Shown: positions 1 to 35,673 of the stretch, one piece after another
Position numbering within the stretch: position 1 is the stretch's first letter
How the letters are laid out: every line of letters starts with the position of its first letter
From: Tannerella sp.
Lineage (GTDB): Bacteria > Bacteroidota > Bacteroidia > Bacteroidales > Tannerellaceae
Direction of reading: 5' to 3'
Length of the DNA stretch: 35,673 nucleotides
Assembly (NCBI GenBank): GCA_031257565.1
Contig: JAIROL010000269.1
Location: forward strand, 1-35,673
Notes under the pieces: model-generated
What the model was told of the DNA's origin: nothing
The model's input: only the letters and a program-made list of their open reading frames with translations
The model's database searches: none
Translations under genes and position numbers: made by a program

Positions 1-60
1 AAGTTTTGATTTCTTCAGGATGTACAACAAACTGAATGTTGATTTTTTTACTCTGTTCAT
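1..60 (-). CDS. N-terminus of a tyrosine recombinase/phage integrase (partial, continues past left edge)
   Basis: Minus-strand ATG at 58-60 gives MNRVKKSTFSLLYILKKSKL, which resembles the start of the arm-binding domain of Bacteroidetes tyrosine integrases (STFSxLFYIKKxKL). Only 20 codons are visible. Confidence 0.55.
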   Translation of the reverse strand, partial: MNRVKKSTFSLLYILKKSKL

Positions 61-159
61 ACGCTTGAAAGTTTAATAAATTAATGATACAAAATTACTT
101 TTTCAAGCTCATATAAACGATACGCAAAATATTGAAAAACAGAGAAATAAAACCTGATT

Positions 160-193
160 CGTGGGACTTTTTCAGGCTTTGGAAAGTCCCACG
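160..193. other. Perfect 11-bp inverted repeat (hairpin)
   Basis: CGTGGGACTTT (160-170) / AAAGTCCCACG (183-193), 12-nt loop, directly upstream of the integrase-like start. Confidence 0.7.
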
Positions 194-252
194 ATTTAGA
201 CCGTGAGAGTTGCCCCAAAACGCTGTATTTTTCATAATTCGAGGGTAAAAAG

Positions 253-284
253 AAAGTCCTGAAAACTTTGATTTTCAGGACTTT
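253..284 (-). terminator. Intrinsic terminator for leftward transcription of the PIN operon
   Basis: 13-bp perfect stem AAAGTCCTGAAAA/TTTTCAGGACTTT with 6-nt loop. On the minus strand it is followed by CTTTTTACC (U-rich). Confidence 0.6.
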
Positions 285-410
285 ACTGTGTTTTACTTTG
301 ACTTTCTGCGGTATGGACGGGACTGTATAGATGCTTGTATTAATCGCATATCTACGCATGTATGTGCGAAAAAAATATTAACGGATAGGGGGTTCTGGTC
401 TCGCGAATCC

Positions 411-827
411 TCACCTCCTGTTATAAACAAAGTTCAATCCCTGGGAAACATAGTTCTTAAACGCATGGTCGGAAGATATGAGCGGTATTTTGTCTGATAT
501 CGCCTGGGCGATGATGGCGTGGTCGTTCATGTCCTTGTGTCCCTCTGCAATTTGTAATTGAGCATATTTAGAAAAATGATGCTCGTTAAAGAAGATTGTT
601 TCAATACCTGATTGTTTTAATTCGTCCAATAAGTTGTTTTCAGACTTATATCGAAGATATTTCATTTTCCCAATTCTAAACAATAAAATCAATTCCATAA
701 TGGCTACCGATCCGGCATAAAGAATTGTCGAGCAATCCGTTAATATATTCGATACATTCAAAGCTATTTCATCCGAGTTTTTAGATAAAATAAAAATCAG
801 CATGTTTGTATCCAGATAGTATCGCAT
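411..827 (-). CDS. PIN-domain protein, VapC-like toxin
   Basis: MRYYLDTNMLIFIL start, later acidic residues (VAIMEL, DMNDHAIIAQAI, SSDHAF) typical of PIN domains. Confidence 0.8.
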   Translation of the reverse strand: MRYYLDTNMLIFILSKNSDEIALNVSNILTDCSTILYAGSVAIMELILLFRIGKMKYLRYKSENNLLDELKQSGIETIFFNEHHFSKYAQLQIAEGHKDMNDHAIIAQAISDKIPLISSDHAFKNYVSQGLNFVYNRR

Positions 828-833
828 ATCAAA

Positions 834-995
834 TTATTTAAGGACAGCTCGCATGTCGACTATCTCGCAAATCGGATCATACGATTCCCACCAAATTGCA
901 AACTTCGACTTCATTACTCCCTTTGTCTCGTCTTTTTTAATGCTGCCTTTCGCCGCCTTTTTTGTTGTTTCTTTTGTCGTTTCTTTTCTTTTCAT
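834..995 (-). CDS. Putative antitoxin partner of the PIN toxin (53 aa, below ORF-track cutoff)
   Basis: Minus-strand ORF MKRKETTKETTKKAAKGSIKKDETKGVMKSKFAIWWESYDPICEIVDMRAVLK, stop 6 nt before the toxin start. Confidence 0.6.
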   Translation of the reverse strand: MKRKETTKETTKKAAKGSIKKDETKGVMKSKFAIWWESYDPICEIVDMRAVLK

Positions 996-1084
996 GTCTG
1001 TATAATTTTATCCTTATCTACGCCACAAAGATATATATAAATATATAAACAAACAAAAAAGAGCGAACATGAAAAAATGAAAAA

Positions 1085-1190
1085 AGTTACCAAATCGGTA
1101 ACCGGAATAAAAATAGTCTAAGGGTAGAAGTTGGCCGTTTTTGAGCTATCTCTTTAGTAAGTTGTAATCGGTTACTAAATCGGTAACCGG
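1085..1190. promoter_or_regulatory. Two imperfect inverted-repeat operator-like sites (GTTACCAAATCGGTAACCGG and CGGTTACTAAATCGGTAACCGG)
   Basis: Direct reading; a related half site AAAATCGGTAACCGGAATAA recurs at 12861-12880. Confidence 0.5.
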
Positions 1191-1312
1191 ACAATAAAAT
1201 AGGATGATTGACATTTTTTACTGGAAAACGCAATTTTTTTACGGGAAAACGCAATTTTTTTGTGGTAAAACGTATATTTGCGATCTATTAATCGCTTAAA
1301 AAAAGTATAACA

Positions 1313-1477
1313 ATGAACGAAAGTAAAGAAAGAATTGATTATCTCTTTAGTAAAGAGGCAATTGAATATGTCGAAAAGGTAAGCAACCTGTTAGACGGCA
1401 TTATTTTGAGACTGGAAAAGGCGCTGGAACTGAAAGAACGGTTATTCGCGGGCTGCAATACGAAGAATATCCAATAA
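1313..1477 (+). CDS. Small hypothetical protein (54 aa)
   Basis: MNESKERIDYLFSKEAIEYVEKVSNLLDGIILRLEKALELKERLFAGCNTKNIQ; preceded by TATATTTG at 1273-1280. Confidence 0.5.
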   Translation: MNESKERIDYLFSKEAIEYVEKVSNLLDGIILRLEKALELKERLFAGCNTKNIQ

Positions 1478-1489
1478 TAAACACAATTT

Positions 1490-1738
1490 ATGTCTGCATT
1501 TGAAAAGATAAACGGTATTAGGCAGATAGACCCTCAATCATTGATTGAGTTGTCATTGTCTTTTGCTAGGGAAGAAGGAATGAACCAGCGGGAAACGGCA
1601 AAGCATATATGCCGTGAATTACGTGATTTTATGCAGGAAACGAATACAGTCATAACGGCCAGAGAATTTAGCGAATGTTACTCGAATTTTGTTTCATTTG
1701 AAGAAAAATTCAGACAAACTTGTAATAGTGTTCAATAA
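1490..1738 (+). CDS. Hypothetical protein
   Basis: 82-aa ORF 12 nt after the preceding small ORF; same strand. Confidence 0.5.
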   Translation: MSAFEKINGIRQIDPQSLIELSLSFAREEGMNQRETAKHICRELRDFMQETNTVITAREFSECYSNFVSFEEKFRQTCNSVQ

Positions 1739-1787
1739 GCATGCTTTAAAACGGTTATTATGAAGAAAGAGCAAAAAATTAATATGC

Positions 1788-2294
1788 TTAATTGTTTATA
1801 AATATGAATATTGTGATAAATATTGTGCCAATAATTAAAAGGGCGGCGGAAAACCAGTTAAGGTAGTCTACTTTTCTATTGATGGAGTGTACCATATCAT
1901 TTGGGTCTTTTTCCGGCTTAACGCCATTTTTAAGGGCTTCCTCTAATTTTATAGAAAGGCCTCTCATCCACTTTTTTCCGATAAGATAAGATAGCAGGTT
2001 TGATAACAATGAAGTAATCACAAAAGCAGCTCCAATCGCTCCAATAGGTTTGCTGTTAAAAGTCATTTTATTTAAGATGATATCTATAAAAAATAATACA
2101 ATGCCGCCGGCTGCAATATAAGTAATCTTTGTTTCAAATCTATCCTCGTCTTTAAATAAAGATTCAAATATATTATCGTATAGATCGGATAAACGCTTTT
2201 TGTCTTCGGGGGTTAGTCTGCCCGTTTCTGATACCTCTGATTTTGTTTCGATATATCCTGTATTTTCTTTCTTCGGTATATATTCCTTTTCCAT
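1788..2294 (-). CDS. Membrane protein with about three TM segments
   Basis: 168 aa; hydrophobic blocks YIAAGGIVLFFIDIIL, IGAIGAAFVITSLLSNLLSYLI, WFSAALLIIGTIFITIFIFI. Confidence 0.65.
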   Translation of the reverse strand: MEKEYIPKKENTGYIETKSEVSETGRLTPEDKKRLSDLYDNIFESLFKDEDRFETKITYIAAGGIVLFFIDIILNKMTFNSKPIGAIGAAFVITSLLSNLLSYLIGKKWMRGLSIKLEEALKNGVKPEKDPNDMVHSINRKVDYLNWFSAALLIIGTIFITIFIFINN

Positions 2295-2385
2295 AACAAA
2301 CTCACTTCCTCATTTTCGTAATTTAAATTATTGATAACTGTTACAAAGTTACTATGTTTCCGTTTATTTATTCAATTATCATGAA
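2126..2385. repeat. 260-bp direct repeat, copy A (promoter plus 5' part of the 168-aa membrane gene)
   Basis: Aligns without gaps (offset 1277) to 3403-3662, roughly 95% identical by eye. Confidence 0.9.
2344..2375 (-). promoter_or_regulatory. Bacteroidetes-type promoter for the 168-aa membrane gene
   Basis: Minus strand TTG (2373-2375) - 21 nt - TAACTTTG (2344-2351); preserved in repeat copy B. Confidence 0.6.
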
Positions 2386-2388
2386 GAT

Positions 2389-2586
2389 TTATTTTCTTAT
2401 TTCTTCGTAAGGATATAATAGTTCCGGTTGGTCTGCATTATTTTTAATGTGATCAAGCACGTGCGCGTCGATTTTAATAGCATTGTAACCGACGGGAGAT
2501 TTTAAGACTACGCCATCAAAGCTGGTGCATCTGCTTAATGCAACATAAACCTGTCCGGGAGCGAAAGACTTTCCCAAAAACGCCAA
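2389..2586 (-). pseudogene. C-terminal remnant of a PIF1/RecD-like helicase
   Basis: KSFAPGQVYVALSRCTSFDGVVLKSPV matches the C-terminal VALSRC helicase signature; no N-terminal motifs; TTG start right after the upstream stop. Confidence 0.6.
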
Positions 2587-2988
2587 TCATTCCTGTGTCA
2601 ATATGTCTGTTGAATCCTCTTTTAATTTTAGGACGTTTTGGGGAATTTCAAATCCCATTTTTCTATAAACGGGTTCGTAGGCGTTTATAATGTTTTCAAC
2701 ATTTCGGTATTGGCGTTTTCCCTTAAATGTTATTAGTCTTTTTATTAGTGCTTCGTTCAATAAATTATGCGCTGCCTGCATATCTCCTTTGTAGTAAGCG
2801 ATTCTTACTTTATCATAGCTATTATCCCATTTCAATACTTTTTCTTTTATTCTCTTAATATTATTAGTTATAATCCAAATCTTAAAGAAAAGGATTATAT
2901 GCAATATGCCTGCAATTATGCCTGCAATTATGATTGCCGTTGTTTCCATTATTGCCGTTGTTTCCATTATGGTTGCCGTTGTTTCCAT
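2587..2988 (-). CDS. Single-pass membrane protein with repetitive N-terminus
   Basis: METTATIMETTAIMETTAIIIAGIIAGILHIILFFKIWII; ~18-21 bp tandem repeats at the 5' end. Confidence 0.5.
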   Translation of the reverse strand: METTATIMETTAIMETTAIIIAGIIAGILHIILFFKIWIITNNIKRIKEKVLKWDNSYDKVRIAYYKGDMQAAHNLLNEALIKRLITFKGKRQYRNVENIINAYEPVYRKMGFEIPQNVLKLKEDSTDILTQE

Positions 2989-3026
2989 ATAAAAAATTTA
3001 ATTTGTTAATATAATTATTTCAATGT

Positions 3027-3392
3027 TTATTTCTTCATTAGTATTTGTATAGTTCGCTCCTTTTCTTGCAACATCTCACGGAGGAGCTTCAATTCCCTTT
3101 TCGCAGTTTCCAATTCACTCTGACAACTTGATATGTTCGCATTGCCGTATACGGACATCGCGCTTATATCCCCTTTTACCTGCTGGGTAATTGGAGATGA
3201 CGGGGTATCGTCAAAAAAATACCCAATAGGGACATTAAATATAGACGATATTTTCTATAGATCATTCGCTTGTATTTTGTTAGCGTTTATACATCTGTGC
3301 AAATTCGCTTCACTCATGTCAATATCCTTTGCTAACCTCTTTAATCCTCCGGCTCTATTTTCTGCAAGTTCTTTTATCTTCAATATATTCAT
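3027..3392 (-). pseudogene. XRE-type HTH repressor relic with an in-frame TAG at codon 46 (3255-3257)
   Basis: Frame reads MNILKIKELAENRAGGLKRLAKDIDMSEANLHRCINANKIQANDL*KISSIFNVPIGYFFDDTPSSPITQQVKGDISAMSVYGNANISSCQSELETAKRELKLLREMLQEKERTIQILMKK, parallel to the intact repressor at 4696-5073. Confidence 0.75.
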
Positions 3393-3394
3393 AA

Positions 3395-3571
3395 TCAGCT
3401 ATTCTTTGTTTCAAATCTACCCTCATCTTTAAATAAAGATTCAAATATATTATCGTATAGATCGGATAAACGCGTTTTGTCTTCGGGGGTTAGTCTGCCT
3501 GTTTCTGATACCTCTGATTTTGTTTCGATATATCCTGTATTTTCTTTCTTCGGTATATATTCTTTTCCCAT
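3395..3571 (-). pseudogene. Truncated 58-aa copy of the N-terminus of the 168-aa membrane protein
   Basis: MGKEYIPKKENTGYIETKSEVSETGRLTPEDKTRLSDLYDNIFESLFKDEGRFETKNS*; stops where homology to copy A ends. Confidence 0.75.
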
Positions 3572-3662
3572 AATAAACTCACTTCCTCATTTTTATAATT
3601 TAAATTATTGATAATTGTTACAAAGTTATTATGTTTCCGTTTATTTATTCAATTATTATGAA
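3403..3662. repeat. 260-bp direct repeat, copy B
   Basis: See copy A at 2126-2385. Confidence 0.9.
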
Positions 3663-3680
3663 AAAAGAGCAAAAAAACTT

Positions 3681-4709
3681 TTAGTTTTTAAAAAGTGATC
3701 TAATTCTGTCTATATCTTCTAATTGGCTAAAGTTTTCTTTGTAAAGAATTTTTTTTAGTTCAATCATTTCAGAAAACTCAAAGCCTTTTATTTTTTCCAT
3801 AAATTCGTATTCATCTTCAACAATTTTTTTCCACGATACCGCATTTATATCAATATGTGATAGAGTATAAATTATATCCCTGCATTTTTTTCGATCATTA
3901 TAAATGTTTTCTATCTGATTTTTGAAGTCTCTTATTTTTTTATTTGCAAGAATCTGGCAATCAAGATTCTCTAAGCAATATTTAATTAAACCCAATTTTG
4001 CTTTTTGAAATGGTTTTTTATTCGAGCGTAGCGCATTTCTTATTGTTACAATTAGCTCATCTATTACAAGATCGCTACCAACCTCGTTCGCATCAAAAAT
4101 TGCATAAGATAGATGTTCTACTACCGCATCCATGTTAGGAGAATATAAATTAGCAGAAGATACCGCTCGTATTTCTATATTAAATCTTGCGGAACTTATT
4201 TTTTTATCATTAGAAACATCTAAGTACTTTATTTTTTTGTCAAAATCGGCGTTTAGCCTTATCATTTCAGACATAAACTTCCCCTCAATGTCTTTTATAT
4301 GCGCATAATTGCCAATTACTATGAATGTAGCAAGTATGCCAACAAAACCCAATATTAAGGCAATGTTATTAGGCTCTATCACTTGATTAATAGAAAAGAA
4401 AATGTTTGCGCCTAATAGAATAATTATTATTCCGATTAGAAACCAATGGCTTTTAAGCAACAAATAAAAAAAATTATTCAGTCCTTTTGGCTCATTTATT
4501 AGGTTCTCCAACACTATTAGTCTTTTTCCTATCCTAATTAATGAACTATTTATGATTTCTATTTGCCTGTTATCCAGATTTTTTTGCTCATTTATTAGGT
4601 TTTCCAATGCGGAAATCCTATCGGCAACGCTTTTGACGGTGTTTTTCTTTTCTGTTATAGTGGCTTTATTTTTACAGCCAAAAAGCTGATTGATACTATT
4701 TTTCTTCAT
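3681..4709 (-). CDS. Coiled-coil membrane protein with two TM helices, co-transcribed with the repressor
   Basis: 342 aa; repeated ALENLINEQK/VLENLINEPK segments, TM blocks WFLIGIIIILLGANIFFSI and IALILGFVGILATFIVIG; start overlaps the repressor stop. Confidence 0.65.
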   Translation of the reverse strand: MKKNSINQLFGCKNKATITEKKNTVKSVADRISALENLINEQKNLDNRQIEIINSSLIRIGKRLIVLENLINEPKGLNNFFYLLLKSHWFLIGIIIILLGANIFFSINQVIEPNNIALILGFVGILATFIVIGNYAHIKDIEGKFMSEMIRLNADFDKKIKYLDVSNDKKISSARFNIEIRAVSSANLYSPNMDAVVEHLSYAIFDANEVGSDLVIDELIVTIRNALRSNKKPFQKAKLGLIKYCLENLDCQILANKKIRDFKNQIENIYNDRKKCRDIIYTLSHIDINAVSWKKIVEDEYEFMEKIKGFEFSEMIELKKILYKENFSQLEDIDRIRSLFKN

Positions 4710-5073
4710 AACACAACTGTTTTTTAAGTATTCTGATAATATCCTCTTTGTCTTCTAATATTTTTTTTAAATATTCTATCTCTTTGTTTTTAGATTCTAT
4801 ATTCCCAGATAAGGAATCTCCATAGATGGATGCTGCATTACTATTCCCTCCTTTCTGCGTAATATGATTTTCATTACTGGCGTCTTCGTCAAAAAAAACA
4901 CTAACAGGAACATCTAATACTTTTGCTATTCTTTCAAGCGTAGAGATGCTTGTTGATCCATTCTTAATCATTTTATGAATAGAAATATCACTCATTCCGA
5001 CCTTGCCGGCAAGGTCCCTAATCGTTATGCCTTTCCTCTCTACTAAATCTCTAATAATTAATAAATTAGCCAT
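4696..5073 (-). CDS. XRE-family HTH transcriptional repressor (prophage-repressor-like)
   Basis: GITIRDLAGKVGMSDISIHKMIKNGSTSISTLERIAKVLDVPVSVFF helix-turn-helix; divergent from the early genes. Confidence 0.85.
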   Translation of the reverse strand: MANLLIIRDLVERKGITIRDLAGKVGMSDISIHKMIKNGSTSISTLERIAKVLDVPVSVFFDEDASNENHITQKGGNSNAASIYGDSLSGNIESKNKEIEYLKKILEDKEDIIRILKKQLCYEEK

Positions 5074-5120
5074 ATAAACAAAACTTTATTTATATATTTA
5101 TATATTTTTAACTATAAAAA

Positions 5121-5153
5121 TTTGACACAAACTAAACTATTATGCTATATTTG
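5121..5153 (+). promoter_or_regulatory. Rightward early promoter, Bacteroidetes type
   Basis: TTTG (5121-5124) - 21 nt - TATATTTG (5146-5153), 52 nt before the 5205 ATG. Confidence 0.65.
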
Positions 5154-5204
5154 CCCCATAAATATATAAACAAATAAATACACAAACAAATAAAGGAGTA
5201 AAAA

Positions 5205-5405
5205 ATGAAAAAAAGAAAAAGTATTAGGGGGATGATATCCGGGCTGGAGCCGGAAGAAAGCGTAGTATTCAAGGGTGGAGATTATCGTTTATCATCAATA
5301 AGGAATACCGCGTCGAGCGTGAGCGCGGAAACCAGGAAAAACAGGATGTTCTCAGTCTCTATCTCTTACGAGAAAAACCTAATAAGGGTAACCAGGTCCA
5401 AGTGA
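5205..5405 (+). CDS. Small basic, probably DNA-binding early phage protein
   Basis: 66 aa; RBS-like AAAGGAG upstream; first gene of the rightward operon. Confidence 0.6.
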   Translation: MKKRKSIRGMISGLEPEESVVFKGGDYRLSSIRNTASSVSAETRKNRMFSVSISYEKNLIRVTRSK

Positions 5406-5550
5406 AAATCCGGTTTAGCTCCCTCACCGCCCAAAACGAAGAACAGGTAATTCGCCTGTTTAAGCATTTAGGCATTTATGACAAGGTAATATAAAAATAA
5501 AGACAATGAAACAAAAAACAAAATACGAATCAATGTAATACTATAAAACC

Positions 5551-6205
5551 GAATCCGGGTTAGCCCCTACACCGCCGGATGAGGTAAAAAAATAATTGGT
5601 GATTAGGTTGCGGCATCGAGCCTGGGATGCCGCGTAATTGCAAAGAAGTGGAATAAGGCGTTACTTCCACGAGTGGTCAGGTGTTTTGTGCAAACCTGCG
5701 GCGTTGATAGCAGTAATGTTATTTAACGGCAAGACTTGGTTTAAAGTCGAAGTAGCGAATCGGCAACCATCGCAGGCTAAGAAGCGGTAGCAATATCGTG
5801 AATAGCAGATTCAGTGCACAAAAAATTGAAATCAAAGGATAATTATCTAAGGTCACGTGCCCTCACGATGCGGTGAGCTGGAGGCGGTAATGGCCATAAG
5901 ACTGCATGCAGGGATGTGATAATGAATCCGCAATTATACTCGAAGGCTCAAGCGGGCGCGACGCGGGGAAATTGTACAGGCAGGCTTGCATCAAAACCTG
6001 TTGATTTGAGGGATAAAACGGCATATAACCGAAGTATGAATCACTTCGGCGTGGCAAGGCGGGGTTGATAGCCCGATACGGAAAGACCGGGCGATCCCTT
6101 ATCAGGATGAAGTTTTGGCGGTTTTAAAGATGCATAGAAGAAAGAAAACCGTTGGTGTGGAGATTAACTGGCCACTGTGAAAGTACCGGAAAACTTTCTT
6201 TTTAA
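5551..6205 (+). ncRNA. Candidate large structured non-coding RNA (~650 nt), family not determined
   Basis: No substantial plus-strand ORF. Many complementary helices, e.g. ATCCGG/CCGGAT (5553-5558/5575-5580), GCGGCATC/GATGCCGC (5610-5617/5626-5633), GTGGAATAA/TTA-C-TTCCAC (5648-5670), CTCAC/GTGAG (5862-5866/5873-5877), CCGAAGT/ACTTCGG (6029-6035/6043-6049), GCCCG/CGGGC (6071-6075/6088-6092), enclosing TGAGGGAT/ATCCCTTA (6007-6014/6094-6101), CGGTTTT/AAAACCG (6119-6125/6145-6151). Ends in GAAAGT-ACCGGAAA-ACTTTC-TTTTT. Confidence 0.6.
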
Positions 6206-6235
6206 CGCAATTTAAATCACAAAAATTATGAAAAC
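6179..6235. repeat. 57-bp perfect direct repeat, copy 1 (hairpin/T-run + leader + ATGAAAAC)
   Basis: GAAAGTACCGGAAAACTTTCTTTTTAACGCAATTTAAATCACAAAAATTATGAAAAC, identical at 6555-6611. Confidence 0.95.
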
Positions 6236-6581
6236 GAAAGCAATCGGCAGCATAGAGAATACCGCTGAATTTTGGAATAGGTACTACAGTAGTCCCGCAG
6301 TCATTCTGCGGGATGCGATGATGGCGAACATCAATAGCTCGATACGATATCCAAATTATGACGACGACGACAATTGTACAGTCGAGGTATTTCTCGTCAG
6401 CCTCGGCGTTGAATCATGTTATAAAGCTATGGCGGCTGCCAAGATCGTTGTTAGTGAGTTGAACTCCATTTCCGGAAAGATGTTTTATCTGGAAACGGCG
6501 TTTACTACACATGGTAGCCTTGCAATATCCATAAAGGAATATCCCACATACCCCGAAAGTACCGGAAAACTTTCTTTTTAA
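6228..6581 (+). CDS. Hypothetical protein, paralog of 7173-7547
   Basis: 117 aa; shares FW..YYSSPA, CTVEV, SCYKAxAAA, LNSIS, SISIKE-like motifs with the 124-aa ORF. Confidence 0.75.
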   Translation: MKTKAIGSIENTAEFWNRYYSSPAVILRDAMMANINSSIRYPNYDDDDNCTVEVFLVSLGVESCYKAMAAAKIVVSELNSISGKMFYLETAFTTHGSLAISIKEYPTYPESTGKLSF

Positions 6582-6611
6582 CGCAATTTAAATCACAAAA
6601 ATTATGAAAAC
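6555..6611. repeat. 57-bp perfect direct repeat, copy 2
   Basis: Identical to 6179-6235; encodes the C-terminus of the 117-aa protein and the leader/start of the next gene. Confidence 0.95.
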
Positions 6612-7176
6612 AGAAAAGTATCAGGAACTTTACAAAAAAGATTACGATGCCTATAAGCATGGCGATCGTAATTTGCTGGCAATATCTCTGGCAACCCGTT
6701 ACGACGGGATGACGGGGGATGACATTGAAGACCTCCTGACGGGAGCATTCAATTTGACGGCGACTACTTACAGGCGTTTGATGAGACATCCCAACGCTGG
6801 GGCCAAACTCGTTAAAAGGCTTGCGGCGGACGGCAAATTCCTTGCGACTAAATGCGATGCAAGCCGTTGGTGCGAAGCCACGCCGGCAGAACTCGACGTT
6901 GCGGCAAGGTGGTGCGTCGAGAATGATTGTACGTATGTTATGGCTGAATTTGCGGAGCATCCCGCCACATCGTCTAAGACTCTTAAGTGCCTGTACAAAA
7001 ACTGCGAAGATAGAGACTGGCTTTGGGACATATTGTTAAATAATCCGGCCACGCCGCACGATGTCGTTACGGATATTGAAAAAAGAATAAGTATGGTAAT
7101 GCTTAATCAAAAAAGAAGAATTAAAAAACGCCTAACAAGGCCATTCAATAATAAAACTAAAACAATAAAATCATGA
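6604..7176 (+). CDS. Hypothetical helical-repeat protein (variant-leucine-rich-repeat-like)
   Basis: Repeated LMRHPNAGAKLVKRLA / FAEHPATSSKTLKCLY / LLNNPATPHDVVTDI units. Confidence 0.6.
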   Translation: MKTEKYQELYKKDYDAYKHGDRNLLAISLATRYDGMTGDDIEDLLTGAFNLTATTYRRLMRHPNAGAKLVKRLAADGKFLATKCDASRWCEATPAELDVAARWCVENDCTYVMAEFAEHPATSSKTLKCLYKNCEDRDWLWDILLNNPATPHDVVTDIEKRISMVMLNQKRRIKKRLTRPFNNKTKTIKS

Positions 7177-7547
7177 AAACAAATGTATTTCACGGAGTAA
7201 AGATGGAAGACTCCAGTAATTTTTGGGAAACTTTTTACTCAAGTCCGGCAAGTTTTTTAAAGGAGGCCATAAGCCTCAAGATAGACAATCCGATTTTTTA
7301 CCCTGATCAGCATGAAGACGACAGGTGTACGGTTGAGGTAGCCCTTTCCGGCTACAACGTCGATTCATGTTACAAGGCCGTTGCGGCCGCAGAATCGCTC
7401 ATTAATGGATTAAACTCCATATCGAGAAAGACTTTCAGCCTAAACACATGGTTTACGGCTTACGGATGCCTTGGGATAAGCATTAAGGAATCCGAAACAT
7501 TAAAACCGGAAAATGAATCGCCTGAAAATATTAACCTGACAAATTAA
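7173..7547 (+). CDS. Hypothetical protein, paralog of 6228-6581
   Basis: 124 aa; see paralog motifs above. Confidence 0.75.
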   Translation: MKTNVFHGVKMEDSSNFWETFYSSPASFLKEAISLKIDNPIFYPDQHEDDRCTVEVALSGYNVDSCYKAVAAAESLINGLNSISRKTFSLNTWFTAYGCLGISIKESETLKPENESPENINLTN

Positions 7548-7560
7548 AGGAGCAATAACT

Positions 7561-7740
7561 ATGATAAAGCTGTATACAAAAAAAGAGGCGGCAGAAATAC
7601 TAAGAATAAGCCTGCCGACATTAGACCGCCGCGTTAGTTCGGGGCGGCTGCAGTCTACCAAGACCGGCAGGAGGAGACTGTTCACGAAAGAGGATATTGA
7701 TTTGCTAAATAAAAGTGGAGATGCGCGATATTACAAGTAA
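7561..7740 (+). CDS. Excisionase/MerR-type HTH_17 DNA-binding protein (59 aa)
   Basis: MIKLYTKKEAAEILRISLPTLDRRVSSGRLQSTKTGRRRLFTKEDIDLLNKSGDARYYK; AAAGGAG RBS upstream. Below ORF-track cutoff. Confidence 0.8.
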   Translation: MIKLYTKKEAAEILRISLPTLDRRVSSGRLQSTKTGRRRLFTKEDIDLLNKSGDARYYK

Positions 7741-8557
7741 AGATTTGTTCGGAAACGAAACGACAGTTAAAATTCCTGCCGTAAAAAGGCGGACAAAGAG
7801 TATTTACGATGACTACGAGGGATTTGAACGCAAATTTAAAAAAGAGCGCAAAAAGACGACAAACGACTGTTATACGCCTCCGGAGATATACAATTGCGTA
7901 GTTAATTATGTAGCGGGCAAGGTAGACTTGTCCGGTCGCGAAATAATCAGGCCGTTTTGGCCTGACGGAGATTACGAGAATGCCGTATACCCGGACGGAT
8001 GCGTTGTAATTGACAACCCGCCGTTTTCAATAATAACAAAGATATGCAGGTTTTATATTGAAAGAGATATCGGGTTCTTTCTATTTGCGCCGCACCTGAC
8101 GTTATTTTCGGTGGATGCGGATTGCACCGCAGTCGTATGCGCCGCAAATATAACGTATGAAAATGGAGCGGGGGTAAAGACGTCGTTTCTATCGAATTTA
8201 TTCGGAGACATAAGGGTCATCGGCTGCCCCGTCCTGCTCCGGAAGCTGAATGAGGTATCCGCAAAAAGTCCGCAGGCTGAATATCGATACCCCAGGGAGG
8301 TGCTTACCGCATCACGGGTTGCGGCGATTGTAAACAAAGGCGTTGGAATTGCGCTTAAAAAAAGCGACTTGTTTCACGTTCGCGGCCTTGATGCTCAAAA
8401 AAGCCGTAAAACGAGTATTTTCGGCGCCGGCTTTTTTTTGTCCCAAGCGGCGGCAGAGGCAACCGAGGCGGCAGAGATAGCAGCAGCGGAAGCAAAGGAA
8501 GCAATCGTTTGGCGGTTGTCTTACAGGGAAAAGGAGATAATAAAGTTGTTAAAATAA
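7715..8557 (+). CDS. Phage adenine-specific DNA methyltransferase-like protein
   Basis: CVVIDNPPFSIITKI (DNPPF motif IV); conserved YTPPEIY region; GTG start. Confidence 0.6.
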   Translation: MEMRDITSKDLFGNETTVKIPAVKRRTKSIYDDYEGFERKFKKERKKTTNDCYTPPEIYNCVVNYVAGKVDLSGREIIRPFWPDGDYENAVYPDGCVVIDNPPFSIITKICRFYIERDIGFFLFAPHLTLFSVDADCTAVVCAANITYENGAGVKTSFLSNLFGDIRVIGCPVLLRKLNEVSAKSPQAEYRYPREVLTASRVAAIVNKGVGIALKKSDLFHVRGLDAQKSRKTSIFGAGFFLSQAAAEATEAAEIAAAEAKEAIVWRLSYREKEIIKLLK

Positions 8558-8563
8558 AATAAT

Positions 8564-8758
8564 ATGAAAAAGTGTTTTCTAATAGCGCAATTCGTTTGCG
8601 CATGTATAATATTTCTATGTTTCGGGACAGGTTTTGTCCTGAACGTTAAAAATATAGCCGGAACCCCCGACGGCGTCGTAATCCTTTTTGTAGGATTGTT
8701 TATAATTTACATGTGCTACCTCCTGATAAGGGAAGCATATAAAGAATTAAAAGAGTAA
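8564..8758 (+). CDS. Small two-TM membrane protein
   Basis: LIAQFVCACIIFLCFGTGFVL and GVVILFVGLFIIYMCYLLI. Confidence 0.6.
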   Translation: MKKCFLIAQFVCACIIFLCFGTGFVLNVKNIAGTPDGVVILFVGLFIIYMCYLLIREAYKELKE

Positions 8759-8787
8759 TATTATTGTCTATTATCTATTTTCCAAAC

Positions 8788-8835
8788 GCCGCGCGTCGCC
8801 CGTGAAGGTAGCGCGCAGGCACGGGCGAGAGCGGC
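8788..8835 (+). promoter_or_regulatory. GC-rich structured leader hairpin
   Basis: GCCGC...CGCCCGTG (8797-8804) / CACGGGCG (8820-8827)...GCGGC (8831-8835). Confidence 0.5.
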
Positions 8836-8902
8836 ATTGGATTTCAGGCTGTATAAGGAAGAAAAACAGGAGGTTCGTTTCCTCCCCGCCCACAAAAAGA
8901 TT

Positions 8903-8930
8903 TTACAACTTACAACTTACAACTTACAAC
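8903..8930 (+). repeat. Four perfect 7-bp tandem repeats (TTACAAC)x4 abutting an ATG
   Basis: Direct reading; ATG at 8931. Confidence 0.95.
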
Positions 8931-9299
8931 ATGAAAATAGCAGTTTTCGGATCAAGGGAGATCAATAAAAAGAAAGTATACGACATTCTTTGCGATAAAA
9001 TGAGCGCGGAACATGAATATATAACGAGCGGTAATATTGATGGGGCTGCCAAGATGGCGGTTACCGTCGCAAAAGAGAAAGGTATAAAAATTACGTTGTA
9101 CAATTATGAATCCGGACTTGGATTTTATTTGGCTCTAAAAGACATAATGAGCAAAAACAAAAAGATGATAGCCGCGTGCGATTCTGCGCTTGTTTTCTGG
9201 AATGGAGAAAGCAAGGGAACCGAAAGAGAAATAAATATGCTTGACAAACAAGGTAAGCCGTACGAATTGATAATTTGCGAAAAACGGAGGATATTTTAA
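8931..9299 (+). CDS. SLOG-superfamily (YpsA/YspA-like) Rossmann protein
   Basis: MKIAVFGSREINKKKVYDIL ... YITSGNIDGAAKMA ... ALVFWNGESKGTEREI. The ORF-track start at 8802 is an upstream GTG extension. Confidence 0.65.
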   Translation: MKIAVFGSREINKKKVYDILCDKMSAEHEYITSGNIDGAAKMAVTVAKEKGIKITLYNYESGLGFYLALKDIMSKNKKMIAACDSALVFWNGESKGTEREINMLDKQGKPYELIICEKRRIF

Positions 9300-9301
9300 T
9301 C

Positions 9302-10228
9302 GTGATTAATACTGAAAAAATAAAAACAACGCTGAGAAAGGCGGAAAAGCTCGCAGACATTTACGGCTGCAAGTTAAATTTGGGTTTTTCCGGCGGCAAG
9401 GATAGTGTAGCGCTGAAATACTTTGCCGACTATTACGGCATTGAGTATGTAGCCAATTTCAACAATACTCAAATTGAGCAGTACAGGGAAATGATCGGGT
9501 TTATAAAGAAAAACTATCCGGATGTAAATATCATTCATCCGGACAAGGAAAACAGTTTCTTTGAGCTAATGAAGCGCAAGGGGATTCCGTCTCTGTTTCG
9601 CCGCTGGTGTTGCAACAGCCTAAAGCACTCCAATCCCAAGCTCTCGGAATACCGGGTAAACCTTATTGGCGTAAGAGGAGAGGAAAGCGCCGCCCGCATG
9701 AGGCGCGGCGCAATTTCGGTATTCGGCAGATCTGATAGAGCGAAAAAAACGCAGGAAAAGCTGCGTGCCACATTTGCTTCCGCCGGCAGCGAGGTTAGAT
9801 GCGAGGGCGGCAAAGATAAAGTCAATATCTATCCTGTTTTTGACTTGAAGGAAAGAAACGTATGGGATATTATAAGAACTGAAAGACTTGTGATCCCGGA
9901 TGTTTATTATTCGGGCGTAAAGAGGCTGGGATGCGCCTTTTGCCCCTTTGCTTCATATAAACAGAACCTTGAAACAATAAAATACCGCCCTCAAATAGCG
10001 AGAGCGTGGCTTAAGGTTCTTTCCGACGAGGAATTTCAATCGCGGCAAAAGAATGTTGTCGGAAGAACGAACGGTGCAGGCCTGTTTTATCTCTATATTA
10101 AAGGTTCCTTTCTGACAAACGAGTCGTTTTATAAAGGATTGAGGTACCTGTCGCAAAAAGACCTGAATGGAAAAACAGGCTTACAGGTTTTTGAAGAATA
10201 CTTAAAGGAAAACAATGTATGCAGATAG
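9302..10228 (+). CDS. PP-loop ATPase, PAPS-reductase/DndC-like
   Basis: LNLGFSGGKDSVALKYFAD PP-loop; RRWCCNSLK and RLGCAFCPF cysteine motifs. ORF open from 9275; GTG at 9302 also possible. Confidence 0.75.
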   Translation: MINTEKIKTTLRKAEKLADIYGCKLNLGFSGGKDSVALKYFADYYGIEYVANFNNTQIEQYREMIGFIKKNYPDVNIIHPDKENSFFELMKRKGIPSLFRRWCCNSLKHSNPKLSEYRVNLIGVRGEESAARMRRGAISVFGRSDRAKKTQEKLRATFASAGSEVRCEGGKDKVNIYPVFDLKERNVWDIIRTERLVIPDVYYSGVKRLGCAFCPFASYKQNLETIKYRPQIARAWLKVLSDEEFQSRQKNVVGRTNGAGLFYLYIKGSFLTNESFYKGLRYLSQKDLNGKTGLQVFEEYLKENNVCR

Positions 10229-11256
10229 TTGACTTATTCAGTGGTATGGGAGGCTTTAGTCTTGCGGGGAAATGGGTTGGATGGGATACCGTCCAGTTCG
10301 TTGAGATAAATCCTTTTTGTCGTAGAATCTTGGAGTACCATTTCCGGGATGTACCCGTTTTTGAAGATGTTAAAAAATTTAGCATAGATGAACTCAAAAA
10401 GTCAAAATGGAATCCGTCTGAAAACACGATTGTCTGCGGCGGATTCCCCTGCCAGCCATTCAGCAACGCGGGAAGAAGAAAAGGAGCGGCAGACGACCGC
10501 CACCTCTGGCCGGAAGTTATCCGGCTTGTGCGAGAGATCAAGCCCGCTTGGTTTATTGGCGAGAATGTTGCTGGAATCACCTCTATGGTACAGCCCGGCA
10601 GCGAAGTTGAGGTGGCAAGCGGTAAAACTCTGTTCGGAGAGGATTATAAGGAGACGGTATCACGGGAGCGGTACATCATCGATACCATCCGTAAAGACCT
10701 TAAACAGGCAGGATATAAAGTCTGGCCATTTATTATTCCGGCTTGTGCCGTCGGCGCGCCGCACCGACGGGACAGAATCTGGATCGTTGGGTACAACAAA
10801 AACTTCAACAGGACAGGAAAAACTGTTGCCCACCGTGCAGACGCAGGGCATGAAAGTGTGTCGGAATGGGAAAACGGAGTTTATGAACCTCCGACTGTTG
10901 CCGACGCCAATGGCGAGCGACCGTCAGGACGGGGTTCACGTATCGAAAAAGTCGCCGAAACTTCAAGGTGCGCCGAAACTGGCAGACTTGGCTACATCGG
11001 AACTTCTTCCCACGCCAACGGCGTCCAACGCCGACAAAATGACAAAGGCAAGCAATCAGGACAATCTGAACAAGACATTCCAAACTGGCAAAGATTCCCA
11101 ACTCAATCCCCTATTTGTAGAAAGTATGATGGGTTATCCTCCGAACTGGTTGGTATCACCTTTTCTGCGTGGAGACGACAAGCCATCGAAGCGCTCGGAA
11201 ACTCCATAGTGCCGCATGTGGCGCATAAATTCTTTAAAATAATAGACAATATATAA
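10219..11256 (+). CDS. C5-cytosine DNA methyltransferase
   Basis: MQIVDLFSGMGGFSLAG, GGFPCQPFSNAGRRKG, WFIGENVAG, GAPHRRDRIWIVG, ALGNSIVPHVA. Confidence 0.92.
   Translation: MQIVDLFSGMGGFSLAGKWVGWDTVQFVEINPFCRRILEYHFRDVPVFEDVKKFSIDELKKSKWNPSENTIVCGGFPCQPFSNAGRRKGAADDRHLWPEVIRLVREIKPAWFIGENVAGITSMVQPGSEVEVASGKTLFGEDYKETVSRERYIIDTIRKDLKQAGYKVWPFIIPACAVGAPHRRDRIWIVGYNKNFNRTGKTVAHRADAGHESVSEWENGVYEPPTVADANGERPSGRGSRIEKVAETSRCAETGRLGYIGTSSHANGVQRRQNDKGKQSGQSEQDIPNWQRFPTQSPICRKYDGLSSELVGITFSAWRRQAIEALGNSIVPHVAHKFFKIIDNI
10388..11209 (+). CDS. Overlapping +1-frame ORF within the cytosine MTase gene, with phage MTase-associated LPTP/NPxFVExMMGYP motifs
   Basis: 273-aa open frame containing GHLLFRLVPSARRTDGTESG, LLPTVQTQGMKVC, LLPTPMASD, LLPTPTASNAD, LNPLFVESMMGYPPNWLVSPF, KRSETP. 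Confidence 0.6.
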   Translation: MNSKSQNGIRLKTRLSAADSPASHSATREEEKERQTTATSGRKLSGLCERSSPLGLLARMLLESPLWYSPAAKLRWQAVKLCSERIIRRRYHGSGTSSIPSVKTLNRQDIKSGHLLFRLVPSARRTDGTESGSLGTTKTSTGQEKLLPTVQTQGMKVCRNGKTEFMNLRLLPTPMASDRQDGVHVSKKSPKLQGAPKLADLATSELLPTPTASNADKMTKASNQDNLNKTFQTGKDSQLNPLFVESMMGYPPNWLVSPFLRGDDKPSKRSETP

Positions 11257-12089
11257 TGAAAATTATCAGGATATTTCCCAGACAAACAAACGCCACGCCT
11301 GACGACGCCGACGTGCGTATTAACGCCGTTCCGTCGTTATTCGATGACGATGATGCGGATGAGGTGCATATCTCCGTAACGTTCACGTGGGATCTGGCGC
11401 GCGCAGATTATCTGGCGCGCGCATGGCGACCGGTTGCCCCCGTTCGCGTTGGCGGTCCCGCGTACAATGAGCCGGGCGGCAACTTTGCTCCGGGAATGTA
11501 CATGAAACGCGGATACGTCATCACTTCGCGCGGCTGTCCGAATCGCTGCTTTTTCTGCAATGTTCCGAAGCGCGAGGGCTACCGGCTGCGGGAACTGCCG
11601 GTAACTAACGGCTGGATTGTTACCGACGACAACCTACTCGCCTGCTCGCAGGAACACATTGACAAGGTCTTTGCAATGCTTCGCCGGCAGCCGCACCGCC
11701 CGCGATTTGTTGGCGGACTTGAGGCAAAGCTGATGACGGCAGATATGGCGTTGCGCCTGAAAGATTTAAATCCGGTAACCATGTTCTTTGCCTACGACAC
11801 GCCGGACGATTATGAGCCGCTTGTCGAGGCCGGTAAATATCTCCGCGCTGCCGGATTCAAGAAAAGCAACCAGCAGGCGCGCTGTTATGTACTTATAGGA
11901 TATAAGGGAGACGCGTTTGAAAAAGCGGAAAAAAGGCTGAAGCAAACGTGGGACGCCGGTTTTTTTCCATTTGCAATGTTATACCGCGGCCATGACGGCC
12001 TGTATGACCGCGACTGGAAGCGTTTCCAGCGCGAGTGGGCAAACCCCGTTATTACGGGGAGCAAACTGAAACAATATGAAACAATATGA
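11256..12089 (+). CDS. Radical SAM protein
   Basis: YVITSRGCPNRCFFCNVPKREG (CxxxCxxC cluster motif). Confidence 0.8.
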   Translation: MKIIRIFPRQTNATPDDADVRINAVPSLFDDDDADEVHISVTFTWDLARADYLARAWRPVAPVRVGGPAYNEPGGNFAPGMYMKRGYVITSRGCPNRCFFCNVPKREGYRLRELPVTNGWIVTDDNLLACSQEHIDKVFAMLRRQPHRPRFVGGLEAKLMTADMALRLKDLNPVTMFFAYDTPDDYEPLVEAGKYLRAAGFKKSNQQARCYVLIGYKGDAFEKAEKRLKQTWDAGFFPFAMLYRGHDGLYDRDWKRFQREWANPVITGSKLKQYETI

Positions 12090-12621
12090 AATAAGTAAAA
12101 TATTAAACAAAAAATGTATGAAAGTAGTAGTAATTTTAAGCAAAGCATTTCCGCCGAAGCATCCGAAAGCGGGATGGGAGACGGATTTTTCATTGCGGGT
12201 AAAATGCGGCCAGGCTTTAAGCGATGGCGCAAGAGATTGTGGTTTCCCGTATTGCGGGCTGTGTAGATTGTACAATGAGCGCGGGAAAATTCACACTTGC
12301 AGGATTGATTATGATTATTGGAAAAAAAGGATCAACCGACTGAAAGAGGTCGGAGGCGTGTTGAGTGTTCGGCAGTGGAGCGGAGTTCCGTTCCGCTCAA
12401 GGCAAGAGACGATTGTGGATATACCTGCCGAATACGTAGGCATTCAGAGAGCGGTATTTACCGAGGAAATGGAAGGCGCACATATTGCTGATGATATTGT
12501 CTTCGTAGAAGAACTTGCCGACAATGACGGACTGTCGTCGGAAGACTTTTTGGCGTGGTTTAAAGATCACGATCCGTCAAGACCCTTGGCGGTTATTCAT
12601 TTTACGAAGTTCCGGTATTGA
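12076..12621 (+). CDS. ASCH/PUA-like domain protein with Cys-rich insertion
   Basis: VILSKAFPPKHPKAGWETDF...KIHTCRIDYDYWKKRI...VRQWSGVPFRSRQE pattern; CGFPYCGLC insertion. Internal start at 12118 also possible. Confidence 0.5.
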   Translation: MKQYEISKILNKKCMKVVVILSKAFPPKHPKAGWETDFSLRVKCGQALSDGARDCGFPYCGLCRLYNERGKIHTCRIDYDYWKKRINRLKEVGGVLSVRQWSGVPFRSRQETIVDIPAEYVGIQRAVFTEEMEGAHIADDIVFVEELADNDGLSSEDFLAWFKDHDPSRPLAVIHFTKFRY

Positions 12622-12642
12622 TAAAACTAAAAAAATTAAATT

Positions 12643-12843
12643 ATGATGAAAGATGCTATAATTGTAAGTATAAAGAAATTGACGGCGGCGCGCATAAACA
12701 GAGAGCCTAATCGTCCGAACGAGCTGGACGTATGTAACGAAATACATAGCCTGTTTAGAAAGGAGCTTGAATCCCTGATAAACGAGGGACATGTAAAGGT
12801 CGTTGGCAAGGACTTTCGCAGCAAAAGGATATTGAGTATATGA
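12643..12843 (+). CDS. Small hypothetical protein
   Basis: 66-aa ORF in operon context. Confidence 0.5.
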   Translation: MMKDAIIVSIKKLTAARINREPNRPNELDVCNEIHSLFRKELESLINEGHVKVVGKDFRSKRILSI

Positions 12844-12883
12844 CGATGTTTTCAGTTGTCAAAATCGGTAACCGGAATAATAC

Positions 12884-13150
12884 ATGAAAGAGATATCGGA
12901 AAACGAATGGGATGAACTGAAAAGCATGGTAATAGATATCCGTGATAAGGTATCCGTATTGGTTAGCGAGAAACAAAAGGAGTTTTTGACCCCAAGAGAG
13001 GTATGCAGGGATTTGCATATATGCAGGAGTACGTACCGGCGGCATGTTGAAGCCGGACGGCTCCGCCAGGTTCGTATTGGAGAAAAAGGCAGCCGCGTGT
13101 ACGTAAGGCGGTCGGACATAGAAAATTTAAAAAAAGACGGTAAAATATGA
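12884..13150 (+). CDS. HTH_17/excisionase-like DNA-binding protein
   Basis: EFLTPREVCRDLHICRSTYRRHVEAGRLRQVRIGEKGSRVYVRRSDIENL. Confidence 0.8.
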   Translation: MKEISENEWDELKSMVIDIRDKVSVLVSEKQKEFLTPREVCRDLHICRSTYRRHVEAGRLRQVRIGEKGSRVYVRRSDIENLKKDGKI

Positions 13151-14118
13151 TAGACTTCATCACGCTGTTGAAACCGCTGACGGAATCGGAGATTATCTTT
13201 GTAGTCAAAAAAAACGGTTTAAAGACAAATTCGAGGAATGGCGTTGTTTTTTATGATAACGAGGAAGAAAAGAATTTGAAGCAGCACAATGGCGTTTTTA
13301 TCCGCATAGAGACGACATGCAGGCTAAAGATTGAATGCAGCTTGCACAAATATTGGAATGAGACGTCCGGGAAAGAAAGGAATAATTATAACCGGTTTTC
13401 GATGCCGGACGCAAAAAAGGCGTTTGATCGCCTGTTGAGGGATAAGGGGATTGATTTTAAAGACCTGAACATATACAACTACGAAATAGGCCTTAATCTG
13501 AACGTATCCAAAGACTGCCGGGCGTACATGGACAAGATGACGGGTATCGGCGCGTCCGGCAGCGAAAAGCCTCTGTTTGTAAACCCAAGATATAAGGACA
13601 GGCGCGTAAAGACGACTGTCTTTCACGAGAGGGCGCGTAAATACTTCAAAGTTTATGATAAGGTATATGAATCAAAGGAAAAAAAAAGAAAAGTGATACC
13701 TGACGGGAATATATTAAGGATTGAGACCGTAAACCGCCGGCTGGACAATTTTGGAGCGTTTGATTTTTTTTCAAGAGACAATCTGGCAAAGCTGTTTGAT
13801 CAGTTTTTTAGAGACTGGCGCACATTGCAGTTCGAGCGCGACCTGATAACCCCCAAGGGCACGGGACGCGCTCGCCAAAAGCTATGCGAGGAGATAATAA
13901 GAGACGGAAAAGAAAAGGTATTAACCCGCGCAAGAGAGCGCCACAAAAACGGCTCTTTGAAAGATTGGGAATACAGGAATATTCGCGAGTTTATTGCAAA
14001 CGAATGGGACGCTCTTAAAGGTCGGATTACATTCGTTCGGAGCGACGAGGAGGCGGAGTTTAGAAAGTTATTAAATGTTAATTATACCCTTTTAAAGCAT
14101 GATGAAATCATTAAATAA
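13147..14118 (+). CDS. Putative phage/plasmid replication initiation (Rep-like) protein
   Basis: IYNYEIGLNLN, YFKVYDKVYES, NILRIETVNRR resemble filamentous-phage/RCR Rep motifs; follows an HTH gene. Confidence 0.5.
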   Translation: MIDFITLLKPLTESEIIFVVKKNGLKTNSRNGVVFYDNEEEKNLKQHNGVFIRIETTCRLKIECSLHKYWNETSGKERNNYNRFSMPDAKKAFDRLLRDKGIDFKDLNIYNYEIGLNLNVSKDCRAYMDKMTGIGASGSEKPLFVNPRYKDRRVKTTVFHERARKYFKVYDKVYESKEKKRKVIPDGNILRIETVNRRLDNFGAFDFFSRDNLAKLFDQFFRDWRTLQFERDLITPKGTGRARQKLCEEIIRDGKEKVLTRARERHKNGSLKDWEYRNIREFIANEWDALKGRITFVRSDEEAEFRKLLNVNYTLLKHDEIIK

Positions 14119-14252
14119 CAAAAACGCGCTAAAACGCGCTAAAACAGCATTTTAGCAAAAAAGCAGAGACACAAATGAATACAAATGAACACGAAAATCG
14201 TTCCGAAAGTCACTATATATACCCGTAACTATATGTGGTAACTTGTTATATA

Positions 14253-14293
14253 TTCCCCGCAAGGCGGAATCCGGCAGGATTCCCAAGGGGGAA
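14253..14293 (+). other. Nested hairpin in a ~190-bp intergenic region
   Basis: TTCCCC (14253-14258)/GGGGAA (14288-14293) enclosing GGAATCC-GGCA-GGATTCC (14266-14283). Confidence 0.6.
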
Positions 14294-14310
14294 ATCAAAA
14301 AAAACAGAAG

Positions 14311-14598
14311 ATGAAAAAGTTGTACATAAGTATCCCCATATCGGGGAGAGATATTGAAAGGGTAAAAAAGGAGGCGGATGCGTGGAAAAGCGTATTTGCC
14401 AACGACTATGAAGTAATAACTCCTCTCGAAATAAACCCCGAACAGGACGGCAGGCGTTATTCTCAACTCATGGGTAAGGATATTGAGGTTCTTTTGGATT
14501 GTGATGCGATATTCATGTGTCCGGGATGGGTGAAGTCAAAGGGATGCAATGCGGAATATCAGATAGCGAGAATATATGATATAGAAGTTATAGAATAA
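14311..14598 (+). CDS. DUF4406-like (nucleoside 2-deoxyribosyltransferase-like) protein
   Basis: KLYISIPISGRDIERV...AIFMCPGWVKSKGCNAEYQIA. Confidence 0.8.
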   Translation: MKKLYISIPISGRDIERVKKEADAWKSVFANDYEVITPLEINPEQDGRRYSQLMGKDIEVLLDCDAIFMCPGWVKSKGCNAEYQIARIYDIEVIE

Positions 14599-14612
14599 AA
14601 AAAAGAAAGATT

Positions 14613-15188
14613 ATGAAACAAATGTTTTTTGATTTGGAAACAACCGGATTTGATCCGGAGAAAAACTGTATTCACCAGTTAAGCGGAATAATTGTGATTG
14701 ACGGCAAGAATGAGTGTCGGTTTAATTTTTACGTCCGGCCGTTTCCCGGAGCCGTAATTGATCCGGGGGCTCTGGCGGTTTCCGGCGTGACGGCTGAACA
14801 GATAATGTCTTATCCTCCGCCGGAAGAGGCATGCATGGAACTTGTAGAGATGTTGGACTGGTATGCTGATAAGGATAATGATAAAGACAGGTTTTTTCTG
14901 GTCGGTTACAACAACGTATCTTTTGACGATCGTTTTTTTAGGGAGTTTTTCCGGCAGAATGGCGGTTGGGATTTTAAGAGCCGGTTCTGGCATAACTCGA
15001 TAGACGTAATGGTTCTCGCTTCGGATTATCTTGCGGAACGCCGCACGGAGATGGATAATTTCAAACTGCCTACGGTTGCGAGGTTTTTGGGTATAGACGT
15101 GGATGATGCTTCGTTACACAATTCCGTGTACGATATTTTTTTGACCAAGGCTATATATGACATTGTAAAAAGCAGGCAAAATGAGTAA
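14613..15188 (+). CDS. DnaQ-like 3'-5' exonuclease
   Basis: MFFDLETTGFDPEKN, VGYNNVSFDDRFF, LHNSVYDIFLT (DEDDh-type motifs). Confidence 0.85.
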   Translation: MKQMFFDLETTGFDPEKNCIHQLSGIIVIDGKNECRFNFYVRPFPGAVIDPGALAVSGVTAEQIMSYPPPEEACMELVEMLDWYADKDNDKDRFFLVGYNNVSFDDRFFREFFRQNGGWDFKSRFWHNSIDVMVLASDYLAERRTEMDNFKLPTVARFLGIDVDDASLHNSVYDIFLTKAIYDIVKSRQNE

Positions 15189-15729
15189 ATACGATGTAGT
15201 AATAGCTATTGATCCGGATGTAGATAAATCCGGCGTAGCCTTTCTGGAGGTAGCTACAAAAACATTGGAGGTCTCCGCGCTTACATTCGCAAATCTGCTC
15301 GACTACCTGCAGTTTGTCAAACGGGAAAGCGTTACGGCCTCCTCGCAGCGCTTTGTCGTTGTCGTAGAGGCCGGATGGCTCAACAGTGCGCACTGGCACG
15401 TCCGCGACGGCGACAGCCGCCGTATTGCCGCTGCAAAGGGTAATTCTGCTGGCCGCAACCACGAAGTAGGTCGCAAAATATTAGAGCTGTGCCGGCATTA
15501 CGGCCTTGATACGGTCGAACAGCGTCCGCTCAAAAAGATGTGGAACGGCAGGGACGGCAAGATTACGCACGAAGAACTGGCCTCTTTCACCGGCCTTATG
15601 GGAGCGACAAATCAGGAACAGCGCGACGCCGCTTTGCTGGCATGGGTATATGCAGGCTTACCTGTCAGGATTGCAAAAGAGAAAATGATAAGAAAAACGG
15701 CCGTTTCTCGTAAAATTCACAAATATTGA
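15181..15729 (+). CDS. RuvC-like/RNase H-fold resolvase
   Basis: VVIAIDPDVDKSGVAFLE ... VVVEAGW ... QRDAALLAW. Confidence 0.6.
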   Translation: MSKYDVVIAIDPDVDKSGVAFLEVATKTLEVSALTFANLLDYLQFVKRESVTASSQRFVVVVEAGWLNSAHWHVRDGDSRRIAAAKGNSAGRNHEVGRKILELCRHYGLDTVEQRPLKKMWNGRDGKITHEELASFTGLMGATNQEQRDAALLAWVYAGLPVRIAKEKMIRKTAVSRKIHKY

Positions 15730-15756
15730 AAAAACGTGCAATATTTTTTATATTTG
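15726..15756 (+). promoter_or_regulatory. Bacteroidetes-type promoter for the packaging/head operon
   Basis: TTG (15726-15728) - 20 nt - TATATTTG (15749-15756), then GCGATCT as at 1280-1286. Confidence 0.6.
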
Positions 15757-15824
15757 CGATCTGAAAAAAGGGTTGTCAGGGCGTATTTTTTATAAAAAAA
15801 AGTAACAAAAAGGGGGGTTTTATT

Positions 15825-16376
15825 ATGGCAAAAAAGGCAAAAAAGGCCGAAAAAGGCGCAAAAACAGTCGAAAAAGGCCTCAAATTGACGGCAAAAGAAG
15901 AAATTTTTTGTTATCAGTACGTACTACATTTGAACGCCACAAAAGCATGTATATTAGCCGGTTACAGCGAGAGTTCGGCGCGTGTGGCCGGTAGTCGGAT
16001 GCTAACAAAAGCTAACATTCAGCGGAAAATAAACAGTCTTAGAAGCAATCTCTCCGACACGGCAGAGATATCCGCGTTACGTATTTTAAAGGAGCATGAA
16101 AAGATAGCGTTTTCCGACGCCGGGCAGTTGCGTGACGGCTGGATGTCGATGAAAGACTTTAACAGCCTTACGCCGGAGCAGAAGTCGGTTATTCAGGAGA
16201 TATCGACGCGCGAGACAAAGTTCGGCGAGGAGGTAAAAATAAAAGTATTTGACAAGCAGCGAAGTCTGGAGGCTATAAGTACTATGCTCGGATTCTCCGA
16301 GCCGGAGAAAAAAGACATATCGATAACGACTCCGACTGTTATAAAAATCATTAAGGATAATGGCAGGAAGCGTTAA
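15825..16376 (+). CDS. terS: Terminase small subunit
   Basis: LTAKEEIFCYQYVLHLNATKACILAGYSESSARVAGSRMLTKANIQRKI. Confidence 0.88.
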   Translation: MAKKAKKAEKGAKTVEKGLKLTAKEEIFCYQYVLHLNATKACILAGYSESSARVAGSRMLTKANIQRKINSLRSNLSDTAEISALRILKEHEKIAFSDAGQLRDGWMSMKDFNSLTPEQKSVIQEISTRETKFGEEVKIKVFDKQRSLEAISTMLGFSEPEKKDISITTPTVIKIIKDNGRKR

Positions 16377-17718
16377 TGTATATTTTTTTGAGAAGCAAAT
16401 GCAGGCATACGAATATTTGAGTGAAAAAGATACGAAAATAAATGAAGTGCTGTATGGCGGCGGAGCTCGTGGCGGCAAGAGTTATCTGGGCTGTTGCTGG
16501 CAGCTGATCCGGCGTATGGCATTTGCCGGCAGCGTTGGATTTGTCGGGCGCGAGGAGTTGACGAAGCTAAAAGATACGACGCTCTTAACCTTTTTCGAGG
16601 CGACGCGAAACATGGGAGTTAGAGAGCTGTTTAAATTCAACAATCAAACGTTGACGGCCACCTTTGCAAACGGGAGCATCATTTTTTTTCGCGAATTAAA
16701 GTTCATCCCGTCCGATCCCGAATTTGACCGCCTGGGATCGTACGGAATAACCGATCTGTTTATAGATGAAGCGCAGCAGGTAAATGCAAAGGCCATAAGC
16801 GTTCTTAAAGGCCGCTTTTCCGTCCTAAGAGGAGTAAATCCGGACGGTTCGGAGTGGTATACGATACCAAAGTCATTGTATACTTGTAATCCGAAGCGGA
16901 ACTGGATTTATTCCGAGTTTGTAGCTCCGTCCGGAAACGGTACGCTCCGTAAGGACAGGAAATTCATAAAATCGTTACCGATTGACAATCCTTATGTAGA
17001 CAAGGCCTACATAGATAACCTGTTGAAAGCGGATAAGATAACGGTACAGCGACTTTATTACGGCAACTTTGAGTACGACGACGATCCGGCGGCGTTATGC
17101 GATCAGGACGCGGTCATGGACATGTTCCATAACGAGCATGTTGCAAGGGGGAATAACCGTATAAGCGCAGACCTCGCAATGAAAGGCCGCGACCGTTTCG
17201 TTGCCGGGAAATGGCAGGGGCTTGTCGTAACGATCATGATAGACAAGGAATATTCGTCCGGCCTGGAGATTGAAAAGGCCTTGAAAAACATGATGATTAA
17301 GGAAAAAGTTCCCCGTAGTCGCACTGTAGTGGATAGCGACGGAATGGGTGCGTACCTTGAGAGCTACCTGACCGGCATAAAGGAATTTCACGGCGGCGCA
17401 AAAGCGTCGGACGACGAATACTTTAACTTAAAGTCGGAATGTGGCTTTAAGCTGGCGGAGGTCATTAACAAGAGACTGATAAGGATAATATGCAGCAACG
17501 AGCAGCGGGATCGCATCATCGAGGAAGTAGGCGTATTGAAGCGTTACGATATAGATAACGACACGTCGAGGAAGCGTATAATTCCGAAAGAGGAGATGAA
17601 GCAGTTATTGCAACGCTCGCCGGACTATCTGGACATGTTGATAATGGGCATGTTTTTCGAGATAAACAGGGGTTTGATTACCAATATAAAAACATACAGG
17701 GAAGATGAACGAGAATGA
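16360..17718 (+). CDS. terL: Terminase large subunit
   Basis: EVLYGGGARGGKSYLGC Walker A; DLFIDEAQQV Walker B; nuclease-type VVDSDGMGAYLE. Confidence 0.92.
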   Translation: MAGSVNVYFFEKQMQAYEYLSEKDTKINEVLYGGGARGGKSYLGCCWQLIRRMAFAGSVGFVGREELTKLKDTTLLTFFEATRNMGVRELFKFNNQTLTATFANGSIIFFRELKFIPSDPEFDRLGSYGITDLFIDEAQQVNAKAISVLKGRFSVLRGVNPDGSEWYTIPKSLYTCNPKRNWIYSEFVAPSGNGTLRKDRKFIKSLPIDNPYVDKAYIDNLLKADKITVQRLYYGNFEYDDDPAALCDQDAVMDMFHNEHVARGNNRISADLAMKGRDRFVAGKWQGLVVTIMIDKEYSSGLEIEKALKNMMIKEKVPRSRTVVDSDGMGAYLESYLTGIKEFHGGAKASDDEYFNLKSECGFKLAEVINKRLIRIICSNEQRDRIIEEVGVLKRYDIDNDTSRKRIIPKEEMKQLLQRSPDYLDMLIMGMFFEINRGLITNIKTYREDERE

Positions 17719-18163
17719 GAAAATGATATTCGCCAAAGCTACGGCGGCAAAATTTTGCGCGATTGCCGTATACGTGAAAAATAACAGGCTAATGGTCTGC
17801 GATGTTATCGAAGCGGACAATATTGCCTCTTTCATAAAAGAATTGGTTTGTTTTTCGAGGTCCCACAGGCCGTATCTTGTCAAGTATGAGTGTTCCGTAT
17901 ACCTTAACGAGTGCAGATATTTACGCGCCTGTCTGATTGACGATAACATACCGGTAAGCGGTTACAATTCCGTCGGTAAATACATGGACAGGATCGTATC
18001 GCAGGCGGACTGGATAGACAAAAACGTACTGATCAACGAAAAGTTTGAAGATTTTGCCGATCAGGTATCGTCATTCGGCGTGCACGACGAGGACAGGGAC
18101 AATATAGCAATCGACGTACTGTCTGACGCTGCAATTTATTTACGAAGACGCTGTTTTGAATGA
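17705..18163 (+). CDS. Hypothetical protein
   Basis: 152-aa ORF overlapping its neighbours. Confidence 0.6.
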   Translation: MNENEKMIFAKATAAKFCAIAVYVKNNRLMVCDVIEADNIASFIKELVCFSRSHRPYLVKYECSVYLNECRYLRACLIDDNIPVSGYNSVGKYMDRIVSQADWIDKNVLINEKFEDFADQVSSFGVHDEDRDNIAIDVLSDAAIYLRRRCFE

Positions 18164-18447
18164 ACATGGACGACCTTATAAAGAGAGTCGGCGTTTATGC
18201 CGGCGTTCCCGTGTCGGACATGAAGACGAGGCGCGGAGGCAGGAAGACGAGCCGCGCCCGTCAGGCGTTCATGTATCTTTCAAGGCACGTACTTGGGGAA
18301 ACGGATTCGGATATAGCTTTGTTTCTTGGCTGTTCGCAGCAGAATATCTCATATCAGATAACAGGCGTGGAACACGATATGAGGATTTATTACAGCGTAA
18401 GAAATATGATTGACGATATAAGATCGGAACTTGAAAAAAAGGCGTGA
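18160..18447 (+). CDS. HTH protein resembling DnaA C-terminal (domain IV) fold
   Basis: KTSRARQAFMYLSRHVLGETDSDIALFLGCSQQNISYQI. Confidence 0.6.
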   Translation: MNMDDLIKRVGVYAGVPVSDMKTRRGGRKTSRARQAFMYLSRHVLGETDSDIALFLGCSQQNISYQITGVEHDMRIYYSVRNMIDDIRSELEKKA

Positions 18448-18490
18448 ACTTGTAATAAACTTGTAATAAACTTGTAATAAACTTGTATAG
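18447..18490. repeat. Four 11-bp direct repeats (AACTTGTAATA)
   Basis: AACTTGTAATA x3 + AACTTGTATAG, between the HTH gene and a TATATTTG element (18515-18522) before portal. Confidence 0.95.
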
Positions 18491-18541
18491 AGAACAATTT
18501 GCAAAAAAACGATATATATTTGCGCGCAAGAAAAAAAACAG

Positions 18542-19879
18542 ATGAAATACCTGGACGCAATATTATCTCTATTCAGTCGCCAGCGCCCCCTGTCCGGCAG
18601 CGGCGGCGCAGACTTCATGGCATACGCGGGCGACCTCGGCGCTCCGGCCTTTTGCGTCGACTTAAAATCGTTTTACGGGCTTCGTGAAGCCTACGACAAG
18701 TGTTCGCCGGTATCCTCGATAATCAACAAACTGTCTACGGCGATGACAAACGGCAAGTGGTGGATTGTAGATGAAAACGATAGCGACGCAAGCAAACAAA
18801 ACAAGGCGACGTTGAATCTGTTTACAAGCCCCAATCCTTTACAGACATGGACTGAGTTAATTTTTCAGGCGGAGGCATATCGATACGTATTCGGCGAGGT
18901 ATTTTTTTATTTTTCGTTTCCGGTCGGATTCAGCCCGTCGGAATCGACCTGTATATGGGTTATAAGCCCGGGATACGTCGAGATTGAGGAGACGGGAAAA
19001 CTGTATAATCAGACAAATATCGAGAACATAATAAAAGGATACGCTCTCGACATGGGTAACGAGAGAATAAGAATAAGTCCGGATGAGATGCTGCACATCA
19101 AAGATTCGTTTGCAAACCTGGATTTCAATCCTCGCGATTTAAGGGGCAAATCTCGCATCACCACGCTTGAATACGAAGTAAGGAACATCATTCAGGCACA
19201 AGAAGCGATTTATTCGCTTAATAAAGACCGCGGGGCGCAGGGCATCATAACAAACAAATCTAAAGACGCATCCGGCAACATCCCGTTAACGCCTGCAGAA
19301 AAAGAGAAGATTCAATATGAATTGAAATACGGGTTATCCGAAAGGCAGAAAAAGGTGATCCTGGCGGACGTCGACCTCGGCTGGCAGCAGATGTCGTTTA
19401 ACGTAAAAGACTTGATGCTGTTCGAGGGAATAAAGGCAAACATTGAAAACGTAGCGGACGCATTTAATTATCCGTTTGAGCTTTTGGCAAATCAAAAAGG
19501 CACGACGTTTGACAACAAGTCTGAATCGGAAAAGATAATGTATCAGGACGCAATTATTCCTTTTTCAAAAATCTATGCGGAAAAATTCACAAACCATCTT
19601 GACCTGAAAGGATCGAAAATAGTTATAGATTTTTCCGAGGTAGAGTGCCTGAGGGAGGCCGAAAAAGAAAAGGCCGAGGCGTTAAAACTTCATAACGAGG
19701 CTAACGAGATATCGTTCAGGAACAAAATTGTAACCCGTGAAGAATGGAGGGAGATTATTGGTATGGATCAAAAAATAAAAGGAAATTCATTTTATGAAAA
19801 CGGAAATGAAAACGGAAATGAATCCGGGAACGAAGACGGAAATGAATCCGGGAACGAAGACGGACAGAAAGAAGATTGA
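18542..19879 (+). CDS. Phage portal protein
   Basis: Position after terminase; FEGIKANIENVADAFNYPFELLANQKGTTFDNKSESEKIMYQDAIIP typical of HK97-type portals. Confidence 0.88.
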   Translation: MKYLDAILSLFSRQRPLSGSGGADFMAYAGDLGAPAFCVDLKSFYGLREAYDKCSPVSSIINKLSTAMTNGKWWIVDENDSDASKQNKATLNLFTSPNPLQTWTELIFQAEAYRYVFGEVFFYFSFPVGFSPSESTCIWVISPGYVEIEETGKLYNQTNIENIIKGYALDMGNERIRISPDEMLHIKDSFANLDFNPRDLRGKSRITTLEYEVRNIIQAQEAIYSLNKDRGAQGIITNKSKDASGNIPLTPAEKEKIQYELKYGLSERQKKVILADVDLGWQQMSFNVKDLMLFEGIKANIENVADAFNYPFELLANQKGTTFDNKSESEKIMYQDAIIPFSKIYAEKFTNHLDLKGSKIVIDFSEVECLREAEKEKAEALKLHNEANEISFRNKIVTREEWREIIGMDQKIKGNSFYENGNENGNESGNEDGNESGNEDGQKED

Positions 19880-19937
19880 GGCTATAAGGAGAGAGAGGGA
19901 GAAAGCAATTAAAGAAGAAAAAATTGTATTAAAATGA
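19794..19937 (+). CDS. Small alternative-frame ORF bridging portal and protease (47 aa)
   Basis: MKTEMKTEMNPGTKTEMNPGTKTDRKKIEAIRREREKAIKEEKIVLK; stop overlaps protease start as ATGA. Confidence 0.35.
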   Translation: MKTEMKTEMNPGTKTEMNPGTKTDRKKIEAIRREREKAIKEEKIVLK

Positions 19938-20758
19938 TTAAGCATACAAACAGGGCTGACTCGTTAAGGTTTTTAAAGGACAACATCGAGATGATCATTT
20001 CGCGTAAAAAATCCGCGACGAAACACGCCGATTCGGTGTTGTATCTCGCCAAGTCTTTTTGCGACCGCCCGGAAAAGGCGGAAAAGGCGGCAGACGGTGC
20101 AGAATCCTTATTAGACAGGGATGTAATCAGTGTCCGTTCGATTATTAATACAACAAACCTGCTCGATTCATACGGCGACGTCCATATACCCGGTATATGG
20201 AAGAAATCGCTAAAAGATCAGGCCGGCCTGTATCTATTGGAGGAGCATAACCATACGTTTAAGGGCGTTATATCCGACGACGTAACGGCGTACGCAAAAA
20301 AAATCGAATGGCGTGAGTTAGGGCTTGACTTTGACGGCAAAACGGAGGCTCTTGTTTTTGACAGCCGCATAGAGAAAGCTCGTAACGAATACATGTTTGA
20401 GCAGTATGCACGCGGTTACGTAAAGAATCATTCTGTAGGCATGAGGTATGAAGAAATGCATCTGTGCATCGATTCGGAAGAGAAATATTATATTGAGGAA
20501 AAAGAAAACTGGGACAAGTACATTGATGAGGTTGTAAACAGGGATGCGGCTGTAAAAAAGGGTTATTTTTGGGCTGTGACGGAAGCTAAAGCAGTTGAGG
20601 GTTCAGCCGTTCTTTTCGGAGCGAACTGGGCAACCCCCGTGCAATCCGTAAAAGAAGATGCGAACCTGTCGTTAGGCGCATTTAAAGAAATTGATGAAGC
20701 GACTGTAAGAGAGAAAGAGAGCATATTTGAAAAATTAGGTAAATTAAAATTAGTTTAA
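19934..20758 (+). CDS. HK97-type prohead protease
   Basis: STNLLDSYGDVHIPGIWKKSL, LEEHNH, YVKNHSVGMRY motifs. Confidence 0.85.
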   Translation: MIKHTNRADSLRFLKDNIEMIISRKKSATKHADSVLYLAKSFCDRPEKAEKAADGAESLLDRDVISVRSIINTTNLLDSYGDVHIPGIWKKSLKDQAGLYLLEEHNHTFKGVISDDVTAYAKKIEWRELGLDFDGKTEALVFDSRIEKARNEYMFEQYARGYVKNHSVGMRYEEMHLCIDSEEKYYIEEKENWDKYIDEVVNRDAAVKKGYFWAVTEAKAVEGSAVLFGANWATPVQSVKEDANLSLGAFKEIDEATVREKESIFEKLGKLKLV

Positions 20759-20761
20759 GAG

Positions 20762-22183
20762 ATGAAAAGATTGTTTAGAGATTGCAAAAAGAGCGGGATG
20801 CCCGGCGTAAGGGCGCGAAGCCAAATTAAGTTATGCGTAATGTCTGCGTGCCTTTTGGGGTTCATCGGCATTACGCTGTTAGCTACCGGATCGTTATTCG
20901 GTATTACCGCAGGTTCATTACTGTGTACTGTTCCGGCATTAGCGTTTACGCTGCCGGAAGGGGTTGAGTTCACGGAAACGGAAAAAAAGGGTTATTTGGC
21001 CTTGGGGAATCACCTTACCGAGTGTTTTAAACAGTACGAAACAGGTAAGATCACCAAAGACGAAGCCTTAAAGGTGATGGATGACAAGCTAAAAGAGTGG
21101 GCTGAAAAGAATGGTATCAGCGCGGAAAAGATTGAAAAGATGTCGGAGGCGTTGAAAAAGCAGGGCATGGCATTGCAGGAGATGAAAGACCGTTCCGTTA
21201 GCGCTATGCCGGGAGGGTTGAAAGGTCTGTTTTTAAAAAACTTTGACGCGATTAAAAAAGCTGTGAAAGAGCGCCGTCAGGAAACGTTTAAGGCTAATCC
21301 GGACACGATAGACGCGGCGCTGCTCGAAAACAGGGCGGCAATAACAACCACTACCGGCGCAACCTTGACGGAAAACAACGGGGAGGATTCTTTTCTGTAC
21401 ATGAAAAGGCGCGACCGCCAATACATTGAAGACATAGCAGATATAAGCGTAGTGGCCGAGGTGCCGGAAACATTGACGTTTGAAGAGGAGGGAGACGAAA
21501 CGGGAGCTATCGCCATCATAGGCGAGAACGGGTTAAAGCCCCAATTGCGATTGAAGCTCGTCAAAAACAAGGTAGAGTCGCAAAAAGCGGCCGGTTTCAT
21601 TGTTGTAACTGAAGAAATGATGAAGTGGCGTTCACGCGCATGGTCTGCCATTCAGCGACTTTTCAGGGACAAGGTTATGCGAGACTTCCGTAATCTGCTC
21701 ACCACTTCGCTGATAGGCAATGCTTCGGCTTACGTAGCCACGCCTCTGGACGGCACGATAACCGTTCCGACGAATTTTGACGCGATCATAGCTGCGATCC
21801 TGCAGTTGGAGATGTTGAACTTTGAACCGGATACGCTTGTTATAAATCCGGCAGATAAATGGAAACTTGCAATGACCACGACGAACAACGGCATGTTCAT
21901 ACTGCCATATATTCAGCAGGGCGGCCAGTTTAAGCTGCTCGGACTTCAAGTAATCACGACCAACAAGGTAGCTGCCGGTAACTTTTTAATCGGCGAGGCC
22001 GGTATATGGAAAGTAGAGCGTGAAAATCCGACATTCAGAACCGGACTTGTAAACGACGACCTTATCCATAATCGCATGACTATTGTGGGCGAGATTTTCT
22101 TCCTGTCATACGTTCCGTCCAACAACGCCGGCGGCTTCATAATGGGAGTTTTTGACGACATAAAGAGCGCGCTCGAAGTGTAA
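20762..22183 (+). CDS. HK97-fold major capsid protein with N-terminal hydrophobic segment
   Basis: Coiled-coil delta-like region then capsid core (KSQKAAGFIVVTEEMMKWRS, LETNKVAAGNFLIG-like); hydrophobic N-terminus CVMSACLLGFIGITLLATGSLFGITAGSLLCTVPALAF. Confidence 0.85.
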   Translation: MKRLFRDCKKSGMPGVRARSQIKLCVMSACLLGFIGITLLATGSLFGITAGSLLCTVPALAFTLPEGVEFTETEKKGYLALGNHLTECFKQYETGKITKDEALKVMDDKLKEWAEKNGISAEKIEKMSEALKKQGMALQEMKDRSVSAMPGGLKGLFLKNFDAIKKAVKERRQETFKANPDTIDAALLENRAAITTTTGATLTENNGEDSFLYMKRRDRQYIEDIADISVVAEVPETLTFEEEGDETGAIAIIGENGLKPQLRLKLVKNKVESQKAAGFIVVTEEMMKWRSRAWSAIQRLFRDKVMRDFRNLLTTSLIGNASAYVATPLDGTITVPTNFDAIIAAILQLEMLNFEPDTLVINPADKWKLAMTTTNNGMFILPYIQQGGQFKLLGLQVITTNKVAAGNFLIGEAGIWKVERENPTFRTGLVNDDLIHNRMTIVGEIFFLSYVPSNNAGGFIMGVFDDIKSALEV

Positions 22184-22207
22184 ATTTACAACTTAAAAAA
22201 AAGAAAT

Positions 22208-22369
22208 ATGGCAACAGAAAAGAAAGAAGAATTGGTAAAGGCGCAGGATCCTGTAAAAGTCGAGTGGCTCGATGGCGACAAACATCACAAGGCCGGCAGC
22301 GTATCGACGGTGCATAAAATTTGTGCGGAGGGACTTGTCAAGCGTAAAAAGGCAAAGATTGTAAAATGA
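22208..22369 (+). CDS. Small hypothetical protein (53 aa)
   Basis: MATEKKEELVKAQDPVKVEWLDGDKHHKAGSVSTVHKICAEGLVKRKKAKIVK; stop overlaps the next ATG. Not in ORF track. Confidence 0.7.
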   Translation: MATEKKEELVKAQDPVKVEWLDGDKHHKAGSVSTVHKICAEGLVKRKKAKIVK

Positions 22370-22917
22370 TACTGATAGACGAGACATATTTTACCGGCGA
22401 GTTGATGCTTCCGAACATTCCAGTTAATCCTCTGCCCGAAAGCGGGACCGCTTTAGCCCTGCAGACGGCTGGGGAGAAAAACCTTGACGTTTTCGTAGAC
22501 AAGTATGTCACGGATTACTTAGTCCGTTTATTCGGACGCAGTTTTACCCGTACATTCCTCGATGCGTTAGAACTTCCTACTCCCGGTCGAATATGGCTCG
22601 ACCTTAAAGATCAGCTTTTAATTAAGACAGGTTCATACAAGGCGTCCCCGCTGGCTAATTACGTTTATTACATGGTCAGCAGCGCCGCCGTCACAAAGAC
22701 GACGCAGGCAGGCGAATGCGATCCGGACTTTGATAACTCTCAAAACGCATTCAACAGGCGCAAGTTTTCGAGGGCGTGGAACGAGATGGCGGATATGACG
22801 CGCAAACTTCTTAAATGGTTTGACCGCCAATGGGACGTTTACGGGGAATATATGACCGACTGCGAGGGAATGGACAGGAAAAGCATAGCGGATTACACAA
22901 ACGAGTTCGGTATATGA
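22366..22917 (+). CDS. Head-tail connector-like protein
   Basis: Position after capsid; 183 aa. Confidence 0.5.
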   Translation: MILIDETYFTGELMLPNIPVNPLPESGTALALQTAGEKNLDVFVDKYVTDYLVRLFGRSFTRTFLDALELPTPGRIWLDLKDQLLIKTGSYKASPLANYVYYMVSSAAVTKTTQAGECDPDFDNSQNAFNRRKFSRAWNEMADMTRKLLKWFDRQWDVYGEYMTDCEGMDRKSIADYTNEFGI

Positions 22918-23546
22918 CGGCGAATGAAATCATAGGGAGTTTGGTTTATCGTACAAATAACGCGCTGAACAGGAACAGCCGGTTTTTGACCGAACTAAAG
23001 GGATACCGGTATTATCCGGCCATTGTAAGCGACGATAAGCTGCACTTGTGGCATTTTTGCGGCACAGGCCTGGAGATATCGCAAGCCTTTCAGGTTCTTC
23101 CTAACGATTCCGCGATAGGCAGTTTAAAGTTTCCTGCCGTGATGAACTTTCAGGGCGTGCTCCAGGGGCATTATTCCGGTTATACGGTATGCAGGTACAA
23201 CCTTGCAATCGTTGCGCCGGTATTTCAGGACTGGACTACGCAGGAGCGCGAGGAGCAGGTGTACAAAAAGGTCTTAAAGCCGATTGAGGATGAGTTTATA
23301 AGGCAGATAAGCAGGTTTCCGCACTTTCAGAACCCTGTCGGGAATTTCCCGTACAACAGTACCTACATCCCTACGACCGGAAATGCGTTAAATTCTGTAA
23401 TGAAAGTGCGTTATGGTGATTATATAGACGTAATTGAGTTACCGAACCTGTCGATTAAAGTATTAAGCGCGTGCGACGGTATGAGCGATCTGATTGTAAG
23501 CGAGAGCAAAAAAGTAACAGAAGAAATAAAAGAAAAAGTAAGATGA
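22914..23546 (+). CDS. Head-tail/neck protein
   Basis: MTANEIIGSLVYRTNNALNRNSRFL; ATGA coupling on both sides; ORF-track start at 22830 is an upstream extension. Confidence 0.5.
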   Translation: MTANEIIGSLVYRTNNALNRNSRFLTELKGYRYYPAIVSDDKLHLWHFCGTGLEISQAFQVLPNDSAIGSLKFPAVMNFQGVLQGHYSGYTVCRYNLAIVAPVFQDWTTQEREEQVYKKVLKPIEDEFIRQISRFPHFQNPVGNFPYNSTYIPTTGNALNSVMKVRYGDYIDVIELPNLSIKVLSACDGMSDLIVSESKKVTEEIKEKVR

Positions 23547-24424
23547 AGGGATTTATAGAGAGCGTCTGCAAAACAGACGAGCAAGTGTATACTAAGATGG
23601 GCGCGTGTTCCATGTTTGAGGGAACGCCGCTGGGATTTATTTTTCACGACAAAAACGAAGCGTTCTCCCTTAACGGAGATACGTTCAATAGTGAGATAAA
23701 AAGCGGTATAATCGCTTTAAACACAAAGAGGGTAACTCCATTGTTTGGAGCAATAACGGACTATCAGGTGACCGGCGGCGATGTACGCACGTCGCAGGAG
23801 GGTTTTGGGCCGGAAGTCCCGACGGGATTAAACGCAAAGCGCGTTGATTATATTATCGACAAGGGCGGCCTGTGTCTGCTGATGCAGTTGAAAAAGCTCA
23901 ACGGGCGTGAAGTGCGAATATTCCAGGTAGATATGAGCAACAGGGCATTTGGCACGGTGGCGACGCTGGACGGCGTGGATAAGTTCAGGGGATTTCTTGC
24001 AACCGTATGGGTAACAAAGAGAGATAATACCGGATCGCAAAACGGAGCGATCATATTATCCGTATTTTTCTCTGCCAAGTACGAAAGCGAAGAAAACAAC
24101 CTCGCATCGCTGGTTCTTTCGGAGGAATATGAGGGATTAACCGGAGTGGTACTGCAAAAGACGGCGACCGGCAAGGCAAAATTTGTCATTGCCTGTTCTA
24201 AAGACGATCTTACGAGCAAATACGGAAGCGACCTGAACGATGAGACGTTATACGTCGACTCCGCCGGGCAGAACCCGTCGGCGGTAGCTTATTCATCGTC
24301 GACCAGCGAATTGACCTTTACCCCGACCGGAAGTTACAAGATTGCCGATGCAACCGTATTGAACTCCGCCGGGATAGAGGGATATGAGGGTGAGAATACT
24401 TACACGAATCTGGCGAGCGCTTAG
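23543..24424 (+). CDS. Major tail (tube) protein candidate
   Basis: Starts MKGFIESVCKTDEQVYTKMGACSMFEGTPLG; position between connectors and tape measure. Confidence 0.5.
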   Translation: MKGFIESVCKTDEQVYTKMGACSMFEGTPLGFIFHDKNEAFSLNGDTFNSEIKSGIIALNTKRVTPLFGAITDYQVTGGDVRTSQEGFGPEVPTGLNAKRVDYIIDKGGLCLLMQLKKLNGREVRIFQVDMSNRAFGTVATLDGVDKFRGFLATVWVTKRDNTGSQNGAIILSVFFSAKYESEENNLASLVLSEEYEGLTGVVLQKTATGKAKFVIACSKDDLTSKYGSDLNDETLYVDSAGQNPSAVAYSSSTSELTFTPTGSYKIADATVLNSAGIEGYEGENTYTNLASA

Positions 24425-24440
24425 TGGCGAGCGCTTAGTG

Positions 24441-24475
24441 GTTAGTAGTTAGTAATAAGTAATAAGTAATAAGTA
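24441..24475 (+). repeat. Five 7-bp tandem repeats (GTTAGTA x2, ATAAGTA x3) just before an ATG
   Basis: Direct reading; ATG at 24482. Preceded by a 14-bp tandem duplication TGGCGAGCGCTTAG (24411-24438) spanning a stop codon. Confidence 0.95.
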
Positions 24476-24481
24476 AACGTT

Positions 24482-24691
24482 ATGGATGAAAAAATAAAAA
24501 TAAAGCAGAAAGTAATGCATACTATAGGCGATACGACATTCAGGTTTAATCCTGTGCGCATTAAAAAATATCCTAAAAAGGAGGACTTTTTTAACGATAT
24601 CTACGCGTCGCATCCGAATGTAGACAAGGCGGAGCTGAAGAAAGTTCTCGAAAAGGTATGGGAGGAAGTTTTTCCCGCGAAGACAAACTGA
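24482..24691 (+). CDS. Small tail-region protein
   Basis: 69 aa MDEKIKIKQKVMHTIGDTTFRFNPVRIKKY... Confidence 0.6.
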   Translation: MDEKIKIKQKVMHTIGDTTFRFNPVRIKKYPKKEDFFNDIYASHPNVDKAELKKVLEKVWEEVFPAKTN

Positions 24692-24700
24692 CGAAAGGAG

Positions 24701-24725
24701 GGGCGCGGCATAAGCGCCCTTTTTT
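24701..24725 (+). terminator. Intrinsic terminator
   Basis: GGGCGC-GGCATAA-GCGCCC-TTTTTT. Confidence 0.85.
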
Positions 24726-24849
24726 CTATGTGACATTTTTCAAGTAAAAATTGAATTTTTGTGACACTTGTTTTTATTTGCTCGGTGGAGAATCCTCACT
24801 TTTGTTATTTTCAAGGCATTATCATTGACAATTTGACACATTATGAAAC

Positions 24850-25416
24850 ATGGGAACGATAAAGCAGGTAAAGGAAAAGTACGAAAAAGCGTATAACGCC
24901 GTTCCGGATACATTATACAATACGGTAGCGCGAACCAAAGGCGTAATACTTGCCCTTAACCGCGATCAGATGCTTTACGGTCGCGATGCGGACGGCAAGC
25001 CGTTAAGGCCGGTCTATCTGCAAGATCCGTATTTTGAAGAGCTGGCGGAGTATTTGAGTCAAACCGTTTTAAGGTACCACAACAAAAAGCCCGATCCCAA
25101 AAAGCTGGCGCAAAACTACAGGAAAAAGAAAATAGGGCTTGAGCAGAAGCATAATTCATTCAGGCGATTTGCATGGATGCAGCTTTTTCCGGAAAAGGAT
25201 TCCGAAACGCCAAATCTAATCGTTACAGGGCCGTTTCAAGGAAAAATGTTTATTCAAGTGTCGCATGATTCGTACACGCTCGGATCGTCGTATGCGGAGG
25301 CTTCGGATATCAGTGCAAAGTATCATGGCAGGGTATTCGGTCTGGCTTTGCGATCCAAAGAGTTTTACTACTACAACTGGATCAGGCCTGCCCTGGAATT
25401 ATTATACAGGGGATGA
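24850..25416 (+). CDS. Tail completion/morphogenesis-like protein
   Basis: 188 aa between tail tube and tape measure. Confidence 0.45.
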   Translation: MGTIKQVKEKYEKAYNAVPDTLYNTVARTKGVILALNRDQMLYGRDADGKPLRPVYLQDPYFEELAEYLSQTVLRYHNKKPDPKKLAQNYRKKKIGLEQKHNSFRRFAWMQLFPEKDSETPNLIVTGPFQGKMFIQVSHDSYTLGSSYAEASDISAKYHGRVFGLALRSKEFYYYNWIRPALELLYRG

Positions 25417-25426
25417 TATACAGGAC

Positions 25427-25633
25427 ATGAGTTGTACAACATGTAAAAAAGCAATACCGGGCAAAAGTAATGAAGAAAGAAGTAAAATCAGGCTTCTGGC
25501 GAGGAAAATCGCCGAGATTGACCGCAAAACGCAGGTTATCCTCGAACACGAGGGTATTATCTCGATTACATGCGAGGAGTGCTGGATCAGGGGCGGACGG
25601 ATCGGAACAGTCCTCGAATACGTTATTGCATGA
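25427..25633 (+). CDS. Small CxxC protein
   Basis: MSCTTCKKAIPGKSNEERSKIRLLARKIAEIDRKTQVILEHEGIISITCEECWIRGGRIGTVLEYVIA; ATG inside the ORF-track frame. Confidence 0.55.
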   Translation: MSCTTCKKAIPGKSNEERSKIRLLARKIAEIDRKTQVILEHEGIISITCEECWIRGGRIGTVLEYVIA

Positions 25634-26246
25634 CAACATATACACATGTCCATTGGACGTATACATAGACGTTACGGTAGACGATAATACGAAAAGACTG
25701 ATTATATACGGCAGTCCGTCCGAAGCCGAACTTGAGGAGGCAAAATTGAAGCTCGTTTCCGACTTTTCGGAACTTTCCGGAGGCGGCGAGGCGAAAGCGT
25801 TTAACTATACTATCTCGCAATATTATTTAAAGCGTAGCGTAATTATTGGGTTTGAGCTATCCATAAGGTTGATTCTGGCAGGCCGTTTTGAGGCGGCGGT
25901 CGATTACCTGAACAAAAACGGCGTAAAATGCAGCGTCCCTAAAGACGAGGCTGAATTTAACGACCTTATCGATTTGGTTCATAAAAAGTACAAAAACAAA
26001 ATAGCGAATGCGAAATACCTTGAGCTGACAAACAGATACAGGGAATTATCCCTTAAAAAAGAAGAAAAGCCGACGAGGAGATACTATACCCGGTTGCTTG
26101 TTATGTTGTCGTCCTGCGAGGCGATCAGGATACAGTTAAACCCCAAAAAAATGACTGTAGCCGAATTTGCAGAGTACATAAACCTGTTTAACGAATATCA
26201 AAACATTTTAAAAAACATAAAAAATGGGCGCGGCAGGAAACACTGA
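25626..26246 (+). CDS. Tail assembly protein upstream of tape measure (start uncertain)
   Basis: TTG start in frame with ORF 25470-26246; directly before tape measure. Confidence 0.5.
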   Translation: MHDNIYTCPLDVYIDVTVDDNTKRLIIYGSPSEAELEEAKLKLVSDFSELSGGGEAKAFNYTISQYYLKRSVIIGFELSIRLILAGRFEAAVDYLNKNGVKCSVPKDEAEFNDLIDLVHKKYKNKIANAKYLELTNRYRELSLKKEEKPTRRYYTRLLVMLSSCEAIRIQLNPKKMTVAEFAEYINLFNEYQNILKNIKNGRGRKH

Positions 26247-29200
26247 ATTTATAGATAAACTTGTAAGCAAGGAAGCTCTCAACAGTTTGGATAATCTGAA
26301 TGAAAAACTTGCGGCCTCGTATCTATCGATGGAAAACCTGCTGAAAGAAGTGCAGGCTCTTTCGGATGGGTACACAACGCACGGTAAAACCGTGTCCGAA
26401 ATGGTCAAGGCGGTAGGAAAATTCAGCGAAATAGAGGCAAAAAAAACAACTCTTGACAAGGCGGAATTAACGCTTTTGCAGGAAAAGGAGAAACTAAAGC
26501 AGAAAGTTTTAAAGACGGAGCAGGACGCGGAACGCGTAGCTCGCGAGAAAATAAAGACACAGCAGCAGGCGGCAAAAGCGGCCGATCAGCAGGCGCGAGC
26601 CGAAAAAAAGGTCAAAGATGCAATGAACTCTCAAAAGGGCAGCATCAACGAGATGCGCAAAAAAATGTCTGAATTGGTTGCCGAATACAATCGTGCCGAC
26701 GATGCAACGCGTAAAAAGCTCGCGCCGTCGATAAAGATTCTTCAGGAGCGAATAAACTCGGCCAATGCAGACATAGGAAGGCATCAAGGATACGTCGGGC
26801 AATACGGCAAGTCGATAGCCGGTCTGAGCGGCAAATTGCTGGGCGCATTTGGTATTGTTGGCGGGATATCCATGTTTGCCGGATCGGTAAGAAAAGCGGC
26901 AAACACTATTATCCAATTTGAGCAAACAAACGTAAACCTTTCCACGATACTTGGAAAAAACGTAAAAGAGATATCGGCTCTAACCGATAGCGCAAAGCAT
27001 TTGGGAGCAACAACCGAATGGGCGGCCTCTCAAGTTACCCAGTTGCAGATTGAGCTGGCAAAATTAGGTTTTTCGGAACCCCAAATATTAGCCATGCAGA
27101 CAAGCATATTGCAGTTTGCTACCGCGATGGACGCCGGTTTGTCAGAATCGGCGAAGTTAGCGGGATCGGTATTACGCTCTTTCGGATTGGAGGCTAAAAA
27201 AACCGAACACGCTCTGTCTGTAATGACGGTAGCATCGTACAAGAGCGCGTTATCATTCAGCGACTTCGAAACGTCCGTATCCATCCTCGCGCCTATTGCA
27301 AGAGCGTACGGTTTTACAATTGAAGACATGTCCGCGTTGCTCGGTACGCTTAAAAATGCAGGATTTGATGCAAGCAAGGCGGCGACGGCAACCCGCAACA
27401 TCCTGCTTAATCTGGCCGATTCAAACGGAAAGCTGGCGAAGCAGATGGGAGAGCCCGTTAAGACGATTCCCGAACTTGCAGAAGCCCTCAATGATTTGAG
27501 CGCAAGAGGTATTGATCTGTCGGATACATTAGAACTTACCGACAAGAGGAGTGTTGCTGCGTTCAATTCGTTTTTGCGCGGAACGGATGGCATGTTAAAA
27601 TTGAGGAAAGAACTTGAAAACGTAGACGGCGAATTAAAGCGCATTCAAGAGGAGAGACTTCAAACCGCTTCCGGTTCTATAAAGCTGTTAAAATCATCGT
27701 GGGAGGCTTTGATTTTATCGTTTCAAAACAGCACGGGGGCAATAAAATCTGTTGTAGACGGTTTAACGACAATTGTAGACTGGATAAGAAGGGCGGTTGA
27801 TGCGGCAGGTGATTTCGGAAAACTTGCGCCGGAAACTAAATGGTATAAAGATATCGTCAACGAGAACAAAACATTCGCAGTGGAAGACTATGCGAATAGG
27901 TTTAAGAAAAAAACGGGAGAGGGGTACGATGTCGAAGTTATTTATGAAATAGAGCTGGCGGAAGCGCAAAAAAATATGGAAGAATATGAAAAGGAGTTGA
28001 AAGATTTCATGGACAGGCGCGAGAGGTCTATTAATGCGGGTATCATAAAAAATGATGAATGGTCTAAATCGGATGCCGACACGTATAGTCGTTTAAAAAT
28101 GCACATTGATACTTACAAGGCATCAATTGAGGCTCTGGATGAGGTTTACAGGGATTTCACTCCAAAGGCTGCCGATCCTGTTCAAAAGGGATTGGATTTT
28201 GGAGGCGAAGAAGAAGCGAAAAAAAGAGCGGAAGAAGAAGCGAAAAAAAGAGCGGAGCTTGCAGCATACCGGATAAAGGTGGAGGCGGACGCGCAAAAGC
28301 AGATTGCGTCCGACGAGGCAAAATCGTATAACGAGCGTTACGCCGCTCTGGTTTCGTACGGCGACAAAGAGATAGCATACATTAACATGAAGCGCAAAAA
28401 CGAATTGTCTGACGAAAAATTGACGCAGTCCGGCAGGGAGTTGATAAACCTGAAAGCAGACGAGGAGATTAGGAAGTCAAAAGAAAAGTTGTACAATGAT
28501 ATAAAAGAACTGGATAAAAAGTGTTACGAGGACTTATATAAAAACTCGCAAAAACACCTTCAAGACCTCAAATCGGGGAGTGATAGCGCGGAGCAGGAGG
28601 AGCTGGTTACTCTTTCCGGGCTGTACGCATCCGGCGAGGTCAAAAAGGAAGATTATGAGAAAAAGAGGCTTGAAATCGGCAAGAAGTATTCGGTCTCCAG
28701 CTTTGAAAGTCAGATTGCATATCTCGAACAGGAGATGTTGAAATTCGAGGAAAACAGGGATATTCAGGAAAAAATAGCGGGAGAATTAGCCAAGGCCAAG
28801 GCGGGATACGCAAAGTACGCCGCCGATGCGGAAGTAAAAGCAAACGAGGAGGCCGTAGAAAAACAAAAGGACGCTTACGAATCCTTAAAGGGTTATCTGG
28901 AATCGGAGTATGCGAAGTCAATCGAAAACATCTGGAATACGCTACTTGATGTAGCAGACATGTACTATGATAATCAGTTATCCCATATAGACGAACTCGA
29001 AAAAAGGGAAAGTGAGTATTGGGAGAACAAATTAAAGATGATTGATGAAAATGTGGAAGCCGGATTGATGAGCGAAGAAACGGCTGCCGCACAGCGTAAA
29101 ATCATAGAGGAAACGCAGTTGCAGCGCGAAAAGCAGTATGAGCAGCAGCGCAAGGAGATGCAGCGCAAGCAGGCCAACTGGCAGAAAGCTAACGCCATCA

Positions 29201-29736
29201 TACAGGCCATAATAAACACGGCTCTGGCTTTTACCTCCGCCCTCTCAACCCCGCCCGCGCCGCTCGGTATTGCCCTGGCGGCCATTGTCGGCGCGTTGGG
29301 CGCGGCTCAAATAGCGATGATATCATCGCAAAAAGTTCCATCGTACGCAAAAGGCACGGAAAGTCATCCGGGAGGCCTTGCATTGGTAGGCGACGGCGGT
29401 CGCCCCGAAATGGTTGTTACGCCCTCCGGCGAGGTCTGGAAAACGCCTGCAAGAGATACGCTTGTTTCTCTCCCGAAAGGCGCGGAGGTATTGCCGGACT
29501 TTAGAAAAGCCTACGCCGACATGTTTTCAAAGCCGTCTTTTGCGTACCACGACGAAAAGGCCGGGATGATTTTTGAACACGACGAGGTGCTTAGGAAAAA
29601 CGCCGGGATGACAAACGAGCATCTGTCATCGATTAGCAGGGGAGTACATGCTATCCGCGCAAATGGACAGTACTCGGAAAAACGGGCGGAATTGTTATAC
29701 AGGTTAAACAGGAGGCAACATTATGGCGTCAACTGA
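26224..29736 (+). CDS. Tail tape measure protein
   Basis: 1170 aa; long coiled coils, hydrophobic segments, C-terminal YAKGTESHPGGLALVGDGGRPEMVV motif. Confidence 0.92.
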   Translation: MGAAGNTEFIDKLVSKEALNSLDNLNEKLAASYLSMENLLKEVQALSDGYTTHGKTVSEMVKAVGKFSEIEAKKTTLDKAELTLLQEKEKLKQKVLKTEQDAERVAREKIKTQQQAAKAADQQARAEKKVKDAMNSQKGSINEMRKKMSELVAEYNRADDATRKKLAPSIKILQERINSANADIGRHQGYVGQYGKSIAGLSGKLLGAFGIVGGISMFAGSVRKAANTIIQFEQTNVNLSTILGKNVKEISALTDSAKHLGATTEWAASQVTQLQIELAKLGFSEPQILAMQTSILQFATAMDAGLSESAKLAGSVLRSFGLEAKKTEHALSVMTVASYKSALSFSDFETSVSILAPIARAYGFTIEDMSALLGTLKNAGFDASKAATATRNILLNLADSNGKLAKQMGEPVKTIPELAEALNDLSARGIDLSDTLELTDKRSVAAFNSFLRGTDGMLKLRKELENVDGELKRIQEERLQTASGSIKLLKSSWEALILSFQNSTGAIKSVVDGLTTIVDWIRRAVDAAGDFGKLAPETKWYKDIVNENKTFAVEDYANRFKKKTGEGYDVEVIYEIELAEAQKNMEEYEKELKDFMDRRERSINAGIIKNDEWSKSDADTYSRLKMHIDTYKASIEALDEVYRDFTPKAADPVQKGLDFGGEEEAKKRAEEEAKKRAELAAYRIKVEADAQKQIASDEAKSYNERYAALVSYGDKEIAYINMKRKNELSDEKLTQSGRELINLKADEEIRKSKEKLYNDIKELDKKCYEDLYKNSQKHLQDLKSGSDSAEQEELVTLSGLYASGEVKKEDYEKKRLEIGKKYSVSSFESQIAYLEQEMLKFEENRDIQEKIAGELAKAKAGYAKYAADAEVKANEEAVEKQKDAYESLKGYLESEYAKSIENIWNTLLDVADMYYDNQLSHIDELEKRESEYWENKLKMIDENVEAGLMSEETAAAQRKIIEETQLQREKQYEQQRKEMQRKQANWQKANAIIQAIINTALAFTSALSTPPAPLGIALAAIVGALGAAQIAMISSQKVPSYAKGTESHPGGLALVGDGGRPEMVVTPSGEVWKTPARDTLVSLPKGAEVLPDFRKAYADMFSKPSFAYHDEKAGMIFEHDEVLRKNAGMTNEHLSSISRGVHAIRANGQYSEKRAELLYRLNRRQHYGVN

Positions 29737-31771
29737 CAAGTACGGCGTCACCCCGTTACCGGTGAGAATTGAGCTTCACGCATACGGCGAGGTTTACGAC
29801 GTATCGTCCGGCGTAAAAAACTGGAAAGAGCTTGAGGTTGTATTAAAGCGTGACGGCAATTCCGGCGTTTTTCAGGAGATGTCGCTCCCGTTTGAATTTG
29901 TCTTTGACGCTTACGATATTTTGGCCGACATATTTAAGATTCATCAGTACCGTGCAATAGCAGATATACATGTTTACATCCGCCGCGACGATTGGGCGTT
30001 CAGTGCGGAGCAGTACCGCGAGCCGCAGGTTTATAACCTCGACTTCACAAGTTTTGATAAAAAAGACACGACAATAGAGATTGCCGTAAGTCGGGTAAGT
30101 CTGCAGGATTATATTAAGTCAAAGGGCAAGGTAACCTGGGATATACCCGTATCGGATATTAAGGAGAGCAAGCCGTGGCTGTTTAACAGAATACGCCTTA
30201 ACAATAAGATTATATTCCGTTGTCAGGCTTTCGGAAGAATGCTTATGTTAGGCAATAAAAGGTCTGCGAGTATCGGCATTTCGGATGAAAAATCGGAGGT
30301 TTCCGTAAAAGATGTTATCTATGTGAATACGGTAGCGGATAGCGTAATCTTTAACAAAAACCAGCCAATCGATGAATCTCTTTATTTTGCGACCTTGCAG
30401 TCGGAAGATATGATCGTTCGTTACGAGATTGATTTGACCGGAAGGCTCCGAAAGGGCAGCGGCGGAACTGCAAGTCTGATCCTTATGCGGTCTGACGGCG
30501 TAATCGTTTCTATGTATGGAGGGAATAACGAGTGGTTTAACAATGATAATATATCCTGGAAAGCAAGCGGGGGATTTATGTTAAACTCGCTGCAGAGACT
30601 GTGTCTTTATATAGACTACAGTCTCGGCGACGATGATTTTGTCGAGATAGCAATATTGGAGCTGGACGGAACAATAACGCTGCACTACGAGGCGACAAAC
30701 AGACCGGTCAACATAGACGTGGTCGATCCCAAAAAGCTGCTTCAAAAGCTGGTTGATAACATCACGGATACGGATAATACATATAGCTCCGACATAGAAG
30801 ATTTCAATACGAACGATCAGGATATGTTGATGATAGCCGCGGCCGAAAGTATCAGGGGTATTCAGCCGGATAACGAAAAAACAGGCGCGCAGGTTCACGC
30901 GTCATATAATTCTTTTCTGTCGTGGATGAACGTATTCGGATACGAACAGCACATAGATAAAACGTCGGTTACGTTCAGGAATCGCGCAATGTCATTCCGG
31001 GACGATCTGACGGCAATAGAATTGGGCGAGGAAGATTGTGCGGACATGCGGGAGTACGTAGACGACAGCCTGTTGTATTCAGGCGTAAAGATCGGCTATG
31101 AGCGCAAAGAAATAGAAAATACAAACGTGCGCTACGAGTTCAACGGCAAACACGATTATTCTACCGATCTGTCGGTAACCGACAACGTAATAGACTTGAT
31201 CTCCCCGTACCGCGCGGACTGTTACGGAATTGAGTTTCTGGCACAGGAACGCGAGAAAGAAAGTACTGATAACAAGTCGGACAAAGACATTTTTCTCGTA
31301 AATCTCCGGGAGGAATCCGATTATTATTCTGTGGTATCCGGACAGTTCGGCGGCAATCGTCCGAATGAAACATTATTCAACGGCAGGCTTAATCCCCGCA
31401 TTTTGCTCCTTAAAAATCTGGACTTGATAGGAATCAGCGTCGACAGGCTAAAGTTCACTGCGAGCGATTCCAATTCGGATATAATAATAGACGGAACGCC
31501 AATAAACGGAGATGTTGAGATTGAGGACGGGACGGGATTATACGATCCGATAATATATGACTTGGCAAGCCGCAATTTAAAAAATATGCCGGCTGGAGAA
31601 AACAGAAACGGCGTTGTCCGTTTCAAATACAGGGTAAAGTCGAGGATGGAAACGAAAACATTAACTTTTGAGGGTTTTATAGACGAGATAGGGCATTATC
31701 CGGCGTGGGAGGCGGAAACTACCTGGAAATTGAGGAAACGAAAGCGGTTAAGTTCTTCACAAGAGCCGTAA
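29723..31771 (+). CDS. Distal tail/baseplate protein
   Basis: 682 aa, directly after tape measure. Confidence 0.55.
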   Translation: MASTDKYGVTPLPVRIELHAYGEVYDVSSGVKNWKELEVVLKRDGNSGVFQEMSLPFEFVFDAYDILADIFKIHQYRAIADIHVYIRRDDWAFSAEQYREPQVYNLDFTSFDKKDTTIEIAVSRVSLQDYIKSKGKVTWDIPVSDIKESKPWLFNRIRLNNKIIFRCQAFGRMLMLGNKRSASIGISDEKSEVSVKDVIYVNTVADSVIFNKNQPIDESLYFATLQSEDMIVRYEIDLTGRLRKGSGGTASLILMRSDGVIVSMYGGNNEWFNNDNISWKASGGFMLNSLQRLCLYIDYSLGDDDFVEIAILELDGTITLHYEATNRPVNIDVVDPKKLLQKLVDNITDTDNTYSSDIEDFNTNDQDMLMIAAAESIRGIQPDNEKTGAQVHASYNSFLSWMNVFGYEQHIDKTSVTFRNRAMSFRDDLTAIELGEEDCADMREYVDDSLLYSGVKIGYERKEIENTNVRYEFNGKHDYSTDLSVTDNVIDLISPYRADCYGIEFLAQEREKESTDNKSDKDIFLVNLREESDYYSVVSGQFGGNRPNETLFNGRLNPRILLLKNLDLIGISVDRLKFTASDSNSDIIIDGTPINGDVEIEDGTGLYDPIIYDLASRNLKNMPAGENRNGVVRFKYRVKSRMETKTLTFEGFIDEIGHYPAWEAETTWKLRKRKRLSSSQEP

Positions 31772-31773
31772 TT

Positions 31774-31806
31774 TTTGACAATTCTTTGACAATTCTTTGA
31801 CAATTG
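31774..31806. repeat. Three 11-bp direct repeats (TTTGACAATTC)
   Basis: TTTGACAATTC x2 + TTTGACAATTG; TACTTTTG element at 31840-31847 before ATG 31864. Confidence 0.95.
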
Positions 31807-31863
31807 ATTATTAATAGTGCATAGATACGGCAATTAGATTACTTTTGTATAAACTTTTAAAAA

Positions 31864-32715
31864 ATGATAATAAATTCAAAATTCAGCAGCCTTTATCTTG
31901 GAAAATGGGAGGAATGGCAAGCCCCGTTTGATGAGGACGTCTGTTTTCTCCACACTTACGCTATCGGCGAGGAGATGAGGATTCAGTTTATCGGATTCAC
32001 GGACGTTTTCTATGCGAGTTACAGCGACCGTTACGGCAACGAGACCTCGCTGGATGTAGAGTTGCTCTATACATACGACAATTCCCGATACCTTTTTGAA
32101 ATAGCGTTTTCCGTAGCTGATCCCGGCCTGTACGAGCTTTACATAGGAAGCGTTACGGATCAGATATACTCGTATTTCTGTATAAAGCCGCTGTCGGAAC
32201 TGTCGGATAATACGGTATTACTTAATTACGCGCATCGCAGGAACGAGTACGATACAATCTTTATCGGCTCTGACGGATTCCCCAGACGGTTTAATTTCCG
32301 GGTATACGGCGGAATCTATCCCGGCGACAAAGAGCAGGCTATCGATAACGAAGTATTCAGGGATCAGCGTTTTGAATCATTCCAGACTGCGGCGGAATCG
32401 TATGAGATATCCGTATTGACAATAGGAACTCCGCGCGGCGTTCCTCAATGGGTTGGTAATCGCATAAACAACATATTCAAACTGTCGGACGTGTTGGTAA
32501 ACGGGGTAGAGACAACGCGCAACGAGGGTTCTGTACCTGAACTTGTCAAGGTTGGGCAATATTATCCCCTTTACGTATTCAAATTAAACATCGAGCAACC
32601 GGATGAGGAGAGAGTATATACGGCAAGCCCGGACAGTATTTCGGGTATGATAATAACGAGGGACGGTAATCCGATAATAACAAGGGACGGTAATTATATA
32701 GTAACGAGAAATTAA
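31864..32715 (+). CDS. Tail/baseplate protein ending in short ITRDGN repeats
   Basis: 283 aa; C-terminus MIITRDGNPIITRDGNYIVTRN. Confidence 0.5.
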   Translation: MIINSKFSSLYLGKWEEWQAPFDEDVCFLHTYAIGEEMRIQFIGFTDVFYASYSDRYGNETSLDVELLYTYDNSRYLFEIAFSVADPGLYELYIGSVTDQIYSYFCIKPLSELSDNTVLLNYAHRRNEYDTIFIGSDGFPRRFNFRVYGGIYPGDKEQAIDNEVFRDQRFESFQTAAESYEISVLTIGTPRGVPQWVGNRINNIFKLSDVLVNGVETTRNEGSVPELVKVGQYYPLYVFKLNIEQPDEERVYTASPDSISGMIITRDGNPIITRDGNYIVTRN

Positions 32716-32721
32716 AAAAAA

Positions 32722-34101
32722 ATGGCAGAGGGAACAATTTACACAGCGGGAATGCAATATGTGTCAAACCCGTCAAAAACGGCAAGGTTTGCGATTGATC
32801 AGGGAAGTTCAAAGCCTGATTGTATGTCGCTGCAGGATTTATTAAAAATGAATGACAGCTTTATCCGGTTGATAAACCAGACTCGCAAATGTTTTAACCT
32901 TGATGTCGTAAACAAGCGACTGGTCTTGAGCGACTGGGTAATTCTGGCAGTCGGAAGCGGATCGGGAAAAGCCTTTTATTCCATACCGTCGCAGACGGTT
33001 AACTGGGTAAAAGGCGACGTTGTGCTATCGTATCAGGGGTATTTTTTTATCGTCGCAGATGCGGCGGCTACGCCCGCGATACACGTAATAAGTCAGGATG
33101 TGCCATGGCCGGCGATGGTCAATCCGGTTATCGTGGGCGTGTTTTATTGTAGCGGCGAAAGGATTGAGGGACTATCCATATTTAACGACGACGTGACGGT
33201 AGACGGCGAATACATCTATACGGCTCCACCCGCCGCGACGGACGTATTGTTTGCAGGCTCGACTCGCGGATGTATGAATATAAACTCGGCGAACAAAACG
33301 CTGGTGTTAAACAGCGACGCAAAAATTATTGTAAAGAAAAGTAATTCGCTTGTGCCGGCTTCATGGTCGCTCGAATCGGGCAATACATCCTGGTACAAGG
33401 GTAATGCGCTGGAGTATGACGGCACATACATTGTATACGCCGACATAGTTGAGGCCGACCAGTCGTCAAACAGGGTTGTAGCCGTAAGAAGAGGCGCGAG
33501 TTATGTGCCTGCCGGGGATTTATACATAATCGGGACTTTTGATTACTCCGGGACCGCCGTAACAGGCATAAACTTCAAAAATGACGTTTACGTAAACGGG
33601 AGTTATATATACGGAGGCGGAGGCGGCGGTCTTGCGGATGCTCCGAGCGACGGTAAAACTTATGGCAGAAAAAATGCGGCGTGGAGCGAGATTACTTCGT
33701 CCGGCGGATCGGACGGCGCGACGGAGATCACCCCCAAGTTTTGGCTTGTAAGCGGCTTCGGCGTTATAAATATCCATACGGACAGCGGCGTTCCGTCAAC
33801 CGGATCATACATTAATATAATTGGAGGCCGTTTAATGCTGTCTAACGGAGAGCTTCTAATCCTGAATCCGCAGCAGGTGAGTTTCGATAACTCAAACACG
33901 GATACATACTACCTTTACATGAACGACTATACTGCGGGTATTAATAGCAGGCAGTATACGGTATGGGGTACATCAAGTCTGGACGATCCCCCGTCGGGAG
34001 ACAACGTTGTCTTGCTGGGAGCGTTTTATCTCTATGAAAAGAATGTAGTAGCTTACAGTTTTTTTGGGAATAGAATATTTATTAATTCAACTTTAAGATA
34101 A
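32722..34101 (+). CDS. Tail fibre/appendage-like protein
   Basis: 459 aa; duplicated beta-rich segments, GGGGGLADAPSDGKTYGRKNAAWSEI motif common in phage fibres. Confidence 0.6.
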   Translation: MAEGTIYTAGMQYVSNPSKTARFAIDQGSSKPDCMSLQDLLKMNDSFIRLINQTRKCFNLDVVNKRLVLSDWVILAVGSGSGKAFYSIPSQTVNWVKGDVVLSYQGYFFIVADAAATPAIHVISQDVPWPAMVNPVIVGVFYCSGERIEGLSIFNDDVTVDGEYIYTAPPAATDVLFAGSTRGCMNINSANKTLVLNSDAKIIVKKSNSLVPASWSLESGNTSWYKGNALEYDGTYIVYADIVEADQSSNRVVAVRRGASYVPAGDLYIIGTFDYSGTAVTGINFKNDVYVNGSYIYGGGGGGLADAPSDGKTYGRKNAAWSEITSSGGSDGATEITPKFWLVSGFGVINIHTDSGVPSTGSYINIIGGRLMLSNGELLILNPQQVSFDNSNTDTYYLYMNDYTAGINSRQYTVWGTSSLDDPPSGDNVVLLGAFYLYEKNVVAYSFFGNRIFINSTLR

Positions 34102-34108
34102 AAAAGTT

Positions 34109-35673
34109 ATGAACGAATCGATTTTAATAACAAAAAGGCCGGACGGCAGCATCGTGTTGAACGTCGACGGCGCGAGAGACGACAGGCCGTCAAAGTCGTC
34201 TTTCAGAATTACCAGAACTGAGAGAGATAATGTAATAATCTGGATCGACGGTAAAGGCGTTTATTCGTCTTCGATTGAGAATGTAAGCGTTAACGGCATT
34301 ACGTTAACTCCGGCGAACTTCGTCGACGAAACAGACGGTTTAAATGATTCTAAGGGCGGCGCGGGCGGGGATGTGGATTTTTCGGAGTATGTAAAGGATG
34401 TTGATCCGCGTTTATTGAGCGAGATTTCGCTTACAAACTTGGTAGATCAACGTTATTTCAAATCAATGGGAATCGCATCGAACGGTCGGACGTACTTCAT
34501 GGGAGAATACACGTATGGCCTCTGGTTATTGAACGACGAGACCGGCGAGATTAATGCCATGTCTTTGGGAAGTGCTGAATATACTTTCAGGACAATGGGC
34601 ATCGCCTCTAACGGCCGGACGTACCTCGTCAGTTCCGCAGGCATCCGGGTATTGGACAACGAGATAGGCGATACTTCGCCCACAAACGTGACGGACTGGG
34701 GTTTCAAATCAATGGGAATCGCATCGAACGGCAGGACGTACTTTTTGGGTGATGGATACGACGGCAACAACGGGATTATGGTCTTGGACGATGCGACCGG
34801 CGATATTGTGCCTGCAAATGTAACGAGTGGCGGTTTCAAATCAATGGGAATCGCGTCGAACGGTCGGACGTACTTCTTAGGTGACGGATACGACGGCAAC
34901 AACGGCATCTTGGTCTTGGACGATGCGACGGGCGATATTGAGCTTACAAACATGCCGGATGTCCGGTTCGATTCAATGGGAATCGCGTCCGATGGCAGGA
35001 CGTACTTCTGCGGAAGCGCAGGCGTCTATGTCTTGGACGATGCGACGGGCGATATTGTACCCACAAACGTGACGGGCTGGGGTTTGCTTTCAATGGGAAT
35101 AGCGTCTGACGGTCGTATGTACTTCTTTGGAGGCGGAGGCGCAGGCATCTGGGTTCTGGACGATGTAACGGGCGATATCGTCCGTGCAAGCATGGAAGAC
35201 CATTATTTCTCATCGCTATTCATAGCCCCAAACGGACGAACATACTTTTTAGGTACTATCGGATTGTTAGTCTTGAATGATGAATCCGGCGAGATTACGA
35301 GAACAGGTTTTACGGATAGCTGTTTTGATTGGGCAATGGGCATAGCTTCCGACGGCAAGGCGTATCTCTATGGAGACTACGGTATTTATTTGGCAAACTT
35401 CGATTATGTAGACAAGGCTTTCGTGCGCAAGCCCGGAGGGTGGTATGTGGCGAATTATACGGAGCAGCGAATTGAAACAAATGCCGGCGTGGCGGAGGTG
35501 ATTAACGAGGACGACGGCGGCGCGGTGCGTATGCAGCCGAAGGGGGGCGGTGAGATATCGGTAGGCGTAAACCGGGACTGGGACGGCAGTAATATTTATG
35601 TCGAGCAGCACAATGTTGGATCAGACGGCGTTGGTACGCGTACCTACCTGCGCAAAGACAAGTTTATCTATTG
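34109..35673 (+). CDS. Repeat-rich propeller-like tail protein (partial, runs off right edge)
   Basis: Open frame from ATG 34109 to window end (521 codons); about eight repeats of (S)MGIAS(N/D)GRTYF...VLDDATGDI. Absent from the ORF track because no stop is inside the window. Confidence 0.8.
   Translation, partial: MNESILITKRPDGSIVLNVDGARDDRPSKSSFRITRTERDNVIIWIDGKGVYSSSIENVSVNGITLTPANFVDETDGLNDSKGGAGGDVDFSEYVKDVDPRLLSEISLTNLVDQRYFKSMGIASNGRTYFMGEYTYGLWLLNDETGEINAMSLGSAEYTFRTMGIASNGRTYLVSSAGIRVLDNEIGDTSPTNVTDWGFKSMGIASNGRTYFLGDGYDGNNGIMVLDDATGDIVPANVTSGGFKSMGIASNGRTYFLGDGYDGNNGILVLDDATGDIELTNMPDVRFDSMGIASDGRTYFCGSAGVYVLDDATGDIVPTNVTGWGLLSMGIASDGRMYFFGGGGAGIWVLDDVTGDIVRASMEDHYFSSLFIAPNGRTYFLGTIGLLVLNDESGEITRTGFTDSCFDWAMGIASDGKAYLYGDYGIYLANFDYVDKAFVRKPGGWYVANYTEQRIETNAGVAEVINEDDGGAVRMQPKGGGEISVGVNRDWDGSNIYVEQHNVGSDGVGTRTYLRKDKFIY

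Follow-up and report, generated by a model that had tools for sequence, protein, structure and literature searches.

The window analysed here, which is the whole 35,673-base stretch of DNA, is one contig (C51) of a 4.47-Mb draft genome and bears the genome of a tailed phage. Its other phage genes include a PAPS reductase-like gene, a cytosine methylase, terminase subunits, and a portal. The terminase is similar to the terminases of Bacteroides, Flavobacterium, Cellulophaga, and Polaribacter phages. From this and from the type of the promoter described below, the host is probably a member of the Bacteroidales. A tRNA scan detected no tRNA genes across the window, and the scanned proteins of the window included no recognisable reverse transcriptase. 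The locus under study lies in the early region, where the following features are found.

4696-5073, minus strand: repressor-like gene
5122-5153, plus strand: early promoter TTGACA-18-TATATT, which can also be read as TTTG-21-TAnnTTTG (Bacteroidales -33/-7 type), from a sequence scan
5205 onward, plus strand: early genes
5205-5405, plus strand: first early gene, 66 aa, without a family match
GTG start at 5402, plus strand: possible 30-aa ORF, overlapping the first early gene
5495-6227, plus strand: gene-free stretch, longer than any other on the window's phage side
6179-6203, plus strand: 6-bp stem GAAAGT/ACTTTC (6179-6184/6193-6198) with an 8-nt loop, followed by five T residues (6199-6203)
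6179-6230 and 6555-6606, plus strand: 52-bp exact direct repeat, from self-comparison
7561-7740: excisionase-like gene

The promoter at 5122-5153 is of the Bacteroidota kind and is the sole strong promoter upstream of the gene-free stretch. A promoter scan detected no good internal promoter inside the stretch. Because there is one strong promoter upstream and no good one within, the stretch would belong to the early transcript. A 25-nt repeat (84% identical) occurs both within the possible 30-aa ORF (5407-5431) and at the start of the gene-free stretch (5552-5576). Downstream, genes 6228-6581 and 7173-7547 encode paralogous small proteins (50% identical) that flank an unrelated 190-aa orphan. 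Further along, a 280-aa protein (7715-8557) strongly matches phrog_21498, a family of unknown function. Proteins of this type were found in Bacteroides, Porphyromonas, Eggerthella, and archaeal virus records, partly annotated as methyltransferase, and four copies were present within one related genome (G030). Elsewhere in the window, a minus-strand 58-aa ORF (3395-3571) is a truncated duplicate, repeating almost exactly the beginning of a 168-aa protein (1788-2294).

The gene-free stretch is non-coding. An earlier note on this DNA, made from the letters and a list of ORFs, had found no meaningful plus-strand ORF here, and stop counts, a coding model, and Pfam-negative six-frame reads all bear this out. 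The three plus frames of 5551-6205 contain 12, 16, and 12 stops, which is a random-level density. Trained on genes from the window itself, a 3-periodic coding model scored all six frames as negative or near zero over 5450-6170, while a control gene scored positive. Six-frame reads of the stretch gave no Pfam match. A decayed protein gene was also rejected, because comparison of the six frames with Pfam and with the window's early proteins matched only the terminal repeat. In other words, the sole match to neighbouring proteins was to the ten C-terminal residues encoded by gene 6228-6581, and it lies within the DNA repeat.

The 3' end of the region carries the stem-loop and T-run at 6179-6203, which may terminate transcription. 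The earlier note had proposed that a stem and a T-run close the region. Both are present, but the element is weak, with two G-C pairs and a score under the threshold of a terminator scanner, and it is shared with a repeat copy that ends a protein gene. The copy at 6555-6606 encodes the last residues and stop codon of gene 6228-6581 and then forms the leader of gene 6604-7176. The terminator-like element is thus not private to the putative RNA, as the same 52-bp repeat ends gene 6228-6581. In a global fold, the bases of the element were partly paired elsewhere according to the partition function. The exact 52-bp direct repeat suggests that gene 6228-6581 was recently inserted or that its junction was recently duplicated.

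Pairing probabilities (p) were obtained from a partition function computed over 5530-6212. The predicted fold has the following elements.

5610-5633, plus strand: hairpin GCGGCATC/GATGCCGC, 8 bp, p=0.97
5672-6176, plus strand: predicted core, closed by helix 5672-5680/6168-6176 (9 bp, p=0.93)
5683-5997, plus strand: predicted long-range helix 5683-5699/5980-5997, with 16 Watson-Crick pairs and two interruptions
5702-5728, 5733-5748, 5755-5773, 5776-5806, 5808-5833, 5837-5929, and 5930-5975, plus strand: hairpins in the multi-branch loop closed by helix 5683-5699/5980-5997
6007-6101, plus strand: junction with helix 6007-6014/6094-6101 (p=0.86) around hairpin 6029-6049 (p=0.85)
6117-6153, plus strand: predicted hairpin GGCGGTTTT/AAAACCGTT, 9 bp, p=0.88

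The helix sequences named in the earlier note were all located where it had placed them, including GGTTG (5606-5610), CAACC (5764-5768), hairpin 6029-6049, and the junction strands TGAGGGAT (6007-6014) and ATCCCTTA (6094-6101). The multiway junction proposed from these strands survived in part. Its enclosing helix and hairpin 6029-6049 are predicted as listed above, but the second hairpin (6071-6092) is not preferred, and a rival pairing (6062-6066/6070-6074) has a probability of 0.41 in the partition function. Folded alone, the junction piece (5984-6126) did not outperform its shuffles (z -0.35). A proposed long-range contact between GGTTG and CAACC is likewise available in that both sequences are present, but at a length of 5 bp such a contact is expected by chance.

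Is the fold better than chance? All fold tests used dinucleotide-preserving shuffles. The minimum free energy (MFE) of the whole region gave z-scores from -1.9 to -2.3. For 5600-6210 the MFE z-score was -1.9, with 4 of 120 shuffles equally low. Two measures of how well defined the fold is were also applied to 5600-6210; all figures for this segment are flattered, because its limits were picked after inspecting the fold. Mean positional entropy had a z-score of -2.05 (1 of 120 shuffles equally low), the fraction of bases paired at p>0.9 had a z-score of 2.5 and was reached by none of 120 shuffles, and on both measures the segment came first of the 58 equally long tiles of the window. The signal was weaker for 5550-6205, where 6 of 40 shuffles matched the entropy and 4 of 40 matched the p>0.9 fraction. 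For helix 5683-5699/5980-5997, 11 of 1000 shuffles attained the same score, but so did 12 of 115 natural segments of the window.

The earlier description of the region as dense in strong local helices did not hold up, as local folding is unexceptional. In 150-nt windows the region had a mean z-score of -0.97, compared with -0.55 (sd 1.26) over the window's whole plus strand, and lower values than the region's occurred in several coding stretches. When known RNAs were put through identical scoring, E. coli RNase P RNA and four rRNA domains had MFE z-scores of -2.3 to -2.9 and entropy z-scores of -1.0 to -2.4. Yet these measures separate real RNAs from other sequence poorly, because an unrelated gap in the window (828-1489) is on par with the region in definedness (entropy z -2.3) and the minus strand of the region is similar to the plus strand on MFE alone (z -2.4). 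Taken together, the predicted structure appears modestly beyond chance, with a signal that varies with the boundaries chosen. The thermodynamic tests are compatible with a large, ornate RNA without demonstrating one.

Judged by covariance-model searches, the region is not a recognisable GOLLD, ROOL, OLE, raiA, or intron RNA. In an all-family Rfam scan of the window, no family attained its gathering score, and relaxing the filters over 5400-6300 (E up to 5) brought up only three chance-level matches and no GOLLD. The earlier note could not match the region to GOLLD or ROOL either. GOLLD was assessed through all-family Rfam scans of the window alone; RF01998 is a group II intron family. No catalytic core of a group I or group II intron was matched in the window or in 5400-6300. 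Pieces of a group II intron were seen on another contig of the same genome (C23, L096 1501-1733), at the end of the stretch examined. ROOL was not found by covariance model in the whole of the phage's own genome assembly, a search that had no positive control; RNase P RNA, sought there as the search control, was not found either.

The region resembles ROOL RNA (RF03087) in its comparable length (the model has 574 positions), its phage or prophage location, and its elaborate predicted fold, but it differs in having no covariance-model match in the window or its own genome and no nearby tRNA. GOLLD, too, is a large phage or prophage RNA of unknown function, as the putative RNA here would be. The region differs in matching no Rfam family, and GOLLD often runs to more than 800 nt and is located close to tRNAs (PMC12286853). 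Genes for GOLLD and ROOL frequently lie close to phage tRNA islands, which is typical rather than strictly defining, and both RNAs form RNA-only cages, a homo-oligomeric nanocage in the case of GOLLD, whose function is unknown (PMC12286853). OLE, raiA, and group I and II introns are likewise large structured bacterial RNAs, but the region has no Rfam match to them and interrupts no recognisable gene.

Homologs that could be examined for covariation, as the earlier note had proposed, were absent from every collection searched by DNA, covariance-model, pattern, and neighbour-gene searches. No homolog was found by blastn against phages and plasmids, by megablast against E. coli genomes, or by DNA searches of 199 related genomes, 395 genomes of the order, and 125 of the family. 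Single-sequence covariance models, built from 5698-5836 for the 199 relatives and from 5998-6125 for 385 genomes belonging to the order, also found none. Viral and genome contigs scanned for exact 17-mers and 16-mers gave no extendable match; matches read individually were tRNA D-arm-like (L065), inside a large phage gene (L066), or inside a SusC-like gene (L073). Weak order-wide BLAST matches were rescored at 33 loci and none was convincing; a few were slightly above their 8 shuffles, under a scoring too lenient to decide. A 31-nt match in one genome (G523) fell within a coding gene (of L087), and further large gaps without ORFs, seen in phage loci related to this one (L056, L061, and L016), held small genes or unrelated sequence and gave no Rfam match. 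The fold is known from a single sequence, so covariation, the usual proof and the only strong test of such a structure, speaks neither for nor against it. Neighbour genes 6228-6581 and 6604-7176 had no relatives among viral contigs or phages, and for the 117-aa copy of the paralogous pair the 199 related genomes yielded none either. Because these adjacent genes are orphans too, the early module appears poorly sampled, and the missing homologs are thus weak evidence against function.

The region is best read as an orphan, possibly structured RNA of the early transcript. We give a probability of roughly 0.4 to a functional structured early RNA of a Bacteroidales prophage that acts in trans. In this reading, transcription starting at the 5122-5153 promoter would cover both the RNA and the first small gene, and the long-range helices 5672-5680/6168-6176 and 5683-5699/5980-5997 would close a branched structure. 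The RNA would have its end at the T-run (6199-6203) or be cleaved close to it, which would release it from the message, and as a stable early phage RNA it would then work in trans like other large phage RNAs. This reading is favoured by the lack of a coding signal, the random-level stops, and the strong early promoter with no good internal one. It is also favoured by a definedness of 5600-6210 that exceeds 119 to 120 of 120 shuffles and falls within the range of RNase P RNA and rRNA domains, by a long-range helix that just 11 of 1000 shuffles match, and by a length and phage location that resemble those of known large phage RNAs (PMC12286853). It is weakened by the lack of homologs and hence of covariation, by boundary-dependent definedness and ordinary local structure, by the similar scores of gap 828-1489 (definedness) and the minus strand (MFE), by a feeble, duplicated terminator-like end, and by the absence of a tRNA from the window, unlike the frequent setting of GOLLD and ROOL.

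The region could also be non-functional or decayed intergenic DNA, that is, rearrangement filler in a fast-changing early region with a chance-level fold. We regard this as a serious possibility, if not a probable one. It would fit the lack of conservation in any collection searched, the stop density, the ordinary local folding with boundary-dependent definedness, and the exact terminal repeat, which shows recent rearrangement. However, 5600-6210 tops the 58 window tiles in definedness, no decayed protein was matched, and compact phages rarely retain 0.7 kb of idle DNA inside an operon. The region might instead be a structured, untranslated cis-acting leader through which processive antitermination or attenuation governs either readthrough into the genes starting at 6228 or their translation. 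The region ends 22 bases upstream of the start codon of gene 6228-6581, which the stem and T-run directly precede, and it has no good promoter of its own. Such a leader is less likely, though still a serious rival; no Rfam cis-regulatory family was matched, known phage antitermination RNAs are much shorter than the region, and the stem-loop and T-run also lie within the end of gene 6228-6581 and hence are not leader-specific. A DNA element, such as a replication origin or a packaging or regulator-binding region, could be sited between a divergent repressor/early promoter and an excisionase-like gene. It is highly improbable here, given that there is no direct-repeat array (iterons), that repeat families are short and mainly two-copy, and that operator-like inverted repeats lie at 5084-5195, outside the region.

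It is doubtful, though conceivable, that the region encodes a new class of large (~550-600 nt) structured RNA, made early in Bacteroidales phage infection and unrelated in sequence to GOLLD and ROOL. One sequence without relatives cannot establish a third class from this window. If real, the new class would be a third independent phage class, which would mean that such large RNAs arise repeatedly, and it would give a Bacteroidales system for studying large phage RNAs.

Follow-up and report, generated by a model that had tools for sequence, protein, structure and literature searches.

A reading frame nested in a phage C5-cytosine methyltransferase gene probably encodes the motif IX subunit of a two-part enzyme

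Results

Layout of the locus

The window, i.e. the whole stretch of 35,673 nucleotides from Tannerella sp. that was analysed, is a prophage or phage genome, with terminase, portal, major head and tape measure proteins encoded downstream. Gene A (alpha; 10219..11256, + strand, ATG 10219, TAA 11256) encodes a protein of 345 residues with the large domain of a C5-cytosine methyltransferase. Gene B (beta; 10388..11209, + strand, ATG 10388, TAG 11209) is nested in A at +1 and encodes 273 residues; a TAG triplet stands immediately 5' of its ATG. Both frames had been reported in an initial annotation, the coordinates of which were correct on re-reading, and all the motifs it quoted were found in the translations of the window. 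Immediately 5' of A, a PAPS-reductase-family protein is encoded at 9275-10228, and such a protein is also found close to the A/B pair in two Bacteroides phages. The protein of the window has PADLOC hits to BrxP (E 3e-16) and to SspD (E 3e-9), and may therefore act in DNA modification or counter-defence. The gene following A (11256-12089) encodes a Radical-SAM-like protein (phrog_9298), and its start sits on the stop codon of A (TAATG).

The A protein matches PF00145 over residues 1-234 (E 8e-39) as well as phrog_363. C5-methyltransferase motifs I to VIII and X are present, among them those by which PF00145 members are recognised, namely I, IV (PCQ), VI (ENV), VIII and X. Motif IV with the catalytic Cys (GGFPCQPFS) is located at 10438..10464, motif VIII (GAPHRRDRIWIVG) at 10753..10791 and motif X (ALGNSIVPHVA) at 11191..11223, all on the + strand. 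The stretch between VIII and X (10792..11139, + strand, about residues 192-307) is a poorly conserved linker, predicted to be disordered, that replaces the small domain. Nothing resembling a motif IX was seen in the motifs or the model of A. This structure model is confident for residues 1-201 and for the C-terminal helices, shows disorder at 202-307 and has no small domain; its catalytic domain matches M.HhaI (E 3e-12).

The likely start codon of B (ATG, 10388..10390), directly after the TAG, has an A/T-rich upstream region. No clear Shine-Dalgarno sequence or strong ribosome-binding site was seen at this start in the window, and the start codons of B differ from locus to locus. Along B, on the + strand, a GHLLFRLVPSARRTDGTESG block (10724..10783) is followed by three LLPT segments, LLPTVQ (10823..10840), LLPTPM (10895..10912) and LLPTPT (11003..11020), and then by motif IX, LNPLFVESMMGYPPNW (11102..11149), in the conserved C-terminal part of the protein. 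Among phage families, B matches phrog_1008 (E 1.4e-20), which is labelled 'DNA methyltransferase'; comparison with Pfam and NCBIfam models gave zero matches, and a profile search against PDB sequences returned nothing relevant. Aligned with hhalign to motif IX of M.HhaI (RKLHPRECARVMGYPDSYKVHP), the B profile gave 36% identity (E 7.7e-4) over a short match of 22 columns with a probability of 25%. An AlphaFold model of B alone, with 70 relatives in the alignment, was of low confidence (pLDDT 62), and a PDB fold search with it found no match; both are uninformative rather than negative, as a small-domain subunit by itself may be unable to fold. The N-terminal half of B overlaps the conserved motifs IV-VIII of A and partly echoes them.

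Frame B is open beyond chance

The synonymous codons of A were redrawn in 50,000 trials, keeping its protein and codon usage fixed. The shuffled genes had on average 6.6 stops across the B span, and B was open in only 1 of the 50,000. At 159 non-redundant loci found via B there were 0 stops in B versus 1031 expected, and the third frame of these loci was nearly normal (2884 stops versus 3064 expected). As these first loci had been found via B or via the MMGxPxxW pattern, which entails an ascertainment bias, a second sample was drawn by the N-terminal motifs of A alone. B was open in the identical +1 frame in 80 out of 80, a proportion valid for the nearest relatives of A that make up this sample and not for all C5-methyltransferases. 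A more distant phage relative (L274) gave a weak B match of 71 residues only.

Motif IX was found in the +1 frame of 298 loci in total, and the offset of B relative to A is +1 in every nested case. B is nested at this offset in phages of Bacteroides, Porphyromonas, Paenibacillus and Lacticaseibacillus, in E. coli prophages, and in genomes and viral contigs across many phyla. Judged by these comparisons, frame B is a real, conserved gene.

Selection on the overlap

Rates of change were compared in 48 independent pairs of relatives with 60-97% A identity, part of them from the A-sampled loci. Third positions of A codons changed least where they coincide with the last 25 codons of B (0.16 per site), more along motifs IV-VIII (0.25) and most outside the overlap (0.36-0.40). 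Expressed against the A-only flanks (0.377), the value at the end of B (0.159) corresponds to a ratio of 0.42 [0.34-0.52], and synonymous change at identical A residues in this region is 0.47 [0.39-0.56] of the flank value. The synonymous change of A is thus about halved under the last 25 codons of B, which bears out the constraint that the initial annotation had proposed to look for. In the 16 pairs in which all landmarks could be placed, the constraint sets in at the start of the B ORF (0.230 versus 0.352), and after B the value is back to 0.334.

The same picture emerges within the motif IX block, where the three codon positions of B carry 1.50, 1.41 and 0.74 bits. Third positions of A, which are second positions of B, are almost as fixed as second positions of A, whereas first positions of A, which are third positions of B, vary; B and not A is therefore the conserved frame in this block. 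The rate comparison is the cleaner evidence, because the search pattern required some letters of the block.

Natural variants

In several relatives the motifs of B are arranged differently. The LLPTP segments and the MMGxPxxW block lie between VIII and X, in the frame of A, in Mycobacterium phage Chevrolet gp76 and in several viral contigs, L286 and L310 among them. A and B of Porphyromonas somerae (L061) are adjacent without overlap, the ATG of B directly following the stop of A. There, A is complete with a short linker, and the free-standing B has two LLPTPTAS-type segments and LNPLYVEEMMGFPEGW but no longer the N-terminal block overlapping motif IV of A. A third arrangement, resembling M.AquI, occurs in Brevibacillus borstelensis (L100) and in L156, where A ends after VIII and the B frame has both IX and X. 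In actinophage-like contigs (L293, L296, L297, L300, L302-L307) A also ends after VIII, and an overlapping +1 ORF contains IX and apparently X; as in L100 and L156, the B frame extends past the short A. At two further loci (L316, L356) motif IX is in the frame of A (KLNADWVEWLMGFPVGWTE in L316) and a B-like ORF is still open in +1 upstream, possibly as the result of a recent fusion.

Other loci have interruptions in A. In Bacteroides elements and faecal phage contigs (L018, L022, L025, L038/L039, L041/L042, L046), A is interrupted by 2-4 TGA codons each, with no TAA or TAG, and B is open. Several of these TGA codons stand where relatives have Trp (LAAE*MGW, FSR*R), and second codon positions of A are the least changed, as if A were still under selection. 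The TGA codons may be read as Trp, be suppressed, or reflect early decay; no TGA-reading tRNA was present beside these loci in the sequence stretches examined. L018 also contains an intein-like insert (about 1490-2500) precisely before the catalytic Cys (GGFP^C), with two in-frame TGA, one of them in FLGDG*ILDG. At three viral loci, six extra bases separate FP from CQ in the catalytic motif (L131, TAACTA at 2554; L153, TAACTA at 2554; L172, TGACCA at 2515), introducing a stop in A and creating a stop-NN-ATG arrangement, B being open throughout.

Discussion

A probable two-subunit methyltransferase

A (alpha) and B (beta) are very probably the two chains of a single M.EcoHK31I-type heterodimeric C5-methyltransferase, with B produced by internal initiation. 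A would contribute the S-adenosylmethionine-binding and catalytic domain (I-VIII) with the closing helix X, and B the small domain, with the DNA-contacting LLPTP segments and motif IX. For the enzyme as a whole, motif IX, and probably the TRD as well, come from B and are absent from A; B is almost certainly the source of the portion missing from A, with motif IX and the DNA-recognition segments. The initial annotation, which had proposed two proteins in overlapping frames, overlooked that A is without a motif IX and that B provides one. The proposal of two proteins is upheld by the A-only sampling, the synonymous constraint, the side-by-side version and the fused single-chain relatives. The natural variants are stronger proof of the identity of B than the hhalign match to M.HhaI; together with the constraint data and the C-terminal half of B, they carry the case for B as a protein. 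B probably also sets the specificity, because the LLPTP segments occupy the place of the TRD of single-chain enzymes. Its translation would start at the ATG within A and proceed in the +1 frame; the two proteins would then bind each other and the pair would methylate DNA.

Could B instead be a non-coding echo, protein-like only through the conservation of A and mis-annotated as a methyltransferase? Public records do call B 'DNA methyltransferase', and the B profile, in its N-terminal half, also scores in the +1 frame of single-chain relatives, so that this explanation, which the initial annotation had itself raised as an objection, partly holds for that half. It fails for the C-terminal half, where B and not A is the conserved frame. 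The openness of B, the constraint on A's synonymous positions, the dominance of B in the IX block, the retention of the motifs by the non-overlapping B of L061, and the presence of the same motifs in the frame of A in fused enzymes all contradict an echo, which we regard as extremely improbable. Hardly more credible is an independent function for B, e.g. as an anti-restriction or regulatory protein, whose overlap with A would be incidental. The Bacteroides loci in which TGA codons cut an A that accompanies an open B, and the stop at the catalytic motif of A in three viral loci, would fit such a protein. Against this, A is without a motif IX of its own, the B segment corresponds to the position of IX in fused enzymes, and the pair is retained in all 80 A-sampled relatives.

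The route by which B is made also deserves consideration. A +1 ribosomal shift in A after motif VIII could yield an A-B fusion alongside plain A, and the invariable +1 offset and the single-chain fusions known among relatives are in line with this. However, the product would be without motif X, the constraint is visible already from the start of the B ORF, ahead of motif IV, an ATG stands at the very edge of the B ORF in the window, and B of L061 requires its own start. A shift of this kind is therefore unlikely. Internal initiation at 10388, preferred to a frameshift in the initial annotation, is favoured as the simplest route to B, because the constraint begins at the start of B and the side-by-side B of L061 has its own ATG.

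Origin of the overlap

The heterodimer most likely derives from a single-chain ancestor that underwent two compensating frameshifts, after motif VIII and before motif X, although the direction of evolution is our inference. These would have pushed the small domain into +1, where it then gained a start inside A, and the VIII-X stretch of A would have become an overprinted linker; two such frameshifts would give exactly the nested form. In a tree of 66 A cores, which is unrooted and gives no direction, nested forms fall in two deep groups with at least six changes of form, and nearly all the single-chain and AquI-like forms lie within one of these groups. We lean towards a wider view, in which a large and old group of phage C5-methyltransferases consists of reciprocal overprints that arose via paired frameshifts, A being ancestral in the first half and the small domain of B in the second. 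Nested, AquI-like, side-by-side and single-chain forms would have replaced one another within the group, B being a swappable hidden specificity subunit. The single-chain, side-by-side and nested forms constitute a testable series for the origin of a long same-strand overlap, and this series also bears on the exchange of DNA-recognition subunits.

Some annotators of Paenibacillus phages recorded an internal gene. Most public records have one gene, leave the overlap unannotated, or have two unexplained 'methyltransferases'. Among the methyltransferase genes of phages and prophages, many are probably annotated singly where two are needed, and cloning the annotated gene alone should then not succeed, or succeed only where the nested frame is co-expressed without being noticed.

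Comparison with known systems

We found no paper on overlapping frames in phage methyltransferases and no functional work on gp49/gp50 of Paenibacillus phage Diva; in a paper on 48 P. larvae phages no mention of the nested gene was found. Diva gp49/gp50 has the same nested +1 layout as the window, gp50 is annotated 'g49 internal gene', and its identity with B of the window is 32%. In Chevrolet gp76, the segments shared with the window between VIII and X are part of one chain, and there is no overlap.

M.EcoHK31I is a heterodimeric C5-methyltransferase with the target YGGCCR, the small subunit of which is encoded in an alternative frame within the large-subunit gene, as B is at +1 within A. M.AquI (CYCGRG) is likewise a C5-methyltransferase in two chains. 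This two-part M.EcoHK31I-type enzyme is a precedent and was already known. New here are the breadth (298 loci), the fused, side-by-side and AquI-like natural variants, and the proposed origin via two compensating frameshifts. In M.EcoHK31I, the larger subunit carries motifs I-VIII and X and the smaller one motif IX, and the TRD was assigned to the large subunit; in AquI, IX and X are together in the small subunit (PMC3404938). The window resembles M.EcoHK31I, compared here by description only, in having two polypeptides, a large one with I-VIII and X but without IX and a small one with IX. It differs from M.AquI in that X stays in A, the AquI-like split being found instead in L100, L156 and apparently in L293 and others. 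It may differ from M.EcoHK31I in the location of the TRD, as the VIII-X stretch of A is unconserved and predicted to be disordered here and the conserved LLPTP segments are in B.
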